64,000 nucleotides of DNA from Alphaproteobacteria bacterium (GTDB taxonomy: Bacteria; Pseudomonadota; Alphaproteobacteria; JANQMY01). The translations under genes were made by a program, and so were the position numbers. Shown here piece by piece: positions 1 to 64,000 of the stretch; within the stretch, counting starts at the first letter, position 1; each line of letters starts with the position of its first letter. The stretch is taken from the NCBI GenBank assembly GCA_028289425.1, contig JANQPL010000014.1:186170-250169 (forward strand), given 5' to 3'. Under the pieces are notes generated by a model that was not told the DNA's origin, ran no database searches, and saw nothing but the letters and a program-made list of their open reading frames with translations.

Positions 1-1
1 C

Positions 2-448
2 CGCAAACTGACCGCCAATGGCGGCCGGGCGCCGGGCGTGTTTTTCAACTTGGTTGATCAATATATCGCCGCCCAAAAAACCAACGAAGACATGGCGCCG
101 TTCATCAATCCGCTCCAGACCGGATTGGAACGCCTGAAAGATACGACCACTTGGCTCGCTGAACATGGCCTCAAGAATTTTGATCACGCAGGCGCCGCGT
201 CCGTCGACTATCTGCGAATCTTCGGCATTGTGGCCGTGGGCTATATGTGGGCCCAAATGGCCGAGCTCGCGCTTGGGCGCATCGCGGAAATCGACGCGGG
301 CGGAGAGGGCAACAAAGCGTTCTATGAAACCAAGCTGATCAATGCACGCTTCTGGATGGAACGGGTGATGCCCGATACGGGCTCACTGCAGGAACGTGCG
401 AAAGCCGGTGCCGACACGATCATGGCGCTCGACGCGGCGAACTTCTAA
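2..448 (+). CDS. Acyl-CoA dehydrogenase, C-terminal part (5' end cut by window)
   Basis: The reading frame is open from base 2 and ends in TAA at 446-448, giving about 148 residues. The tail resembles the C-terminal extension of the long (about 600-residue) acyl-CoA dehydrogenases of the DmdC/FadE type: a helical stretch with DHAGAASVDYLRIFG, then a segment like NARFWMERVMPDT. These enzymes oxidise acyl-CoA thioesters with FAD and pass electrons to ETF. The catalytic core lies outside the window, so the substrate cannot be judged. It converges with the hydrolase on the other strand, with only 25 nt between stops and no obvious terminator. Confidence 0.8.
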   Translation, partial: RKLTANGGRAPGVFFNLVDQYIAAQKTNEDMAPFINPLQTGLERLKDTTTWLAEHGLKNFDHAGAASVDYLRIFGIVAVGYMWAQMAELALGRIAEIDAGGEGNKAFYETKLINARFWMERVMPDTGSLQERAKAGADTIMALDAANF

Positions 449-473
449 AACAAAGTATGCAGTCTTCGGCCGC

Positions 474-1385
474 TTACTCGGCAGCCGCCACTTGCTTTTC
501 CGCCCGGTGGGCAAACTCCGCCACACGTCCGGTGATCCGCTCAATCAGGCCAGGGGGAATGTCGTGACCCATGCCATCGATGATCTCTAACTCCGCATGC
601 GGAATGGAGCGGGCCGTGTCTTCACCACCGTCCACGGGAACAAGTGGATCGGCGGACCCGTGAATGACGAGGGCCGGACAAGTAACTTTCTTCAGCTTTT
701 CGACCCGACTGCCTGACGCAAGAATTGCGGCATACTGTCGATTGAAACCTTGCGGATAGTACGCGCGCTTAATCGCACGGGCATTCACGTCATAAAGCAG
801 CTCGTCCGGATATGGATAACCGGGGCTGCCGATCACCTTATGGGTTTTCATGTTGTGTTGAATAATAGACTCAATGTCGTCGGGGTTTTCGGGCGCGCTG
901 GTCAACACGGCCATCGCTTCGGGTGTCGCCGGCCGCAGCTTGGGATTGCCGGTGGTGGACATAATGGATGTCACGCTGCGCACCCGGCTACCGTAGTCCG
1001 CCGCCATGAGCTGAACGATCATGCCGCCCATTGAAACCCCCAGAATATGGGCAGAGGAAATTTCCAGCGCATCCAGCAGACCCACCGCATCCGCGGCCAT
1101 GTCGTCGAGCGTGTAAGGCACGTCCGACTTCTTGCCGGCCGCCGTGTTTTTCTGAATTTCGCCGAACCCAGGCGTCTTCATGCCTTCAAACTTGTGGGAA
1201 AGGCCCACGTCCCGGTTGTCGAAGCGGACGACCCGAAAGCCCTTCTCCACAAATGCCTCGCGAAAGCCATCGGTCCACCGCACCATCTGGCCGCCCAGGC
1301 CCATGACCAGCAACAGCGGCGGATGGTTGGGATCGCCGATTTCATCATATTCTAAGGTGATGCCGTTCGCCGTTATCTGGGTCAT
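474..1385 (-). CDS. Alpha/beta hydrolase
   Basis: A 303-residue alpha/beta-fold hydrolase. The nucleophile elbow GVSMGG carries the likely catalytic Ser, HGSADPLVP the acid, and GMGHD the His. An oxyanion-region motif VMGLGGQM lies near residue 30. The N-terminal layout (NGITLEYDEIGDP) is like cytoplasmic esterases and epoxide-hydrolase relatives; there is no signal peptide. ATG at 1385 is preceded by GGAGG about 10 nt upstream, which supports this start. The substrate is unknown. The gene stands alone, converging with the dehydrogenase and divergent from glpD. Confidence 0.85.
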   Translation of the reverse strand: MTQITANGITLEYDEIGDPNHPPLLLVMGLGGQMVRWTDGFREAFVEKGFRVVRFDNRDVGLSHKFEGMKTPGFGEIQKNTAAGKKSDVPYTLDDMAADAVGLLDALEISSAHILGVSMGGMIVQLMAADYGSRVRSVTSIMSTTGNPKLRPATPEAMAVLTSAPENPDDIESIIQHNMKTHKVIGSPGYPYPDELLYDVNARAIKRAYYPQGFNRQYAAILASGSRVEKLKKVTCPALVIHGSADPLVPVDGGEDTARSIPHAELEIIDGMGHDIPPGLIERITGRVAEFAHRAEKQVAAAE

Positions 1386-1649
1386 GTTTCCGTTTCCTCC
1401 ATTTGGCGTTGTTATTCCACGGTTTGCGCCATCGTTGCAATCACGCGCAGGTCCGGGCCGTTGGCCCGAAGGCCGTCGAGATGGAGGGGGCCGTTAATCG
1501 TGTTTGAGGGCGAACGGTTCTTTGGACAAGATCGCGTAGATCTCCTTAAATGGAGACTTGAACAATATGGGTTGAAAAAGAGATGATAGGGAGCGCGTCG
1601 GGGGCCGGCGCGCAAGTATCATCCAATGGACGATTAGTGCGGCGTACCA
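1386..1649. promoter_or_regulatory. Divergent intergenic region between hydrolase and glpD
   Basis: 264 bp separating two divergent genes, so both promoters should be here. An imperfect palindrome TCTCC-TTAAAT-GGAGA lies at 1541-1556 and could be an operator. I see no convincing sigma-70 pair and no additional gene. Confidence 0.3.
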
Positions 1650-3320
1650 ATGAAGCGTGATCTGGATGCAATGTCCGACCGCATCCATGATGTGGTCATT
1701 ATCGGCGGCGGGATAACAGGCGCCATGATCGCCTGGGACGCGTCCCTGCGCGGGCTCAGCGTGGCCTTGGTGGAAGCCAACGATTTCGGTCACGCGACCA
1801 CATCAGGTTCTTCCAAGCTAATTCATGGCGGCCTGCGTTATCTTAAGAATTTGGAATTCGGGCTCATCCGGGAATCGCTCAAAGAGCGGCGGATCTGGGA
1901 GATCATTGCCCCGCACATGGTGTTCCCCCTCGAATTTGTCATGCCCACATCCGGTTTCGGCAGCAAGAGCCGGTGGATCACCGGGCTCGGTCTTGCGCTT
2001 TATGACGCGCTTGCTTTCGACCGAAACTGGCTCAATGACGACGACAAGAAACTGCCGCGGCACCGGGTGTTTTCCACAAAACGGCTGCTGGCCATGCAGC
2101 CGGCGCTCAATCCGGACGGCATTCGGGGCGGGGTGAGTTATTTCGATTGCCAGATGGTCTCGCCGGAACGTCTCTGCCTTGAGTGCATAATCGGGGCGGT
2201 TCAGAACGGCGCCCGTGTGGCCAATTACACGCGCGCCACGCAATTCAAATACGGCATCTCAAACGGTATGCGCGCCGTCAACGCCATCGAAGCCACGGAT
2301 ACTTTTACGGGGGCGCGTTATGTCATACGCGGGCGCATGATCATCAATGCGGCCGGCCCTTGGGCGGACTTGGTTCAGGAAACGGCGATTGGCGGGACAG
2401 CGGCGCGGGGGCTCATCCGATCTAAGGGTGTTCATCTCATCACGCGTAATTTGACCCGCAATCAGGCCGTGGCCGTTCAATCCGGCGATGGACATTTTTT
2501 TATACTGCCGTGGCGCGGCCACTCCATCTTGGGTACGACCGACACCGTCTACAAGGGCAACCCGGAGGAATTGTGCGTCACAGAGGAAGACATCGAGTTG
2601 CTGCTCGAACGCGCGAACAAGGTGCTTTCTGGAACTACGCTCCACCGTCGCGACGTACTGCACGCCTATGCCGGGCTGCGTCCACTGGTCGATGCCGATC
2701 CGGCGGCAGACAACAAGAACTCTTATAACGCAAGCCGCAAAGTGGAGATCTTCGATCATTCCCGAGAAAATTTGGGCTGTTTCGTATCAGTCATCGGCGG
2801 GAAATGGACGACGGCGCGCCTTATCGCCGAAAGAACCGTTGACCTGGTCGGGCAAAAATTGGGGCGGACGTTGCGGCCCTGCACCACCGAGACCACGCCG
2901 CTCCCCGGTGGCGAAATAGGCAAATTCCAAAGCTTCAAAAAACGCGCCATGCAGAAGTTCGATTTCCTGGAGCCTAATGTGTGCGAGAATCTGGTGCTCA
3001 CTTACGGCAGCATGGCCGAAGATGTGGCGTCGCTTGTGGCAGATGCCCCAGAACTGAGCGAGTGCGTCGATGCGCGCGCGTCGGACATCGCCGCGCAAGT
3101 GGTGCACGCTGTCCGGCAGGAAATGGCAATGACCGTCGACGATATTCTGTTCCGGCGTACGGGGATCGGCACTCTGGGACATCCGGGCGGCGATACGGTG
3201 ACCCGCGTTGCGCGTATTATGTCGTCCGAATTCGGGTGGGATGCCGCCGAAACAATCCGCCAAGTGGAAGCAACGGAACAGCAATTCATAAACCCCCTCT
3301 CCGCCGCGGAAGCCTTGTAG
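1650..3320 (+). CDS. glpD: Aerobic glycerol-3-phosphate dehydrogenase
   Basis: FAD-dependent membrane-associated oxidation of sn-glycerol 3-phosphate to dihydroxyacetone phosphate, feeding electrons to the quinone pool. The N-terminal Rossmann motif VVIIGGGITGA and the family signature SSKLIHGGLRYL are present, as is GGKWTT near the FAD-binding C-terminal part. Length (556) is near normal (about 500-560). A second ATG at 1671 (MSDRIHDVV) places the dinucleotide fold closer to the N-terminus, as in E. coli GlpD, and may be the true start; neither start has a clear ribosome binding site. A lipid kinase follows 3 nt after the stop, suggesting cotranscription. The partner glycerol kinase lies at 18.9 kb, so this is a split glp system. 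Confidence 0.92.
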   Translation: MKRDLDAMSDRIHDVVIIGGGITGAMIAWDASLRGLSVALVEANDFGHATTSGSSKLIHGGLRYLKNLEFGLIRESLKERRIWEIIAPHMVFPLEFVMPTSGFGSKSRWITGLGLALYDALAFDRNWLNDDDKKLPRHRVFSTKRLLAMQPALNPDGIRGGVSYFDCQMVSPERLCLECIIGAVQNGARVANYTRATQFKYGISNGMRAVNAIEATDTFTGARYVIRGRMIINAAGPWADLVQETAIGGTAARGLIRSKGVHLITRNLTRNQAVAVQSGDGHFFILPWRGHSILGTTDTVYKGNPEELCVTEEDIELLLERANKVLSGTTLHRRDVLHAYAGLRPLVDADPAADNKNSYNASRKVEIFDHSRENLGCFVSVIGGKWTTARLIAERTVDLVGQKLGRTLRPCTTETTPLPGGEIGKFQSFKKRAMQKFDFLEPNVCENLVLTYGSMAEDVASLVADAPELSECVDARASDIAAQVVHAVRQEMAMTVDDILFRRTGIGTLGHPGGDTVTRVARIMSSEFGWDAAETIRQVEATEQQFINPLSAAEAL

Positions 3321-3323
3321 TCG

Positions 3324-4271
3324 ATGGCCGCAATTGATCACAACACGGTGGCCATCGTTAATCCAGCGGCCGGCGGCGGCAAGGCGCAAGATCTCTGGCC
3401 CGCAGCGGAAGCGGCACTGCGGTCGGTGTACGGAAAGTTCGACACATTCGTCACCGAAAGACCAGGCCAAGCTGAAGAAATTGCCTGCGATGCGCTAACC
3501 GATGGCGCGAGGGAAATTTTGGTGTTCGGCGGAGACGGCAGTATCAGCGAAGTTGTCAATGGTGTTCAAGTTGCTGCCCCCCCTGACGGCGCCGAAACAA
3601 TTCTGACGGTCATTCCGTCTGGAACCGGCGGCGATTTTCGCAAGACCTTCAATATCCCGCCTAAGCCGGAAGACTTCATTGCCGGGATCGAAAATCGAAC
3701 GCCCAGAAAAATTGATCTTGGCAAAATCACATTTGTCGATTGGGACGGGCAGGAACAAGTGCGCTACTTCGCGAACATTGCGAGTTTTGGGCTGAGCGGC
3801 GAGGTGGACAAAGCCGTCAACGCCGCTACCTGGCCCAAACGACTAGGCGGACGCTTCACTTATGCTTGGTGCACCCTCGCGGCGATGAACACGTATGACC
3901 CCCTGAAGGTTCGCCTGTTCGTTGACGATGCGGTCGACACTTTGGTGCGCTTCAACACGGTCGCCGTATGCAACGGCCAATTTTTCGGCGGCGGCATGCA
4001 TGTGGCCCCTATTGCGGATCCATCGGACGGGCTCCTAGACGTCATCGCCATTGAACCGCAAAGCACACTCAGCGGACTTCGCAATGCCCCAAAGCTTTAC
4101 AAGGGCGCCCATTTGGATGAGCCCAATGTGCGCACATGGAAAGGCAAGAAAGTTTCCGCAGTCCCTGCGGATCCGTCGCAAAGTGCTTTGCTGGACATCG
4201 ATGGCGAACCGCTGGGCAGGTTGCCGGCGACCTTCGAGATCATTCCGAGCGCGGTTTCCTTGAGAGTTTGA
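3324..4271 (+). CDS. Diacylglycerol/lipid kinase (YegS/BmrU-like)
   Basis: 315 residues with the DAGK catalytic signature: VNPAAGGGKA at the N-terminus and the nucleotide-binding GGDGSISEVVNG near residue 75, followed by IPSGTGGDF. Such enzymes phosphorylate diacylglycerol or related lipids with ATP. The start sits 3 nt after glpD, so the pair is probably one transcript. That fits glycerolipid turnover: the kinase recycles diacylglycerol while GlpD removes glycerol 3-phosphate. The link is inference; the exact lipid substrate cannot be read from sequence. Confidence 0.85.
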   Translation: MAAIDHNTVAIVNPAAGGGKAQDLWPAAEAALRSVYGKFDTFVTERPGQAEEIACDALTDGAREILVFGGDGSISEVVNGVQVAAPPDGAETILTVIPSGTGGDFRKTFNIPPKPEDFIAGIENRTPRKIDLGKITFVDWDGQEQVRYFANIASFGLSGEVDKAVNAATWPKRLGGRFTYAWCTLAAMNTYDPLKVRLFVDDAVDTLVRFNTVAVCNGQFFGGGMHVAPIADPSDGLLDVIAIEPQSTLSGLRNAPKLYKGAHLDEPNVRTWKGKKVSAVPADPSQSALLDIDGEPLGRLPATFEIIPSAVSLRV

Positions 4272-4284
4272 GCGTTCGCGGCGC

Positions 4285-5223
4285 TTACTTCATTGCTTTC
4301 TTTAGAGCATTACCTGCTTCTGCGACGGCCGCTGCCGCGTTTTCTACGACTGCGGTAAGCGCAACAAATCCGTGGATCATGCCGTCATAGTTGACATACT
4401 GTACGTCCACACCGGCCGCCCGCAGATTGTCCGCATACGCCTTACCTTCATCCTTAAGCGGATCGAACCCGGCCGTAATCACGTAGGCCGGCGGCAGCCC
4501 GGACAAATCATCGGCCTTGAGGGGAGAGGCATACGGATTGTTCGCGTCGGCGGCATTCGCCAAATATTGCTCTTCAAACCAGTTCATTGTTTCTGTTTCC
4601 AGGAAGTAGCCCGTCGCCAATTCCTTGCGGGATTTGCTGTCGATGCCAATTTGCGCAACCGGATAAATCAACAACTGAAAAGCGATCTCGGGCCCGGTTT
4701 TGTCTTTCGCCATCAGACAAACGGCGGCCGCCAGATTGCCGCCGGCAGAATCTCCGCCAACGGCGATCCGGTTCGGATCGACGCCGATCTCCATGGCGTT
4801 CTTCTCAACCCATTCTAGCGCCGCATAGGCATCTTCCGCTGCAGCAGGAAACTTATGTTCAGGCGCCAGGCGGTAGTCGACCGCGATGACTTTGCATCCG
4901 CTCGCCTGGCTGAGCGTGCGACACGTCGCATCGTGAGATTCCAGATCGCCAATCACCCAGCCGCCGCCATGGTAAAACACCAGAGCCGCCAGCGGCCCGC
5001 CGCCGGCGGCAACCGGCGTGTACAATCTGATTGGAATTTCCCCTCCCGGGCCGGGAATGGTTCTGTTTTCAACGCCACCAACAGGAACATCGGAGTTGTC
5101 GAACGCCGTCGACATTTCCTGGAATACAGCCCGCGCTTCGGGTGGCGAAAGTTCGGAAATTTTTGGACCGCCCGCCTCGGCCATCTGGTCGAGGATTACC
5201 TTTACTTGCGGGTCGAGCGTCAT
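4285..5223 (-). CDS. Alpha/beta hydrolase, hormone-sensitive lipase family
   Basis: 312 residues from ATG at 5223. This start has AAGGAG with good spacing upstream; a longer open frame to 5472 has no homologous features. HGGGW is the HSL oxyanion-hole motif, GDSAGG holds the nucleophile Ser, GFDPLKDEG the Asp and DGMIHGF the His, so the catalytic triad is complete. HSL-family enzymes hydrolyse short acyl esters. No signal peptide, so cytoplasmic. It converges with the lipid kinase. Confidence 0.9.
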   Translation of the reverse strand: MTLDPQVKVILDQMAEAGGPKISELSPPEARAVFQEMSTAFDNSDVPVGGVENRTIPGPGGEIPIRLYTPVAAGGGPLAALVFYHGGGWVIGDLESHDATCRTLSQASGCKVIAVDYRLAPEHKFPAAAEDAYAALEWVEKNAMEIGVDPNRIAVGGDSAGGNLAAAVCLMAKDKTGPEIAFQLLIYPVAQIGIDSKSRKELATGYFLETETMNWFEEQYLANAADANNPYASPLKADDLSGLPPAYVITAGFDPLKDEGKAYADNLRAAGVDVQYVNYDGMIHGFVALTAVVENAAAAVAEAGNALKKAMK

Positions 5224-5317
5224 CAGCCTCTCCTTAGAGCATTCACGTTTTGCGCATATTGACCATGTTGCCCCAATACAGGCAACGCCCAATATCGCGA
5301 GAATGCGCGAGGGGGCT

Positions 5318-5524
5318 TTAGTGAAGCTTGATGTCGTTTTGTGAAAGGCGGCCTTCGACCATATCTTGCACAACGCTGCGCAAGACACGCCACGTGCTGG
5401 CCCGGGAGTCATCCCCTTGGGCTTCCAATTCGCTAACGGCGTGATCGGCAAAATTGATGACGTCCGGACCATGCCGGTCCAACAGATAAACGGCCAAATT
5501 GTGCAGGTCGTGGGCGGTGATCAT
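5318..5524 (-). CDS. Small conserved-looking hypothetical protein
   Basis: 68 residues starting at ATG 5524 with a purine-rich ribosome site (GAGAGGA) 7 nt upstream. The composition is that of a soluble, mostly helical protein (AHDLHNLAVYLLDRHGPD). No Cys, no membrane segment and no motif I recognise. Sequence character and start signals argue that it is real rather than a chance frame. It lies upstream of the HSL-type esterase in the same direction (94 nt gap), possibly cotranscribed. Function unknown. Confidence 0.6.
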   Translation of the reverse strand: MITAHDLHNLAVYLLDRHGPDVINFADHAVSELEAQGDDSRASTWRVLRSVVQDMVEGRLSQNDIKLH

Positions 5525-5679
5525 AAAACTGTCCTCTCGTTACGGCTAACCCGTTGCAAGTGGAGGACCATTGCAGAAAACCCATAAGTCATTGATTTTT
5601 TTTATATTTATAAGTTCGACCAGTGAGGCGTAATTTGCCCCTCGGCACATCTTGCCGGGTAGAAGGAAGGCGTGGCCCG

Positions 5680-6240
5680 CTAGCTTTTCTGGCCAAAGCC
5701 GCTGCTGGTTTTTAGATACTCCTGCTCGTCCGGTGTCGACTCGCGCCCCAGAACATTGTTGCGATGCGGAAACCGGCCGAATTGGCGGATCAGCTCACAA
5801 TGCTGCTTCGCATGATACAGATTTACATCATCACCTGACCGCTCCTCGATGAGGGCGATGCAGGTTTCCTGGGCCGCCAAATCTTCTGCATGCATGAAAG
5901 GCATGTAGAACAGCTGGCGGATCGCCTGAGGCATCTCCAAATCGCGGTGGTGGTCGACGGCTTCGCGGGCGATTTCGAGGGCTTTAGCGTCGCTTGAGAA
6001 AGCTTCCGGCAGGCCGCGGAACATGTTCCGCGGGAATTGGTCCAGCAGAATGATCAGGGCACACGCCCCGTCCGGCGTGGCAGCCCAATCGTCATACGCA
6101 CCGTCACGCGCCTGGCGCCAATGGCTCTCAAAGCGGGCCCGCATGTCGTCATCAAGCTTCTTGCTGGATTTGAACCATCGCTCGGGCCCCACATCCGTGA
6201 TCCAGAAGTTCAGTATCTCTTTAATGAGTTGCCGGTCCAC
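5680..6240 (-). CDS. DUF924 family protein
   Basis: A TPR-like helical protein of the DUF924 family, recognised by ILNFWITDVGPERWF near the N-terminus, LLDQFPRNMFRG in the middle, and QLFYMPFMHAE towards the C-terminus. The frame continues to an ATG at 6300. The GTG at 6240 (MDRQLIKEI after initiation) starts immediately before the conserved region and is preceded by GGCAGG, so I favour it (186 residues). The biochemical role of the family is unsettled. Divergent from the MBL-fold hydrolase. Confidence 0.85.
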   Translation of the reverse strand: MDRQLIKEILNFWITDVGPERWFKSSKKLDDDMRARFESHWRQARDGAYDDWAATPDGACALIILLDQFPRNMFRGLPEAFSSDAKALEIAREAVDHHRDLEMPQAIRQLFYMPFMHAEDLAAQETCIALIEERSGDDVNLYHAKQHCELIRQFGRFPHRNNVLGRESTPDEQEYLKTSSGFGQKS

Positions 6241-6369
6241 CAAGTCACACCTGCCGTAGGGAAACGATGCATTTTTTGACGCCAGCAGCGCGGGGGACAC
6301 GACTTGTCAAGCCAAGCGCCGCCGACCATGATAGCGTTTCAACAATAACAAAATGGCGGCGGCGACGAC

Positions 6370-7356
6370 ATGGCAAGCGGAAAGTGGGCATTTCAAAAGG
6401 GTCTGCAAGACCTTGGAAACGGATGTTACGCCTATCTCCAACCGGATGGTTCCTGGGGGTGGAGCAATGCGGGACTGGTGGTCGATGGCGAGGAATCGCT
6501 GTTGGTAGATACTTTGTTCGACGTTCCCCTCACCCAAGAGATGCTCGACAAAATGCGCGACGCGGAGCCCAAAGCAGCCGCCTCCATCGGCACCGTGGTC
6601 AACACGCACCACAATGGCGATCATTGCTTCGGCAATGAATTGGTATCGGATGCAGAAATCATCGCGTCCACGAAAGCAGCAGAGGCGATGGCCCATGAGG
6701 GCCCCGACCTGCTTGCAAACATGCTGAAAATGGCGCCGGAGATGGGTGACGTGGGCGATTTCGTGTCGCGCATTTTCGGTCCCTTTACGTTTGACGGCAT
6801 CAAGCAAACCCTTCCCACCAAAACCTTTGATGGCACGCTCACACGGAAAGTGGGCGACAAAACCGTGGAGCTGTTGGAAGTGGGGCCGGCGCATACGGAA
6901 GGCGACGTGATCGTCTATGTGCCGGACGACCGGGTCGTCTACACAGGCGATGTGCTGTTCATCAAGGGCCACCCCATTGTGTGGGCCGGACCCGTCGGCA
7001 ATTGGATCGCCATTTGCGACCGGCTGATCCACATGGATGTGGAAGCCATCGTTCCCGGCCACGGCCCCATTGCCGATAAATCAGATGTGGCGGAAGTGAA
7101 AACCTATCTTGAATACATCAGCGATGAAGCCCGCAAACGTTACGATGCTGGCATGACCTCGTTCGAAGCGGCGTCGGACATTTCACTCGATGCGTATGCA
7201 TCATGGTCGGACGCCGAGCGCATTGCCGTGAACGTGGCGTCTCTGTACCGAGAATTCGACAGCACAGCAGCCGCACCCGACATCGTCGAGCTGTTCACCC
7301 AAATGGCAACGCTTGTCAAACAATTCAATCAAGAGATTCCGCGTGACCACACCTGA
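6370..7356 (+). CDS. MBL-fold metallo-hydrolase
   Basis: 328 residues. Metal-binding motif THHNGDHCFGN near residue 80, a second His in GPAHTEGD near 175, Asp in YTGDVLF and a C-terminal His in VPGHGP: a complete two-metal metallo-beta-lactamase site. The first motif reads HHNGDH instead of the usual HxHxDH, with Asn-Gly between the ligands. Helical C-terminal extension from about residue 230. The next gene overlaps its end by 14 nt, implying translational coupling with a GST-like protein. The combination suggests detoxification or thioester/lactone hydrolysis, but the substrate is unknown. Confidence 0.85.
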   Translation: MASGKWAFQKGLQDLGNGCYAYLQPDGSWGWSNAGLVVDGEESLLVDTLFDVPLTQEMLDKMRDAEPKAAASIGTVVNTHHNGDHCFGNELVSDAEIIASTKAAEAMAHEGPDLLANMLKMAPEMGDVGDFVSRIFGPFTFDGIKQTLPTKTFDGTLTRKVGDKTVELLEVGPAHTEGDVIVYVPDDRVVYTGDVLFIKGHPIVWAGPVGNWIAICDRLIHMDVEAIVPGHGPIADKSDVAEVKTYLEYISDEARKRYDAGMTSFEAASDISLDAYASWSDAERIAVNVASLYREFDSTAAAPDIVELFTQMATLVKQFNQEIPRDHT

Positions 7357-8272
7357 AATTATCCTGCACAACTACGATACCTCGCCTTTCTCCGAAAAGA
7401 TTCGGTTAATCTTTGGACTGAAGAAGATTTCATGGGCGTCCGTCGAAATCCCGGTCATCATGCCCAAGCCGGATTTGATGCCGCTGACGGGCGGCTATCG
7501 GCGCACACCGGTCATGCAAATCGGCGCCGACATCTTCTGCGACACCCAAGTGATCATCCGCGAAATTGAACGCCGTTTTCCGACGCCGACACTGTTTCCC
7601 GCCGGGAATAAAGGGGTGATGTGGTCCGTCGGCATGTGGACCGACAAGCCGTTTTTCCAAGCATCCGTTGCCGTCATCTTCGGCGGCATCGGTGATGCGG
7701 TGCCCGACGATTTCATCAAGGACCGGGAACAGCTTTCGGGGAATCCTTTTAATATTGAAGCGATGAAATCGGCGGTGCCGATGATGCGCGACCACTGGCG
7801 CGCTTATGCGGGCTGGATCGAAGATCAGCTCGACGATGGGCGCCGCTGGCTTATGGGCGAAAGCCCCGGCCTGGCCGATATCAGCACCTATATGGATGTG
7901 TGGTTCCTGCAAAATGGCTTCCCACCGGCCGCCAACATTTTGAATGAGTTCAATCTGGTCAATGCCTGGTCAGAGCGCGTTTCGGGCCTTGGTCACGGCG
8001 ATCGTCATGAAATGGATGCGAGCGACGCGCTCGAGATCGCAAAGGAATCGACAAGCACCACGGAGACCAAGGAAGACCCCTTCGACCCCAATGGCCGTAA
8101 GCCGGGGGATATGGTGAGTGTGTCGCCCGACGATTATGGCCGGACACCTGTCACCGGAGAGCTTGTCGCGTCAACAGCGCAAGAAATCGCCATCAAGCGC
8201 ACGGACGAGCGCGTGGGAGAGGTGGTTGTGCACTTTCCCCGTGCCGGATTTCTGGTGACACCTGCAAAGTAA
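7343..8272 (+). CDS. Glutathione S-transferase-like protein with C-terminal extension
   Basis: GTG at 7343 gives 309 residues and overlaps the upstream stop by 14 nt. AAGAGA about 8 nt before it is a plausible ribosome site. The first 80 residues look like a GST thioredoxin fold (LHNYDTSPFSEKIRLIFGLK, then RRTPVMQIGADIFCDT); residues 90-220 look like the helical GST C-domain. The last roughly 85 residues (after EDPFDPNGRKPGD) exceed normal GST length and may be a separate small beta domain. Coupled to the MBL-fold hydrolase. Confidence 0.8.
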   Translation: MTTPEIILHNYDTSPFSEKIRLIFGLKKISWASVEIPVIMPKPDLMPLTGGYRRTPVMQIGADIFCDTQVIIREIERRFPTPTLFPAGNKGVMWSVGMWTDKPFFQASVAVIFGGIGDAVPDDFIKDREQLSGNPFNIEAMKSAVPMMRDHWRAYAGWIEDQLDDGRRWLMGESPGLADISTYMDVWFLQNGFPPAANILNEFNLVNAWSERVSGLGHGDRHEMDASDALEIAKESTSTTETKEDPFDPNGRKPGDMVSVSPDDYGRTPVTGELVASTAQEIAIKRTDERVGEVVVHFPRAGFLVTPAK

Positions 8273-8285
8273 AGCTTGAAGAACG

Positions 8286-10085
8286 CTAGAGCTTCAACGC
8301 GCCCGAACAAATCTCCTCAAACAGTGCCGGTGTCAGTGGCACATAAGCGTTTTCATTTGGGTGATCGAAAAACATCGGATCCGAAATCGTCGACGGATCA
8401 AACCCTTCTTTTACCAACGCCACCTTGCGGTGTTTGAACGTCCCGGTAATCTCGATCTCCGTCTGCATACGGAGAAAAAGTGGGCGCGCATAGTCCGGCA
8501 GTTCTTTCGACAGATGTTTCCGAAGGTCGTTGGGATCGATCTGTTGCTCCGACACAATTGCGGCCATGCCCGCGCGGCCGTCCGTGTTCGGCACATGCAC
8601 ACCGTAGACGTTTGCCTCGTGCACCCCTGGAAACACAGAGATCGCTTCGGCGACTTCGCTTGTGGCAACGTTTTCACCCTTCCAGCGGAAGGTGTCTCCA
8701 ATGCGGTCGACAAAATAGAAGTATCCGTTTTTGTCTTTCCGCATTAGGTCCCCGGTGCGGAAATAGGCATCCCCTTTTTCAAAAACATCACGCATGACTT
8801 TCTTCTCTGTCGCCGCCTTGTCCGAATATCCCTCGAACCGGCCCGCCGGGTTCTCCGGATCGTTGGTGATTCGGCCAATCGCCTCGCCTACCTCGTCGGG
8901 CGCGCACTCGATGCAGAACCCGTCATCGCCCCGCACCGGCAACTCGTTCTCCACATCAAACTGGACGATTTTGACTGGAAACTGGGCTTCCAAATAGCTG
9001 GGAATGCGCCCCACGGCGCCCACGGTGCCGTCATAGTTGAACAGCGCCACATTGCCTTCCGTCGCGCCGTAAAACTCGACGACCCGCGGAATCTTGAACC
9101 GCTTCTGGAAGGCCGGCCAGATTTCGGGGCGAAGACCGTTGCCCACGCAGATCCTGACCTTGTGAGAGGCCTCCTTTTCTTGTGGCGGCGTGTTCAGCAA
9201 ATAACGGCAGAGCTCGCCGATATACTGAAACATGGTCGCGTCGTATTTGCGGCAGTCTTCCCAAAAATGGGTTGCGGAAAACTTGCGCCGAATGATCAAC
9301 GCCCCACCGGTCATCAACACAGTGCCGACCGCGCATATTCCGCCAGCGGAATGATAGAGCGGCAGCACATTGTACATCCGGTCGTGGAGTTTGGCATTCA
9401 CCGCCGCGGCAAACGCATTCATCATGGTCATTACGCGCAGGTGACTTAAGTTGGCAGCCTTTGGATTGCCGGTGGTGCCACTGGTGTAAATGTAAAGCGC
9501 CACATCTGACGTTTTGACGCCTTCTCGCGTCGCTGCGGGCAGGGGCTCGGCCGACTGTTGGAGCAGCGCCGCGTCCAGATCGTTTGTGCCCTGAGCTTGA
9601 GCGCCCGTTACCCACACATCCATCTGGCGGTCGAGCAAGTCTTGGGCCGTGCCGAAACTGTCGATCAGCTCGCCCCCCAGAACCAAGTGCTTGGCCAGCG
9701 AAATATTGAGCGAGTGGGCCAGCGCATGGCCTTGAAGATTGTGATTGATGAGGGCAACGATAGCGCCGGTCTTCACCAGTCCTAGCCAGGCAACAAGGTA
9801 TTCGGGCCGGTTTTCCATTAACAGGGCGACCGCGTCGCCCGGCTTCACCCCTTGCCCCAATGCCCATCGCGCATAGCGGTTGGCCGCGGCATTGAGCTCC
9901 CGATAGGTGAGCTGCGAGTCTTCATAGTAGATGGCTACATTGCCCGGGTGCCGGTCGACCACGGCTTCAAACACATCCGCAATCGTCGTTGATCCATGGG
10001 GGGTGTAGCCCTTAATGCGCCGGAGCGTCCGCAAAAGACTTGTAATCTGAATATAGTCGCGCGATAGGCGCGTGAAGATTCCCAT
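8286..10085 (-). CDS. Long-chain acyl-CoA synthetase (FATP/FadD-like)
   Basis: 599 residues of the AMP-forming ligase family, activating fatty acids to acyl-CoA. The P-loop YTSGTTGNPKAA is at about residues 200-210, the FYGATEG A5-type motif near 345, and the FRTGDL / DRIGDTFRWKGENVAT hinge and CoA-binding region near 435-470. The short hydrophobic N-terminal helix and overall layout match the long/very-long-chain (FATP-like, PRK08279) subfamily rather than E. coli FadD. The start lies 87 bp from divergent tusA. Fits the beta-oxidation character of the neighbourhood. Confidence 0.9.
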   Translation of the reverse strand: MGIFTRLSRDYIQITSLLRTLRRIKGYTPHGSTTIADVFEAVVDRHPGNVAIYYEDSQLTYRELNAAANRYARWALGQGVKPGDAVALLMENRPEYLVAWLGLVKTGAIVALINHNLQGHALAHSLNISLAKHLVLGGELIDSFGTAQDLLDRQMDVWVTGAQAQGTNDLDAALLQQSAEPLPAATREGVKTSDVALYIYTSGTTGNPKAANLSHLRVMTMMNAFAAAVNAKLHDRMYNVLPLYHSAGGICAVGTVLMTGGALIIRRKFSATHFWEDCRKYDATMFQYIGELCRYLLNTPPQEKEASHKVRICVGNGLRPEIWPAFQKRFKIPRVVEFYGATEGNVALFNYDGTVGAVGRIPSYLEAQFPVKIVQFDVENELPVRGDDGFCIECAPDEVGEAIGRITNDPENPAGRFEGYSDKAATEKKVMRDVFEKGDAYFRTGDLMRKDKNGYFYFVDRIGDTFRWKGENVATSEVAEAISVFPGVHEANVYGVHVPNTDGRAGMAAIVSEQQIDPNDLRKHLSKELPDYARPLFLRMQTEIEITGTFKHRKVALVKEGFDPSTISDPMFFDHPNENAYVPLTPALFEEICSGALKL

Positions 10086-10172
10086 ATCCCCTCAGTTCCT
10101 TTTATATTTCTGTCAAAATAGTTGCCGCGGCCAGGGCGTCAAGAATGGCCCGGTACAATCGTCGGATGTTGG

Positions 10173-10415
10173 ATGAACCGCAAACCGAAAATCGAATTGG
10201 ATGTGATCGGATTGAATTGTCCGTTGCCCGTCCTGCGTGCGCGCCAAGCCGTCCGGCGGCTGAACATCGGAGACACCCTCATCATCAAAGCGACCGATCC
10301 TTTGTCCGCCATCGACATCCCTCATTTCTGCCAGGAGGACGGGCACACCTTAGTGTCCTCAGAACTGGAGGATGGCGTGCATCAGTTTGTATTGATCAAA
10401 GGAAAATCCAATTAG
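10173..10415 (+). CDS. TusA-family sulfurtransferase
   Basis: 80 residues from ATG 10173. The CPxP signature of TusA/SirA/YedF proteins is present as NCPLPVLRAR, with Cys as the persulfide carrier. The fold pattern (short beta, Cys-capped helix, beta) fits the whole family length. An upstream in-frame ATG at 10122 would add residues not seen in the family. Role: sulfur relay for tRNA thiolation or cofactor sulfur transfer; the partner is not visible here. Divergent from the acyl-CoA synthetase, convergent with the AAA+ protease. Confidence 0.88.
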   Translation: MNRKPKIELDVIGLNCPLPVLRARQAVRRLNIGDTLIIKATDPLSAIDIPHFCQEDGHTLVSSELEDGVHQFVLIKGKSN

Positions 10416-10430
10416 GCGTCCGAGATGCAG

Positions 10431-13175
10431 CTATCGGCGCCCCAACATGGCCCGCAGCTCTTCGCCGGTGATTTCCTGACGCTCTAGCAAAATGTCGACC
10501 ATGCGCCGCAGGAGACGTTTGTTCTTGGAGATGCGGCGCACCGATTCCCGGTAAAGGGTTTCAAGGGTTTCGCGGACTTCCTGTTGCACTTCGTGCTTGG
10601 AATCGTCGAAATCGGACCAGACAAGCCCCCGCTTCCTAGAGAAACCATATTGCGTGAGCATCGCCGTCAGCAGCCGGGTTGCTTGTGCCAAATCGCTTGA
10701 CTGGCTGGGACCGCCGGCGCCGGACGAAACATTCTCGGCGCCGAAAATGACCTCTTCGGCCGCGCGGCCCCCCAGCAATAAGCGCAGATCTTCGAAGAGT
10801 TCATCTTTCGTCACCACGTGACGTTCGTCCGGCGCCGTAAAGACAAAGCCGAGCGTTCCATCCGCGCGCGGCGTTACACTTACAAACGCAATATTGGCGC
10901 CCTTGGTTGGCCCCGTGAGCTGTATGAGAGCATGGCCCGCCTCGTGAACCGCCGTGCGGCGCATATCGTCTTTAGACAGACGAACGGCGCCCGACTCGCC
11001 AATCGGGGATCCCATGATTTCTTGCACGAAATCGTCATGGGCGACGCGCACCCGCTGACCGGTTTGCGTGCGGCCCCGTGCACGGCGGGCAGCGCCACGC
11101 ACATAAAGCTCCACATCCGCGCCGGTCTGCCCGAAGGTCATGCGGGCAAGTTCTTGAAAATCCACGTCGCCGTGATCCACGCCCATCTGACGCTGCTGTT
11201 CCACATAGTATTCATAGATCTTGGCGAGCGCCTGAATGTTCGGGTAATTCACCTGAACCACACGGTCGAGACGACCCGCACGCCGCAGCGCCGGATCCAC
11301 CCCTTGCAGGCGGTTGGTGGCGGCCATAACAATGACGCCTTCCCGGTCTTGGAAGCCCTGAAGTTCTTCCAGCACCGCGTTCACCACGGCCGTATGGTAG
11401 AATTCGTTGTGACCGCCAAAGCCGCGCCGGCCAATCGAATCGAATTCATCGATAAAGATGATCGATGGGGCATAGCGCCGCGCCATGGCAAAAGAGCCGC
11501 GTATGGCTTGCACGTGCTCGCCCAGATGATTCGCCGATTGCCAGTCCGACGCCGATGCATGAATGAAGCGGATGCCCGCTTCCCGGGACATGGCCCGCGC
11601 CATCATGGTCTTACCCGTCCCCGGTGGGCCTACCAAAAGCATGCCGCGGTCCACCTGGCTCCACGGAATTGAGCCTGCCAGATAGGCTTTGATGTCGCCG
11701 ATAAACGCGTTGGCATGTTCCTTGGCCTCGCCAAGACCATGGATTTCATTAAGCGCCGGGCCCTTTGTTGCGCCCATGCGCGTAAGGCGCCCTTGCACGC
11801 GCTCGGACAGATCCTGTACCGCCGCAACGCCCCGCGCGCCAGCGTGGTAAACCTTTTCCAAGTCCAACGCAGATGCATACCGCGTCCAAAGATCACCATC
11901 GGGCCCGGGCACCGCTCCCGGTCCGAAAATTTCCGTGAACACACGATCCCGCACATGCCCCACCAGATCGGGCAATTCCAATTCCAAGTCCCGATTGAGA
12001 CGCAAGGGTGCCGGCAGCGACATGATGTTGTCCGTCACCACGAGCCCGATATCGCCCGCGGCCAGCAAGGCGCGAATGCGATTGTCGATTTCCTTGGCGG
12101 CGTCTTGTCCCCCACCTTCAAAAGACCGCCTGCTGAACAACACAACGGAGCCGCTGTCGCGATCCATCATGCCGCCATTCTGATACGAGCCGTAATCGCC
12201 ATACCGGCCTTCGGCCCGGTAGCGCAGACCCCCGACCTCAGCCATGAATTTGGCGATGTTGGGCCCCAACTCCCAATGCACGGTTTCAAGCAGAATCAAG
12301 GGCCGCTTGGACAGATAGATATCGCGGAAACCCCGCAGTGCTTCTTCCGGATGGCTGGGGGTGCCTTCCATAAATCGGACGATGGTCTCTTCCACCAGCC
12401 CTTCGCACAGCACGTCGGCGACCGATTTCATCTTCTTCGGCGCGACCGCCGGCTCGTTCAACTCCGCTTCGGCATCTTCAGCCGCCGTATCGCTTTCATC
12501 CTTATCCAGATCATCGTCGAACGCCGCCGGCGGCAAGTGCCCGTTCTCGGAAGGATAGAATGTGGGCTCTCCGGGCTGATGGTCGGAGCGGAAAGCAAGG
12601 CCCAAACTTTCAAGCCTCATCCCGCCTTCAAACAGGGTAATCGGCTCCCACCATTCATGGGCCGCCACCATGTCGACGATGGACGATTCAAGTTCTCTGA
12701 ACAGGAAGACGGGCATGACTTCAATCGACCGGTCGCGACGATCGAGATAGACAAGCGTGTGTTCCACAAACTTGTCGCGCAGGCGCTTCGGAACGCGCGC
12801 TTGATCGTCATACCAGGCTTTCGCGCCAAACGACGCAAGACGCCCCTGTACCATTGCCCGCTTACGCGAGGCGCGCGGTTTGCCTGACGCGGACGAAACG
12901 CGCGCGAACCGGCAATAGTGATTGGACAATGCGCCGTCGTCGCTATTGCAAACCAGATCGTATATGTCGGATACGGATAGTTGCAGCCGTGAACGGCCGG
13001 ACAGGATCCCGGCAAATGCCAGCCCGTCTTCCGAGGGAATGTCGGCACTTGCGTTCCTTAATATCCCCCCGATGTCGGCGTTACCGCCGCGCGGCAGCGT
13101 GACCGGCCTGCACCAGGATTCAACCACCACATTTCGATGATCGACCCGATAAAACAACGCATGCGTCGTCGACAT
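10431..13175 (-). CDS. Soluble FtsH-like AAA+ zinc metalloprotease with unusual N-terminal half
   Basis: 914 residues from ATG 13175 (GGTGGGGA ribosome site). Residues 1-400 are soluble, with an acidic linker near 215-245 (DDDLDKDESD), and match no domain I recognise. Then comes a AAA+ module: Walker A GPPGTGKT (about 516), Walker B IIFIDEFD (about 572), an FtsH-like second region of homology ATNRLQGVDPALRRAGRLD, and an M41 peptidase domain with HEAGH (about 744) and the third-ligand segment SSDLAQAT (Asp about 828). Classical FtsH is membrane-anchored with two TM helices; this one has no hydrophobic segment. It is therefore likely a cytosolic ATP-dependent protease, not the housekeeping FtsH. 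Monocistronic. Confidence 0.88.
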   Translation of the reverse strand: MSTTHALFYRVDHRNVVVESWCRPVTLPRGGNADIGGILRNASADIPSEDGLAFAGILSGRSRLQLSVSDIYDLVCNSDDGALSNHYCRFARVSSASGKPRASRKRAMVQGRLASFGAKAWYDDQARVPKRLRDKFVEHTLVYLDRRDRSIEVMPVFLFRELESSIVDMVAAHEWWEPITLFEGGMRLESLGLAFRSDHQPGEPTFYPSENGHLPPAAFDDDLDKDESDTAAEDAEAELNEPAVAPKKMKSVADVLCEGLVEETIVRFMEGTPSHPEEALRGFRDIYLSKRPLILLETVHWELGPNIAKFMAEVGGLRYRAEGRYGDYGSYQNGGMMDRDSGSVVLFSRRSFEGGGQDAAKEIDNRIRALLAAGDIGLVVTDNIMSLPAPLRLNRDLELELPDLVGHVRDRVFTEIFGPGAVPGPDGDLWTRYASALDLEKVYHAGARGVAAVQDLSERVQGRLTRMGATKGPALNEIHGLGEAKEHANAFIGDIKAYLAGSIPWSQVDRGMLLVGPPGTGKTMMARAMSREAGIRFIHASASDWQSANHLGEHVQAIRGSFAMARRYAPSIIFIDEFDSIGRRGFGGHNEFYHTAVVNAVLEELQGFQDREGVIVMAATNRLQGVDPALRRAGRLDRVVQVNYPNIQALAKIYEYYVEQQRQMGVDHGDVDFQELARMTFGQTGADVELYVRGAARRARGRTQTGQRVRVAHDDFVQEIMGSPIGESGAVRLSKDDMRRTAVHEAGHALIQLTGPTKGANIAFVSVTPRADGTLGFVFTAPDERHVVTKDELFEDLRLLLGGRAAEEVIFGAENVSSGAGGPSQSSDLAQATRLLTAMLTQYGFSRKRGLVWSDFDDSKHEVQQEVRETLETLYRESVRRISKNKRLLRRMVDILLERQEITGEELRAMLGRR

Positions 13176-13309
13176 AAAAATCCCCACCGGCCGGCCTTTG
13201 GGCGGCAAAACTCAAGACATTTTCTTAGTGTTTGAAGGGATTATGGCCTGTCCATAAGGGGGCCCGTCAAGCCCCGATTTTTGCGCCGCCAGATCCGGCA
13301 AAGCCCCTA

Positions 13310-13344
13310 CATCTAGTCAAGTGAAATTTTCGATCCACTAGATG
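13310..13344. promoter_or_regulatory. Inverted repeat adjoining the nrdAB promoter
   Basis: Perfect 8-bp arms CATCTAGT (13310-13317) and ACTAGATG (13337-13344) with a 19-nt spacer, ending exactly at the -35 hexamer of the candidate nrdA promoter. The position suits an operator. It does not match the NrdR-box consensus well. Confidence 0.4.
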
Positions 13345-13373
13345 TTGACGTCCCGAAAATAGCCTTCTACGAT
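13345..13373 (+). promoter_or_regulatory. Candidate sigma-70 promoter for nrdAB
   Basis: TTGACG (13345-13350), 17-bp spacer, TACGAT (13368-13373). If used, transcription starts near 13380 and leaves an untranslated leader of about 365 nt before nrdA. Confidence 0.5.
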
Positions 13374-13746
13374 GGCTTTCCGTCGCCGCTCTTGCGGTCA
13401 GCGTGTCTGGGAAAATGGTTAACACCACCGCCTGTTTGAACCTCTTATGCGTGGTGTTGCGTCGGTTTTGATTTTTCCGGTACCGCAACAACGCAAGGTG
13501 TCTTTCCTCTGTGACGTGGGCTCGGAGGGACGGGATACGGCCAAGTCCATATCGGACTAGCCATCTACAAAAATTGTTGAGAGTACGCCGAAATAGTTTT
13601 CGGCGAGCGAGCGGTTGCGGCTGCGCGCAACACCCGGGGATTGGGTGGACTTTGGGGCCGGCTTGGAAACGCGTTCGGCTGCAAAATTGAAGTGAAGCTT
13701 GCGCCGATCCCGCATGTTGCGGGCGGCGATAGGAAGGGTCGACAGG
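13374..13746 (+). other. Long structured leader region of nrdAB
   Basis: No gene seen in this roughly 370-nt stretch. Several complementary segments can form hairpins in the RNA: AACACCAC (13421-13428) with GTGGTGTT (13451-13458); GTTGCG near 13456 with CGCAAC near 13485; and a strong 8-bp stem with 4-nt loop at 13586-13605 (CGCCGAAA-TAGT-TTTCGGCG). None is followed by a U-run, so it is not a simple terminator. It may be a cis-regulatory RNA for the reductase. Confidence 0.4.
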
Positions 13747-15612
13747 ATGCTGCAGCAAACGGCGGAAGCCGTCCAATATCAAGAACGGGGCCGAGTAGAA
13801 ATTGACCTCGTCAATGACGCCAATCTGACAGAGTTTGGCAAAGCCACGTTGGCTGACCGCTACCTGTTGCCGGGTGAGTCCTATCAAGACCTCTTTGCCC
13901 GCGTCGCAAGCTATTACGGCGACAGCGACGCGCACGCACAGCGTCTCTATGACTATATGAGCCGCCTGTGGTTCATGCCGGCCACACCCGTATTGAGTAA
14001 TGGCGGCACCGATCGAGGGCTGCCGATTTCCTGTTTCTTGAATGAAGCGGACGACAGCCTGAACGGCATTGTGGGTCTGTGGAACGAGAATGTGTGGCTG
14101 GCGGCCCGCGGCGGCGGCATCGGCAGCTATTGGGGCAATCTGCGTTCCATCGGCGAGAAGGTCGGTGGCAACGGCAAGACGTCGGGCATTATCCCATTCA
14201 TCCGCGTGATGGACAGTTTGACACTGGCGATCAGCCAAGGCTCCCTGCGCCGGGGCAGTGCGGCGGTCTACCTGCCCATCGATCATCCGGAAATCGAAGA
14301 GTTCGTCGAAATCCGCCGGCCCACGGGCGGCGACCCGAACCGCAAGGCACTCAATCTGCATCACGGCGTGCTGATCAGTGATGCCTTCATGCGCGCGGTG
14401 GAAAATGACGAAGACTGGGCGCTGCTGAGCCCGAAAGACAAGAGTGTTCAGGCGACAGTGCCTGCGCGATCTTTGTGGATCCGACTATTGACCGCGCGGA
14501 TCGAAACCGGCGAGCCCTACATCGTGAATATCGATCACGTAAACAAGGCACTCCCGGAACATCAAAAACTTGCCGGCCTGCAGGTCAAAACATCCAACCT
14601 GTGCAGCGAGATTACCCTGCCCACCGGCATTGACCATTTAGGAGAGCAACGCACGGCGGTCTGCTGTCTTTCGTCTTTGAACCTGGAAAAATATGACGAG
14701 TGGGAAGAGGAACCGCAATTCATCGAAGACGTCATGCGCTTTCTCGACAATGTACTTCAGGACTTCATTGAAAAAGCGCCGGACAGCATGGCGCGGGCAA
14801 AATACTCGGCCATGCGGGAACGCAGTGTTGGCTTGGGCGTGATGGGATTTCACTCATTTTTGCAGTCGAAGATGATTCCCTTTGAATGTGCCCTGGCACA
14901 GTCCTGGAACAAGAACATCTTCAAGCACGTCAGCACCCAAGTGGCCGCCGCCTCTAGATCTTTGGCCGAAGAACGCGGCCCCTGCCCCGATGCCGCCGAT
15001 TACGGCATGATGGAACGGTTCTCAAATAAGACGGCGATCGCGCCGACGGCGTCCATTTCCATCATTTGCGGTGGCGCAAGCCCGGGAATCGAACCCATCG
15101 CCGCCAACAGCTACACCCACAAGACGCTGACCGGATCGTTTAATGTCCGCAACCGGTACCTGAAGAAACTGTTGGCGGAAAAAGGACGGGACAATGACGC
15201 CACGTGGAGTGAGATCACCATCAATGGCGGCTCGGTTCAGCACCTCGATTTCCTAACCGACGACGAAAAGGACGTGTTCAAAACGGCCTTCGAACTGGAC
15301 CAGCGCTGGGTGATCGAACACGCGGCGGACCGAGCGCCCATGATCGACCAAGCCCAATCGGTCAATGTGTTCTTGCCTGCCAATGTACACAAACGCGATT
15401 TGCACCAGATCCATTATCAAGCGTGGAAGAAGGGGGTGAAGTCGCTGTATTATTGCCGCTCTTTGTCGATCCAACGGGCCGAAAAAGCGGAAGCACCGGA
15501 GAAGACGGAAGCTGGCCTGAAACTGGTGCCGCTGGTAAACTTGGAAGACCTGCCGAAGGTTGCGTCCCAACCTGCCGCCACAAACTACGAAGAATGTCTT
15601 TCGTGCCAGTAG
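13747..15612 (+). CDS. nrdA: Class I ribonucleoside-diphosphate reductase, alpha subunit
   Basis: 621 residues from ATG 13747 (AAGGGTCGACAGG upstream). It reduces ribonucleotides to deoxyribonucleotides using a radical delivered by NrdB. The PATPVLSNGG and SCFLN motifs, NLCSEI (about residue 285) and the C-terminal redox pair CLSC (Cys617/Cys620) are visible. The N-terminus goes almost straight into the catalytic barrel; the roughly 90-residue ATP-cone that sets overall activity in E. coli NrdA is missing. nrdB follows 26 nt downstream, so the two form an operon behind a long leader. Confidence 0.93.
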   Translation: MLQQTAEAVQYQERGRVEIDLVNDANLTEFGKATLADRYLLPGESYQDLFARVASYYGDSDAHAQRLYDYMSRLWFMPATPVLSNGGTDRGLPISCFLNEADDSLNGIVGLWNENVWLAARGGGIGSYWGNLRSIGEKVGGNGKTSGIIPFIRVMDSLTLAISQGSLRRGSAAVYLPIDHPEIEEFVEIRRPTGGDPNRKALNLHHGVLISDAFMRAVENDEDWALLSPKDKSVQATVPARSLWIRLLTARIETGEPYIVNIDHVNKALPEHQKLAGLQVKTSNLCSEITLPTGIDHLGEQRTAVCCLSSLNLEKYDEWEEEPQFIEDVMRFLDNVLQDFIEKAPDSMARAKYSAMRERSVGLGVMGFHSFLQSKMIPFECALAQSWNKNIFKHVSTQVAAASRSLAEERGPCPDAADYGMMERFSNKTAIAPTASISIICGGASPGIEPIAANSYTHKTLTGSFNVRNRYLKKLLAEKGRDNDATWSEITINGGSVQHLDFLTDDEKDVFKTAFELDQRWVIEHAADRAPMIDQAQSVNVFLPANVHKRDLHQIHYQAWKKGVKSLYYCRSLSIQRAEKAEAPEKTEAGLKLVPLVNLEDLPKVASQPAATNYEECLSCQ

Positions 15613-15638
15613 GCACCTGACCCGATCGGATTAACACC

Positions 15639-16598
15639 ATGTCACTTCTGAAAGAGCGGCTTGTTTACAAGCCCTTTCAATATCCTTGGGCCTATGAAGC
15701 GTGGCTGACCCAACAGCGCATCCATTGGCTGCCGGAAGAAGTGCCGCTGGCCGACGATGTGAAGGATTGGCACCGTAATCTGACGGATGTGGAACGCAAC
15801 CTGCTCACGCAGATCTTCCGTTTTTTTGTACAAGCCGACGTGGAAGTGAACAACTGCTACATGAAGCACTACGCACAGGTGTTCAAACCCACCGAAGTGC
15901 AGATGATGCTGTCGGCGTTCTCCAACATTGAAACGGTGCACATTGCAGCGTACAGCCATTTGCTCGACACCATCGGCATGCCTGAAATCGAATACGAAGC
16001 CTTCCTCAAATATGCCGAGATGAAGGACAAGTACGACTACATGCAGCAATGGGGCGTCGACACCAAGGAAGACATCGCCAAGACCTTAGCGGTGTTCGGT
16101 GGCTTCACCGAAGGCCTGCAATTGTTTGCGAGCTTCGCAATTCTCATGAACTTCCCGCGCTTCGGCAAAATGCGCGGCATGGGACAGATCGTGACCTGGT
16201 CCGCCCGCGACGAGACCCTGCACACCCATTCATCCATACAATTGTTCCGCACTTTCATCGAAGAGAACCCGGGGCTATGGACGGAAGGACTCAAAAAAGA
16301 CATCACGCAAGCCTGCATGACTGTGGTCGATCACGAAGATGCGTTTATCGACTTGGCATTTGAAATGGGCGGCGTGGAGGGCCTGAGCGCTGCCGAGGTC
16401 AAAGATTATATCCGCTACATCGCCGACCGGCGGCTAGGTCAACTTGGCCTATCGCCAATTTACGCGATGAACGTCAATCCGCTGCCCTGGATGGACGAGA
16501 TGCTCAACGGCATCGAGCATACGAACTTCTTCGAAAACCGGGCGACCGAATATTCAAAAGCCTCTACCGAAGGCACCTGGGACGAAGCGTTCGATTGA
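15639..16598 (+). CDS. nrdB: Class I ribonucleotide reductase, beta (radical) subunit
   Basis: 319-residue ferritin-like diiron protein that houses the tyrosyl radical. The metal-ligand motif ETVH is followed four residues after its His by Tyr (HIAAYSHLL), so the radical Tyr is present, unlike in Tyr-less NrdB types. A second ligand set is in ARDETLHTHS. No N-terminal ATP-cone. The C-terminus (TEGTWDEAFD) is acidic with a Phe, like the tail that docks into NrdA. Second gene of the nrdAB operon; the enzyme needs O2 for cofactor assembly. Confidence 0.93.
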   Translation: MSLLKERLVYKPFQYPWAYEAWLTQQRIHWLPEEVPLADDVKDWHRNLTDVERNLLTQIFRFFVQADVEVNNCYMKHYAQVFKPTEVQMMLSAFSNIETVHIAAYSHLLDTIGMPEIEYEAFLKYAEMKDKYDYMQQWGVDTKEDIAKTLAVFGGFTEGLQLFASFAILMNFPRFGKMRGMGQIVTWSARDETLHTHSSIQLFRTFIEENPGLWTEGLKKDITQACMTVVDHEDAFIDLAFEMGGVEGLSAAEVKDYIRYIADRRLGQLGLSPIYAMNVNPLPWMDEMLNGIEHTNFFENRATEYSKASTEGTWDEAFD

Positions 16599-16618
16599 TA
16601 TTAGTGGTGGCTTGACCG

Positions 16619-17632
16619 TCAACTAAACGTGCCCACGAGCCGGTATTCACGGCCACCAAGGCCGCGCTTGAAGCGAGTCACACCGGCGGCGTGTTCTTCA
16701 TTGATGCCCCCCACATCCAGCCAGTCCACCCCCACTTCTTTCAGCGCCAAACAAGCCCGCCACAGAAGAAGGTGATGGGCTTTCGCTTTGCGACCTTCTT
16801 CGCTGGTCCAGCCGATTTGATAGGTGGCCGAACTTCCGTGCCGTAGAATGAGGATACCGGCAACGGGCCGCTCGCGGCGCATAGCGCGCAACACGATGAC
16901 ATTTCCCGTGCCCCGTGCCGCATGAGTCAGGCAATGGAGAAAAGCGGCTGACGGACCGTCATATTGGCGCTCGCGTTTGTCGGCGTCGTATTGCATCAAC
17001 AGCCACGGCAGGGATTCCATCTGCCAGTCAATGCCGACATCCAAGCCGTTCTTCTCGGCGGCATTGAGGGCATTGCGCCACTTACCTTTCAGGCGCTCGC
17101 GAATCTTGTCGGGGTCGGCGCGCAGGTCGAGCCAAATCGACCGGTATCCTTGCCGCACCATGCGCAAACCGGACGATAGCAAAAGTTTCAAATTCTCATC
17201 GGATTCGTCGAGTTCGGGCATGATTCGCCGCCACCGGCCGATGCGTCTGGGAAATTCCCGATCGAAGGCGGAAATAAACGCCTCCCAATAATCCGGTGAG
17301 ACTTTATCCGCAAACCAAAGCGGTCCCCGGTCGAGCACCACCGTGTGGAACACGCCCAACGCTTTCACTTCCTGGATTTGTACGAGACCAACCGCGTCAC
17401 CATCTTGTTTGATGACGCCGAACCGCGTCATTTGCTGTTTGGCTGATCGAACGGCTTTCGCATAGGCAAATGTCTGGATCACATTCGAGCGCGGAACGCG
17501 GTGCAGCAGACGTTGCCACTCGGCAACCGATGTGCTGCCCCAATCAATCGTCAGCGTAAGGTGCGAGCCGGACGATTTAGCCGCCGCAGGTCTATCGTTT
17601 GTGGTGATGTCTTCGGCGTGCGCAAGTGCCAT
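16619..17632 (-). CDS. FemAB/GNAT-like acyltransferase
   Basis: 337 residues from ATG 17632, with GGAGGT 5 nt upstream; the ATG 12 nt earlier overlaps that ribosome site and is unlikely. The C-terminal half is a GNAT-type fold (VLRAMRRERPVAGILILRHGSSATYQIGWTSEEG, with the segment KAKAHHLLLWRACLALKE) as in the Acetyltransf_6/FemAB-like group. These transfer acyl or aminoacyl groups to peptidoglycan or exopolysaccharide precursors. Substrate unknown. It converges with nrdB, 20 nt apart. Confidence 0.75.
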   Translation of the reverse strand: MALAHAEDITTNDRPAAAKSSGSHLTLTIDWGSTSVAEWQRLLHRVPRSNVIQTFAYAKAVRSAKQQMTRFGVIKQDGDAVGLVQIQEVKALGVFHTVVLDRGPLWFADKVSPDYWEAFISAFDREFPRRIGRWRRIMPELDESDENLKLLLSSGLRMVRQGYRSIWLDLRADPDKIRERLKGKWRNALNAAEKNGLDVGIDWQMESLPWLLMQYDADKRERQYDGPSAAFLHCLTHAARGTGNVIVLRAMRRERPVAGILILRHGSSATYQIGWTSEEGRKAKAHHLLLWRACLALKEVGVDWLDVGGINEEHAAGVTRFKRGLGGREYRLVGTFS

Positions 17633-17720
17633 AGGGACCTCCATTTGTCATAGGAAGCCACGAAGACAATTTATTTTACGTTAATCATAAATCGCCCAAC
17701 GGTACATCACTCACAAACAA

Positions 17721-17757
17721 CTAAGGCCCGCGTCACGTTAATGACTGCGGGCCTTAG
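17721..17757 (-). terminator. Strong hairpin, probable terminator of the minus-strand peptide gene
   Basis: Arms CTAAGGCCCGC (17721-17731) and GCGGGCCTTAG (17747-17757) pair perfectly, and an inner GTCA/TGAC extends the stem. On the minus strand the stem is followed by TTGTTTGTG, a weak U-rich tract; on the plus strand there is none. It lies about 170 nt past the stop of the 32-codon gene at 17928-18026. Confidence 0.5.
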
Positions 17758-17927
17758 CGCATTGCAAGGAAGCGATTGTCGCTTCGGGTTTCAACCTTTC
17801 CGGATTGTTAATTTTTAGTATCCGATTAATCCGTACCTTGACGGTTTAGTAACAAACGCGAACGTTTCTAATTTCTCCGACAAGGCCCGGAACCATACGT
17901 CCCTGGGCGTTATGCTCCCTGCATTTG

Positions 17928-18026
17928 TTATGCAATCGTCGGGATGCCAAAGTTCAGCACCGCGATTGCAAAACCGGCCGCCACGAGCGTCAGCGACACA
18001 GCTTCCAGGACACGTGTGAAAATCAT
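17928..18026 (-). CDS. 32-residue single-pass membrane peptide
   Basis: ATG at 18026, TAA at 17928-17930. GGAGAG lies 5 nt upstream of the start. The translated peptide begins MIFTRVLEAVSL and continues with a hydrophobic stretch (TLVAAGFAIAVLNFGIPTIA): one membrane-spanning helix with a positively charged N-terminal side. A 14-bp perfect palindrome lies just upstream and a strong hairpin downstream, so the gene looks like an independent small transcription unit in an otherwise gene-free 750-bp gap. I know no homologue. Small membrane peptides of this size often modulate larger membrane proteins, but here that is only a guess. Confidence 0.5.
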   Translation of the reverse strand: MIFTRVLEAVSLTLVAAGFAIAVLNFGIPTIA

Positions 18027-18040
18027 TTTTCTCTCCAATT

Positions 18041-18059
18041 AAAAACGGCAACGTTGCCG
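18041..18059 (-). promoter_or_regulatory. Palindrome with U-run ahead of the small peptide gene
   Basis: CGGCAACGTTGCCG (18046-18059) is a perfect 14-bp palindrome. On the minus strand it is followed at once by TTTTT (18041-18045), then the ribosome site of the 32-residue peptide. It could be a short attenuator-type hairpin (5-bp stem, ACGT loop) or a protein operator. Confidence 0.4.
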
Positions 18060-18389
18060 AACCCTTAGATAGGAGAGGTTCCGCGCATTTGAATTGCGTT
18101 CCACGCATAGCGGGGCCGCAAATATGCACGGACGAAAAAGTGATCCAATCCGATACGCAAAAACCGCAGTTTTCTGCACACAAAGGTTAACATGTGCGGA
18201 TTTTGCCACGGCTCGTTGCAAAAAATTCATCTGGCCGCACCTGGACGGACAACGGCAAACGCTGCGTCAAGGCTCTTGCGAGCGAGTACGTTTTTGCGAG
18301 CGCGTTTCCAGAGACGCAAAAAAACTGGTTGTCACATCTTGAAATGGCTACGATTTTCTCTGTGACAAGACGAAATGGGAGGCGACATA
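18060..18389. other. Gene-free region upstream of PNPOx-like gene
   Basis: About 330 bp with no convincing coding frame. The promoter of the minus-strand peptide and that of the PNPOx-like gene should be here. One clear symmetry: TTGTCACA (18329-18336) and TGTGACAA (18361-18368), perfect 8-bp inverted arms separated by 24 nt, just upstream of the PNPOx-like ribosome site. Confidence 0.4.
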
Positions 18390-18863
18390 ATGGACGTTCA
18401 GTCCTTTTCAGACATCGAACAAGAATTCATGGCCCGCGTTGCCAAAATCGTTTGGGCGACGGTGACCACCATTGACACCCAAGACCGCCCCCGCGCGCGG
18501 CTGTTGCACCCGATCTGGGAAGGCAGCACGGGCTGGATCGCCACCGGCCGCAACAGCCATAAAGCCAAACATATCGAGCACAGCCCGTGGGTGTCGCTGT
18601 CCTATTGGGATCCGGACCACAAGCAGATCTTTGCGGAATGCCGCGCCGAATGGATCGACGATATGGATGAGAAGAAGCGCCTTTGGAAACTGTTCGGCGA
18701 TATTCCGGAACCGCTCGGTTATGATTTGGGGCTGTTTTGGAAGGACGTAAACGATCCCACTTACGGTCTGCTGAAGCTCACCCCGTGGCGGATTGAGCTG
18801 TCGGCCCTCTCCGATATGATGGAAGGCAAGCAACCGCAGGTCTGGCGTCAGGCGGTCGCCTAA
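18390..18863 (+). CDS. Pyridoxamine 5'-phosphate oxidase-like flavoprotein
   Basis: 157 residues from ATG 18390, supported by GGGAGG 7 nt upstream (an ATG 15 nt earlier overlaps this site). The split-barrel FMN-binding pattern of the PNPOx-like superfamily is visible: [23 protein letters not shown], then [28 protein letters not shown]. Too short and divergent to call PdxH. Members reduce or bind flavins, F420 or haem. A 28-nt gap to glpK suggests possible cotranscription with it, without an obvious functional link. Confidence 0.78.
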
Positions 18864-18891
18864 GAACCACAAAGACAGCTCGGGAAACCCC

Positions 18892-20376
18892 ATGCCTTCT
18901 GACAATTGCGTCTTGGCTATCGACCAAGGCACGACTTCCAGCCGCGCCATTGTGTTTGACGCGGCCGGCCGGCAACTTGCCGTCGCGCAACAAGAATTCC
19001 CCCAGCACTTCCCGGCCGATGGCTGGGTGGAGCATGATCCGGAAGACATCTGGACCAGCACGCTTGCCACTGCCCGCGCCGCGTTCGAGGAAGCGGAAGC
19101 CGCAGGCAATAAGATTGTCGCCATCGGCATTACCAATCAGCGGGAAACGACACTGATTTGGGAACGCGCCACCGGCCAAGCGATCCACAATGCCATAGTG
19201 TGGCAGGACCGGCGCACGGCGGACATTTGTGCCGGCCTGAAAGAGCAAGGATTGGAAGCGACGATCCAATCCAAAACCGGCTTGCTATTGGACCCATATT
19301 TCTCATCCACCAAGGCAGGTTGGTTGCTGGACAAAGTGGACGGGGCGCGGACAAAGGCCGAAGCGGGCGACCTTGCCTTCGGCACGGTGGACACGTTTCT
19401 GATTTGGCGGCTGACAGGCGGCGCCTCCCACGTGACCGACGCGACGAATGCCAGCCGCACCAATCTTTACAACATTCATGACGGCCAATGGGACCCGGAG
19501 CTGTTAGAGATCTTCCGTGTACCTGCACAAACGTTGCCGAACGTATTGGATTGTTCGGCGGACTTCGGCACTACCGAGGCATCTTTGTTCGGACGCCCCC
19601 TGCCGATCTATGGCGTCGCGGGGGATCAGCAGGCCGCCACGGTGGGGCAATGCTGTTTCGCACCGGGTTCGATCAAGAGCACCTATGGCACCGGTTGCTT
19701 TGTGGTGCTGAACACGGGCACCGAGGCAATTGCGTCAAAGAATCGGTTGTTGACAACCATTGCCTATCAAATCGATGGAAAGCTCACCTACGCGCTCGAA
19801 GGCTCCATTTTTGTGGCAGGCGCCGCAGTGCAGTGGCTGCGCGACGAAATGGGACTGATCAAGAGTGCTGAGGAGTCGGAAGCCCTCGCCGCCGGGCTCA
19901 AGGGCAATGCGGGTGTCTATTTGGTGCCCGCGTTTACGGGCCTGGGCGCGCCCCATTGGGACCCGGATGCGCGCGGCGCTATTTTCGGTCTCACCCGCGC
20001 CACGGGGCCCGCTGAAATCGTCCGTGCCACGCTGGAATCCGTTTGCTATCAAACCGCCGACCTGTTCGATGCCATGGCGCAAGACGGTGTCACGCCGTCA
20101 AGCCTGCGTGTGGACGGTGGGATGGTGGCCAACAATTGGTTATGCCAGTTCCTGTCGGACGTGCTCAACCTGACCGTCGACCGGCCGGAGGTAATGGAAA
20201 CCACGGCACTGGGCGCCGCTTATCTGGCCGGGTTAAAGGCGGGCATCTACGGCTCCCTCGACGACGTCACCAGCCAATGGCAGCGCAACGCCCGCTTCGA
20301 ACCCACGATGGCCGACGACACCCGCGCGGATCTTACCGCCCATTGGCGCCGCGCCGTTTCGAAAGTGCTGAGCTGA
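18892..20376 (+). CDS. glpK: Glycerol kinase
   Basis: 494 residues, the normal family length. It phosphorylates glycerol to sn-glycerol 3-phosphate. FGGY-kinase features: [15 protein letters not shown] at the N-terminus (phosphate 1 motif), [17 protein letters not shown], the [12 protein letters not shown] phosphate 2 region, and the C-terminal adenosine motif [16 protein letters not shown]. The product feeds GlpD at 1.65-3.3 kb or lipid synthesis. No glycerol facilitator gene is nearby. The ribosome site (CGGGAAACCCC) is weak. Confidence 0.95.
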
Positions 20377-20521
20377 AGGGTGGTGCCGCGGAAGTAATAT
20401 CGCTTGAGCTTCTCGGCGGGCTTGCCAAGCCGTAGCAGCGAGCAGTCCGCCTTCGTTCCTTCGGAACTCCGGCGCGACAGCGTCCTCGCTCATCTCGCTT
20501 CGCTCGATTAGCTGCGAAGGC

Positions 20522-20608
20522 TGGTGCCCCTGGCCTGACTCGAACAGGCACGTCCTTGCGGACAACAGATTTTGAGTCTGTCGCGTCTACCAATTCCGCC
20601 ACAGGGGC
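20522..20608 (-). tRNA. tRNA-Leu (anticodon CAA)
   Basis: 87-nt class II tRNA on the minus strand. The acceptor arm GCCCCTG (5') pairs with CAGGGGC (3'), followed by discriminator A and an encoded CCA. The D-arm has GGTAGACGC, the anticodon stem ACAGA/TCTGT encloses loop CTCAAAA (anticodon CAA, reading UUG), there is a long variable arm (TGTCCGCAAGGACG), and the T-arm contains GTTCGAGTC. Leu identity is supported by the long variable arm and the anticodon. Confidence 0.95.
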
Positions 20609-20648
20609 TCCTGGGTGGAGGGAACAACCCCTCCCTGGAAGGCGGCGC

Positions 20649-20676
20649 ATGATAGGCCATGGGGCCGTCAGGTCAA
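20649..20676 (-). promoter_or_regulatory. Candidate promoter of tRNA-Leu
   Basis: On the minus strand TTGACC (20671-20676), 16-bp spacer, TATCAT (20649-20654), about 40 nt upstream of the mature tRNA 5' end. A reasonable sigma-70-type match. Confidence 0.5.
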
Positions 20677-20805
20677 CGACATTTCCAGCCGCCAAGATTG
20701 GCAGCAACCCTGGGCCGCCACCCGCGAAAGCGCCCCGAAAATGCCGTAATTCACCGCCTATCAACCCTCTTCAGCGCATGCTATGCCCTAAAGGGGGACA
20801 GCGGC

Positions 20806-21453
20806 ATGACCGATCTTTCAAGCGCAAATTCTGACGTGACCGACACAACCATGGCCGAAACGGCCAAAAGCATCTCTGACGTGCTCATCGACCTGGCGGA
20901 AAGCGCCGACGGCGAGCGCATCAGTATGGGCACGTTGGTGGACACGCTAGAGGACAGGGCGTTCGGCCTGTTGCTTTTGATCTTCGCGCTGCCCTGCTGC
21001 CTGCCCTTTCTGTATGGGGTGCCTCAAGTGGTGGCTCTGCCCATGCTGTTCATTGCGGGTCAGGTGGCTATCGGCCGTCACCGTCCTTGGCTGCCGGCTT
21101 TCCTGCGCAACCGATCCATCAGCACGGAAAGCTTCCGCGACATGGCGCACCGCGCCAAACGCTATATCGGCTGGTTCGAAAGCATCGCCAAGCCCCGCAT
21201 GACCTGGCTGTTCAGCAGCCCCGTCGAGCGTCTACTGGGCTTATTCTTGATCGCCTTTTCGGCGTCTATATTGGTGCCGTTGCCCGGGACGAACACGGTG
21301 CCCGGCATTGCCGTGGCGATCATTTCCATTGGCTTTATGGAAAAGGACAGCCTGCTCATCTTCATCGGCACCATTATCGGCGCCATTTGGGTGAGCCTGC
21401 TTGCCACACTGGGCACGGGTGCAATCGCCCTTATATTGTCCATGTTCGGTTGA
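20806..21453 (+). CDS. ExoD-family membrane protein
   Basis: 215 residues from ATG 20806 (AAAGGGGG upstream). The ExoD pattern is clear: a soluble N-terminal segment (ISDVLIDLAESADGERISMGTLVDTLEDRAFG), then hydrophobic helices (LLLLIFALPCCLPF, a second around LLGLFLIAFSASILVP, and a C-terminal pair) with the conserved PGTNTVPG loop. ExoD was described from rhizobial exopolysaccharide and alkali-tolerance mutants; its molecular role is unknown. dsbB follows 25 nt later, so both may be cotranscribed. Confidence 0.85.
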   Translation: MTDLSSANSDVTDTTMAETAKSISDVLIDLAESADGERISMGTLVDTLEDRAFGLLLLIFALPCCLPFLYGVPQVVALPMLFIAGQVAIGRHRPWLPAFLRNRSISTESFRDMAHRAKRYIGWFESIAKPRMTWLFSSPVERLLGLFLIAFSASILVPLPGTNTVPGIAVAIISIGFMEKDSLLIFIGTIIGAIWVSLLATLGTGAIALILSMFG

Positions 21454-21478
21454 TCTTGTTGACAGTATTGGCGCCTGA

Positions 21479-22021
21479 ATGACCACACAGGACACCGCAT
21501 TTTCCCTCCGCCGTTTGGGCGACACCACAGTCGACCAAGTGGGCTGGGTGATTTTTGGGGCCTCCGCCGCCACGTTGGCGGGCGCTTACTTCTTCCAATA
21601 TGTGTTGGATCTGCCGCCTTGTGAAATGTGCTTGTGGCAACGGCCACCTTATTGGACCGCCATACTTATGGGTGTTTTGGCGGCGACGGCCCATCATGTG
21701 CGCCCTTTGCCGCGCAATTTTGACCGGTTACTGCTCGGCGTTGCGGCAGCGGTCTTTATGGTGGGTGCCGGCATCGCCTTTTTTCATGTGGGGGTTGAGC
21801 AAAAATGGTGGGAAGGGCCCACCGGCTGTGCGGGCGTTGCGGCGCTACCCGAGTCATTCCAGGATTTCCAAACGGGCCTTGCGGAAGCGAAAGTGGTGCG
21901 TTGCGACGAGATACCCTGGTCCTTTTTGGGTGTCTCCCTGGCAGGATATAATATGTTGATCTCTCTCGCTCTTGCGGCGGTCGCTGCCTGGGGCGTGTTC
22001 AAAGCAAAGGAGCCGCGCTAA
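21479..22021 (+). CDS. dsbB: DsbB-family disulfide bond formation protein
   Basis: 180-residue inner-membrane protein. DsbB reoxidises the periplasmic thiol oxidase DsbA and passes electrons to quinone. Four hydrophobic helices are visible. The first periplasmic pair is Cys48/Cys51 in PPCEMCLWQ and the second pair is Cys117 (GPTGC) and Cys142 (VVRCDE), so all four redox cysteines are present. CEMC is the pattern of the alphaproteobacterial DsbB branch. Followed by coq7, which acts in ubiquinone synthesis and would supply its electron acceptor. Confidence 0.9.
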   Translation: MTTQDTAFSLRRLGDTTVDQVGWVIFGASAATLAGAYFFQYVLDLPPCEMCLWQRPPYWTAILMGVLAATAHHVRPLPRNFDRLLLGVAAAVFMVGAGIAFFHVGVEQKWWEGPTGCAGVAALPESFQDFQTGLAEAKVVRCDEIPWSFLGVSLAGYNMLISLALAAVAAWGVFKAKEPR

Positions 22022-22055
22022 GAAGCGCGCCGTAAGTAGAGGTGCACGACGCGTC

Positions 22056-22628
22056 ATGCCCGCGTTTAAGGACAACGATCAACCGGAATTACCCGGCCGC
22101 CGCGACGACAAAAAACGTCTTGAGGAAATGATCCGTGTAGATCATGCAGGCGAGCATGGGGCCGTGCGCATTTATGAAGGGCAGCTTGCCGTGCTTGGCC
22201 GCAGGCCGTCCACCCGAGCGTCCGCCGCCACCATCAAAAAGATGGCAGACCAAGAACAACACCATCTGGACACGTTCAATCGTCTGGTGACGGAACATCG
22301 GGTGCGCCCCACCGCGTTACAGCCGATTTGGGATGTGGCCGGGTTTGCCCTTGGCGCCGCCACCGCATTGATGGGTGAAAAGGCGGCCATGGCGTGCACG
22401 GCCGCCGTTGAAGAAGTGATTGACGAGCATTACGCCGCCCAGGAAAAAGAGCTGGGCGACAAAAACCCGGAATTCAAAAAAGTGGTTTCCAAGTTTCGCG
22501 AAGAAGAAATCGAACACAAGGAAACCGCTCTTGCCGAAGGTGCCGAGGAGGCGCCGGGTTACCCGATCCTCAGCACCACCATCAAGGCCGGCTGCCGGTT
22601 AGCGATACGGCTTTCGGAGAAAATCTAA
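22056..22628 (+). CDS. coq7: Demethoxyubiquinone hydroxylase (COQ7-type)
   Basis: 190 residues from ATG 22056. Diiron monooxygenase that hydroxylates demethoxyubiquinone in ubiquinone biosynthesis. The ligand motifs fit: RVDHAGEHGAVRIYEGQ, DQEQHHLDTFN, EEVIDEHYAAQ and FREEEIEHKE, with the ExxH pairs of a carboxylate-bridged diiron helix bundle. GAGGTG lies 12 nt upstream. O2-dependent, consistent with an aerobic lifestyle. Third gene of a likely exoD-dsbB-coq7 run. Confidence 0.93.
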   Translation: MPAFKDNDQPELPGRRDDKKRLEEMIRVDHAGEHGAVRIYEGQLAVLGRRPSTRASAATIKKMADQEQHHLDTFNRLVTEHRVRPTALQPIWDVAGFALGAATALMGEKAAMACTAAVEEVIDEHYAAQEKELGDKNPEFKKVVSKFREEEIEHKETALAEGAEEAPGYPILSTTIKAGCRLAIRLSEKI

Positions 22629-22671
22629 AGTTCGGCAACTCGCGAGCGGGACGGTCGAGTCCCAATTTCCA

Positions 22672-23232
22672 TCAAGGCTCGAGTTCGCTGTCCCAATAGA
22701 GATAGTCGGCCCAGCTATCATGCAGATAGTTCGGCGGGAACAGGCGCCCGTTTTTGTGCAGGTCTTGCACGGTCGGCCGCATGGGGATCGATCCCGGATA
22801 CATATGGCATTCGTCCACCAGCTTGCCGCCTTTGCGCAGATTGCACGGGCTGCAAGCGGTGATCACATTTTCCCATGTGGTCCTACCGCCGCGGGACCGT
22901 GGAATCAGATGATCGAAGGTCAGATCCTCCGGGCTGCCACAATACTGGCAAGCGAACCGGTCACGCAGAAACACATTAAAGCGCGTGAAGGCCGGGTGGC
23001 GCGCGGGCCGCACATAAGCTTTCAGGCTCACCACACTGGGCAGCTTCATTTCAAAGCTGGGCGAGCGTACCACCTCGTCATATTCGGAAACGATGTTGAC
23101 CCGATCCAAGAACACAGCCTTGATCGCGTCCTGCCACGACCACAGAGACAAGGGAAAATAGCTCAGCGGCCGGTAGTCCGCATTCAGCACCAATGCGGGG
23201 CAACTGTCGGGCGATTTAAAGGCTGCACGCAT
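22672..23232 (-). CDS. HNH endonuclease
   Basis: 186 residues. The central HNH module has CQYCG, then DHLIPRSRGGRTTWENVITACSPCN: two CxxC zinc pairs with the catalytic His (DH), Asn and the region of the last His. The N-terminus (VLNADYRPLSYFPLSLWSW) is that of the widespread stand-alone alphaproteobacterial HNH protein, not of an intron- or phage-borne enzyme. Biological role unknown. The 235-bp region before the start is AT-rich (TATACTATATACAGTATTA near 23393-23405) and probably holds its promoter. Confidence 0.88.
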   Translation of the reverse strand: MRAAFKSPDSCPALVLNADYRPLSYFPLSLWSWQDAIKAVFLDRVNIVSEYDEVVRSPSFEMKLPSVVSLKAYVRPARHPAFTRFNVFLRDRFACQYCGSPEDLTFDHLIPRSRGGRTTWENVITACSPCNLRKGGKLVDECHMYPGSIPMRPTVQDLHKNGRLFPPNYLHDSWADYLYWDSELEP

Positions 23233-23467
23233 AAATTACTCCATCCGCTGCAGGCCCATCTTGCCAGGATGAGACCTGCCGTTCCCTCATCATCCAAGGC
23301 GACACGCCGAAGATCAAGGCAGCAGACTGTGCGTTTGGTGCTCATCGGCCAGCTGTGCCCGCCTCGCGCCCTTCGCGATCCGCCAGGACTATACTATATA
23401 CAGTATTACCATCTTATGACGGCACCGAATACAGTGGTTTTATGGTGAATCGTTGCGCCGGGACCGG

Positions 23468-24136
23468 TTATGTGGGGAGCGTAAGCCGCCCTTGAAAGGC
23501 ATCCAGCAGGAATTTTCCGGCAATGGAAAGGCCGTCCGGACCGATCGAATGACCGATGCCGTTAGAAACATGCCATTGAACGGTTAGCTCAGCGGCGCCT
23601 AGCGCGCTGGCTGAGGAAAACAGCATGGATGGCGGAATCATATCGTCCCGATCCCCGTGAATGAGAAGAATCGGCGGGCGCACAGTTATCTCGCTTAAGC
23701 GTTCCGGCAAGGCAAGCGTGCCGGAAAAGCCGACAATCGCCGCCGGCGCAATTTTGCGGCGCAGACCCACATGCAGGGACAGCATGGTGCCCTGGCTAAA
23801 CCCCACAAGCGCGAGCTGGTTGGGGGCAAGACCATGGCGTTCCAGCTCCTCGTCGATGAATTCCTCAAGAAGTGGCGCTGCACTTTCGATGCCCTTGCCC
23901 AATTCCTCCGGGTCCATGCGCGAGATGGGAAACCACTGATAGCCCATGGGCGACATATCGCACCGTTCGGGCCCGTTAGGCGCAACAAAAGCGGCGGCCG
24001 GCAAAATGGGCTGCCAATGAGGAGCGAGACCGATCAAATCGTTTCCGTCCGCCCCGTAGCCGTGGCACAGAACAATTAACCGATCAGCCTTGCCCGATTT
24101 TGCCGCAAGGCGCGGCCCCGACAGACGTGACGCCAT
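23468..24136 (-). CDS. Phospholipase/carboxylesterase family alpha/beta hydrolase
   Basis: 222 residues of the small YpfH-like carboxylesterase family. LIVLCHGYGADGNDL is the oxyanion region, GFSQGTMLSLH the nucleophile elbow, HGDRDDMIPP the acid and GIGHSIGPDG the catalytic His: a complete triad. No signal peptide. Hydrolyses short-chain carboxyl or thioesters; the physiological substrate is unknown. It lies 20 nt downstream of the AlkA-type glycosylase gene on the same strand, so cotranscription is likely. Confidence 0.9.
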   Translation of the reverse strand: MASRLSGPRLAAKSGKADRLIVLCHGYGADGNDLIGLAPHWQPILPAAAFVAPNGPERCDMSPMGYQWFPISRMDPEELGKGIESAAPLLEEFIDEELERHGLAPNQLALVGFSQGTMLSLHVGLRRKIAPAAIVGFSGTLALPERLSEITVRPPILLIHGDRDDMIPPSMLFSSASALGAAELTVQWHVSNGIGHSIGPDGLSIAGKFLLDAFQGRLTLPT

Positions 24137-24156
24137 GTTCCCCTCTTTGGTTGCGT

Positions 24157-24813
24157 CTACCGCGCAGGCGGCAGATCCTTTATCTCACGGTAGTACGACC
24201 ATAAAAGGCGCGCTGCAACCGCCCGCCAGGGCCGCCAAGGTTCGCCAAGGTCAACCAATTCGTCCGCTGTCGGACGGGTTGGCAGATCGAACAACATCTG
24301 TGCCGATATTTGCAGGCCAATATCCTTGGCCGGCCAAATATCCGGATGGCCCAAACACGACAACAGATAGATGTCGGCGGTCCAATCACCAATGCCCACA
24401 ATCCGCGTGAGTTCCGCCCGGGCTTCGGGCTCTTGCAGGCGCCTCAGGCGCTTAAAGTCAAGAGTGCCGTCCTCGATCGCCCGCGCCAGTGCCTTTACGT
24501 ATCGCACTTTCGGGCGGCTCAAACCCATGCCCCGCAAGTCTTCATCCGCGAGGGTCAAGACCGTTCTCGGGTCAAATGGTACGATGCCCGCCTCAACACG
24601 CTGCCATATCGCCGCGGCACTGGCGAGCGAGACCTGTTGGTGAACCAAAATCGAAACGAGTGACGCAAATCCTTCTGGCCGCGTGCGCAACGGAACGTCG
24701 GAAACAGTTTTGAGCGCCACCGAAAAGCGCTTGTCTTTGCGCTTCAAGAAGCGCAGCCCTTGGTCCAGATCCTTCTTCGTCTTGATTCGAATGTCTTGGG
24801 ACGCGCGCGCCAT
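24157..24813 (-). CDS. DNA-3-methyladenine glycosylase II (AlkA-type)
   Basis: 218 residues from ATG 24813. HhH-GPD base-excision glycosylase: helix-hairpin-helix TRIVGIGDWTADIYLL and the catalytic Asp in WPAKDIGLQ. The N-terminal AlkA beta domain is shortened, as in the compact DNA-3-methyladenine glycosylases. Removes alkylated purines from DNA. The longer open frame to 24930 overlaps gluQRS and adds no family features. Divergent from gluQRS. Confidence 0.88.
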   Translation of the reverse strand: MARASQDIRIKTKKDLDQGLRFLKRKDKRFSVALKTVSDVPLRTRPEGFASLVSILVHQQVSLASAAAIWQRVEAGIVPFDPRTVLTLADEDLRGMGLSRPKVRYVKALARAIEDGTLDFKRLRRLQEPEARAELTRIVGIGDWTADIYLLSCLGHPDIWPAKDIGLQISAQMLFDLPTRPTADELVDLGEPWRPWRAVAARLLWSYYREIKDLPPAR

Positions 24814-24868
24814 AACCACCGTGATATAAGAACGTAATGTGCTCGCCTTTACATGCCCGTCTCGCACG

Positions 24869-25738
24869 ATGATCGTCAACGCCCGCACTCGATTCGCGCC
24901 AAGCCCGACCGGATTGCTCCATCTGGGCACCGCGTTTTCTGCGCTGTACGCTTACGACAAGGTGGCCGATGTGGGCGGGCAATTCGTTTTGCGAATCGAA
25001 GACATCGATTCCGGCCGATGCAAACCCGAATACGAAGAAGCCATCCTGCAAGACCTTGATTGGTTGGGCCTGCAATGGGAGGAGCCGGTCGTCCGGCAAT
25101 CGGAGCATCGCGAAACCTACAGGGAAACACTGCGAATACTGGAGACACTAGGGGTCACCTATCCTTGCTTCTGCACGCGCAAAGAAATTCAGGAAGAGGC
25201 CGCGAGAAGCTTGCACGCCCCCCACGGGCCGGAAGGTATTTTGTATCCCGGCACCTGCCGGTCCCTGTCACCTGAGCAGATAGAGCAACGCCTAGCAACA
25301 GGAGACCGCCCGGTCGTGAGACTTGATCTTGCGCGGGCGCGGACCCTCATCGGCGGCGAGATCTACTTCGAAGAAATTGGGCGGGGGCCGGAGGGCAAAA
25401 CAGGCACAATCCTATGTGCGCCGGAGCTGCTGGGCGACATCGTCCTGGCACGGAAAGATATTGGCGTGAGTTATCATCTATGTGTCGTTGCCGACGATGC
25501 CCGACAGCAGATCAATCTGGTCGCGCGCGGCGAGGATCTGTTTCACGCCACCTCCATTCAGCGGCTGCTGCAAGAACTGCTGGGCTTGCCCGCGCCCACC
25601 TACGATCATCACAAACTGATTCTGGCCGCCAATGGCCGGCGCCTTTCAAAGCGCGATGAAGATCAATCCATCAGATCCCTGAGAGAAGCAGGCCATTCGG
25701 CCCGCGACATCAGGCAACAACTCGGGTTTCATTGGTAG
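24869..25738 (+). CDS. gluQ: tRNA glutamyl-Q(34) synthetase
   Basis: 289 residues from ATG 24869. A GluRS paralogue without the anticodon-binding domain that glutamylates queuosine at position 34 of tRNA-Asp. FAPSPTGLLHLGTAFSAL holds the HIGH-equivalent and LSKRDE the KMSKS-equivalent. The zinc-binding set CFCTR plus YPGTC matches E. coli GluQRS. Length is right for the stand-alone paralogue. Another ATG 30 nt upstream is possible. Confidence 0.92.
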   Translation: MIVNARTRFAPSPTGLLHLGTAFSALYAYDKVADVGGQFVLRIEDIDSGRCKPEYEEAILQDLDWLGLQWEEPVVRQSEHRETYRETLRILETLGVTYPCFCTRKEIQEEAARSLHAPHGPEGILYPGTCRSLSPEQIEQRLATGDRPVVRLDLARARTLIGGEIYFEEIGRGPEGKTGTILCAPELLGDIVLARKDIGVSYHLCVVADDARQQINLVARGEDLFHATSIQRLLQELLGLPAPTYDHHKLILAANGRRLSKRDEDQSIRSLREAGHSARDIRQQLGFHW

Positions 25739-25748
25739 GTCTGTCCGC

Positions 25749-26435
25749 CTACCAATCATTCAGGCCAATAAACGTCCTGAACCCGGCGGCAATCGACCAA
25801 TTGCGCCATTCCGCACGCAACCGTTTGGTCGTGTTGGGATTGTCGACCCCCTGACCCAGCCCGAGGATTTGAAGCTCGTCGCAGCGGGCAAACAGCTTGT
25901 CCTCTGGCATGGGCAGCTGGGCGCCGCTGTCGATCAAGCGGACATATTGGGAATCTTCAACGCCATCCGACGCCAAGATGATGCGGGTAGACGTATCGCG
26001 GCAGTTCACGATTTCCGCCATGTTTTCCAGGAACGGTACGATGTTCGTGCGGTTGTGAACCCTAAGCGTGCCGTTATCCACCAATGTGGGAACGCCGGCG
26101 ACAATCCCTTTCACCAAGCGGGCCACATCTTCGGCCCTGTCCTTGGTGCTGATCACCCGGTCCAGGCGCAGATTGTTGCCGCTGCCACCATAATTGCCCA
26201 GGGTGCGCAGGGTGAGCTTGCCTTTGATGGGCAAGTCTTCCACGTAAGGCGCAATGCGATCCGCGATTTTCGCAGCGTAAGCCGGATTGGCGACAAGCGG
26301 GTTACTGCTGCTCAGGTCAAGTCCGATCACCAGATGGGCCGGGGTTTCTTGAGCAACGGCGACCGACGATACTGCAAACCCCAGAAGGCCTGCCGCGATC
26401 CATCGCGTAATCCAGTTCATGGCGCCTTTCCGCAT
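25749..26435 (-). CDS. Secreted VWA-domain protein
   Basis: 228 residues with a Sec signal peptide (WIAAGLLGFAVSSVAVA, predicted cleavage near 28/29). The mature protein is one von Willebrand A-like domain: the MIDAS DxSxS motif is Asp40-Leu-Ser42-Ser-Ser44 (GLDLSSS), a Thr in HNRTNI could be the third metal contact, and ASDGVED supplies the distal Asp. GAGGTG lies 6 nt before ATG 26435, inside the end region of the upstream gene; the intergenic gap is only 3 nt. So it is translated from one mRNA with the four-TM protein. It probably binds a divalent metal and a protein partner in the periplasm. No enzyme motif. Confidence 0.7.
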   Translation of the reverse strand: MRKGAMNWITRWIAAGLLGFAVSSVAVAQETPAHLVIGLDLSSSNPLVANPAYAAKIADRIAPYVEDLPIKGKLTLRTLGNYGGSGNNLRLDRVISTKDRAEDVARLVKGIVAGVPTLVDNGTLRVHNRTNIVPFLENMAEIVNCRDTSTRIILASDGVEDSQYVRLIDSGAQLPMPEDKLFARCDELQILGLGQGVDNPNTTKRLRAEWRNWSIAAGFRTFIGLNDW

Positions 26436-26438
26436 GAC

Positions 26439-27908
26439 TTACACCTCACCGTCGTTATCGTCCCGGCGGCCGGAAACAATTTGGAAGCCGTTGCCGTTGT
26501 CCGCACGGCGCTGTTGACGGTCGCTCCGGCGCACATGCTTCTCGCCTTCATTGGCCATCTCCTTCAGCGAGCGCCGCTTCAATGCACACCAGCTTTCTAA
26601 GACGCGACGATAGATACCGTCGAGATTCGGATGGGCCTTGTGGCCACCCCCGGCGGCACCATCGGCATATTGGGTGATTTGATGGCCCAGATAGCGGCGG
26701 AGATATTGTTCGCGCACCGGTGCACGCACGATTTCCTTCAGAAACTGATCGTGCACGTGGAACTCGGATTCAAGCTGGCGCAGCTTGTACCGCTGTTGCC
26801 GGCGCGTTTCCTCGTTCTCGAGTTTGACGAGGCGCGAGAACTGACTTGCGGCTGAGTGGAGTGCGAGCGCGCCAACGGAGGTCACCACCAAAAAGATCGA
26901 CATGTACCAGATGTCCCAGGAATAGGCTTGGAACCAGCCCAACACATCCGGCCACCAACCTTCCCGTGCGGGCGCGAGCGAAGCGGCCGTCACTTCGGCA
27001 CCATTCTCGGCGCCGTCGCCGGCCGATGCCAGACCCAGAGCGGCAAGCGTTTCGTCAACAGACGCGGATGATTCCTGCCCCGCTGATGCGGCATCCGTGC
27101 GCGGCGTGCTTTGGCCGCTGAGAACTCCGATGCTGATCAGCAAGAACACTGTCACCACGGCCAAGCCCGATATGAACACACCACGTCCAAAATGGGTCAT
27201 GCGAGACACCAGGAAATGAAGGGCAAGCGCCGCGAAAATCACCTGAAGGGATTTGGACCACAGGCTTGAGACCAATGCAGGCGGAACCTCGAGGAACTCG
27301 TTCATCAAGGCTCTGGTCCAAAACTCAGACAGAATGGCGTAGTCGGCGAAAAGGGCGCCCGCAAACACGACGACCGACGCCAGCGCGCCCAAGGCCAGAG
27401 CGAGCTTGCCGGAAAACCGATTGGTTTCGGCCAGATGTGCATTGACGACGCGACGGGTGTCGCTGTCGATCAGAGTCTCGCTGCGGTTCCAGCGGATGCG
27501 GTTTTCCGGCCCCATGATGGCGGCCACCATGTCGCGGAAGCGGCTGCGTACCAGGTCGCGCTGCGCCCGGCGCATGCAAACTGCTTCGGTAATACGCGAG
27601 TCATATTCATCGAGACGCGCTATCAGATAATCATCGGAAAGCGGGCGGCCGTCCTGACCCATGCGGTAGGAAAGATCATCCGCGACGGGAACTTTCTTTC
27701 CCTCTTCGTCGACGGTCGTAATCGGCGCCCATTCTTCGATGTCGTTAAAATCGCGCAGATGGTAGCGGGAACGCCGCTGGCGCCGCTCTCGTTTCTCGTC
27801 TTCCGTGTCGAAGCGGCCATCGACGATGTCTTGATCGTCTTGTCCCGGCGGACCGGTTTCTGGCCGAAGCTGTTCGACAGTTCCAAGTCGCGGCGCAAAT
27901 TGTACCAT
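26439..27908 (-). CDS. Four-TM membrane protein of unknown function
   Basis: 489 residues from ATG 27908 (GGAGG 7 nt upstream). Layout: a charged cytoplasmic N-terminus (about 1-160, with the basic run KRERRQRRSRYH), TM segments near 167-190, 218-236, 243-264 and 330-352, a loop of about 65 residues between TM3 and TM4 rich in Ser/Ala/Glu, and a basic, coiled-coil-like C-terminal tail (EETRRQQRYKLRQLESEF). No catalytic motif recognised. It leads a two-gene unit with the secreted VWA protein, suggesting a membrane complex with a periplasmic metal-binding adhesion domain. Two CRP-type palindromes lie 155-205 bp upstream. Confidence 0.7.
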   Translation of the reverse strand: MVQFAPRLGTVEQLRPETGPPGQDDQDIVDGRFDTEDEKRERRQRRSRYHLRDFNDIEEWAPITTVDEEGKKVPVADDLSYRMGQDGRPLSDDYLIARLDEYDSRITEAVCMRRAQRDLVRSRFRDMVAAIMGPENRIRWNRSETLIDSDTRRVVNAHLAETNRFSGKLALALGALASVVVFAGALFADYAILSEFWTRALMNEFLEVPPALVSSLWSKSLQVIFAALALHFLVSRMTHFGRGVFISGLAVVTVFLLISIGVLSGQSTPRTDAASAGQESSASVDETLAALGLASAGDGAENGAEVTAASLAPAREGWWPDVLGWFQAYSWDIWYMSIFLVVTSVGALALHSAASQFSRLVKLENEETRRQQRYKLRQLESEFHVHDQFLKEIVRAPVREQYLRRYLGHQITQYADGAAGGGHKAHPNLDGIYRRVLESWCALKRRSLKEMANEGEKHVRRSDRQQRRADNGNGFQIVSGRRDDNDGEV

Positions 27909-28063
27909 TTTGTCCTCCATTCCCACGATCACCGCCCTGACCGACAGGCTCAAAAGGCCCTGCTGGCGTAGGTCCGGTAACCGCAGATTTTCCCGTTACC
28001 CTCAATGCCCCCGTTTTTGGGCGGCTGTTATATCGACCCTAGCCAAAGGGCCGTTTGTATATC

Positions 28064-28079
28064 TGTGACCGTCGTCACA
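28064..28079. promoter_or_regulatory. CRP/FNR-family operator, site 1
   Basis: TGTGA (28064-28068), six bases, TCACA (28075-28079): an exact match to the CRP palindrome; flanking bases extend the symmetry to CTGTGAC...GTCACAG. Confidence 0.65.
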
Positions 28080-28095
28080 GGACTCGAATTGCCGA

Positions 28096-28111
28096 TGTGA
28101 TCATCATCACA
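28096..28111. promoter_or_regulatory. CRP/FNR-family operator, site 2
   Basis: TGTGA (28096-28100), six bases (TCATCA), TCACA (28107-28111): a second exact match, centred 32 bp (about three helical turns) from the first. Confidence 0.65.
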
Positions 28112-28399
28112 AACAGCGGGTTTTGACCCCGAACAATTCAGCAATTCTCAGGTTTTGTGACGGCGGTCGCCTTGAAAAATGAACCTCACATGAACGGCGC
28201 GAAGGCAGCCCCCTGACGCCGAATGATTTCTGATTATTTGTACGCTTGAACACAATGAATCATGATCGCCACCAAACCGGCAACCGGACCAGTTGGGCGT
28301 CGATCATGAGGATAGGGTTGCTTAACTATACCTGTTACGTCACAACGCGGGAGTCCGATTTGTTAAAAACATACTCATTACCTAGATGACTCAGATGAC

Positions 28400-30022
28400 A
28401 TGATGGTGAATGCTTCATTAGACGCGGCCTGCGCCGAAGCGCTCTCGGCCGCCGATGGCTATTTTGCATCCGCGCGGGTCGCGATCGCACCGGAAGCCGC
28501 CCGAGGGCGAGAGGGCCAATATGCCTGCCACGGCCTCGCGTGGATTGCCACCACCGTGGAGGCCATGCGCCAGACCTTCCAGTGGGCAGCCCGCCTTCAG
28601 CAACAAGACCGCCTGGGCGAACTTGAATGCCGCATGGCCCACGCCGTTTTCGGCGAGTATCTGGCACAGCTCTGCGGCGGACTGCCCATGAGCCAGGGAG
28701 AGATACTGCGCCCGCAAGACCTGGGGGCAGCGAAGGCGGCCGGCGTCTTGGCCGGCAATTCATCCGTTCAACGCCTTATGGAAATCGGAAGTTCTACCGA
28801 GAATAGGGCGCGGATCGCTGAGCTCATTGCCGATGGCCAAGAAGCGGCCGACGGACTCGATGAAACACTCTCGCTGGTGCGCGATCAGTTTCAGCGGTTT
28901 GCCCGTGAAAGGGTGACGCCTTTCGCCCATGATTGGCATCTGAAGGACGAGCTCATCCCCGACAGCGTCGTTGGCGAAATGGCACAGTTGGGTGTCTTCG
29001 GACTAACCGTCCCGGAAGAATTCGGCGGTCACGGCATGGGTAAGACCGCCATGTGCGTGGTCTCGGAAGAGCTGAGCCGTGGTTATATCGGCGTCGGTTC
29101 GCTCGGCACACGGTCGGAGATTGCGGCGGAATTGGTTCTCGCCAACGGCACCGACGAACAAAAGAAGACATTGCTGCCTAAACTGGCATCGGGAGAAATC
29201 CTGCCAACAGCCGTCTTCACGGAACCCAACACCGGCTCCGATCTGGCATCGCTTTCCACGCGGGCGATCAAAGAAGACGGAAGCTACAAGATTGTCGGCA
29301 ACAAGACGTGGATTACTCATGCGGCCCGCACGGACCTGATGACCTTGCTGGCGCGGACGGACACGTCGCAACCGGGGCATAAAGGCTTGTCCATGTTCCT
29401 TGCGGAGAAACCGCGCGGCACTACCGACGACCCTTTTCCGGCGACTGGCATGACTGGCGGTGAAATCGGCGTGCTCGGTTATCGCGGCATGAAGGAGTAT
29501 GAGCTGGCGTTTGACGGGTTCGAGGTGCCGGAAAGCGCCTTGCTCGGTGGTGAAGAAGGCCAAGGGTTCAAGCAGCTCATGCAAACCTTCGAAAGTGCAC
29601 GCATCCAAACGGCTGCGCGCGCCATTGGGGTTGCGCAAAACGCTTTGGATCTGGCGCTTGCCTATGCGGAAGAGCGCCAGCAATTCGGCAGGTCGATCTT
29701 TGAGTTTCCGCGGGTCGCGAACAAAATCGTCATGATGGCCGTGGAAATCTTAGCGGCACGGCAGCTCAGCTATTTTGCGGCTCGGGCCAAAGACGAAGGC
29801 CGCCGCTGCGACATGGAAGCCGGCATGGCCAAACTTTTGGCCGCACGGGTGGCGTGGGCCGCCGCCGACAATGCGGTGCAGATTCACGGCGGTAATGGAT
29901 TTGCCTTGGAATATCCCGTGAGCCGAGTGCTGTGTGACGCACGCATCCTCAACATTTTTGAAGGGGCTGCTGAAATCCAGGCGGAAGTGATCGCACGACG
30001 GCTCTTGGAACGCAGCAATTAG
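28400..30022 (+). CDS. Acyl-CoA dehydrogenase with N-terminal extension, probable methylsuccinyl-CoA dehydrogenase
   Basis: 540 residues. Residues about 155-540 are a standard acyl-CoA dehydrogenase: FTEPNTGSDLAS (FAD/substrate loop), WITHAARTD, YAEERQQFGRSIFEFP and the C-terminal QIHGGNGFALEYPVSRVLCDARILNIFEGAAEIQ region split over two helices. The first roughly 150 residues form an extra helical domain (HGLAWIATTVEAMRQ), the feature that sets methylsuccinyl-CoA dehydrogenase (Mcd, ethylmalonyl-CoA pathway) apart from 380-residue family members. If so it oxidises (2S)-methylsuccinyl-CoA to mesaconyl-CoA and reduces EtfAB, encoded at 36-38 kb. I assign Mcd by architecture only; a butyryl- or isovaleryl-type substrate remains possible. 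Confidence 0.7.
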   Translation: MMVNASLDAACAEALSAADGYFASARVAIAPEAARGREGQYACHGLAWIATTVEAMRQTFQWAARLQQQDRLGELECRMAHAVFGEYLAQLCGGLPMSQGEILRPQDLGAAKAAGVLAGNSSVQRLMEIGSSTENRARIAELIADGQEAADGLDETLSLVRDQFQRFARERVTPFAHDWHLKDELIPDSVVGEMAQLGVFGLTVPEEFGGHGMGKTAMCVVSEELSRGYIGVGSLGTRSEIAAELVLANGTDEQKKTLLPKLASGEILPTAVFTEPNTGSDLASLSTRAIKEDGSYKIVGNKTWITHAARTDLMTLLARTDTSQPGHKGLSMFLAEKPRGTTDDPFPATGMTGGEIGVLGYRGMKEYELAFDGFEVPESALLGGEEGQGFKQLMQTFESARIQTAARAIGVAQNALDLALAYAEERQQFGRSIFEFPRVANKIVMMAVEILAARQLSYFAARAKDEGRRCDMEAGMAKLLAARVAWAAADNAVQIHGGNGFALEYPVSRVLCDARILNIFEGAAEIQAEVIARRLLERSN

Positions 30023-30387
30023 ACAATTTCTGGCCTATCAGGACACTCATCAAGATTGCTCAGGTTATTTTCGGTCGAGTTGTCTCTTCTTGTCCAAATG
30101 TGCTTTTCACCATCAATTTCTCTGACATACACTTCGGCGCGGATTCCATTCACTTCTGTGTAGTAGCTGACAAGGCCTTTCTCTATTGCTTCCACAGCAT
30201 CTGGCTCGTCAACCCAAACCCAATCGGGCGGATCGTAGCAAAACCCGACAACTTCCCCGTCCGCATCGGTGATCGACCGGATAACATGGATCTGTTCAAG
30301 AGAATGGGCTGGGCTGATTGGAGCACTTGTCAGCCAAGCAAATAACAGCGCAGCAATTGGCCACGCTCGGACAAAATGCACCAACAT
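30019..30387 (-). CDS. Secreted DUF3892-like protein
   Basis: 122 residues with a signal peptide (LVHFVRAWPIAALLFAWLTSAPISPAHS). The mature part ends in TRRDNSTENNLSNLDECPD, the hallmark C-terminus of DUF3892 domains (NNLLxLPxC). Overlaps the end of the acyl-CoA dehydrogenase by 4 nt, converging. A paralogue with the same ending lies at 31542-31919, on the same strand. Family function unknown. Divergent from the DUF4188 gene with a 130-bp shared upstream region. Confidence 0.65.
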   Translation of the reverse strand: MLVHFVRAWPIAALLFAWLTSAPISPAHSLEQIHVIRSITDADGEVVGFCYDPPDWVWVDEPDAVEAIEKGLVSYYTEVNGIRAEVYVREIDGEKHIWTRRDNSTENNLSNLDECPDRPEIV

Positions 30388-30517
30388 CCAGTCCTCATGC
30401 GAAATCGTGCCGCCAACTACTTTTCAATTGAATTCCTCTGATTTGACATTGATTTATTGATTTTGGCAACGGCACAGTTGATATTAACACCGTTAAGATT
30501 GTTATGGAGACCAGGCC

Positions 30518-31045
30518 ATGGAAACACTTCATCCGCCACCGGGCGTCCCGATCCCGCAACGCGTGACGGCAAGAGTGGGGCGAAAAGAGCTGGCTGTCTT
30601 TTTGATCGGGTTCCGCATCAACAAACTCTGGAAAGTCCATAAATGGCTGCCGGTCGCCCGGGCAATGGGACGTATGCTGAAGGAATTAGAAACTGCGAAG
30701 GAGAGCGGCCTACGCCATGTGGAAGCTTGGCCTGGGCGCACGTCGATACTGGTTCAATATTGGGATTCCTATGAGGCGATACAGGATTACGCCGTCGACA
30801 AGTCGAAGGAACATATCCCCGCCTGGAATGATTTCAATAAGGCCGTCGGATCCAATGGCGATGTGGGCATATGGCATGAAACCTATCGGGTTCATGCCGG
30901 TGACTTCGAATGCGTCTACAACAACATGCCGCCTTTTGGGCTGGCCGCCGCTTATGACATGATCCCCGCGGAAGGCCTGTACGCGCGGGCTGAATCGCGG
31001 ATGGACAAGTCGAAAGAGGATGCCCCGACAATCGCCGCCCATTAA
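30518..31045 (+). CDS. DUF4188 family protein (monooxygenase-like)
   Basis: 175 residues. AVFLIGFRINKLWKVHKWLPVARAMGRML and the later QYWDSYEAIQDYAVDK / HIPAWNDFNK are typical of DUF4188, a dimeric alpha-beta-barrel-like group related to antibiotic-monooxygenase (ABM) folds. TATGGAGACC precedes the ATG by about 9 nt. A 47-nt gap to the NTF2-like gene suggests a two-gene transcript. Biochemical activity unproven in the family. Confidence 0.8.
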   Translation: METLHPPPGVPIPQRVTARVGRKELAVFLIGFRINKLWKVHKWLPVARAMGRMLKELETAKESGLRHVEAWPGRTSILVQYWDSYEAIQDYAVDKSKEHIPAWNDFNKAVGSNGDVGIWHETYRVHAGDFECVYNNMPPFGLAAAYDMIPAEGLYARAESRMDKSKEDAPTIAAH

Positions 31046-31092
31046 GAAGATCGCAAAATCGAATTCGACGCTACTTAGGTGAGAGCACAATC

Positions 31093-31521
31093 ATGCCCCG
31101 ACATCGTTATGTGGACATCATCGAAACCTACTACCGGGGCTGCAACACTCAAGATTACGATCTCATGATGTCGACCTTCACGGATGATGTGGTGCATTTC
31201 TTTGTCGATCACGACCCGGTGAAAGGGGCGCACCAACTTGCCAATTACTGGTGCAAAGTGGCCCCGCGCACCAAGGCCAATTGGTCCGTCGATCATGCGC
31301 TGGTTCAAGAACCGGAAGCCGTTATCGAATGGAGCATGGCGTGGACGCCGCCCGCCACCGGCCTAAGTGAGTTATTGCGAGGCGCCGAGTGGTACGTCTT
31401 TGAAGACGACTTGATTTCGGAGATTCGGTCATACCACAACAATTTTCACCTGGCGGATCCGAAGAATCGCGAGCTTTGGGGGTTTGACTATCTGGGCCGC
31501 GGATATCGCAAAGGACTCTAA
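31093..31521 (+). CDS. NTF2/SnoaL-like protein
   Basis: 142 residues of the cone-shaped NTF2 fold: N-terminal helices (YVDIIETYYRGCNTQDYDLMMSTFTDDVVHFF) then a beta sheet (AVIEWSMAWTPP, GAEWYVFEDDLISEIRSYHN), as in SnoaL-like polyketide cyclases and ketosteroid isomerase relatives. Candidate polar residues line the pocket, but the reaction cannot be inferred. Downstream of the DUF4188 gene in the same direction. Confidence 0.8.
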   Translation: MPRHRYVDIIETYYRGCNTQDYDLMMSTFTDDVVHFFVDHDPVKGAHQLANYWCKVAPRTKANWSVDHALVQEPEAVIEWSMAWTPPATGLSELLRGAEWYVFEDDLISEIRSYHNNFHLADPKNRELWGFDYLGRGYRKGL

Positions 31522-31541
31522 ACCGGTGGCTGGTCTTAAGG

Positions 31542-31919
31542 TCAGATGCAGTCCGGCAGATTGAGCAGATTGTTTTCGGTCGTATCGTCGCCCTTCGTGC
31601 GAAAGTATGGGCCGGTTTCGCCGTCCACGATGATTACTTCCACCTCGCCCCGCTCCGTTCGCACGTAGAAACGCCGATCGCCGTTTTCGATCATGCGGCG
31701 CAGCTCGCGGTTCCCGGCGGTTACTTTTTGGCCGCTTGAAAGACACAACGCACGAATACTCTCCTGCGGATCGCCATCGAAACGCTCGACACCAACGACC
31801 TGATCTTCCTTTGCGGCACCGCCCGCGGCGCCAAACGGCAAGTCGCCCACCTGCCAGTAGTAGAACGCAACCAACACCAGCGCCACGATGATCATTGTAA
31901 TCATGTGATATTGCCGCAT
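31542..31919 (-). CDS. Membrane-anchored DUF3892 protein
   Basis: 125 residues: an N-terminal TM anchor (MITMIIVALVLVAFYYW) and a globular domain ending FRTKGDDTTENNLLNLPDC, an excellent match to the DUF3892 signature. Cytoplasmic or periplasmic orientation cannot be settled. Clearly related to the secreted protein at 30019-30387, though the anchors differ. Converges with the NTF2-like gene. Confidence 0.75.
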   Translation of the reverse strand: MRQYHMITMIIVALVLVAFYYWQVGDLPFGAAGGAAKEDQVVGVERFDGDPQESIRALCLSSGQKVTAGNRELRRMIENGDRRFYVRTERGEVEVIIVDGETGPYFRTKGDDTTENNLLNLPDCI

Positions 31920-32085
31920 GCGCCGTGCTCCTCGCTTTCGGCTGCCTGATACCGGTCTATGTCATGGATTTACCAGCGAAAACGCTCATATCTCAAGGTG
32001 TGCTGTTGTTGCGCTGGAGAACGGTCCCCAATTCAGCTAAGCATAGCGTCAGGCAAGGATAAAAAAGAAAAGGTTGTAAGGGCAC

Positions 32086-32289
32086 ATGGATGTGGCTGCG
32101 TTAACTCCTTATTTGATCCCAGTTTCGTTGTTTTTGGTTTTTTGCGTGTTGCTCGTGGGCATTTACAGTCTGTTTGTGGGCGGAGATTTCGGGCGCAGTT
32201 ACTCCAACAAACTAATGCGCTTGCGCGTGGTTGCGCAATTCGTCGCCGTCCTTATCATCATGGGTGTCTATTACTTCACGAGCGGCTGA
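32086..32289 (+). CDS. Twin-transmembrane (HIG1-type) small protein
   Basis: 67 residues with two TM helices (LIPVSLFLVFCVLLVGIYSLF and LRVVAQFVAVLIIMGVYYF) joined by a polar loop (GGDFGRSYSNKLMR) that resembles the HIG1 domain of hypoxia-induced respiratory proteins. Its stop overlaps the next start (TGATG), so it is translationally coupled to the cobalamin adenosyltransferase. This pairing is common in alphaproteobacteria. Role probably in respiratory-chain assembly, but not shown. Confidence 0.8.
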   Translation: MDVAALTPYLIPVSLFLVFCVLLVGIYSLFVGGDFGRSYSNKLMRLRVVAQFVAVLIIMGVYYFTSG

Positions 32290-32858
32290 TGGTTACCCTC
32301 AACAAGATCTACACAAAGACCGGCGACAAAGGGGAAACTGCCCTGGGCACCGGCGAGCGCGTTGCAAAGTTTGCCTTGCGCATTGAAGCTTACGGCACGG
32401 TTGACGAAACCAATGCCGCCATCGGCATTGCGCGGCAGCATACGAATGACCAATTGGACCAAATGCTGGAACGCGTTCAGAACGATTTGTTTGATCTGGG
32501 GGCAGATCTTTGTACGCCGGATACCGGCGAAAAGCTCGACTATGAACCCCTGCGCATTGTGCCGGATCAGGTGAAACGCCTGGAACAAGAAATCGATACG
32601 CTCAACGAGAAACTCGAGCCTCTCAAATCGTTTGTTCTTCCGGCCGGGACGCCGGCCGCGGCAGCGCTTCACTTGGCGCGCACGGTTTCCCGGCGTGCGG
32701 AGCGCCGCATGGTGGAGCTTGCGACCCAGGAGAAAGTAGGCGACGCAGCGCTTCAATACATCAACCGCTTGTCGGACTTTCTGTTCGTGGCAAGCCGTTA
32801 TGTGAACGCACAAGCGAATGGCGACGTGCTTTGGCAACCGGGCGCCAACAGGTCTTGA
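32289..32858 (+). CDS. Cob(I)alamin adenosyltransferase, PduO type
   Basis: 189 residues from ATG 32289, overlapping the previous stop by 1 nt. Transfers adenosyl from ATP to cob(I)alamin or cob(I)yrinic acid diamide to give coenzyme B12. YTKTGDKGETALGTG is the N-terminal ATP motif, VSRRAERRMVEL holds the catalytic Arg/Glu region, and YINRLSDFLFVASR the C-terminal helix typical of the PduO class. Supplies the cofactor for the class II ribonucleotide reductase at 50.4 kb and, if present, ethylmalonyl-CoA or methylmalonyl-CoA mutase. Confidence 0.92.
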   Translation: MVTLNKIYTKTGDKGETALGTGERVAKFALRIEAYGTVDETNAAIGIARQHTNDQLDQMLERVQNDLFDLGADLCTPDTGEKLDYEPLRIVPDQVKRLEQEIDTLNEKLEPLKSFVLPAGTPAAAALHLARTVSRRAERRMVELATQEKVGDAALQYINRLSDFLFVASRYVNAQANGDVLWQPGANRS

Positions 32859-32894
32859 ATTCAGCACAAAGACAATATCGGAGGAATCTCAGCC

Positions 32895-34283
32895 ATGATG
32901 ACGGGGGAACAATATAAGGCGTCTCTCAATGACGGGCGCGCCACCTTCTTTGAGGGGCGGCGCGTGGACGACATTATTGCGGAACCGTTGCTGGGCCAAA
33001 CCGCCGCTGTCGTCGCAGACACCTATGATCGTTTCTACAAGCCCGAGCCCGACGCCATCAGCGACTATATGAAGGTTCCCGGATCTGCGACCGAACTGTG
33101 GGACCAGGTGGCAGCCCATCATGATGTGGATCTGCTAACCCACGTTACCTACGCGTCGATCATGACACTGCTCACCGCCGCGGACCGCATTTCGGAAAAG
33201 CGGCCGCAGGCGGTCGGCGCGATCCATAAATATGTAGACTTTGTGCAAAAGAACGATCTGCGCGTAACCCAATGCATCACCGACGCAAAGGGCGACCGCA
33301 GCAAACACCCGGCCGACCAGCAAGACCCGGACGCCTATGTCCGCGTGGTCGACCGCAAGGATGATGGCGTCGTCATCCGCGGCGCCAAGCTGCACATCTC
33401 CGGCGCGTCCTTGGGTCACGAGCTCATGACCATCCCCACCAAAGCCATGCGCCCGGGTGAGGAAGACTATTCGATTGCCTGCATGGTGCCCGTGAATGCG
33501 CCGGGCGTGAAGATTGTGAACACCACCTATGCGCCGCGTCATGAAGACACGCGCGACTTTCCGGTCTCGGGACAATACCACATGCCGGAGGGGTTCGTGA
33601 TTTTCGATGATGTGTTCGTCTCCAATGACCGGGTGTTTCTGGATGGCGAGACAGAATACGCGGCCGTGTTCGCCCATTCCCTCGGGCTTTGGGAACGCCT
33701 GGGCGGGCTCGCTTCCATGGCGGACGGCGCTGATGAAATGGTGGGCTTTGCTCAGTTGATTGCCGAAGCCAACGGTCTGGAATGCGTGGGCCATGTGAAA
33801 GAAAAGATTTCCGAAATGATCATCCACGCAACGCTCGTTCGCGCGTCACTGGAAGCGGCCATTTCCAATTGCCAGGTAACCAGTGACGGGGCCGCCTTCC
33901 CAGATGAACTGTACACCAATGCGGGCAAATATCATGGCGCCGCCAATTACAATGCGATGGTCCGCCATCTGCACGACATCGCCGGCGGCTCTGTTTTAAC
34001 CGCGCCGGGCATTGCGGACCTGGAGAACGAAGAAACGGGCCACCTTATCCGGAAGTATATGGGCACGAAGCAATCCGTCGACGGAGCATATCGGACCCGT
34101 CTGTTCCACGCGATCCGCGACGTGACTGCCGATTCCTTCGGCGGCTGGAAGGCCGTCACCAATGTGCAGGCCGGCGGGGGCCTCTACGCACAACGCATTG
34201 TCACGCGCAAACACTACGACATGGAAAAGGCAAAGTCGCTCGCCCTAAAGACCGCGCGGATCGAGCCGTCCGAAGCGGTCTAG
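32895..34283 (+). CDS. HpaB/AbfD-family protein lacking the Fe-S ligands
   Basis: 462 residues with GGAGG upstream. Strong family match to 4-hydroxybutyryl-CoA dehydratase (AbfD) and 4-hydroxyphenylacetate 3-monooxygenase: TDAKGDRSKHPADQQDPD, RGAKLHISGASLGHE and the C-terminal DIAGGSVLTAPGIADL match AbfD segments. But the AbfD [4Fe-4S] ligands are absent: the region equivalent to Cys99/Cys103 reads LTHVTYASIMTL, and that of His292/Cys299 reads GLWERLGGLASM. The only Cys nearby is Cys127 in VTQCITD. It therefore cannot be an AbfD-type radical dehydratase as known; a flavin-dependent oxygenase or a new acyl-CoA reaction is likelier. Confidence 0.85.
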   Translation: MMTGEQYKASLNDGRATFFEGRRVDDIIAEPLLGQTAAVVADTYDRFYKPEPDAISDYMKVPGSATELWDQVAAHHDVDLLTHVTYASIMTLLTAADRISEKRPQAVGAIHKYVDFVQKNDLRVTQCITDAKGDRSKHPADQQDPDAYVRVVDRKDDGVVIRGAKLHISGASLGHELMTIPTKAMRPGEEDYSIACMVPVNAPGVKIVNTTYAPRHEDTRDFPVSGQYHMPEGFVIFDDVFVSNDRVFLDGETEYAAVFAHSLGLWERLGGLASMADGADEMVGFAQLIAEANGLECVGHVKEKISEMIIHATLVRASLEAAISNCQVTSDGAAFPDELYTNAGKYHGAANYNAMVRHLHDIAGGSVLTAPGIADLENEETGHLIRKYMGTKQSVDGAYRTRLFHAIRDVTADSFGGWKAVTNVQAGGGLYAQRIVTRKHYDMEKAKSLALKTARIEPSEAV

Positions 34284-34295
34284 AGCAAACCTGAT

Positions 34296-34715
34296 CTAGT
34301 ACCTTCTGAAGCCTTTGCCGTGGAAGCCACGGTGAAACCCGTTGCCGTGGAACGAACGGCCATGAAATCCGTGGAATCTGCTTCCGTGAAAACGACGGCC
34401 ATGGAAGCGTTTGCCATGGAAGGCTCTGCCGTGAAATCCGCCCCGGTAAAAGCGCTTGCCGTGAAAGCTTCGTCCATGAAAGCCTCTGCCATAGAAGCGG
34501 CTCCCATGGTGAAAACCGCGGCTACGGAAGCCGCCATGGTACCCCCTTCCATAATAGCCGCGCTTGAAAGTGACGGCTTCGACGGGCGCCGAATACCCCA
34601 GTGCCCGATCGTGTCCTGTTACTTTCAGGGGCGATGCGTGCGCCCCCGTCGTGAGAGCGACCAATGTCAGCGCTGCCGCGCCCACCAAGATTAGTTTTCC
34701 GACAGTTCCAAGCAT
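34296..34715 (-). CDS. Secreted His/Gly/Arg/Phe-rich repeat protein
   Basis: 139 residues from ATG 34715, with AAGGAG 6 nt upstream. Signal peptide (GKLILVGAAALTLVALTTGAHA) and, from about residue 45, a low-complexity tail built of short units such as RGFHG, KRFHG and RSFHG repeated about 15 times to the C-terminal RRY. The underlying DNA is a matching tandem repeat. Such His-rich secreted proteins can bind metals (Ni, Cu, Zn), but no function is established. It converges with the HpaB/AbfD-like gene, 12 nt apart. Confidence 0.65.
   Translation of the reverse strand: MLGTVGKLILVGAAALTLVALTTGAHASPLKVTGHDRALGYSAPVEAVTFKRGYYGRGYHGGFRSRGFHHGSRFYGRGFHGRSFHGKRFYRGGFHGRAFHGKRFHGRRFHGSRFHGFHGRSFHGNGFHRGFHGKGFRRY
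34299..34560 (-). repeat. Tandem 15-bp coding repeat
   Basis: Degenerate 15-bp units encoding (K/R)-x-FHG pentapeptides repeat through most of the His/Gly-rich gene. Units differ mainly at the second residue (Gly, Ser, Ala, Arg), which suggests slippage and divergence within the array. Confidence 0.6.
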
Positions 34716-34910
34716 GACGAACTCCTTTCTGGGTCCGCGGACGTCGAGGGCCCGCAGGATCTTCCCGCCCCAGCTGATCAATTAATTGGGGCCAAACGGC
34801 GGGCGCGCCAGGCACATTCGGTCAATAAGCCGTGATTTCCGTTCATCGAAAAGCCCCAGATTTCCCGTGCTTTTGTGAACGGTTGGGGGTCATTGCGGCG
34901 AGCGAAAACA

Positions 34911-34942
34911 AAAAAAGGCCCGACGCACCAAAACGCCGGGCC
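34911..34942 (-). terminator. Intrinsic terminator of the cyclase-family gene
   Basis: On the minus strand GGCCCGGCG-loop-CGTCGGGCC is followed by TTTTTTT, 24 nt past the stop of the gene ending at 34966. A textbook rho-independent terminator; the strongest in this window. Confidence 0.9.
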
Positions 34943-34965
34943 CTTCGGAAAAAAGTGTGTCCGAA

Positions 34966-35907
34966 CTAGCGGATCGCGATCGGATTGATGACCATTTGCA
35001 CTGCGCCTTCGAAACGCGGCACGCCAAGCACAAACATGAACTCGTAAGCCTCGTCAGCGGAAAGCTCAGCCGTCTGAATGTTCTCCAGGATGTGAACGCC
35101 GCGTTTGGCCAAAAGTGTCGTATGCACGATGAAAATCTCTTCTTCGGATTCGCCCGGTAAGGCTTCCAACGCCCAGGTATCTGCACCGATGGCGACCACG
35201 CCCTGATCGGCCAAATACGTGGCACCATCAAGACCAATACCCGGCTGCCCCTGAATGAAACGCTCCGGATCGGTTTCCACGAGGCTTTGCCAGCCTGTGT
35301 GAAACAGCACAACATCGCCCTTACCGATTTCGACGCCTTGCGCTTTTGCTTGCGCTTTGATGGCAGCGCTGTTGAACACCGTGCCTTCCGTAAGGATCGG
35401 CGCACCATAATACTTTGTCATGTCGATCAGCACGCCACGTGTGGCGATCGCCGGGATTTCGTGGGTGCCAAACTTCTTCAGACCCGTCGGCGTGAACAAG
35501 TCCGACACATGAACGCCGTTGTAGTATTTGTGGTCAATGCCGGCGTGACCGAAGCCGTCAATCTGCGTGCCGATACCAAGCCAAGAAATCAACAGGTCAT
35601 CATTGAAGACGCCCTTTTGCGCGCCTAAGAAGGGACCGCCCGAGCCGTCTCCATGCGGATAAAGCACCATTTGAAAATTACGGGTCCCGAAAGCCGGTGT
35701 CTTGGTGCCGGTTACACCGCCCAGCCGATAGGTCTTCCCTTCGGTAACGAGCCCGGCTGCCGCAGTGACTTTTTCCGGCGTAATGTTGTTGACCGCGCCG
35801 ATCGTGTCGTCCGCACCATATTCCGACGGATACCAATCATCTTCGGCGCTCGCCGCCGTGATCATCAGCCCCGACAACAAAACCCCGCGAAACAGCGCCT
35901 TCAACAT
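34966..35907 (-). CDS. Secreted cyclase-family (kynurenine formamidase-like) hydrolase
   Basis: 313 residues from ATG 35907 (GGAGG upstream). Signal peptide (MLKALFRGVLLSGLMITAASA) and a cyclase-family domain: GFGHAGIDHKYYNG is the metal site like HxGTHxDxP in KynB-type enzymes (here GxGHAGIDH), with VLFHTGW and the C-terminal GADTWALEALPG. Members hydrolyse amide, formamide or lactone bonds using Zn or Mn. The periplasmic location and the substrate are uncertain. Monocistronic with its own terminator. Confidence 0.8.
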   Translation of the reverse strand: MLKALFRGVLLSGLMITAASAEDDWYPSEYGADDTIGAVNNITPEKVTAAAGLVTEGKTYRLGGVTGTKTPAFGTRNFQMVLYPHGDGSGGPFLGAQKGVFNDDLLISWLGIGTQIDGFGHAGIDHKYYNGVHVSDLFTPTGLKKFGTHEIPAIATRGVLIDMTKYYGAPILTEGTVFNSAAIKAQAKAQGVEIGKGDVVLFHTGWQSLVETDPERFIQGQPGIGLDGATYLADQGVVAIGADTWALEALPGESEEEIFIVHTTLLAKRGVHILENIQTAELSADEAYEFMFVLGVPRFEGAVQMVINPIAIR

Positions 35908-36267
35908 CCGTGTCCTCCCTGTGGTGCGTTGGCATCCGCCCCTTATTCCGGGATTGCCGCCGGACCGCAAGGGCCTATTGAAGAAGCGGCGAACCGGCCA
36001 CCGCGATGCGTCGACATGCCGCAAGAACTGGTTGTCCTAAGGATCTTCGCACCCGCAGAACCCCTTTCGCAGATGCAACGCTTCATTTTGGCTCAAATAG
36101 GGCGCTGTTCGTTGACAGCACTCTAGACCGATATTACTTTGCCGCAGCGCACAACGCCCGTGCGATCATCCATCCGATGCTGATTTTCGGCCACTTGACG
36201 ATCGGGTGGGCGTGTGATGGGACAGTCCGCACAGAAAAGAGACAGCAACTGAGGTGGAGAACAGCCG
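35908..36267. other. Divergent region between cyclase-family gene and etfBA
   Basis: 360 bp with no convincing gene. It should hold the etfBA promoter; a perfect -35 hexamer TTGACA lies at 36112-36117, but no good -10 follows at 16-18 bp, so I do not call a full promoter. Nothing else seen. Confidence 0.4.
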
Positions 36268-37017
36268 ATGAAGGTCCTCGTGCCCGTAAAACGGGTCGTC
36301 GATTATAACGTGAAAATTCGCGTGAAGCCTGATCAAACGGGCGTCGATCTGGCAAACGTGAAAATGTCGATGAACCCTTTCGACGAGATTTCGGTTGAAG
36401 AAGCCGTCCGTCTGAAAGAAGCCGGCACCGCGACGGAAGTGATCGCCGTCTCCGTTGGACCTCAGCAGGCACAAGAAACCATCCGTACCGCGCTGGCCAT
36501 GGGCGCCGACCGGGGCATTTTGGTCAAGACCGACGAGACCGTTGAACCCCTGGCAGTCGCGAAAATCCTCAAAGCGATCTGCGATGCCGAAAGCCCGGAT
36601 CTGGTGATCCTGGGCAAGCAGGCGATCGATGACGACTGCAATCAGACCGGTCAGATGCTTGCCGCCTTGCTCGGCTGGCCGCAGGGAACGTTTGCCTCCG
36701 AACTGAAATTTGCCGACGGCAAGCTGGACGTTACCCGCGAAATCGACGGCGGTTTGCAAACCGTCAAGATCAACATGCCGGCTGTTGTGACGGTCGATCT
36801 GCGGCTCAATGAACCGCGCTATGCGTCGCTTCCCAACATCATGAAGGCGAAGAAAAAGCCGATCGATGAAAAATCGCCCGAAGAATACAGCGTCGACATC
36901 TCACCGCGCCTTGAAGTTTTGAAAGTGACCGACCCGCCCCAGCGTGAAGCGGGCGTCAAGGTGGAAACCGTGGCGGAATTGGTCGAAAAACTCAAAAGCG
37001 AAGCAGGTGTCATCTAA
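36268..37017 (+). CDS. etfB: Electron transfer flavoprotein, beta subunit
   Basis: 249 residues, the standard size. EtfB binds AMP structurally and forms the heterodimer with EtfA that collects electrons from acyl-CoA dehydrogenases for ETF:quinone oxidoreductase. [14 protein letters not shown] is the usual N-terminus; [25 protein letters not shown] is the family signature. GGTGGAG precedes the start. Overlaps the etfA start by 1 nt (TAATG), giving a coupled operon. Confidence 0.95.
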
Positions 37018-37958
37018 TGTCTACATTGGTAATTGCAGAACACGATAATGCGTCGCTGAGAGACGCAACCCACAAGACGATTACTGCCGCCGCCGCCCTG
37101 GGCGCTCCTGTCACCGTGCTTGTTGCCGGGTCCGGCTGCGCATCTGTCGGCGAAGAAGCATCGAAGCTTGCCGGCGTTGAAAAGGTTTTGGTGGCGGATG
37201 ATCCGGCCCTTGAGAAACAGCTGGCCGAACCGATGGCCGCTCTTGTAATTTCTTTATCTGGCGATTATTCGGCGATCGTTGCGCCGGCAACCACGAACGG
37301 CAAGAACTACAGCCCCCGGATCGCAGCAATGCTCGACTCCGCGCAGATTTCCGAGATTGTTTCGGTGGAAAGCCCAGATACGTTTATTCGGCCCATTTAT
37401 GCCGGTAATGCCATGCAAACCGTCAAGTCGAGCGACGCCAAGAAAGTCATCACGGTACGGACGACAGCATTTAAGGCTGCGGAAGAAGGCGGCTCGGCAC
37501 CGGTGGAATCCGTTTCGCTGACGGACAATCCGGGCATCTCTGAATATGTGGGCGAAGAATTGTCCAAATCCGACCGTCCCGAACTGACGTCTGCGAAGAT
37601 CATCATTTCAGGCGGACGCGGCATGCAAAGCGGCGAGAACTTTGCCATGCTGGAAAAAGTCGCCGACAAACTGAACGCCGCTGTGGGCGCCTCGCGTGCT
37701 GCCGTGGACGCAGGCTTTGTTCCCAACGATTATCAGGTCGGTCAGACCGGCAAAGTGGTCGCGCCGGAACTCTACATTGCCGTCGGCATCTCGGGCGCCA
37801 TTCAGCACTTGGCGGGTATGAAGGATTCAAAAGTGATCGTGGCCATCAACAAAGATGAAGAGGCTCCGATCTTCCAGGTCGCCGACTACGGTCTGGTCGC
37901 CGACTTGTTCAAGGCTGTCCCGGAATTGGAAGAGGAACTCGGGAAAGCCGGTTTGTAG
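37017..37958 (+). CDS. etfA: Electron transfer flavoprotein, alpha subunit
   Basis: 313 residues, normal length. Carries the redox FAD: the C-terminal domain shows [39 protein letters not shown] and [12 protein letters not shown], all characteristic. Likely electron acceptor for the acyl-CoA dehydrogenases at the start of the window and at 28.4 kb. The next gene, a 3-hydroxyacyl-CoA dehydrogenase, follows after 62 nt, so the unit is etfB-etfA-hbd. Confidence 0.95.
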
Positions 37959-38020
37959 AGGCGCGCCTGCGCACAACAAAGGACACATCGGCGCCCGCTG
38001 GGTGCTGATGGGCGGGACAC

Positions 38021-38896
38021 ATGGAAATAAAACGCATCGGGATTGTGGGTGCCGGCCAAATGGGCAACGGCATTGCGCATGTTTGCGCCCTATCGGGATA
38101 CGATGTGGTGCTCAGCGACATTAATGAAGACCAGATCAAGAGTGCGCTCGGCACAATTCAACATAACCTGTCGCGGCAGGTGGTGCGTGGCGCAATCACC
38201 GAAGCCGACCGGGAAGACACACTTCGCCGGATCAACGGGACCACATTGCTCGACGACCTGAGCGATGTGGATCTGGCCATTGAGGCCGCCACCGAAGACG
38301 AACAGGTCAAGCGGTCCATTTATGCCGATCTGTGCCCGGTGCTGCGGCCTGAGGCGATTTTGGCGACCAACACGTCGTCCATTTCCATAACGCGGCTGGC
38401 CTCGTCGAGTGACCGCCCCGAGCGTTTCATGGGACTGCATTTCATGAACCCGGTGCCGGTAATGCAGCTTGTGGAGCTCATTCGCGGTATCGCCACCGAC
38501 GACGACACCTTCGAAACCTTGCAGGGCGTCGTCAAACATATGGGCAAGACCGCCGCCTATTCGGAAGACTTCCCGGCCTTCATCGTCAACCGCATCCTGT
38601 TGCCCATGATCAACGAGGCGGTCTACACGCTCTATGAAGGCGTCGGCACGGTGGAAGCCATCGACACCGCCATGAAGCTGGGCGCCAACCACCCCATGGG
38701 GCCGTTGCAGCTTGGCGACTTCATCGGTTTGGACACCTGCCTCTCGATCATGCATGTGCTGTATGAAGGCTTGGCCGATTCCAAATACCGTCCGTGTCCG
38801 CTGCTGGTGAAGTATGTGGAGGCTGGCTGGCTGGGGCGAAAAACCCAGCGCGGGTTCTACGACTACCGGGGCGATGTGCCGGTCCCCACACGATAG
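38021..38896 (+). CDS. hbd: 3-hydroxybutyryl-CoA dehydrogenase
   Basis: 291 residues. NAD(P)-dependent interconversion of 3-hydroxybutyryl-CoA and acetoacetyl-CoA. N-terminal Rossmann IGIVGAGQMGNGIAHVCA, catalytic His/Glu region LHFMNPVPVMQLVELI and the C-terminal helical domain with NHPMGPLQLGDFIGLDTCLSIM are all as in the Hbd/PaaH family. Size indicates the single-domain short-chain enzyme rather than FadB. Follows etfA and probably shares its transcript. Confidence 0.93.
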   Translation: MEIKRIGIVGAGQMGNGIAHVCALSGYDVVLSDINEDQIKSALGTIQHNLSRQVVRGAITEADREDTLRRINGTTLLDDLSDVDLAIEAATEDEQVKRSIYADLCPVLRPEAILATNTSSISITRLASSSDRPERFMGLHFMNPVPVMQLVELIRGIATDDDTFETLQGVVKHMGKTAAYSEDFPAFIVNRILLPMINEAVYTLYEGVGTVEAIDTAMKLGANHPMGPLQLGDFIGLDTCLSIMHVLYEGLADSKYRPCPLLVKYVEAGWLGRKTQRGFYDYRGDVPVPTR

Positions 38897-38910
38897 GGGG
38901 GAAAGAAAGC

Positions 38911-39498
38911 CTAACCCTGCATCTCGATGAAGTGCTCAATGAGGATTTGAGCATCATCCGCGTCCCAGGCCGCATCCCCTTCGAGATAGCCGATCAGACG
39001 TCCCTTAGGGTCAATCAAATAGGATGTGGGCAAACCTGCCGCGCCGAAATCTTCATGAAGTTTGAGTGTTTGATCATTGAAGAAATCAAGGTTACGGATG
39101 CCGTTCGTTTCCATCCAGTCGCGGGCTTTGTCAGGATCCCGGTCTAAACTGATGGCCACCACTTTGAAGCGGCTGCCGCCCAGTGCCTCTTGAAGGCGGT
39201 CGAGGGCCGGCATTTCCACGAGGCACGGCCCGCACCACGTGGCCCAAAGGTTGACGAGAATGACTTGGCCCCCAAAATCTGTCACGCGGACCTTGCTCCC
39301 TAATTTGTTTGTAAACGGCACTTTCGGGAATTCGGGACGTTCGCTGACGATCACAAAGCGCGCCATGTCGCCACCGGGGACGAAGCCGGAATTGCGGTTG
39401 CTCGGCTCGCCCATCATGGCGGCCCCGATCACATAGATCAGAGAAAGAACGCCAATGGCGACGAAAACCGTCAAAATGTGCTTTAAGGACGAATTCAT
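38911..39498 (-). CDS. TlpA-like thiol:disulfide oxidoreductase
   Basis: 195 residues from ATG 39498. An N-terminal TM anchor ([21 protein letters not shown]) is followed by a periplasmic thioredoxin fold with active site WATWCGPC (Cys88/Cys91) and a cis-Pro region [12 protein letters not shown]. Reduces periplasmic disulfides, often for cytochrome c or copper-centre assembly. Its position divergent from argH is a recurring alphaproteobacterial arrangement. An alternative ATG at 39507 exists; neither has a strong ribosome site. Confidence 0.88.
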
Positions 39499-39534
39499 TC
39501 CGGGCATCGGCCAAAGTCTTTGCGAGGTCGCGAC

Positions 39535-40917
39535 ATGAACAAGAACAAAATGTGGGGCGGCCGGTTTGGCGCCAGCCCCAGCGAGATAATGCAAGAGATT
39601 AACGCGTCAATCGATACCGACCGGCGTTTTGCCGCACAGGATATCGACGGATCCCGCGCCCATGCCAGAATGTTGGGGGAAACGGGCATTATCTCAAGAG
39701 AGGATGCGGCCAAAATCCTCGATGGCCTCAACACGATTGCGTCAGAGCTGGACGACGGCAGCTTCCCCTATCGAGTTGAATTCGAAGACATTCACCTCAA
39801 TGTGGAGGCCAGGCTCACGGAATTGATTGGAGCTGCCGCAGGGCGGCTGCACACGGGCCGGTCGCGCAATGATCAAGTGGCCACCGATTTTCGGCTTTGG
39901 GTTCGGGATGCGATCGACCGGGTTTTGACCGGACTCGCCGCCTTGCAGACAGCCCTTGTGGATCAAGCCGAAAACCATGCCGAAACGATCATGCCGGGCT
40001 TTACTCATCTACAGACCGCGCAACCGGTCACGTTCGGCCATCACTGCCTTGCCTATGTGGAAATGTTCGAACGCGATATGGGGCGGTTCAGCGATGCGCG
40101 GCGCAGGCTTAATGAGAGCCCGCTGGGTGCCGCGGCACTTGCCGGCACATCCTTTCCGATCGACCGGGACATGACGGCCAAAACGCTTGGCTTTGATGCA
40201 CCCATGCGCAATTCATTAGATGCGGTGTCGGACCGGGACTTCGCCCTTGAAACCGCGAATGCGGCAACGATTTGTGCCGCTCACTTATCGCGGTTGGCGG
40301 AGGAGATTGTCGTCTGGTGCTCCGCCCAATTCGCCTTTGTGCAGTTGCCCGACGATCTGACGACGGGGTCGTCGATCATGCCGCAAAAGAGAAATCCGGA
40401 TGCCGCGGAATTGATCCGTGCAAAGACGGGCCGGGTCAATGGGGCTGCCATCGCGCTGCTCACCATGATGAAAGGCCTGCCGCTTGCCTATTCCAAAGAC
40501 ATGCAGGAGGATAAGCAGCCAGTGTTCGATGCGGTCGATTCTCTGGAGTTGAGCCTGACGGCCATGACAGCCATGATCACCGCCCTAACCGTTCACAAAG
40601 ACAACATGGCGGTGGCAGCAGCCCAGGGGTTCTCCACGGCCACGGATCTTGCCGACTGGCTGGTACGCGTGTTGAAAATGCCATTCCGCGACGCCCATCA
40701 CACAACAGGCACCCTGGTCGCGCTGGCCGAAAAGAAGGGCATCGCCCTGGACGCGCTTACCCTCCAAGACATGCAGTCGGTGGAAAAGCGCATCACTGAA
40801 GATGTTTACTCGGTTCTATCGGTCGAAAATTCGGTTAAGAGCCGCGTGAGCGCCGGCGGCACGGCACCGGAAAGGGTTCGCGAGATGGTTTCTTTCTGGC
40901 AGAATAGGCTCAAGTGA
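39535..40917 (+). CDS. argH: Argininosuccinate lyase
   Basis: 460 residues from ATG 39535 (GAGGT upstream; a start 15 nt earlier would overlap it). Last step of arginine synthesis: argininosuccinate to arginine plus fumarate. [22 protein letters not shown] at the N-terminus, [17 protein letters not shown], and the superfamily signature [12 protein letters not shown] are present with normal length. First gene of argH-lptM-lysA-TIGR02302. Confidence 0.96.
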
Positions 40918-40942
40918 GCCTCATAATTGGGTGAAAGTACAC

Positions 40943-41095
40943 ATGAAAGTTTCACGAGCCAGCTATATGGTTATTGCGCTTTTCGCGACGGCGGTCATTT
41001 TGTCAGCCTGCGGAAAGAAAGCGCCCTTGGAGACACCGCCACCGCGTGAGGAGAAAGAGACGTCGGACGTCGCCTCCTGGGTGCCGATTGGATAA
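40943..41095 (+). CDS. lptM: LptM-like small lipoprotein
   Basis: 50 residues, between argH and lysA where the YifL/LptM lipoprotein sits in many proteobacteria. Signal segment MVIALFATAVILSAC ends in lipobox LSAC; the mature peptide starts CGKKAPLETPPP, matching the CGxKGPLxxP type pattern of LptM. Role from E. coli work: it helps LptD oxidative maturation in the LPS translocon. Spacing to both neighbours is under 30 nt, so it is in the operon. Confidence 0.85.
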   Translation: MKVSRASYMVIALFATAVILSACGKKAPLETPPPREEKETSDVASWVPIG

Positions 41096-41113
41096 CACTG
41101 AAGTTCAGTATTC

Positions 41114-42391
41114 ATGCACCATTTCGATTACATTCGCGGCACGCTCTATGCCGAGGGCGTTGCCATTTCGGAAATCGCAAAGGACGTGGGCACACCGTTC
41201 TATTGCTATTCGTCCGCCACGCTCGAGCGCCATTACAATGTGTTTAAAGGCCCGTTCCCGCAGGACACGTTGGTTTGCTATTCGGTTAAAGCCAACTCGA
41301 ACACATCGGTGATCGCCACCTTGGCCCGCCTCGGCGCCGGTGCGGACATCGTTTCCGTCGGTGAATTGCGCCGGGCCTTGAAGGCCGGTGTGCCGCCGGA
41401 AAGAATCGTCTTTTCCGGTGTCGGCAAACAGCCGGAGGAACTGGCCGAAGCGCTCGACGTGGGCATCTACCAATTCAACGTAGAGTCTGAAGCAGAACTC
41501 CAGACATTATCCGACATCGCCGTGCAGAAAGGCGTCACGGCGCCGATCGCCCTGCGGGTCAACCCCGACGTGGATGCCAAAACGCTGGCGAAGATTTCGA
41601 CGGGGCGCAGCGAGAACAAATTCGGCATCCCCTGGGCCCAGGCAGAGGCCGTCTATGACCTGGCGGGCCGGTTGCCGGGCATCGACGTCGTCGGTCTCGA
41701 CGTTCATATCGGCAGCCAGATTACGGAATTAGCCCCCTTTGAATCAGCTTTTCTAAAAGTGGTTGAGATGGTGACCCGGTTGCGCGCCCGGGGGCACAAC
41801 ATTTCACGCATCGATTTGGGCGGCGGTCTCGGCATTCCCTACCAAACAGGCAATACACCTCCTCCGCATCCGGATGAATATGCGGCGCTCATAAATCGCA
41901 TCGTCGGTGATCTGGAAACGCAGATCATCTTCGAACCAGGCCGGCTCATCGCGGGCAATGCCGGCATCCTGGTGAGCAAGGTGGTGTACACCAAAGACAC
42001 GGGCACGCGCTCGTTCCTTATCCTTGATGCCGCCATGAACGATCTCATTCGGCCGGCGCTTTATGATGCCCATCACGATATTATTCCGGTAATGCAGCCA
42101 CAGGCCGGCTATGCGCCCACCATCTACGATGTGGTCGGCCCGGTCTGCGAGTCCACCGACACTTTTGCCAGGGCGCGTCAATTGCCGGACATGGCGCCGG
42201 GCGATTTGGTGGCCTTTCTGTCGGCGGGCGCCTATGGGGCCGTCCAGGCGGGTACCTACAATACCCGCCCCCTGGTTCCGGAGGTTCTGGTCTGCGGCGG
42301 GCGCTATTCCGTGGTCCGGCCGCGCCCAAGTCTTGACGCATTGTTAGCGCTTGATGTGGTAGCGCCTTGGCTTGAAGAAACGGCCAAATAA
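41114..42391 (+). CDS. lysA: Diaminopimelate decarboxylase
   Basis: 425 residues. PLP-dependent last step of lysine synthesis: meso-DAP to lysine. YSVKANSNTSV carries the PLP Lys, IDLGGGLGIPY the phosphate-binding Gly loop, EPGRLIAGNAG the substrate/PLP contact, and GPVCESTD the catalytic Cys. Type III fold, full length. The next gene begins shortly after, in one operon with argH. Confidence 0.95.
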   Translation: MHHFDYIRGTLYAEGVAISEIAKDVGTPFYCYSSATLERHYNVFKGPFPQDTLVCYSVKANSNTSVIATLARLGAGADIVSVGELRRALKAGVPPERIVFSGVGKQPEELAEALDVGIYQFNVESEAELQTLSDIAVQKGVTAPIALRVNPDVDAKTLAKISTGRSENKFGIPWAQAEAVYDLAGRLPGIDVVGLDVHIGSQITELAPFESAFLKVVEMVTRLRARGHNISRIDLGGGLGIPYQTGNTPPPHPDEYAALINRIVGDLETQIIFEPGRLIAGNAGILVSKVVYTKDTGTRSFLILDAAMNDLIRPALYDAHHDIIPVMQPQAGYAPTIYDVVGPVCESTDTFARARQLPDMAPGDLVAFLSAGAYGAVQAGTYNTRPLVPEVLVCGGRYSVVRPRPSLDALLALDVVAPWLEETAK

Positions 42392-42446
42392 CCGCATCCT
42401 TGAGATAGGGCCCGCCCAGCGATTGGCAGGGCTTAAAGGGATCTTG

Positions 42447-45029
42447 GTGAAGAAAACAGACTCCGCCAGCCGCCGCGCCGGCTCAACACGCTATAGCGGC
42501 ACCATAGAGCGTCAGATTCGCCTGACGCGGCTGGCCCTGGCGTGGGAGCAGGTCTGGAAGGCCTTGTGGCCCGCCAGCGGATTTGTCGGATTGTTCGTTG
42601 GCCTAAGTCTGCTCGGAACTTGGGCGTTTCTACCCGGTAGCATCCATGCCGCAGCACTTGCCGCCACCATCGCAGCAACCGCCGTGTCGCTCTGGTTCGG
42701 TTTCAGATCTTTTTCGGTTGCAAATCGGGACCAGGCCATCCGGCGCCTCGAAACGTCAAACCGGATCGATCACCGCATCCTTTCCAGCTTGCATGACAAA
42801 CTTGCGCCGGTGTCGATCAACGACGACACGGATGTTTTGTGGCGCGAACACAAGCGGCGGCTTGCGCAACAAGTCAACAATGTAAAGGCGCCCATGCCGC
42901 GCAGCCATTTGCCGCGGCGCGATCCGAACGCTTTCAGGTTTGCGGTCGTGTTGTTGCTGTTCGTCGCCGGCGTGATTGCCCAGGGTGACTGGGAACACCG
43001 TCTGCAGCTTGCCCTCAGTCCCAACACGAAGGAAACGATCGGTCAGGTAACGCGCATCGACGCTTGGATCACGCCCCCCACCTATACCGATACGCCGCCC
43101 CTGTTCCTGACGGAAGACGGTGCTGTTTCCGAAACCGTTCAAAACGAAACTATTCTGGTGCCGGAAGGATCGCACCTTTCCGTAAAGGTGAGTGGCAGCA
43201 CGCAACAACCGACCTTGAGCTTGAGCGGGCGTGCTGATACCGACGCCGATTTTGTTGCCCAGTCCGACAGCGTGTTTGAGGCCAAACTGACGGTTACGGA
43301 AACGACGCGAGTGAATGTCCGTCAAGGCTTGTTCTCTTTGGTCGTTTGGGACATTTCGGTGTCGCCCGACACCGTGCCTGTGGTGGCCCTCACCGGCAAG
43401 GTAGAGCCGGATCATCGTCAGGCAGTCAACGTGCCTTACAAAGCAACAGACGATTACGGCATTTCGGAATTGTCGTTGTTTCTTACCCTCAAGGACAAAG
43501 ACGCTGGCGTCGCCAAATATTACGGCTCGGAGCACAGCGTCGAGCTGACACCGTTATCGCTGGATTCAACGTCGATCAAAGAAACGGCGCAAGAGAACTT
43601 GACCGAACACCCTTGGTCCGGGTTGCCGGTCGAGCTGACCGTCCGCGCCAAGGACGAGCGCGGCCAACGAGGTGAAAGCATCCCTGTACAGATTACCTTG
43701 CCGGAACGTCACTTCACCAAACCGCTTGCCGCCGCGGTCATCGAACAAAGAAAAAATCTGGCGCATGGTCTCATGACCGCTGAAAAGGTAGCGAAGTATC
43801 TGGACGCGCTGACCACCGCGCCGGACGATACATATTTCGAGGACATCACAATCTATCTGGGCATGCGTGCTGCCTATTGGCGATTGTCGCGCGTCGCCGA
43901 TTTCACAAAGTATCGCGCGCTGGCGGCCCGCCAGATGCCCGGCGTCCAATCTCAGGAAGCTGTGGACGATTTCGACGAAAAGATAGAAACACTGACCAAA
44001 AGCACCGTAAAGCTGCTGTGGGACGTGGCACTCAAGATTGAGGACGGCGATAAATCCCTCGCCGAGCGTGAATTGCTTGCCGCTCAAGAAGCGCTTATGG
44101 AAGCGCTTGAGAACGGCGCGAGCGACGAAGAAATCGCGGCTCTGGTGGAGAACCTAAAGCAGGCGCTCGACCGCTATTTGGAAGCTCTGGCGCGCCAGGC
44201 TCTAGAGGAGTTTCAGAGAACCGGGCGCGCGCCGCCTCCGGCCGACCCCAATGCGCCAGTCATCGAGATGGAAGATCTGGATGATCTGCTGGAATCAATC
44301 GAGGAGCTTGCGGAAACCGGCGCCAGGGAGTCAGCGCGCCAGCTATTGTCCCAATTGCAGGGGTTATTGCAAAACCTGCAGCCCGGCGACTTTGCACCGT
44401 CGCTCACGCCCTCTCAACAGGCGATGCAAAATGCGCTGGGCAAGCTCGGCGACATGATCGGCGATCAGCGCGGTGTCATGGATGAGACCTTTCAACAAAA
44501 CCAAAACGGCACCGCCCCCCAAACCGGCGAAGACGGGGACCCTGCCCAAGCCCTACAGGATCTGGCGAACCGGCAGCGCGGCATCGGCGATACGCTGGAA
44601 GGAATATTGGGAGAGCTCGGTGAGAACGGCGCCGACATTCCGTCCGCCCTCGGACAAGCTGAGCGCTCCATTGAACGCGGGGCAAACGCGCTTGACTCGG
44701 GCGAAACCGGCCGCGCCTTGGATCAACAGGGGCGGACCATCGACCAGTTGCGACAAGGCGCCCAGGAATTGGCCCAACAGCTCCTTGACCAATTGCAAGG
44801 TTCCGGTACTGGGATTGGCCAGGGCGGACAGCGGGGTCGCGACACAGACCCGCTGGGCCGCCCGAATGCGGGCGCCGGTCCCGATTTCGGCGATTCCGTC
44901 AAAGTGCCCAGCGAACGGTCCCTTCAACGGGCCCGCGATATCCTTAAAGAAATCCAGCGCCGCGCGGCCGACAAGTCACGGCCCATGCCTGAGCTTGAAT
45001 ATCTGGAGCGTCTGCTGAAAAGATTCTGA
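42447..45029 (+). CDS. TIGR02302/DUF4175 family membrane protein
   Basis: 860 residues if GTG 42447 is used (AAAGGGA 5 nt upstream); an ATG at 42372 would overlap lysA by 20 nt. Two or three N-terminal TM helices (FVGLFVGLSLLGTWAFL, AATIAATAVSLWFGF, FAVVLLLFVAGVIAQ), a large periplasmic-like middle region with beta-rich repeats, and a Gln/Gly-rich C-terminal part (QGSGTGIGQGGQRGRDTD) with helical LARQALEE segments. This is the TIGR02302 family found beside lysA in alphaproteobacteria; function unknown. It terminates before a repeat element. Confidence 0.85.
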   Translation: MKKTDSASRRAGSTRYSGTIERQIRLTRLALAWEQVWKALWPASGFVGLFVGLSLLGTWAFLPGSIHAAALAATIAATAVSLWFGFRSFSVANRDQAIRRLETSNRIDHRILSSLHDKLAPVSINDDTDVLWREHKRRLAQQVNNVKAPMPRSHLPRRDPNAFRFAVVLLLFVAGVIAQGDWEHRLQLALSPNTKETIGQVTRIDAWITPPTYTDTPPLFLTEDGAVSETVQNETILVPEGSHLSVKVSGSTQQPTLSLSGRADTDADFVAQSDSVFEAKLTVTETTRVNVRQGLFSLVVWDISVSPDTVPVVALTGKVEPDHRQAVNVPYKATDDYGISELSLFLTLKDKDAGVAKYYGSEHSVELTPLSLDSTSIKETAQENLTEHPWSGLPVELTVRAKDERGQRGESIPVQITLPERHFTKPLAAAVIEQRKNLAHGLMTAEKVAKYLDALTTAPDDTYFEDITIYLGMRAAYWRLSRVADFTKYRALAARQMPGVQSQEAVDDFDEKIETLTKSTVKLLWDVALKIEDGDKSLAERELLAAQEALMEALENGASDEEIAALVENLKQALDRYLEALARQALEEFQRTGRAPPPADPNAPVIEMEDLDDLLESIEELAETGARESARQLLSQLQGLLQNLQPGDFAPSLTPSQQAMQNALGKLGDMIGDQRGVMDETFQQNQNGTAPQTGEDGDPAQALQDLANRQRGIGDTLEGILGELGENGADIPSALGQAERSIERGANALDSGETGRALDQQGRTIDQLRQGAQELAQQLLDQLQGSGTGIGQGGQRGRDTDPLGRPNAGAGPDFGDSVKVPSERSLQRARDILKEIQRRAADKSRPMPELEYLERLLKRF

Positions 45030-45059
45030 GGGCTGTTGCCGCCGCGCCGATGTATTTTC

Positions 45060-45330
45060 TCAACGTCTTTGCGAGGAGCGAGCTGCCCTGGATCACCCGG
45101 ACGGAGTTTATCCTTGTGCTGGCCGAAGGCCAGACACGAGGGCCGGGTGATGACGCATTTGGTAAATTGTCCGCCCCTTCCTCTTTCGTCATTACACGGT
45201 AAGCGGCCCGCAGGGTCGCGCATCCGGGTAATCCAGAGCCGCTTGCGCTGAGCGGCTGGCAATGGATTGCTTCGCGGAGCCTGTCCTCCGGCCGCGCACA
45301 GCGCGGACCGGGACGCTCGCAATGACGAGT
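45060..45330. repeat. Dispersed intergenic repeat, copy A
   Basis: 332-bp intergenic stretch (45030-45361) with no gene. It holds a 22-bp segment (45081-45102, containing CTGGATCACCCGGAC) and a 15-bp segment (45143-45157, CCGGGTGATGACGCA) that both recur, inverted, at 55224-55273. The two arms are largely complementary to each other, so the unit is REP-like. The rest (TGGATTGCTTCGCGGAGCC...GCTCGCAATGACG) is typical of dispersed repeats in alphaproteobacterial genomes. Confidence 0.7.
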
Positions 45331-45361
45331 TGTGGAATCGTGGCTAACGCCGGCATCTTCC

Positions 45362-45727
45362 CTAAACCGTCGCGCACAGGGCTTCTTCTACCTGTGCGCA
45401 GATATCATCCATCGAAAATGGCTTGGAAACGATGGTGTGGACCAAATCATCCAACGCTTCGGCGCGTTCTTTTTCGGCCACATAGCCGGTCATCATGATG
45501 ATGGGCAGATCCGGATGATTGCGCGATGCATTCAGCGCAAGGGTAATGCCGTCCATCACAGGCATCATGATGTCGCTCAACAAGAGATCGAACCGTTCTT
45601 TGCCCAGCAATGCGAGCGCTTCCGCACCGTCTTCCGCGGTCGCCACCTTATGGCCCCGCAAGCTCAACGCCCGCGCAAGGAACACCCGGAGGGCTTCTTC
45701 GTCGTCCGCAACCAGAATGTGTGCCAT
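45362..45727 (-). CDS. cpdR: CpdR-like single-domain response regulator
   Basis: 121 residues, a receiver domain with no output domain. Acidic pocket ADDE near 7-10, phospho-acceptor Asp52 (LLLSDIMMP), Thr in MMTGY and Lys102 in VSKPF. In Caulobacter CpdR, dephosphorylated, localises ClpXP and primes degradation of cell-cycle substrates; phosphorylation comes through ChpT. Start chosen at ATG 45727 because the longer frame adds a non-family N-terminus. Converges with TIGR02302 across the repeat. Confidence 0.85.
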   Translation of the reverse strand: MAHILVADDEEALRVFLARALSLRGHKVATAEDGAEALALLGKERFDLLLSDIMMPVMDGITLALNASRNHPDLPIIMMTGYVAEKERAEALDDLVHTIVSKPFSMDDICAQVEEALCATV

Positions 45728-45864
45728 AAGCTTATAGACCCACGCGCGCGACACGCGTTTCAAACTGAGACAGAATCCTATCTGCGCTACTGGTGCCCCA
45801 AGGATATTAAGACTTCGTTTATGACGTTTGGGCGGTGGGCACCCGGGGGCGTTCGCTTTCCCGC

Positions 45865-46548
45865 CTACAATCCGGAAACGGTGTCATTCTGGTCGAACTC
45901 GACCTTCAGATGGGTCGCGCCGTTCGGCGGACTGTGAAGGTTCGAGACAAAGCGATAGTCTTCCTGTGGGTCCAAGCGTCCCAACGGTAAGGCGTGGAAC
46001 CACCAGTAAACCTCTTCACCCTTTTCATCCATCAGGCTGAGGCGTACCCGCGGCACGGGAACCGCCCGGTTGGTGAGGTTCACAACCCGTCCCCGTACGG
46101 ACAGGATCGGCAGACCATCTTCCGTGTTGCGTTCCGTGGCGATGTCGCGCAAGGCGATGCCGGTCACATTGGTATCAATGCCCAATACCCGATAGGCGGA
46201 GACGGTCTGCGGCCAGGCCTTTACGATAAAGTGGCGGTATTGGTAAGCGCTTGCGGTCGCACCCCCCATAATGAGCAAGAGGAGTGCCCAGCCGGCAATA
46301 TGAGCCGCGGAGAGGCCGGCACGCGCGGTACGGGGCACAGGCTGCCCTGACTCATCACCGTAACCATGATCATGGTCGTCCGCGCCAAATCCCTCAACCG
46401 TATCGATCGCATGGTCTTCGGGTTCAGGTGCCGCTTCCTGGAACCAGACGAATCCACAATTGGCACACTTCACTTTGCGTCCGGATGGCGCAAACGCCTT
46501 CTCGTCCGCCTTGTAGCGTTTTCCACAATCGGGACACGTGATAATCAT
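45865..46548 (-). CDS. MJ0042 zinc-ribbon / DUF3426 membrane protein
   Basis: 227 residues: an N-terminal zinc ribbon ITCPDCGKRY...VKCANCGFVW (two CxxC), an acidic linker, one TM helix (HIAGWALLLLIMGGATASAYQY) and a C-terminal DUF3426 domain (SVRGRVVNLTNRAVPVPRVRLSLMDEKGEEV). Likely anchored in the inner membrane with the beta domain outside. Divergent from ftsE, as commonly seen in this class. Function unknown; envelope or division involvement is inferred only from context. Confidence 0.88.
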   Translation of the reverse strand: MIITCPDCGKRYKADEKAFAPSGRKVKCANCGFVWFQEAAPEPEDHAIDTVEGFGADDHDHGYGDESGQPVPRTARAGLSAAHIAGWALLLLIMGGATASAYQYRHFIVKAWPQTVSAYRVLGIDTNVTGIALRDIATERNTEDGLPILSVRGRVVNLTNRAVPVPRVRLSLMDEKGEEVYWWFHALPLGRLDPQEDYRFVSNLHSPPNGATHLKVEFDQNDTVSGL

Positions 46549-46661
46549 AGTTTTTCCGCCCTCTGCCCCTCAGTTTTATTGACATATGACGCCGCACAAG
46601 GCAAGGACGGCAAGGGGCCATCACTGGACCTTTCTGCAACACGTGAGCTCGGAATCTCCCC

Positions 46662-47381
46662 GTGATCCGCTTTGAAAATGTCGGCATGCGCTATGGCTCG
46701 GGACCAGAAATCCTGCGCGATATCTCGTTTCATATCGCGCCCGGATCGCTGCATTTTCTGACCGGCCCCTCCGGTGCCGGAAAAACCTCGCTTTTGAAGC
46801 TGATGTTGCTCACCCATCGCCCATCGCGTGGCCTGATCTCGCTGTTTGGCGCCGATTTGGCCACCACGCCGCGCCACGTTTTCCCCGAAATTCGGCGCCG
46901 CGTTGGGGTGGTTTTCCAAGATTTTAGGCTTCTGGATCATCTTTCGGCTTACGACAATGTGGCTTTGCCCCTGAGGGTCGCCTCTCTCCGGGAAGCAGAA
47001 TACCGCGAAAATGTCATCGAACTGTTGACTTGGGTCGGATTAGGCGACCGGATCGATGCGCGGCCGCCAACCCTGTCCGGCGGCGAAAAACAGCGGGTGG
47101 CTATTGCCAGGGCGGTGGTGGCCAAGCCGGACCTGCTGTTGGCCGACGAACCCACAGGCAATGTGGACCCGGAAATGGGCGATCGCCTGCTCCGGCTTTT
47201 CATGGAACTCAACAAATTAGGCACGTCAGTCATCATCGCGACCCATGATTTCGCCATTCTGGACCGTTACGCTGCGCCGGAAATGCGCCTCAGAGATGGG
47301 TACATGACCTATATGACCACCGTACAAGCGCAAAAACAGCGGGAGCGCCACCCGCTTAGCCGGAAACGCAGCAGGGCCTGA
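46662..47381 (+). CDS. ftsE: Cell division ATP-binding protein FtsE
   Basis: 239 residues with a GTG start at 46662. ABC ATPase that with FtsX transmits a conformational signal to activate peptidoglycan hydrolases at the septum. Walker A GPSGAGKTSLLK, signature LSGGEKQRVAIARA, Walker B LLLADEPTGNVDPE and an H-loop ATHDF are all intact. IRFENVGMRYGSG is a typical FtsE N-terminus. ftsX starts 13 nt downstream. Confidence 0.94.
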   Translation: MIRFENVGMRYGSGPEILRDISFHIAPGSLHFLTGPSGAGKTSLLKLMLLTHRPSRGLISLFGADLATTPRHVFPEIRRRVGVVFQDFRLLDHLSAYDNVALPLRVASLREAEYRENVIELLTWVGLGDRIDARPPTLSGGEKQRVAIARAVVAKPDLLLADEPTGNVDPEMGDRLLRLFMELNKLGTSVIIATHDFAILDRYAAPEMRLRDGYMTYMTTVQAQKQRERHPLSRKRSRA

Positions 47382-47394
47382 TAGAGCGAAGACC

Positions 47395-48270
47395 TTGGAT
47401 AAACCTGGCAAAATCCTGCCGCGTGGCGGCACCATCGGGCGCCCTCTACAAACGGTGATGGCAATCATGTGTTATCTGGCGGCACTGTCCCTGGGCAGCG
47501 CGCTGGCGGTCAATCGCCTGTCCGAGAATTGGACATCCGACTTGGCCGGACAAATCACCGTGACGGTTAAATCGGTCCGCGGCGTGTCACTTGATCAACA
47601 AATGGATGGGGCACTCGCCGTATTGGAAACAACGAAAGGGGTGTTGCTTGCCCGGGCGGCTTCTGACGGCGAACTGAAGGCGCTGCTCACGCCTTACTTG
47701 GGCAACAGTGTCGAAATCGACCGGCTGCCCATTCCAAAGTTAATCTTTGTACAGATTGATACGATCAACAAACCGGATTTCGAGGAACTTGCAACGCGCC
47801 TTACCGAAGCGGCGCCGGGTGCTGCCCTCGACGATCATTCGCGATGGAACGCGCAGCTTCAAAGTTTTGCCACGGGGCTCGCGAGCGTCGGGCTTGCCGT
47901 CTTGCTGCTGACTACCGTTGCGACCATCGCCACCGTGATTTACGCAACACGCGCCGGATTGTTGGCGAACAGGGACACAATCGAAGTGTTGCACATGGTC
48001 GGTGCGCAAGACCGTTTCATCGCCGGCGAATTTCAGAATCATTTCTGGTCGCTTGGATTGATTGCGGGCTGCATCGGGCTGGCGGCGGCGGCGATTACCT
48101 TTTGGGGATTTGCATCGCTTACGGATCATTCCACCAGCTTGCTCACGCCTGACTTTACCCCTACCGCCATCGAAATCGCCTCGCTTCTCCTGATCCCCAT
48201 CTTTGCCTCGTTGGTATCCATGGTAACAGCCCGGCTGACGGCATTGAGCGTGATCGGACAGATGCCCTAG
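47395..48270 (+). CDS. ftsX: Cell division membrane protein FtsX
   Basis: 291 residues starting at TTG 47395. Four TM helices expected: one after a short N-terminus (VMAIMCYLAALSLGSALAVN), a periplasmic domain (about 40-160) that recruits hydrolase activators, and three near the C-terminus (SVGLAVLLLTTVATIATV, LIAGCIGLAAAAITFWG, IASLLLIPIFASLVSM). The sequence IEVLHMVGAQDRFIA is the conserved cytoplasmic loop that contacts FtsE. Operon with ftsE and the three genes that follow. Confidence 0.93.
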   Translation: MDKPGKILPRGGTIGRPLQTVMAIMCYLAALSLGSALAVNRLSENWTSDLAGQITVTVKSVRGVSLDQQMDGALAVLETTKGVLLARAASDGELKALLTPYLGNSVEIDRLPIPKLIFVQIDTINKPDFEELATRLTEAAPGAALDDHSRWNAQLQSFATGLASVGLAVLLLTTVATIATVIYATRAGLLANRDTIEVLHMVGAQDRFIAGEFQNHFWSLGLIAGCIGLAAAAITFWGFASLTDHSTSLLTPDFTPTAIEIASLLLIPIFASLVSMVTARLTALSVIGQMP

Positions 48271-48281
48271 AGGCCAATACT

Positions 48282-48830
48282 ATGCGCCCGAAACTTGTGC
48301 TGCTCGATCGCGACGGTGTGCTCAACGAAGACCGCGACGATTTCATTAAGAACCCGGGCGAACTGATCATGTTGCCCGATAGCGCAGCGGCGGTGGGAAA
48401 ACTCACCGCTGCCGGCATCAAAACCGCCATTGTCACCAACCAATCGGGTATTGGCCGCGGCCTATTCGACGAAGCGATGCTGACGCGCATTCACGAGCAG
48501 CTGCGCAACGAAACGGCCCGTTTCGGCGGACATTATGACGCCATTTTCTTCTGCCCAGATCCTCCCTGGGCGGCAGGCCCAAACCGAAAACCCGAACCCG
48601 GCATGTTGCGCCAAGCCATGTCGCGTTTCCGGGCAACACCGGGAGAATGTGTCTTGATCGGGGACAGTCTGCGCGACTTGCAGGCGGCTCAAAAGGCCGG
48701 ATGCCGACGGATCCTGGTACGCACGGGCAATGGCGCCAAAACGCAAGCGCAAGGGCTCCCCCCGGAAGTATTACCGGTTTCCGTGTATAATGATTTGGGC
48801 GCCGCGGTGGATACATTATTGGGGGAGTAG
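48282..48830 (+). CDS. GmhB-like HAD phosphatase
   Basis: 182 residues of the HAD-IIIA type: DRDGVLNEDRDDF (nucleophile and acid Asp), VTNQSGIGRG, and GDSLRDLQAAQKAG. Related to D,D-heptose 1,7-bisphosphate 7-phosphatase of LPS core heptose synthesis and to histidinol-phosphatase. Classical GmhB carries a Cys/His zinc loop before KPxPG; here the loop is short (FFCPDPPWAAGPNRKPEPGM) with one Cys and no His, so no zinc site. Substrate therefore uncertain. Between ftsX and ydcF. Confidence 0.85.
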   Translation: MRPKLVLLDRDGVLNEDRDDFIKNPGELIMLPDSAAAVGKLTAAGIKTAIVTNQSGIGRGLFDEAMLTRIHEQLRNETARFGGHYDAIFFCPDPPWAAGPNRKPEPGMLRQAMSRFRATPGECVLIGDSLRDLQAAQKAGCRRILVRTGNGAKTQAQGLPPEVLPVSVYNDLGAAVDTLLGE

Positions 48831-48932
48831 ACCGGTTTCCGCCGGGCTAAGCGCCCTCCCCGAACGACAAAAAAACCTTGGCTTAAGAAGGCTTTGCTAG
48901 GCTTGGGCCGTTCAAGGAGGAAATGTCGTCCC

Positions 48933-49529
48933 ATGTCGCTGGGTCTAGACCGATTCGTCAGACGCGCGTTTTTGCCCCTGCTGCTCGCCATCAGTGCCGC
49001 CTGGGTGTGGGGACTGGTGAGCTTCGTAAACGGTCTGCCCAAGCCGCTGCCTTTGATGCCCGGCACTGCGGACGGCATCGTGACGCTGACCGGCGGACCG
49101 GACCGGATCAGGACCGGGATGGCCTTGCTGGACAATGGGGCCGCACCGCGCCTTCTGATCTCGGGCGTCTTTCAAGACACCAGCCGAGCCGACCTACGCC
49201 AATTGCTCGGAAGATCCCAAGCGCGATTTGACTGCTGTGTGGATGTGGGGCGCGTTGCGCGCAACACGGTGGGCAATGCTCAAGAAACAGCGAATTGGGC
49301 AAAACAGCGTGGCTATAAAAAAATCATCATCGTGACGGCCGCCTTTCACATGCCGCGCAGCTTGCTTGAACTGCAGGACGCCATGCCCGGCGTGGAGCTT
49401 ATTCCGTATCCGGTGGTATCCACCAGCGAAAACCTGAACGGCTGGTGGTCGCGTCCCTCGACAATCCGTAAGCTGAGCTTCGAATACACAAAATACTTGC
49501 TAACCCGCCTGCGTTTGAGCATCTTCTGA
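48933..49529 (+). CDS. YdcF/DUF218 family membrane-anchored protein
   Basis: 198 residues from ATG 48933; AAGGAGG lies 12 nt upstream. One N-terminal TM helix (FLPLLLAISAAWVWGLVSFV) and a DUF218 alpha-beta domain: ADGIVTLTGG, NTVGNAQETANWAKQRGY and VTAAFHMPRSLLELQ. DUF218 proteins include SanA and ElyC, which act in envelope barrier function and peptidoglycan precursor supply. Consistent with its place between ftsX and plsC. Molecular activity unknown. Confidence 0.85.
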   Translation: MSLGLDRFVRRAFLPLLLAISAAWVWGLVSFVNGLPKPLPLMPGTADGIVTLTGGPDRIRTGMALLDNGAAPRLLISGVFQDTSRADLRQLLGRSQARFDCCVDVGRVARNTVGNAQETANWAKQRGYKKIIIVTAAFHMPRSLLELQDAMPGVELIPYPVVSTSENLNGWWSRPSTIRKLSFEYTKYLLTRLRLSIF

Positions 49530-49557
49530 CGGCGTCAATAACAACAAAACAAGCCTT

Positions 49558-50274
49558 ATGCTTCTGTTGCGGTCGATTTTGTTTCAAACCTATTGGTGGG
49601 GCATTTCTGCGGTGATGACGATCAGTCATGTGCCACTGTTCCTGGCCCCACGCAAATGGACGGTGCATCAAATCAAGATGTGGGGCCGGGTTTCCCTATG
49701 GGGACTGCGGAACATTGTCGGGCTTGATGTGGAAGTGCGCGGCCGCGAGCACATTCCCCAGGGCGGCGCCCTGATTGCGTCAAAGCACCAGACCATGTGG
49801 GAGACCATCGCCCTCTTCAATCTCAATCCGGATCCGGCGATCATCTTCAAGCGAGAGCTCACCTATGTGCCGTTTTACGGCTGGTACGCCATGAAGGCGG
49901 GCATGATCCTGATTGACCGGTCGACCAAGGCCACGGCCATGCGGCGCATGATCCGCCGGGGTCAGGAATGCATCGACCAAAACCGGCAGATCGTTGTGTT
50001 CCCGGAAGGCACCAGGCGGCCGGTAGGGGCTGAACCCGATTACAAATCGGGGATTTATGGGCTCTACGGCCAGTTGAACGTGCCGTGCGTGCCGGTGGCC
50101 CATAATTCGGGGCTTTATTGGCCAAGGCGCGGCTATACCTGGCGCCCCGGCAAGGTGATCATCGAATTCCTGCCGCCGATCGCCCCGGGCCTGAAACGCC
50201 AAGAATTCATGGACACCCTGCAAAACACCATCGAAGCCGCCACCGACCGGCTGGTGGCAGAGGGGCAAAACTAG
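49558..50274 (+). CDS. plsC: 1-acyl-sn-glycerol-3-phosphate acyltransferase
   Basis: 238 residues. Acylates lysophosphatidic acid to phosphatidic acid. The four PlsC blocks are seen: SKHQTMWET (HxxxxD-like block, here H...E), KRELTYVPFYGWYAM, FPEGTRRPVGAEPDYKSG, and VPVAHNSGLYW. Block I reads HQTMWE rather than HxxxxD, as in several alphaproteobacterial homologues. An N-terminal hydrophobic segment anchors it to the membrane. Last gene of the ftsE run; phospholipid supply at division fits the context. Confidence 0.9.
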   Translation: MLLLRSILFQTYWWGISAVMTISHVPLFLAPRKWTVHQIKMWGRVSLWGLRNIVGLDVEVRGREHIPQGGALIASKHQTMWETIALFNLNPDPAIIFKRELTYVPFYGWYAMKAGMILIDRSTKATAMRRMIRRGQECIDQNRQIVVFPEGTRRPVGAEPDYKSGIYGLYGQLNVPCVPVAHNSGLYWPRRGYTWRPGKVIIEFLPPIAPGLKRQEFMDTLQNTIEAATDRLVAEGQN

Positions 50275-50300
50275 AACATTAACGAACACGTAACGATTGC

Positions 50301-50315
50301 GAACAAAAAGCGAAC
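50301..50315. promoter_or_regulatory. LexA-type SOS box (direct repeat)
   Basis: GAAC (50301-50304), seven bases, GAAC (50312-50315): the exact alphaproteobacterial LexA box (GTTC-N7-GTTC in complement). A third GAAC lies at 50284-50287. It abuts the -35 region of the nrdJ promoter. Confidence 0.6.
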
Positions 50316-50321
50316 ATTTTG

Positions 50322-50350
50322 TTGGTTCACTGGCAAGGATGCGCTAAAGT
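50322..50350 (+). promoter_or_regulatory. Candidate promoter of nrdJ
   Basis: TTGGTT (50322-50327), 17-bp spacer, TAAAGT (50345-50350). LexA bound at 50301-50315 would lie just upstream of the -35 hexamer, able to block RNA polymerase. Confidence 0.5.
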
Positions 50351-50409
50351 GAGCCCGCTATGCTGAGGGAAATAACCAACCGAGAGGCAAGATCACCAAC
50401 GGAACTGAG

Positions 50410-52701
50410 ATGACGGAACTGACAGGCCTGCCGCATCACATTTGGGACATGAAATACCGCCTCAAGAACGCGGAGGGCACGCCCGTTGACGCCACCCTTC
50501 AGGATAGTTGGCGGCGCGTGGCCAAGGCCCTGGCGCAGGCGGAAAAACCGTCAGCGCGCGTGTTTTGGGAAGACGGGTTTTACCGGGCCCTGGACGGCTT
50601 CCGCTTCCTGCCGGCAGGACGCATCTTGGCGGGCGCCGGCACCGACCGGGACGTCACCCTTTTCAACTGTTTCGTCATGGGCACCATCCCCGACGATATG
50701 GGCGGCATTTTCCAAAGCCTGAAGGAAGCCGCCCTGACCCTGCAGCAGGGGGGTGGCATCGGCTATGACTTTTCCACCCTGCGCCCGAAAGGCGCGCTGG
50801 TGCGCGGCGTCGGCGCCGATGCGTCCGGCCCCATCTCCTTCATGGATGTGTGGGATGCCATGTGCCGCACCATCATGTCGGCAGGCTCGCGCCGCGGCGC
50901 CATGATGGCCACGTTGCGCTGTGACCACCCGGACATAGAAGCCTTCATTACCGCGAAGCGCGATGCGGACCGTTTGCGCATGTTCAATCTGTCGGTGTTG
51001 GTGACCGACGAATTCGTGAATGCGGTGAAGGCGGACGATCCATGGCCCCTCACCTTCGGCGACAAGACCTACCGCACGGTTCCCGCGCGCGCCCTGTGGG
51101 ACAAGATCATGACGGCCACATATGACTATGCGGAGCCGGGCGTGATCTTCATTGACCGGATCAACCAAAAAAACAATCTCAATTACTGCGAGACGATTGC
51201 GGCGACTAATCCGTGCGGGGAGCAACCGCTGCCCCCCTATGGCGCCTGTCTGTTGGGGTCGATTAACTTGTCGCGGCTTATAAACGATCCGTTCGGCAAG
51301 AACGCGCGCCTGGACGACGATGCGTTGGCCGCCTTGGTTCCCGTGGCCGTGCGTATGATGGACAATGCCATCGACGTTTCCAAATTTCCCTTGGAAGAAC
51401 AAGCGCAAGAAGCGCAAGCCAAGCGCCGTATCGGATTGGGCGTCACAGGCCTTGCCGATGCGCTGATCATGTGCGGCGCGCGCTATGGCAGCCCACAATC
51501 GATCGCGCTGATCGAACGCTGGATGAAGGCCCTGCGCGACCGCGCCTACCGCGCGTCCGCCGAATTGGCAGCGGAAAAAGGCGCTTTCCGGCTTTACGAC
51601 AAGCAGGCCATCGCCAAATCTGACATGGTGAAAAGCCTGGATGCCGATCTGCAAGCATTGATCGCGAAAAACGGCCTGCGCAATGCGCTGCTCACCTCCA
51701 TTGCGCCCACCGGCACGATTTCTCTGTTGGCGGATAATACGTCGAGCGGCGTGGAACCTGTTTTTGATCTTGCCTACAAACGCAAAGTGCTTCAGCCCGA
51801 CGGCTCGTCCCGCGAAGACGATGTGGAAGACTTTGCGGTGAAGCTCTATCGCGCACAAACCCGCCGCAAGACGACGCTGCCGAAAAGTTTCGTAACGGCT
51901 CAAGACCTAAGCCCGCAAGACCATGTGGCCGTTCAAGCCGCGGTCCAAAAATATGTGGACAGCTCGATCTCCAAAACCATCAACGTGCCCGAAGAAATTT
52001 CGTTCGACGATTTCAAATCCGTCTACATGGACGCGTGGGACCATGGATTAAAAGGCTGCACCACTTATCGGCCCAATCCGGTGACGGGCGCCGTTTTGTC
52101 GACCACACCCGCACCGGCAAAGCCCGCCCCGGCGGCCACCGGTTTTGCCGAAAGCGATGTGGTCTACATGACCGAACCCCTCGACCGGCCGCCCGCATTG
52201 GAAGGCCACACTTACAAAGTGCGCTGGCCCGACAGTGACCATGCCATGTACATCACCCTCAACGATATTGAGAGCGACGGGCGAAGGCGGCCGTTCGAGA
52301 TTTTCATAAATTCCAAGAATATGGAGCATTACGCTTGGACCCTGGCGCTCACCCGCATGATTTCCGCTGTGTTCCGCCGCGGCGGCGATGTGAGCTTCGT
52401 GGTCGAGGAACTTAAAGCCGTTTTCGACCCACGGGGCGGGCAATGGATGAACGGGGAATATGTACCGTCACTGCTCGCGGCCATCGGCAATGTGATCGAA
52501 CAGCACATGGTCCGCATCGGCTTCCTCAAAGAAGGCGATGCGCCCCTTGACCTGCCGGAACAGAAACGGGCGGCTGTTTTGCTGCCGCCGGAAGGGGCGG
52601 CCGGGCGTTACCGCCGCTGCCCCAAATGTTCCAACCCAACCCTGATTCGCCAAGAAGGGTGCGATACCTGCGCCAATTGCGGCTATTCCAAATGCTCCTA
52701 A
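50410..52701 (+). CDS. nrdJ: Adenosylcobalamin-dependent class II ribonucleotide reductase
   Basis: 763 residues. Reduces ribonucleotides with a 5'-deoxyadenosyl radical from coenzyme B12, so it works with or without O2. LFNCFVMG, NPCGEQPLPPYGACLLGSINLSRL (active-site Cys near 267), IAPTGTISLLADNTSSGVEP and the C-terminal zinc-binding cysteine set (CPKCSN, CDTCANCGYSKCS) are typical. No N-terminal ATP-cone. Monocistronic behind a LexA-type box. A second, different reductase (nrdAB) is at 13.7-16.6 kb, and the B12 adenosyltransferase is at 32.3 kb. Confidence 0.95.
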   Translation: MTELTGLPHHIWDMKYRLKNAEGTPVDATLQDSWRRVAKALAQAEKPSARVFWEDGFYRALDGFRFLPAGRILAGAGTDRDVTLFNCFVMGTIPDDMGGIFQSLKEAALTLQQGGGIGYDFSTLRPKGALVRGVGADASGPISFMDVWDAMCRTIMSAGSRRGAMMATLRCDHPDIEAFITAKRDADRLRMFNLSVLVTDEFVNAVKADDPWPLTFGDKTYRTVPARALWDKIMTATYDYAEPGVIFIDRINQKNNLNYCETIAATNPCGEQPLPPYGACLLGSINLSRLINDPFGKNARLDDDALAALVPVAVRMMDNAIDVSKFPLEEQAQEAQAKRRIGLGVTGLADALIMCGARYGSPQSIALIERWMKALRDRAYRASAELAAEKGAFRLYDKQAIAKSDMVKSLDADLQALIAKNGLRNALLTSIAPTGTISLLADNTSSGVEPVFDLAYKRKVLQPDGSSREDDVEDFAVKLYRAQTRRKTTLPKSFVTAQDLSPQDHVAVQAAVQKYVDSSISKTINVPEEISFDDFKSVYMDAWDHGLKGCTTYRPNPVTGAVLSTTPAPAKPAPAATGFAESDVVYMTEPLDRPPALEGHTYKVRWPDSDHAMYITLNDIESDGRRRPFEIFINSKNMEHYAWTLALTRMISAVFRRGGDVSFVVEELKAVFDPRGGQWMNGEYVPSLLAAIGNVIEQHMVRIGFLKEGDAPLDLPEQKRAAVLLPPEGAAGRYRRCPKCSNPTLIRQEGCDTCANCGYSKCS

Positions 52702-52713
52702 GCTAAACTGCCC

Positions 52714-53928
52714 ATGCCGCCCGCCCCCCTTGAGCTGTCGACCGAAGAGGCCCGCCGCACCCTGCTGAATTTGCAGGGGCTGGCGCGCAACCCAACGGAA
52801 AAGCTCTCGAAAGAAGCGCTCTACCAGCTCATCGAAGATATGGGCTATGTGCAATTGGACAGCATACGGACGGTCGAGCGGGCCCATCACCACATACTGT
52901 TTTCGCGCAATCAAACCTATCGTCAGAAACAGCTCGACACGCTCTACGAAAACGGCCAGTGCTTGACCGAGCAGTGGACTCACGACGCGTCAATCATCCC
53001 GTCCAAATGGTTCCCCTATTGGAAGCACCGCTTCCCGGCCATCAAAAAGAAGTACCGGCAAAGCGCCTGGTGGCAGAAACGGGTCAAGAACCCCAAAAAA
53101 GCGCTCCAACTGGTCACAGAGCGCATCGAGCAAGACGGCCCCGTGGGCGCGCGCGACTTCGAAACCGTCAAAGCCAACATCCGGGATACCTGGTGGGGGT
53201 GGAGCCCGCAAAAAGCGGCATTGGAATATCTCTGGCGCACCGGCGAGCTTGCCGTGGTGCGCCGCCACAACTTTCAGAAGATTTATGACCAGACCCACCG
53301 GGTATTGCACGAAGACCACGCGGCTCCGGAAGTTTCCAGATCAGCATTCGTCGATTGGGCCTGCCGGTCCGCCCTTGAGCGCCTGGGTGTGGCAACACCG
53401 GGGGAAATCGCCCGCTTCTGGGATGCCTTAAGTCCGGCAGACGTTACCAAATGGCTCAACAAAGCCGGCGCCGACACCGCCGTGCCTGTGTCCATTCAGG
53501 GGAGAAACGGCAATGGTGCCCGCGCGGCGTTTGCCAGGCCCGATATTGAACAAGTCATCGACGCATTAGAAGCGCCGCCAAATCGTATTCGTCTAATTTC
53601 GCCCTTTGATCCGGTCATCCGCGACCGCCAGCGCCTAGAGCGGCTTTTCGGTTTCGACTACCGCATCGAGATTTTCGTCCCCGAAAAGAAACGCAAATTC
53701 GGCTACTACGTGTTCCCCATTCTTGAGGGTGAGCGGTTCATCGGCCGCATCGACCTGAAAGCCTTCCGCAAAGAAAACCGGCTGGCGGTTCAAGGATTAT
53801 GGCTAGAACCCAAAATTAAGCTCACCAAGGGCCGCAAACAAAAGCTCGAGGCGGAACTAGACAGGGTGCGCCGGTTTGTGGGCCTTGATAGAATAGATCC
53901 GGGGATCACGGGAATCATATCGTCTTAA
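52714..53928 (+). CDS. YcaQ-like winged-helix DNA glycosylase
   Basis: 404 residues of the HTH_42 (YcaQ/AlkX) family, which unhooks interstrand crosslinks and related bulky lesions. GYVQLDSIRTVERAHHHILFSR contains the catalytic QxD motif (Gln-Leu-Asp); LTEQWTHDASIIP follows. Three winged-helix modules and a C-terminal beta region (RIRLISPFDPVIRDRQRLERLFGFDYRIE) are in place. It lies only 12 nt after nrdJ, so it may be transcribed with it; DNA repair next to SOS-controlled dNTP synthesis makes sense. Confidence 0.85.
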   Translation: MPPAPLELSTEEARRTLLNLQGLARNPTEKLSKEALYQLIEDMGYVQLDSIRTVERAHHHILFSRNQTYRQKQLDTLYENGQCLTEQWTHDASIIPSKWFPYWKHRFPAIKKKYRQSAWWQKRVKNPKKALQLVTERIEQDGPVGARDFETVKANIRDTWWGWSPQKAALEYLWRTGELAVVRRHNFQKIYDQTHRVLHEDHAAPEVSRSAFVDWACRSALERLGVATPGEIARFWDALSPADVTKWLNKAGADTAVPVSIQGRNGNGARAAFARPDIEQVIDALEAPPNRIRLISPFDPVIRDRQRLERLFGFDYRIEIFVPEKKRKFGYYVFPILEGERFIGRIDLKAFRKENRLAVQGLWLEPKIKLTKGRKQKLEAELDRVRRFVGLDRIDPGITGIISS

Positions 53929-53989
53929 CGGGACAACACGCTTCTTCGCCCATCCCGGCCAAGTCCGTCATCAGGGGAAATCTTCCATC

Positions 53990-55099
53990 ATGAGCCAATT
54001 GCGTTCGCCACTCATATGGGTTCCGCTTGTGGTCCTTGTCGTGTTGATCGGCGGCTACACGATCTATTGGCACTCTCTCAAGCAGGACGTACTAGACGGT
54101 GTTGCTGAATGGGCGGACGACCGGCGCGCTGATGGAATGATTGTGACATACGACCGCGCCGTCGTCACCGGATTCCCCCTGGATCTCAATCTCGACATTC
54201 ACACGCTCACGATTGCGGATCCACAGCATCCCAATGAGTGGTCTTGGACGGGCGATCATGTGGACGTCGCCTTGAATCCGTTCCAATTGACCCGGGTGAA
54301 TGCCCACTTTCTGGGCGATCACCAGTTCACCTATGTGGACCGTCAACAGACCGACAAATCGCTGCGCAACGAGATTCTCAGCGAAGCAGACAATGCGCGC
54401 CTCGCGCTCACCTTAGGTCGCAACAAGGTAAAACAGATCTACAGCGAAATTGATGGCTGGCGCGGCCAGTTTCGCGCAGCCGGGAGCGACCAGTTCTTAC
54501 CCGTCACTGCGGAGAAATACCGCATGCAGATTGAAACCACCCCGCAAGATACAAATGGTCCGCTCGTGACGGCGGAGGAGAATACGCTCGAAACCCAAAC
54601 CATGTTGCTGCAACTGGAAACACTGACCTTGCCCGCCGGCACATTCCCGCCCCTTGGCGACGTGATCGGCCTTGTGGAAGCGAAAACGCAACTTCGCAAC
54701 TTGCCCGCCGATTTTCAGCGTGCGGACGACCGAGACGACGCCCTGCGGCGCTGGGCGGAAAAGGACGGATCGTTCGACATCGAAGCGCTCCATATGCTGT
54801 GGGGAGATCTTGACCTTACCGCCGAGGGGGAGATCTCACTCGACCGCCGGTATCGGCCCCAAGGGGCCATCACCACATTGGCCGGCGGATACAATGATGT
54901 GATCGACGGCTTGACGGAACAAGGCCAGTTGGACGAGACGTTGGCCAGCATCATCAAATCAGCCCTCAATCTCATCGCGCTGACAGGTAAGGATGAGAAA
55001 GGCCGTCTACACATCCCCCTCGATATGCGCGGCGGCATGCTTTATCTGGGCCCCATTAAGCTGACCGACCTGCCGCCGCTGGTGTCCGAAGAAGACTGA
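53990..55099 (+). CDS. DUF2125 family protein
   Basis: 369 residues with an N-terminal TM anchor (IWVPLVVLVVLIGGYTIYW) and a periplasmic DUF2125 domain: DRAVVTGFPLDLNLDIHTL, WTGDHVDVALNPFQLTRV, and GDLDLTAEGEISLDRRYRPQGAI. Alphaproteobacterial, often found beside prephenate dehydrogenase. Its beta-rich layout is reminiscent of AsmA-like lipid-handling proteins, though this is a guess. AGGGGA upstream supports the ATG. Confidence 0.85.
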   Translation: MSQLRSPLIWVPLVVLVVLIGGYTIYWHSLKQDVLDGVAEWADDRRADGMIVTYDRAVVTGFPLDLNLDIHTLTIADPQHPNEWSWTGDHVDVALNPFQLTRVNAHFLGDHQFTYVDRQQTDKSLRNEILSEADNARLALTLGRNKVKQIYSEIDGWRGQFRAAGSDQFLPVTAEKYRMQIETTPQDTNGPLVTAEENTLETQTMLLQLETLTLPAGTFPPLGDVIGLVEAKTQLRNLPADFQRADDRDDALRRWAEKDGSFDIEALHMLWGDLDLTAEGEISLDRRYRPQGAITTLAGGYNDVIDGLTEQGQLDETLASIIKSALNLIALTGKDEKGRLHIPLDMRGGMLYLGPIKLTDLPPLVSEED

Positions 55100-55137
55100 C
55101 GATCCATCCCGAGCACGGCAAAGAGAAACTCCGAAAC

Positions 55138-55279
55138 GTGGTCAGCGTCGCGGCAGTGGATGACCCGGATGCCCGTCTTGCAGACGGCTTACCGTGTCAT
55201 GACGAATGGGGTTCTTGTCCCCGTGCGTCATCACCCGGCGAGCGTAAGCGAGTCCGGGTGATCCAGGGCAGCTTAAACA
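55138..55279. repeat. Dispersed intergenic repeat, copy B
   Basis: 180-bp gap between convergent genes. TGCGTCATCACCCGG (55224-55238) and a 22-bp segment (55252-55273, containing GTCCGGGTGATCCAG) are the reverse complements of the two arms of copy A at 45.1 kb, with a shorter 13-nt loop (CGAGCGTAAGCGA). A REP-like, hairpin-forming unit inserted in opposite orientation. Confidence 0.75.
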
Positions 55280-56233
55280 CTATTCTTCCGGGGATTTTGG
55301 ACCGCGTCGGCCGAAATCGGGCACCGGGGTCTCCTGGCCCGCATCGATAATGTTGCGCCGAATGTCGCGCGTGCGCGAGAACAGATCGAACAACATTTCT
55401 CCGTCGCCCCATCTGATGGCCCGCTGCAAAGCGGCCAAGTCTTCGGAAAACCGTCCCAACACTTCCAGCACGGCATCCTTGTTGTTGAGAAACACATCCC
55501 GCCACATGGTGGGGTCGGACGCGGCGATACGCGTGAAGTCGCGAAAACCGCCAGCGCTGTATTTGACCACTTCGCTTTCGGTGACCGTCTCCAAATCGGA
55601 CGCGGTGCCCACAATATTGTACGCAATCAAGTGAGGAATGTGGCTGGTGACCGCCAGCACCAAATCGTGGTGCTTAGCATCCATTACATCCACCCGCGCG
55701 CCACACTGTTCCCAAAAATGGACAAGCTTCGACAACGCATCGGCGTCCGTCTTAGCGTCGGGCGTGAGAATGCACCAGCGATCGTCGAACAATTCGGCAA
55801 ATCCCGCTTCCGGCCCCGACACTTCCGAACCGGCGATAGGGTGTCCCGGAATAAAATGCACACCGTCCGGCAAATGGGGCGCCACGTCGTCGATGACCGC
55901 GGTCTTAACGGAACCCACATCGGTCACGATCGCGCCGGCATCCAACGCCGGACCGATGGCTTTGGCGATCGCTCCAAAAGTGCCGACCGGTGAACACAAG
56001 ATCACCAGGTCCGCTCCCTTTGCTGCTGCGGCCGGGTCGCTTTCAATTGCATCGACCAGCCCCAGGCGCAAGGATGTATCTTGGGTTTCCTTAGATCGCG
56101 CAGCGCCAGAAATCATCCCCGCCAAGCCGCGCCGCCTTATGGCAAGGCTCAGGGAAGAGCCGATCAGCCCGATGCCGATCAGCGCAATCTTGTCGAACAG
56201 CGGTTTGGCGCTGTCAGCGTCAGCCTTTGCCAT
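55280..56233 (-). CDS. tyrC: Prephenate/arogenate dehydrogenase
   Basis: 317 residues. NAD(P)-dependent oxidative decarboxylation of prephenate or arogenate on the way to tyrosine. [21 protein letters not shown] is the Rossmann loop; [33 protein letters not shown] (substrate-binding His) and [18 protein letters not shown] are the conserved TyrA blocks. No chorismate mutase fusion. It overlaps the end of hisC, so the two are translationally coupled. Confidence 0.92.
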
Positions 56234-57323
56234 CTTCTTGGCCCAGGAAATTTTTGAGGCAGTCGATCACGCCGCGATTGTGTTCCACCAAACCTACGGT
56301 CATGCGCAGAGCATTCGGCAAACCGTAATTGGTGACATCGCGCAGCACATATCCGTTGTTACTCAGATACACATTGGCGTCCGCGGCGGTCTTGCCCGGC
56401 GTTTCCGGAAAGCCGATCAGCACAAAATTGCCGACACTTTGTGTGGTCTCAAGACCCAGTGCCCCCAACTCGGCGCGCAACCAGCTCAGCCAGATATCGT
56501 TGTGGTCGATGGCCTTCTGCGTGAATGTGTGATCTTGCAGCGCCTCGATACCGGCCAATTGCGCCGGCTGCGACGTATTAAAAGGGCCTCGTATGCGATT
56601 GAGCACATCGGCCACCGAACTGGGGCAATACCCCCACCCTAAGCGCAATGCCGCAAGGCCGTGCACCTTCGAAAATGTCCGTGTCATGATGACATTGTCG
56701 TGGGATTCGACCAAGTCGATACCTGTTTCGTAATCATTGCGGCGCACATATTCCGCGTAGGCTGCATCGATCACCAACAGCGTTTCTTCAGGCAGCTCTT
56801 TTCGAAGCCGGCGCACTTCGTCGGACGGCACATAGGTGCCTGTCGGGTTGTTGGGGTTGGCCAAAAAAACGATCTTGGTTTTGTCGTTGGCAAGACCCAG
56901 AATGGCATCTACGTCGGCGGTAAGGTTCTTCTCCGGCGCGACGCGCGGCACAGCGCAGGCCGCCTTGGTGACGATCGGGTACACCAAGAAAGCATGCTCG
57001 CTGTAGATGACCTCGTCGCCCGGATTCAAATAAGCCTGTGCAAGCAGGTGAAGGATCTCGTCCGACCCGTTGCCGCAAACTATGCGATCCGCATCCAAAC
57101 CATATTGGCCGGCAATCGCTTCCCTCAACGCGGCCGCACTTCCCTCCGGATACAGATGCAGCTCGCCGGAGGCCTTCAGATAAGCCTCGATCGCATTGGG
57201 GCTGGGTCCGAACGGCGTCTCATTCGACGACAGTTTGATGGCCTTCTGCCCGCCGAGAGCCTTGGTCGCGCCGGGAACATAGGGCTCTATCAGGTTAATT
57301 CCTGGCCGCGGCATTGCTGACAT
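56220..57323 (-). CDS. hisC: Histidinol-phosphate aminotransferase (HisC-type)
   Basis: 367 residues from ATG 57323; the frame opens with a TTG 9 nt earlier but GAAAGG fits the ATG. PLP aminotransferase fold [28 protein letters not shown], and [17 protein letters not shown] with the PLP Lys. Catalyses histidinol-phosphate transamination; when paired with TyrC as here, members may instead (or also) act on aromatic amino acids/arogenate. Overlaps tyrC by 14 nt. Confidence 0.92.
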
Positions 57324-57572
57324 GATGCTCAACCTTTCACAGGGAATATGCGGATTTGGCCCAAATCGGCGTCCAAACGCCCGGTTGGGGACTGGTGATC
57401 CGCAGCCCGCTCATATACGACTTTGGCCGCATGAAAGCAAAATTTGTCGGCCCATTGCCACCACAAAAGTGTTAAATAGCGGACCGGCCAAACACGACCG
57501 CGCCTTGAAGCGACGTTAACTTTTGACGGGCCCATTGGCGACCGTGGAAGCGAACCCCATATCGGCACAGAG

Positions 57573-58763
57573 ATGACGGACATTTCGCAAACAGATATCA
57601 GGACGTCGACAGACGAGTCCGCCGGTGTGCAGGCCACGGGACATGTGGTCACGTTCTCCGAAGATCAGCCCTTGAAGCTTGATTGCGGCGTGTCGATTGC
57701 GCCGGTGACGATTGCTTATCAAACCTATGGCCGGATGAATGCCGACAAATCCAACATCATCCTCATCTGCCATGCTCTTACCGGTGATCAGCATGCGGCA
57801 AGTTCCCACCCGGTCACCGGAAAGCCCGGTTGGTGGAACTATATGGTCGGACCGGGCAAGCCCATCGATACCGATCGGTACTATCTGATCTGCGCCAATG
57901 TGCTGGGCGGTTGCATGGGTACGACGGGACCCGCCGATCTGGACCCCAAGACAGGCAAACCTTACGGCTTGACGTTTCCCGTCATTACCATTGGCGACAT
58001 GGTGCGGGCCCAGGCCATGTTGCTTGACCATCTGGAAATCGAAGATCTTTTTTGCGTCCTTGGCGGGTCCATGGGCGGCATGCAGGTGCTGCAATGGGCG
58101 GCCGCTTATCCGGACCGGGTGTTTTCGGCCGTGCCCATCGCGACGGCGGCAAAGCATTCTGCTCAGAACATCGCCTTTCACGAGGTGGGCCGGCAGGCCA
58201 TCATGGCCGACCCGACCTGGCACGGGGGCGACTATTACAGTCATGAGGAAACGCCGCGAAAAGGCCTGGCGGTCGCCCGCATGGCGGCGCACATCACCTA
58301 TCTTTCGGAAGCGGCGCTTCATCGAAAATTCGGCCGAAACCTGCAAGACCGCGAGTCGATCACTTATGGGTTTGACGCCGATTTTCAGATCGAAAGCTAT
58401 CTGCGTCACCAAGGGTTCACGTTTGTCGACCGGTTTGACGCCAACAGTTATCTCTACATCACCCGGGCGATGGACTATTTCGATTTAGCGGCGGACTATG
58501 GCGGCGTTCTTGCAAATGCCTTCAAAGGATCGTCCACTCGATTTTGCGTGGTGTCGTTCACCAGCGACTGGCTGTTCCCCACCTCGGAAAACCGCACCAT
58601 CGTTCTGGCGCTCAATTCGGTGGCCGCCAATGTAAGTTTCGTTGAGATCGAAACCGACAAGGGCCATGACGCCTTTTTGCTCGACGAGCCGGAATTTCAC
58701 AGCGTGCTGTCCGGGTTCCTCGACGGCGCGGCTATCCATCGCGGATTGCCGCCGAAGAGTTGA
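57573..58763 (+). CDS. metX: Homoserine O-acetyltransferase
   Basis: 396 residues of the alpha/beta-hydrolase type MetX, acylating homoserine for methionine synthesis. [16 protein letters not shown], the nucleophile elbow [13 protein letters not shown] (Ser), [13 protein letters not shown] (Asp) and [16 protein letters not shown] (His) form the triad. Length matches the family; MetA-type is unrelated. metW follows 4 nt after the stop. The roughly 240-bp upstream region shared with hisC shows no riboswitch I could confirm. Confidence 0.94.
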
Positions 58764-58767
58764 CCCC

Positions 58768-59406
58768 ATGAACCGGATGGCCACCACATTCCCGAAGCTG
58801 CGCCCGGATCTTCAGCTCATCGCCGATATGATCGCCGACGATGCCCGTGTGCTGGACGTGGGGTGCGGCGACGGCAGCCTTCTCGAATATCTCATGTTGG
58901 CAAAGCGGGTCGATGCCCGCGGCGTAGAACTCAGCCAAGCTGGGGTGAACGCCTGCGTGGCGCGAGGGCTGTCGGTCATTCAAGGAGACGCGGACAAAGA
59001 TCTGCAAGACTATCCGTCCGACGCCTTCGACTATGTGATCCTCAGCCAAACCATCCAGGCCACGGTCAGTCCGAAGGATGTGATGGAAGAGATGACGCGC
59101 ATCGGCAAAAATGTCATCGTTTCTCTGCCCAACTTTGGACATTGGCGGGTGCGCTGGCAATTGGCCCTATCCGGGCGCATGCCGGTGACAAAATCGCTGG
59201 ACGACCCGTGGTATTCGACGCCCAACATTCACCTATGCAGCATCAAGGATTTCATCAATCTGGTGCACAATATTGGCGGCGTGGTCGAACGGGCGGTGGC
59301 GGTGAATAGCAAGGGGCGCGCCCGCGACTTTATCGGCGGTGACAGTTTCGCTAATCTGTATGCGGAAGAAGCGGTTTTTCTCATCACCCGCCGCGTGGCG
59401 GGTTAG
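58768..59406 (+). CDS. metW: MetW methionine biosynthesis protein
   Basis: 212 residues from ATG 58768. Class I methyltransferase-like fold: VLDVGCGDGSLLEYL is motif I, and YVILSQTIQATVSPKDVMEEMTRIG, SLPNFGHWRVRWQLALSGRMPVT and PWYSTPNIHLCSIKDF are MetW-specific. MetW partners MetX in bacteria where the two genes are adjacent and is needed for its activity. Cotranscribed with metX. Confidence 0.93.
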   Translation: MNRMATTFPKLRPDLQLIADMIADDARVLDVGCGDGSLLEYLMLAKRVDARGVELSQAGVNACVARGLSVIQGDADKDLQDYPSDAFDYVILSQTIQATVSPKDVMEEMTRIGKNVIVSLPNFGHWRVRWQLALSGRMPVTKSLDDPWYSTPNIHLCSIKDFINLVHNIGGVVERAVAVNSKGRARDFIGGDSFANLYAEEAVFLITRRVAG

Positions 59407-59430
59407 GGTTTGTTGATTTGGGCTTATCCA

Positions 59431-60186
59431 TCAATCTTCCAACTTTTCCCGCGATGATTTCTCGTTGGCGGCGGGCACATAAGTCGCGGGCACGGGACGC
59501 AAGATTCGCCGGCGCTGGCGCACAGGTGTCGCAGCATAAATTCTCTTCGTTGCTTCTACCAAGATGATGCCGCCGAAACCCGGCCATAACCATCGGCCGG
59601 TGTTTTCCCAGGCCGGCGCCGACCGCAGCATAAAGCGCCACGAAAAGGGCGGCATGAACATGGTGAGCAGTGGGTTGCCCGGTGCGAACATGCAATCGCT
59701 CAACAGACGGTTCAGCTGGCCGCGCGAATAGGGGCGCCCGTGTCCAAACGGCGTGCGTTCCGTCGACGCCCATAATCCCCGCCGATAGGGCACCGCCACC
59801 AGAAGCCGGCCTTCGGGGCTGAGCACGCGCCAAATCTCCCGAAGCATGGGGCGCACCACTTCGCTGTTTTCGAGGCCGTGCACCAGGACCACTTTGTCGA
59901 CGGTTGAATCCGAAAAGGGCAGCGCCGTTTCTTCGGTGAGGCCCACCAAGCCATTACCCTCTTCCGGCCAGCGCGTGACGCCCTGGGCTGCGGGCATCAT
60001 GGCGATGACCCGGTCGGCTTCTTGACGAAAAGGCGTCAGATAGGGCGTGGCATAGCCCAAGCCCAAAATCGTTTGGCCTTGAACCGATGCCCAAATTTCC
60101 CGGATTTGACGGCGCAGGGTGCGGCGCGCAATGCGGCCCAATTGGCTCACATAGAAATTCCGAAGATCGACCACATCAAGATGCAT
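59431..60186 (-). CDS. Class I SAM-dependent methyltransferase
   Basis: 251 residues, AAAGG 5 nt upstream of ATG 60186. QTILGLGYATPYL replaces the usual motif I glycine pattern (no acidic Asp-x-Gly-x-Gly), LPFSDSTVDKVVLVHGLENS is the post-II region, and EIWRVLSPEGRLLVAVPYRRGLWA the methyltransferase-11 type motif. The substrate is unknown; its divergent position to gloB is common in alphaproteobacteria. A basic C-terminal tail (PVRQRRRILRP) is present. Confidence 0.8.
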   Translation of the reverse strand: MHLDVVDLRNFYVSQLGRIARRTLRRQIREIWASVQGQTILGLGYATPYLTPFRQEADRVIAMMPAAQGVTRWPEEGNGLVGLTEETALPFSDSTVDKVVLVHGLENSEVVRPMLREIWRVLSPEGRLLVAVPYRRGLWASTERTPFGHGRPYSRGQLNRLLSDCMFAPGNPLLTMFMPPFSWRFMLRSAPAWENTGRWLWPGFGGIILVEATKRIYAATPVRQRRRILRPVPATYVPAANEKSSREKLED

Positions 60187-60291
60187 GCATCGTTACCTTT
60201 GTGCCGTTGGGGTGGGGTTTTAAGGAACCCATTACAATGTTAATTTCCGGCGTTTTTATGAACAATGTGCGCGCTTTTGAGGATTCGTTCG

Positions 60292-61062
60292 ATGCCTAAG
60301 CTTGAGATCCACCAGTTTCCGTGCCTGAGCGACAATTATGGATTTCTGATCCATGATCCTGAACAACAGGTTACCGCAACCATCGATACACCGGAAGTCG
60401 CGGCCATTGAGGCGGCGCTCAGCGAAAAAGGATGGGCGCTCACGCATATCCTCAATACGCACCATCACTTCGATCACGCGGGCGGCAATCTGGAACTGAA
60501 GGAAAAGACCGGGTGCCACATTGTCGGGCCGCGGGCGGAATCGGCCAGGATCCCCGGTATCGATACCCAAGTGGGAGACGGGGACCAGGTGAGCTTCGGA
60601 CAATTTACGGCGAAGGTTTTCGACGTACCCGGACACACATCGGGGCATATCGCCTATTGGTTCGAAAGCGAAGGTGTTGCGTTTGTGGGCGATACGCTGT
60701 TCGCACTTGGCTGTGGGCGGTTGTTCGAAGGCACGGCCCAACAAATGTGGACCTCTTTACAAAAGCTGATGGCGCTGCCCGACGACACCACCGTCTATTG
60801 CGCACATGAATATACGCAAGCCAATGCCAAATTCGCACTGACGGTGGAGCCGGGCAATGACGCGCTGGTGGCCCGGTCGGAAGAGATCGATCGCTTGCGC
60901 GCACAGGGAACGCCGACGGTTCCAACCACGATGGGATTGGAAAAAGCAACCAACCCCTTCCTGCGCCCCATGAGCCAAAACCTACAGGAAACAGTGGGCT
61001 TGGTCGGTCGCGATTTGGTTGATGTGTTTGCCGAAACGCGCCGGCGGAAGGACAATTTTTGA
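60292..61062 (+). CDS. gloB: Hydroxyacylglutathione hydrolase (glyoxalase II)
   Basis: 256 residues from ATG 60292 (GAGGA upstream; an in-frame start 27 nt earlier looks non-homologous). Hydrolyses S-lactoylglutathione to lactate in methylglyoxal detoxification. THHHFDHAGG binds both metals, GHTSGHIAYW and FVGDTLFALGCGRLFEG follow, and YCAHEYTQANAKFA with the C-terminal substrate helix (RRRKDNF) is diagnostic of GloB. Confidence 0.94.
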   Translation: MPKLEIHQFPCLSDNYGFLIHDPEQQVTATIDTPEVAAIEAALSEKGWALTHILNTHHHFDHAGGNLELKEKTGCHIVGPRAESARIPGIDTQVGDGDQVSFGQFTAKVFDVPGHTSGHIAYWFESEGVAFVGDTLFALGCGRLFEGTAQQMWTSLQKLMALPDDTTVYCAHEYTQANAKFALTVEPGNDALVARSEEIDRLRAQGTPTVPTTMGLEKATNPFLRPMSQNLQETVGLVGRDLVDVFAETRRRKDNF

Positions 61063-61091
61063 TCCAAACCACTGACACCACGGTAAAACAT

Positions 61092-61103
61092 AATTCTAGA
61101 ATT
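61092..61103. promoter_or_regulatory. 12-bp palindrome AATTCTAGAATT
   Basis: Perfect palindrome in the gloB-lipoprotein gap. Too short to call, but it lies 53 bp upstream of the Fur-like site and might be a second operator. Confidence 0.25.
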
Positions 61104-61155
61104 CTACCCGGTCAGGATTTCCCAAAGTTGTTCTTCTTGGAACAACCCTCTAAAA

Positions 61156-61176
61156 TTGCAAATGAGATAATTCGCA
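61156..61176. promoter_or_regulatory. Fur-like iron box upstream of SPOR lipoprotein
   Basis: TTGCAAATGAGATAATTCGCA: arms TGCAAATGA and its near-complement TAATTCGCA. The AAATGAGA core is characteristic of Fur boxes. It lies 48 bp before the lipoprotein start. Confidence 0.5.
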
Positions 61177-61223
61177 CTTAGAGTTTACTCCGTTTGGCAC
61201 AAACGCTGGACGGGGGAGGCGAC

Positions 61224-63275
61224 ATGAGTGCGAGATCTTGCTTGAGGCATACTTTTGTTTCAGTTTCGCTACTAGCAGCCACAGCCTGTTCAACCGCGCC
61301 ACCGTCCATCTTCCAACCATTTACATTGGACCGAGGCAATTCAGTCGCCACGGACGCGGGACAGCGCGTTATCGTCAACATGAAAACCCACGCCTCTTCC
61401 CGCCCTGGTCGCGTCAACCCAGAGCGCATTATCTGCGCCGAACCAAGCCCCGATGTAGCGTCTGCCGTGGCCAGTTCCTTCGGCTTCGGATTGAATATTC
61501 TTGGTAAGGCAAATACAGCGTTGTCGAACAGTCAAGGAACCGCTCTCGCACAATTGGCGGAACGCACGATCACAGTGCAATTGCTCCGTGATCAGATGTA
61601 TCAAGCCTGTCAGGCATACGCGAATGGTGCCATATCCGGTACGGAGTATTCTCTGTTGATGAGCCGCAACAACGACGCCATGGTCACTCTGATGCTCGGC
61701 GAATCAGCAGCGCGGCTCGTAGGTCGCAATCTTGCAACAGCATCTGTCGGAGGTAGCGGATCGGCAACCGCAACCATGCCCGACATAGTCAAAGCGCTGA
61801 CTGAAGCCGCTGACGCTCAAGACGAAGCGGAAGACGCCAACAAAGAAGCAGTGGACGCCGCAAAGACTAAGGCTGCTACTGACGCAGCTGTCCAAGGAAC
61901 CAACGCAGATACCAGTGACGCCGGAACCGATAATGCCGAAAATAACGCTGCGCAGGCTGCCAATAATCAAGAAGACACGGAGCAAAAAGCGGATGAAAAA
62001 AACAAAAAAGCCAAGGAAACTATCGAGAAAGCCGTCAGTGTCGTCACAAACGCCTCAACCACAGCTAGCACAACGGCCGGTGGTTTTACAGCTGGCCCGC
62101 CGACACTTAATGAACACGCTGTCGGTGTCGCCGAGCAACTAGTGGAATTGCAGGAAAATTATTTTGGGCAAGGCACGTCAGCACATTTTATCGCCGCGTG
62201 CACAGTGGAGCTCGGAAATAATCGAAACTTTTTCAATATAGACTGGAACCGTGCCGAGGATCCGAAGTTGAAACTGACCAACGATCGTCAAGGTTTCGAC
62301 CAACAAGTTGTGAGCGTGGCAAATGCGGCGGTCGCTTACAACGCAGCTGAGACAAATGCCAAAGGAATAGAAATCGCTAGCGAATTGATGGGCCTCGCTA
62401 ATCAGGTGCGCGAGGCAGAAGAAATCAAAGAAAACGCGGAAGACGAGAAGCTATATATCAGTACATACAAGAATGGTGACCTCAGCGACAATGTTCTGAA
62501 CGGCGCCGGTAAGGCCTACGATGTCGCGCAGAGGATAGAACAGAATAGAGGCTTCTTAGGAATCTTCGGCCGAAGAAAGTCCATCACTGAGGACCGACTG
62601 AGAACTTTGGTTGCACTTGAAAATGCAAAGAAGGCCTCCGTTTTGTCTGATATCTGTTATCAACTTTTGGATAGCGAACTCGAACTCGATCGCCAAGATC
62701 TCCATAAGAAAGACCTGTTCAATTTCATGATTGATTTAGAAAGAGAAAGGTCGAAACGCTTCAAATCGGCCAGGCCTGGATCACCTCCACCAAGTAAGCC
62801 CAAACCGGACCTTAAAGATATACCGCGATTGGTGGCAGAGTACGTACTTTGTGATGAAGAGGCCGACGGAAGCAACGCGAACAGCGATGCAGAGCAAGCC
62901 AAAGTCGAAGCCTGCCGCATCCGCGTCCTCGCGCAAATCACGGACGAAGGTTCGGGAGCGAATATCAGCAGCCACACAAACACTAATGGCGTTGCATATG
63001 AAGAAAGCCTCGCCGGCCCCTATATCGTCTTAATCGCGAGTTACGGAAGTAAGCAAAAGGCAGATGAAAACTGGCTCAAGATTGAGAGCGCCTTGGGTCA
63101 GCAGCTACTTGCTGGCAAGAAGAAAAGCCTCAAGAAAATAAAATCGAACGGCCAAGATCAACTTAGTTTACGTCTAGGTTCATTTACTGATGAGGCGAGT
63201 GCGACATCTTTCTGTCAGCAGGCGAAACCGAAGCTCGACCCAATCGGCGGGCAGTGCATACCAAAAAAGCTGTAG
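61224..63275 (+). CDS. Large SPOR-domain lipoprotein of unknown function
   Basis: 683 residues from ATG 61224 (GGGGGAGG 5 nt upstream). Signal peptide ending ATAC at Cys22 (lipobox with Ala at -3, weak). RIICAEPSPDVASAV near residue 70 is a motif shared by a set of uncharacterised bacterial lipoproteins. Then an Ala/Asp/Glu/Lys-rich coiled-coil-like part (about 185-285), a charged helical middle, a proline-rich linker (GSPPPSKPKPD), and a C-terminal SPOR-like repeat (YIVLIASYGSKQKADENW ... LRLGSFTDEASATSFCQ). The region is clearly more A-rich than its neighbours. Binds peptidoglycan if SPOR is real. A Fur-like box lies upstream. Confidence 0.7.
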   Translation: MSARSCLRHTFVSVSLLAATACSTAPPSIFQPFTLDRGNSVATDAGQRVIVNMKTHASSRPGRVNPERIICAEPSPDVASAVASSFGFGLNILGKANTALSNSQGTALAQLAERTITVQLLRDQMYQACQAYANGAISGTEYSLLMSRNNDAMVTLMLGESAARLVGRNLATASVGGSGSATATMPDIVKALTEAADAQDEAEDANKEAVDAAKTKAATDAAVQGTNADTSDAGTDNAENNAAQAANNQEDTEQKADEKNKKAKETIEKAVSVVTNASTTASTTAGGFTAGPPTLNEHAVGVAEQLVELQENYFGQGTSAHFIAACTVELGNNRNFFNIDWNRAEDPKLKLTNDRQGFDQQVVSVANAAVAYNAAETNAKGIEIASELMGLANQVREAEEIKENAEDEKLYISTYKNGDLSDNVLNGAGKAYDVAQRIEQNRGFLGIFGRRKSITEDRLRTLVALENAKKASVLSDICYQLLDSELELDRQDLHKKDLFNFMIDLERERSKRFKSARPGSPPPSKPKPDLKDIPRLVAEYVLCDEEADGSNANSDAEQAKVEACRIRVLAQITDEGSGANISSHTNTNGVAYEESLAGPYIVLIASYGSKQKADENWLKIESALGQQLLAGKKKSLKKIKSNGQDQLSLRLGSFTDEASATSFCQQAKPKLDPIGGQCIPKKL

Positions 63276-63297
63276 TCAAACGGTGCAAGGATATGTT

Positions 63298-63798
63298 TTA
63301 GCCCACGCTTCCCAAATCAGCCTGGGTCGAACCCACACGGCTCGGCAAAACAAGGCCGTGATTTTGCAGCACCAGAGCAAATCGACGAACACTGATGGAA
63401 AGAACACTCTGGGAAGCGGGACGCACGAGCCAATCGACCAACCCATCCGATAACGGAAGATCTTTATGCTGATCGGCCGCCACGAGAGTCAGAAGGGCAA
63501 GTTCATCGGGCGTCACGGGGCAGCCCGGGGCCCCTGGCGAAAAGGGCCGGCGGCCATTGTATTTTAGGCACAGCATGATATCGCCGAATGCCCGCATGGC
63601 TTCCGTGCTGTCCGTTTCGCCCAAGTAACCGCAAATACCGGCCCAGAGCCGTGCCCACCGGCTGGTGCCGTTCAGCCAATTTCTCTGCACCCAGAGCACA
63701 AACTGCTCCTCATGGACAAGGTCGGCCAAGTGCAAACGGGAGGCCCGATGCTCATCATTCCTTTCGACACAACCCGCCACCAATTCCAGCGCTGACAT
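63298..63798 (-). CDS. Hypothetical protein upstream of and divergent from bfd
   Basis: 166 residues from ATG 63798, with AGGAGG 5 nt upstream. Soluble, helical, with Trp-rich central parts (VLWVQRNWLNGTSRWARLWAGI) and LCLKYNGRRPFSPGAPGCPVTPDE. No known domain recognised. The promoter region shared with bfd carries two Fur-like sites, so it may be iron-regulated. It converges with the SPOR lipoprotein gene, 22 nt apart. Confidence 0.65.
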   Translation of the reverse strand: MSALELVAGCVERNDEHRASRLHLADLVHEEQFVLWVQRNWLNGTSRWARLWAGICGYLGETDSTEAMRAFGDIMLCLKYNGRRPFSPGAPGCPVTPDELALLTLVAADQHKDLPLSDGLVDWLVRPASQSVLSISVRRFALVLQNHGLVLPSRVGSTQADLGSVG

Positions 63799-63848
63799 AG
63801 GACCTCCTGGCCGCCTCCCGGTCTTGAACCCTATCAGCATAGCTCAAA

Positions 63849-63867
63849 TTGCGAATGAGTTGCAATT
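63849..63867. promoter_or_regulatory. Fur-like box, hypothetical-gene side
   Basis: TTGCGAATGAGTTGCAATT. Nearly the same 19-mer, reverse-complemented, recurs at 63891-63909. Confidence 0.55.
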
Positions 63868-63890
63868 TCAGAAAGGTGCGACATTTTCGT

Positions 63891-63909
63891 AATTGACACT
63901 CATTCGCAA
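63891..63909. promoter_or_regulatory. Fur-like box, bfd side
   Basis: AATTGACACTCATTCGCAA; its complement TTGCGAATGAGTGTCAATT differs from the box at 63849 at two positions. It overlaps the bfd -35 and spacer. Confidence 0.55.
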
Positions 63910-63921
63910 AAGGGCCATATT
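63893..63921 (+). promoter_or_regulatory. Promoter of bfd
   Basis: Perfect -35 TTGACA (63893-63898), 17-bp spacer, CATATT (63916-63921). A repressor on the overlapping Fur-like box would block it, fitting iron repression. Confidence 0.6.
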
Positions 63922-63951
63922 GCACACGCTTGGTTGTCAATGGGATTTGAC

Positions 63952-64000
63952 ATGTACATTTGTGTTTGCAACGCCCTTACCGAAAACTGCGTCCGCAGCG
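63952..64000 (+). CDS. bfd: Bacterioferritin-associated ferredoxin, N-terminus (3' end cut by window)
   Basis: Only 16 codons are inside the window: MYICVCNALTENCVRS. CVCNALTE is the CxC half of the [2Fe-2S] binding set of Bfd, which reduces bacterioferritin haem to release iron. Bfd is about 65 residues and is classically Fur-repressed, which agrees with the Fur-like boxes upstream. Confidence 0.8.
   Translation, partial: MYICVCNALTENCVRS

Follow-up and report, generated by a model that had tools for sequence, protein, structure and literature searches.

An alphaproteobacterial M41 protease without a membrane anchor and with a predicted degenerate AAA+ module ahead of the active one

Introduction

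The 64,000-nucleotide stretch of alphaproteobacterial DNA that was analysed here (the window) encodes a 914-residue protein in which complete AAA+ and M41 peptidase modules are preceded by an unusual N-terminal half. The order of its parts is an N-domain (residues 1-190), an acidic linker, a first AAA+ module (D1, residues 250-470), a second AAA+ module (D2, residues 471-725) and the M41 peptidase (residues 726-914). The protein is probably a soluble, two-tier, ATP-dependent zinc metalloprotease of the M41 family, in which a ring of D1 modules would take the place of the membrane anchor and the N-domain would select substrates. The anchorless group to which it is related is already present in databases under generic names, and the new elements here are the pore loop that departs from FVG, the N-domain and the assignment of D1. 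Among open-licence PMC papers, as far as titles and abstract openings go, no description of these three features was found, nor of an M41 protease that combines a degenerate AAA module with the lack of an anchor.

Results

The gene and its coding frame

The open reading frame lies on the minus strand, with an ATG at 13175, 914 codons and a stop that ends at 10431. This start is favoured over a TTG upstream at 13208 because the ATG stands at the same aligned column in four of the five full-length homologues; the fifth, from genome G091, entered the alignment with a GTG further upstream as its start. Comparison with the orthologue from the same genus gave a Ka/Ks of 0.059 overall, and of 0.09 for the N-domain (residues 1-192), 0.067 for D1, 0.025 for the AAA part and 0.037 for the M41 part, ratios that are rough because Ks is saturated near 1.5. 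Such values indicate purifying selection on every part of the gene, which is real and conserved and not an annotation artefact.

Table 1. Features of the anchorless protease gene and its divergent neighbour, with positions in the window
Feature	Position	Strand	Details
Anchorless AAA-M41 protease gene	10431..13175	-	914 aa, ATG start
N-domain, residues 1-190	12606..13175	-	model pLDDT 80.8, pTM 0.81; no recognised relative
Linker, residues 193-249, low confidence; acidic stretch at about 218-239	12429..12599	-	sequence and model
Predicted degenerate AAA+ module (D1), residues 250-470, no Walker A	11766..12428	-	fold of model
Active AAA+ module (D2), residues 471-725	11001..11765	-	Pfam AAA and conserved motifs
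Walker A GPPGTGKT, residues 516-523	11607..11630	-	motif, conserved
Pore-loop region, residues 545-554; invariant W545, HLG where FtsH has FVG	11514..11543	-	alignment
Peptidase M41 domain, residues 733-909	10449..10979	-	Pfam
HEAGH zinc site, residues 744-748	10932..10946	-	motif, conserved
D828	10692..10694	-	aligned with FtsH Asp
Short ribonucleotide reductase large subunit (NrdA), divergent neighbour	13747..15612	+	linked in 3/3 genomes having it

Absence of a membrane anchor

FtsH proteases are described as membrane-anchored in the available text of PMC9020784. An earlier note on this DNA had claimed that the protein carries no such anchor, and this was confirmed: no transmembrane segment was found in the 914 residues. 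Hydropathy there peaks at a Kyte-Doolittle mean of 1.43 over 19 residues, whereas the two N-terminal segments of the ordinary FtsH encoded by the same genome reach 2.43 and 2.29. The corresponding maxima in the five other full-length homologues lie between 1.00 and 1.18, and the protein would be cytosolic.

The genome of origin (G000; 5.4 Mb, 99.75% complete) holds two M41 genes, one for the anchorless protease and one, a 646-residue frame on contig C14, for an FtsH with two transmembrane segments. The search for an ordinary FtsH elsewhere, which the earlier note had proposed, thus showed that the anchorless protease is not the sole FtsH of its genome. An ordinary FtsH (frames of 641-677 residues) is likewise present in all seven genomes with the long protein, with two copies in G123 and G091.

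The catalytic half and its pore loop

The catalytic half matched Pfam AAA at residues 512-643 (120.4 bits; cut-off 21.2) and Peptidase_M41 (PF01434) over the span listed in Table 1 (109.8 bits; cut-off 29.9), in agreement with the earlier reading that its AAA+ and M41 motifs are complete. The residues concerned are invariant in all six full-length family members, namely K522 and T523 of Walker A, D576 and E577 of Walker B, the sensor-1 residue N621, the SRH arginines R632 and R635, the HEAGH motif and D828. H744, E745, H748 and D828 align with the FtsH structure 2ce7, and the FtsH aspartate in the last of these positions is, we presume, the third zinc ligand. The NCBIfam equivalog model for FtsH scored 254.8 bits, below its cut-off of 600.

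The pore loop departs from that of FtsH. An invariant Trp in the six members is followed by HLG, ALD or YIS in place of FVG, so that the position of the aromatic residue in the FtsH pore is not conserved and holds H, A or Y. Since the Phe of the FVG motif binds substrate in FtsH (PMC9020784, available text), the replacement suggests that substrate would be gripped differently. Judged from the alignment, translocation might be weak or of another kind, given that the pore aromatic is not conserved, and the enzyme may act more like a chaperone or be tightly gated.

Two different parts in the N-terminal half

The N-terminal half, which had been taken for a single unrecognised region, gave no match to PDB sequences or to Pfam, where nothing exceeded a cut-off over residues 1-470. 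A model of these residues built from seven sequences, of moderate confidence (pLDDT 70.8, pTM 0.45), contains two folded parts with a linker of low confidence between them, and the linker includes the acidic stretch that had been noted earlier from the sequence. The view of this half as unknown territory was upheld for residues 1-190, which are modelled as a folded domain that matched no family or fold in Pfam, the PDB or BFVD, and was overturned for residues 250-470, which adopt a predicted AAA+ fold. A known domain was thus found for half of the N-terminal half, by fold and by no Pfam model.

The N-domain was also modelled alone as residues 1-200, with the confidence values given in Table 1. 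Foldseek comparison of this model with the PDB returned no match at E<=0.001 among 312 at E<=10, the best VIA hit reached Z 4.2 over 53 residues with none of 996 chains at Z>=5, and no BFVD match was found at E<=0.001. On the strength of the model, the fold is possibly new. Two beta-beta-alpha-beta units hinted at an internal repeat, an idea that was dropped, since the comparison of profiles got no further than E 0.027, over 26 columns.

In the case of D1, Foldseek matched the model of residues 249-470 to 36 AAA+ chains of the PDB at E<=0.001, and VIA aligned it, in each case with an rmsd of 3.6, with RuvB (Z 10.1, 171 residues aligned), p97 (Z 9.6, 183 residues) and the AAA domain of FtsH, 1lv7 (Z 8.9, 183 residues). 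The GK[ST] signature of a Walker A P-loop is missing from D1 in all six family members examined, and a Walker-B-like DD occurs in five members and is SR in the window's protein. The assignment of D1 to the AAA+ proteins rests on the fold, because sequence profiles gave no link between D1 and D2 (hhalign, E 0.41). Residues 250-470, with their modelled AAA+ fold and missing Walker A, are accordingly read as a degenerate ATPase module that precedes the active D2.

A degenerate AAA ring as a candidate substitute for the anchor

That a soluble hexamerising part can stand in for the anchor of an M41 protease is illustrated by YME1L, in which, according to the available text of PMC5095350, the transmembrane span drives formation of the hexamer, a construct without N-domain and transmembrane segment is a monomer, and active hexamers form again once a hexameric coiled coil is attached. 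A dead AAA ring that substitutes for the anchor in the cytosol is the simplest reading of the present architecture. The soluble construct hexYME1L from that text resembles the window's protein in being a soluble M41 protease with a hexamerising part in place of the transmembrane segment, the part proposed here being D1. The two differ in that the platform of hexYME1L is an artificial coiled coil, whereas the platform proposed here is a natural, dead AAA module.

In the proposed mechanism, the protein would probably be a hexamer, D1 forming an inactive AAA ring in the role that the transmembrane segment plays in FtsH and YME1L. By holding the six subunits together, this ring would allow the D2 ATPase sites, which are completed by arginine fingers, to form. 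The N-domain, carried on the flexible acidic tether, would select or deliver substrates, and D2 would thread them through a pore with a non-FVG gripping loop into the M41 chamber, where they would be degraded. The substrate recognition of its own that the earlier note had suggested would then fall to the N-domain.

The arrangement can be set against two familiar machines. With FtsH (HflB) the protein shares the AAA plus M41 architecture and its catalytic residues, and it differs in having no transmembrane anchor, in the replacement of FVG and in the added D1 and N-domain. Tandem AAA machines such as p97/Cdc48 likewise place an N-domain before two AAA modules, and the D1 model aligns with D1 of p97; unlike them, the window's protein has a D1 without Walker A and carries a peptidase domain at its C-terminal end.

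A tentative proposal, to which we give slightly less than even odds, is that alphaproteobacteria possess, beside FtsH, a natural class of soluble M41 proteases with two tiers, in which a non-ATPase AAA ring replaces the anchor, the grip is non-FVG and, in this sub-family, a 190-residue domain of possibly new fold acts as a dedicated substrate receptor. The findings suggest that an enzyme family regarded as membrane-bound has soluble members which have escaped notice. If the proposal holds, then whether an inactive AAA ring can replace the membrane anchor in M41 assembly becomes directly testable, as does the dispensability of the FVG grip, and the database labels "FtsH" and "AAA family ATPase" would include another enzyme, possibly one with a separate function.

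Anchorless relatives on plasmids and islands

Anchorless M41 proteins outside the family came to light in genomes G175, G270 and G325, where they were found by reading outliers, and tblastn added others on plasmids, annotated "AAA family ATPase", the group spanning 500-890 residues. Six plasmid proteins, a non-random choice made by annotation among the top matches, were read, and five of them are anchorless. The plasmid and island group includes proteins from Azospirillum oryzae (WP_174757081), Bosea (WP_248313574), Bradyrhizobium barranii (WP_166107100), Paracoccus alcaliphilus (WP_090617938) and Rhodovastum (WP_150041123). Like the window's protein, these have no transmembrane segment, and the module in front of their AAA-M41 part lacks Walker A; one of seven anchorless relatives has a GKT in its N-terminal module, outside the P-loop pattern. 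Most also have a Trp-containing loop resembling W-Q-x-x-G-H-L-G where FtsH has FVG. They differ from the window's protein in that they lack the 190-residue N-domain and reside on mobile replicons. Identity is 29-34% in the three relatives compared, two from G175 and one from G325.

An unrooted tree of 28 rows (14 FtsH, seven family members and seven anchorless relatives, several of the rows long) recovered the family with support of 94/96. In the comparison with FtsH that had been suggested earlier, the branch that sets the family and its anchorless relatives apart has support of 100/100. Four loci missed by the motif filter (L004, L057, L078 and L079) were left out of the tree; read separately, L079 is anchorless with a deviating loop, and L078, from Methylibium, has both an anchor and an FFG loop.

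The tree bears on the reading that the protein is an ordinary FtsH paralogue which lost its anchor, gained an unrelated N-terminal extension and serves in general soluble quality control with no special recognition. The M41 and AAA catalytic residues, being those of FtsH, are what such a paralogue would have, but it would not be expected to fall across the branch from all 14 FtsH rows, to differ in the pore loop, or to keep an N-domain that is present in all seven family rows and was found nowhere else in the searches of genomes and plasmids. Nor does it fit the AAA-M41 profile A3, which scored the family at 803-884 bits and the next best protein among 384 genomes at 289.5. An origin of this kind is considered unlikely, and the soluble two-tier protease is retained as the preferred reading.

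Profiles also tie the family to the plasmid and island proteins. Profile A12, built from these relatives alone, found the family members again with scores of 389-409 bits. Its matches at E<=1e-85 lie in only 10 of 289 genomes, which are the seven family genomes together with G175, G270 and G265. Comparison of the family D1 with the N-terminal module of the plasmid and island proteins gave an hhalign E of 2e-4 over 168 columns, at a probability of only 47%, and two other comparisons, one of them that of D1 with D2 given above, gave E 0.41 and 0.54. As far as profiles can tell, the two modules are likely homologous.

That plasmids and islands carry the nearest relatives, and that the AAA part resembles the defence ATPase IetA (PADLOC, E 2e-22), are points that accord with descent from plasmid or island AAA-M41 genes and a role in element maintenance or anti-phage defence. 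Yet the IetA match is confined to the AAA part, the NCBIfam model IteA scored 72.3 bits against a cut-off of 510, and the N-domain has no match in plasmids. GC content along the window does not shift at the gene, and its neighbours there are ordinary metabolic genes. A mobile-element or defence factor is therefore regarded as very improbable, and identification as a defence protein or toxin was rejected, the PADLOC and NCBIfam similarity being at the AAA level only. Phages yielded matches in 47 of 50,697 records, none over 80% of the query.

Several loci were noted in passing. L073 (5890-8019) and L075 (5915-8044), from G175 and G270, encode identical 709-residue anchorless M41 proteins a few hundred bases from a gene with a serine recombinase-like N-terminus, a setting that was read as a mobile island. 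In the viral collection, L103 (5001-5564) and L104 (5001-6523) hold AAA stretches whose pore loop, Trp...LGD, is like that of the anchorless group; no HExxH occurs in the same frame, and they were not used. L004 (3511-7335), from Tractidigestivibacter scatoligenes, is one frame of 1274 codons in which a part resembling RNase H, an AAA part resembling Clp and an AAA-M41 end resembling FtsH were distinguished by eye.

Distribution among genomes

Residues 1-467, used as query against 385 alphaproteobacterial genomes, found the architecture of about 910-930 residues in seven, the genome of origin included (G000, G123, G003, G237, G139, G137 and G091). G123 belongs to the same genus as G000, and its gene copy is split over two contigs. 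An eighth match, in G369 (E 1.7e-4, 82 residues in a 149-residue frame), was dropped as a likely chance hit. The long protein occurs in both genomes of the order of G000, all three of the family of G003, the one genome of the order of G137 and one of five of the order of G091. Conservation spans four alphaproteobacterial families; in a wider draw from the phylum it was found only in the genome of origin (1 of 299). The N-domain alone, as query against the 384 genomes drawn around G137, a draw whose matches do not include the genome of origin, was found in six, every time within the long protein, and plasmid records contained none.

Neighbourhood of the gene

In G000 and G123 the protease gene and a short class I ribonucleotide reductase pair are divergently oriented, and in G091 this pair is found about 2.6 kb past the 3' end of the protease gene. 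The short NrdA is present in three of the seven protease genomes, namely these, and in all three it is adjacent to the protease gene or within about 4 kb of it. The pair (short NrdA, frames of 638-671 residues, and NrdB) was observed near the protease at 13747-16598 of the window and at 2485-5692 of L017.

This linkage would fit a dedicated, regulated protease with a substrate connected to the neighbouring reductase, or to the replication state that the reductase serves, and with the N-domain as receptor. It is a hint, not evidence of function, as the sharing of one genus by G000 and G123 leaves only two independent cases; moreover, gene order and orientation differ in G091, and four of the seven genomes have the protease without a short NrdA. 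Of the explanations considered, a tie to ribonucleotide reductase is considered the least probable.

Two further observations concern gene neighbours. In two genomes of family f4, a conserved lipoprotein-like frame precedes the protease (L018, 237-1097, where it has no Pfam match; L019, 6831-7682). The window itself contains, at about 50665-52068 (C18 of G000, 236834-238237), a further ribonucleotide reductase large subunit in a 782-residue frame, and the genome of origin has three such large subunits, counting one on contig C5.

Follow-up and report, generated by a model that had tools for sequence, protein, structure and literature searches.

A predicted cluster-free flavoprotein on the AbfD side of the HpaB superfamily with glutamate in place of the iron-sulfur ligand His292

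The locus and its surroundings

The window, i.e., the whole stretch of 64,000 nucleotides analysed here, contains an intact open reading frame on the plus strand, which starts with ATG at 32895 and whose stop codon ends at 34283. The following features describe this gene and its surroundings.

28400-30022, plus strand: acyl-CoA dehydrogenase, (2S)-methylsuccinyl-CoA dehydrogenase-like, given for context (691 bits to 6es9)
32289-32858, plus strand: PduO-type cobalamin adenosyltransferase (TIGR00636, Pfam PF01923)
32880-32884, plus strand: GGAGG, Shine-Dalgarno-like, 10 nt 5' of the ATG (sequence)
32895-34283, plus strand: predicted cluster-free AbfD-side flavoprotein (HpaB superfamily), 'WER' clade, 462 aa (Pfam, NCBIfam, trees, AF2 model, Foldseek)
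36268-37958, plus strand: etfB-etfA (gene context comparison)

The adenosyltransferase gene ends 36 nt 5' of the WER gene. Both genes are probably co-transcribed, and the pair is also found in the sister species (L001). Within the genus, the WER gene follows the adenosyltransferase gene and precedes etfBA by 2 kb. Since etfB is the next gene downstream of the adenosyltransferase gene, within 1.5 kb, in 13 of the 18 other alphaproteobacterial genomes compared, the WER gene, together with a His/Gly-rich ORF and a cyclase-like gene, appears to be inserted into a conserved ETF locus. A His/Gly/Arg/Phe-rich ORF at 34296-34781 (minus strand) contains FHGRxFHG-type repeats and has no Pfam match.

An acyl-CoA neighbourhood had been proposed for this gene. 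This applies to the operons of several relatives, but in the window the acyl-CoA genes (Mcd-like dehydrogenase, etfBA, and hbd) are located 2-4 kb from the WER gene and a common operon is not obvious. The closeness of the acyl-CoA dehydrogenase at 28400-30022 to 6es9 suggests an ethylmalonyl-CoA pathway, and 59 acyl-CoA dehydrogenase matches were detected in this genome. Two DUF3892-type small proteins are encoded on the minus strand (30019-30387 and 31542-31919), and between them, on the opposite strand, are genes for an af470-like monooxygenase (30518-31045) and a SnoaL_2 protein (31093-31521).

Family membership and active-site residues

The 462-aa protein, the only HpaB-family member encoded in the genome, matches Pfam HpaB_N (204.9 bits) and HpaB (158.9 bits) over its full length, and no match to the Pfam acyl-CoA dehydrogenase domains was obtained. 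Its NCBIfam HpaB-1 and HpaB-2 scores (166 and 91 bits) are far below the respective cut-offs of 480 and 885. Among solved structures, the best matches were vinylacetyl-CoA Delta-isomerase/4HBD 6vjr and AbfD 1u8v, followed by HpaB-type monooxygenases. With a family profile, the match to AbfD/VCDI extends from end to end (6vjr, E 1.2e-72; 1u8v, E 1.3e-67), in agreement with the long AbfD match reported in the preliminary description. Foldseek searches with an AF2 model (mean pLDDT 82, pTM 0.80) likewise ranked 6vjr and 1u8v first by E-value (about 1e-29), with HpaB, TftD, and HadA next. Together with the ligand positions described below, this supports the proposed AbfD fold without a cluster. 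The residues relevant to this comparison, all encoded on the plus strand, are listed here.

33129-33149, plus strand: residues 79-85, DLLTHVT, shortened loop replacing AbfD C99-FQR-C103 and HpaB R100-SPD-Y104 (alignments)
33279-33302, plus strand: residues 129-136, TDAKGDRS, AbfD-side signature (alignments)
33381-33401, plus strand: residues 163-169, GAKLHIS, AbfD-side GAKxHxT/S motif, Ser169 corresponding to AbfD Thr190 (alignments)
33588-33590, plus strand: Glu232, corresponding to AbfD Glu257 (alignments)
33687-33698, plus strand: residues 265-268, LWER, Glu267 at the AbfD His292 position and, with AbfD-side and superfamily profiles, mapping to the helix-G catalytic Glu of acyl-CoA dehydrogenases (ACADs) (alignments, hhalign)
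33714-33716, plus strand: Ser274 at the AbfD Cys299 position, variable within the WER clade (alignment)
34158-34160, plus strand: Thr422 at the AbfD Glu455 position (alignment)
34173-34181, plus strand: residues 427-429, GGG, invariant, tentatively in the ACAD J-K loop region, without Glu (weak mapping, some profile pairs)

AbfD is a textbook radical dehydratase, in which His292 is a cluster ligand as well as the proposed base, and in which Tyr296 and Glu455 have been proposed to act in radical generation. For residue comparisons, the sequences of 1u8v, 6vjr, 9lft, and 2yyg were taken from printed alignments and aligned with relatives of the 462-aa protein, and the reference numbering was checked (C99, C103, H292, C299, Y296, E257, and E455; R100, Y104, and H142). 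Neither Cys nor His is present in the 462-aa protein at the four columns of the AbfD [4Fe-4S] ligands (C99, C103, H292, and C299). C-C-H-C was read at these columns in all 28 AbfD-type control proteins (4 in the first alignment and 24 from an actinobacterial sample, handled by the same procedure) and in the two PDB AbfDs, but in none of 32 WER-clade members. Because the controls invariably read C-C-H-C, an alignment artefact is ruled out as the cause of the missing ligands.

Thus, the absence of all four ligands, as claimed in the preliminary description, was confirmed. The replacements were described there as Leu/Thr/Ser/Gly-type residues, but His292 is replaced by Glu267, and the Cys99-x3-Cys103 region is not point-substituted but lies in a loop from which about 5-6 residues are missing relative to AbfD and HpaB alike. 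Cys299 corresponds to Ser274, and across the WER clade this column varies widely (S/A/G/V/E/H/P/T/L/F). Glu occupies the His292 column in 32 of 32 members, all of which also share the flanking Trp266 and Arg268, and no invariant stretch among the 30 members compared is longer than LWER.

The protein shares with AbfD (1u8v and 6vjr) the fold, the end-to-end profile match, the TDxKGDR and GAKxHxT/S motifs, and the side of the tree; the TDAKGDRS signature reads TDPKGDRG in AbfD and TNPQVNRA in HpaB. The Glu257/Thr190 pair near the flavin is kept as Glu232/Ser169, with E/D and S/T at these positions in nearly the whole clade. By contrast, AbfD possesses the four ligands, Tyr296, Glu455, and the longer loop, and WER-clade hosts look aerobic. 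Not only all four ligands but also both proposed radical-relay residues, Tyr296 (Gly271 here) and Glu455 (Thr422), are absent, which rules out a true AbfD.

The conserved Glu/Ser pair, the AbfD-side placement, and a Glu in the proposed base position would also suit a cluster-free Delta-isomerase or dehydratase of the vinylacetyl-CoA type, which might perform an AbfD-like reaction by acid-base chemistry, assisted structurally or electrostatically by the flavin. We consider this rather improbable, given the Gly and Thr in place of Tyr296 and Glu455. Moreover, AbfD H292E and Cys variants reportedly lack dehydratase activity, and it is therefore unlikely that 4-hydroxybutyryl-CoA is dehydrated in the way proposed for AbfD.

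HpaB-type group D monooxygenases (4-HPA 3-hydroxylase, TftD, TcpA, HadA, and SgcC) have the fold and the HpaB_N and HpaB domains in common with the 462-aa protein and are likewise devoid of an iron-sulfur cluster. In HpaB, Arg100, Tyr104, and His142 are crucial for substrate binding (PMC10816480). Unlike in these monooxygenases, this triad is missing from the 462-aa protein, where the equivalents are Leu80, Val84, and Gln (Glu in relatives). Judged by the residues that define these two families, the protein is neither AbfD nor HpaB. A lack of the known catalytic residues of both enzymes might be expected of a degenerate or non-catalytic AbfD paralogue, but strong conservation across several phyla, an invariant motif of active-site type, an intact ORF whose counterpart in the sister species (L001) is 95% identical, and the operon placement make a pseudoenzyme very improbable.

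Phylogenetic placement and distribution of the WER clade

A scan of approximately 85,000 genomes retrieved 24 relatives with 48-95% identity, and the WER clade was extended with members from genome searches. The hosts of these relatives comprise alpha- and gammaproteobacterial MAGs, Bradyrhizobium, Binatota, Myxococcota-like MAGs (MAG titles being tentative), Mycobacterium, Ilumatobacter, and Acidimicrobiia. WER-clade members were present in 2 of 398 genomes in the sample of the window's phylum and in 3 of 296 in that of the phylum of Mycobacterium triplex, the centre genome included in each case, and thus their distribution is patchy. An Ilumatobacteraceae MAG (L024) encodes at least five members, two of them in tandem (L024:1404-4196), the first without the TDAKGDRS loop. 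Our literature searches for work on the WER clade found no paper.

Two unrooted trees, a quick one with 72 sequences and a careful one with 54, agreed in topology. In the careful tree, the WER clade formed a single group (support 100/99) and clustered with AbfD, a CAQRY group, and an 'H-only' group (100/99), separate from HpaB. Grouping of the WER clade with HpaB was rejected by the AU test (p=0.009). The preliminary description had weighed its proposal against membership in the HpaB phenol hydroxylase clade; by the trees and the AU test the 462-aa protein lies outside this clade, and together with the missing triad these results rule out such a placement.

The 'H-only' AbfD-like proteins (Rhodococcus opacus PD630 AHK36186.1, L026, L028, L075, L076, and L125-L127) also belong to the AbfD side and lack the cluster Cys residues, but they retain His292 and form a clade distinct from WER. 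When the four ligand columns were masked for tree building, the C-C-H-C state required one change on the resulting tree. If the root is on the HpaB side, one gain in the AbfD stem is therefore a more economical history than separate losses among the sister groups. Parsimony hence does not support the view that the protein 'has lost' its ligands, and 'lacks' is the better wording: the protein comes from a sister clade without the cluster and is not an AbfD deprived of it.

The putative helix-G glutamate and possible functions

Most acyl-CoA dehydrogenases carry their catalytic Glu in the J-K loop, but in isovaleryl-CoA and long-chain acyl-CoA dehydrogenases (IVD and LCAD) it is found on helix G, and its function as a base in these two enzymes is experimentally supported (PMC5798300, PMC10925408, PMC12369846). 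The ACADs of the window's genome have either the helix-G or the J-K Glu, and many of the helix-G type read ...ER.... In hhalign comparisons, an AbfD profile without the WER clade placed His292-Arg293 at offset 0 to the ACAD helix-G Glu/Gly-Arg with all options, and AbfD-side and superfamily profiles did so for Glu267-Arg268. A WER-clade-only profile, however, put Glu267 13 residues off, so that the column match depends on relatives being included in the profile. With the broader profiles, Glu-Arg of the 462-aa protein falls on the helix-G column of IVD/LCAD, and the HR of AbfD and the ER of the WER clade share the same helix position.

The AF2 model contains a long strand (232-243) and a helix (253-292), in which residue 267 is 15 residues from the start. 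LCAD has the same order of elements, with a strand at 258-265 and a helix at 279-317, where Glu291 is 13 residues into helix G. Homology to IVD/LCAD is only distant (Foldseek against ACADs, E about 1e-9, TM about 0.45), and mapping of the J-K region was unstable across profile pairs, with no Glu at the tentative column (GGG, 427-429). Altogether, alignments and model provide good, if not final, evidence that Glu267 may occupy a catalytic-base site.

Neighbour genes in the high-GC loci of relatives were called by codon-usage scoring. A CoA ligase gene begins 6 nt 3' of the WER gene in four alphaproteobacterial loci (L002, L003, L005, and L007), and one is also nearby in Ilumatobacter and Bradyrhizobium. 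A two-domain or single ACAD gene precedes the WER gene by 16-22 nt in Mycobacterium and Ilumatobacter (L018-L020, L022, and L023), an enoyl-CoA hydratase gene by 28 nt in L017, and CoA transferases are encoded in L006, L010, and L015. No CoA ligase or ACAD gene adjoins the WER gene in several gammaproteobacterial, Binatota, and Acidimicrobiia loci. We sought one conserved operon that would reveal the substrate and found none, the neighbours varying among lineages.

We favour a flavin-only enzyme acting on a substrate of the acyl-CoA type, with Glu267 as the alpha-proton base, because the ligands are absent, the protein is placed on the AbfD side, Glu267 is invariant and matches the helix-G column, and CoA ligases or ACADs are operon partners in several relatives. 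We assign this reading a probability of about 0.45. The protein would be an FAD enzyme without [4Fe-4S] from a separate AbfD-side clade, and its substrate would most likely be an acyl-CoA or a similarly activated, probably bulky, carboxylate. Glu267, on the equivalent of ACAD helix G where AbfD has His292, would abstract the alpha proton and the flavin would accept the beta hydride, resulting in alpha,beta-dehydrogenation with electrons passed to ETF. Alternatively, Glu267 might help to shift a double bond with no overall change in redox state. Flavin retention, the CoA substrate, the base role, and the actual reaction are what we infer. The non-uniform neighbourhoods, the 13-residue shift with the clade-only profile, the unmatched ACAD HMMs, and the presence of four HpaC-type reductases count against an acyl-CoA enzyme.

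The latter reductases, encoded elsewhere in the window's genome, are pertinent to the main rival, a two-component flavin monooxygenase of the group D type, which would be supplied with reduced flavin by a reductase encoded elsewhere and use a C4a-hydroperoxyflavin to hydroxylate a phenol or another substrate, possibly CoA- or carrier-bound. To our knowledge, all characterised cluster-free members of the superfamily are such enzymes. By TM-score, the model is at least as close to HpaB/HadA (up to 0.85-0.86) as to AbfD (0.80-0.82). Luciferase-like oxidoreductase genes occur 3' of the WER gene in relatives, and luciferase-like monooxygenases form the most frequent family among the neighbours (7 of 118 genes, with CoA ligase and ACAD at only 5 each). 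A hydroquinone dioxygenase subunit encoded nearby in L010 would suit a phenol hydroxylase, and a Rieske oxygenase in L006 and the seemingly aerobic hosts also fit. Nevertheless, we regard a monooxygenase as somewhat unlikely: the substrate-binding triad is replaced, the protein falls outside the HpaB clade, no HpaC/RutF-type flavin reductase was detected among 313 genes neighbouring WER genes (phmmer, one RutF-type query), and the invariant LWER motif would be left unexplained.

With respect to the favoured acyl-CoA enzyme, it is tempting to speculate, albeit tentatively, that the WER clade represents a third class of the AbfD/HpaB superfamily, consisting of cluster-free acyl-CoA dehydrogenases or isomerases with an ACAD-type helix-G Glu. 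If so, the helix-G base site would be the older feature, and AbfD would later have made the His292 position an Fe-S ligand. We know of no clear evolutionary source for the combination of cluster and flavin chemistry in AbfD, and a cluster-free sister clade with Glu instead of His292, at the probable equivalent of the IVD/LCAD base position, provides a model for the origin of the cluster site that can be tested. For the WER-clade flavoenzymes of Mycobacterium, Bradyrhizobium, Binatota, and others, family models indicate only the HpaB type (4-hydroxyphenylacetate 3-hydroxylase), but these proteins are probably neither HpaB nor AbfD.

Two further groups differ from AbfD in their active-site residues. 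A sister clade of AbfD (CAQRY...HHRxxC; L035-L041) has kept Cys99 and His292, whereas Cys103 and Cys299 are replaced by Tyr and Ala, respectively. A second C-C-H-C group (CIARC...YHRHSYTGCK; L128-L133, L135-L137, L141, and L142) has kept all four ligands and Tyr296, with Ala for Glu455, and may act on a different substrate.
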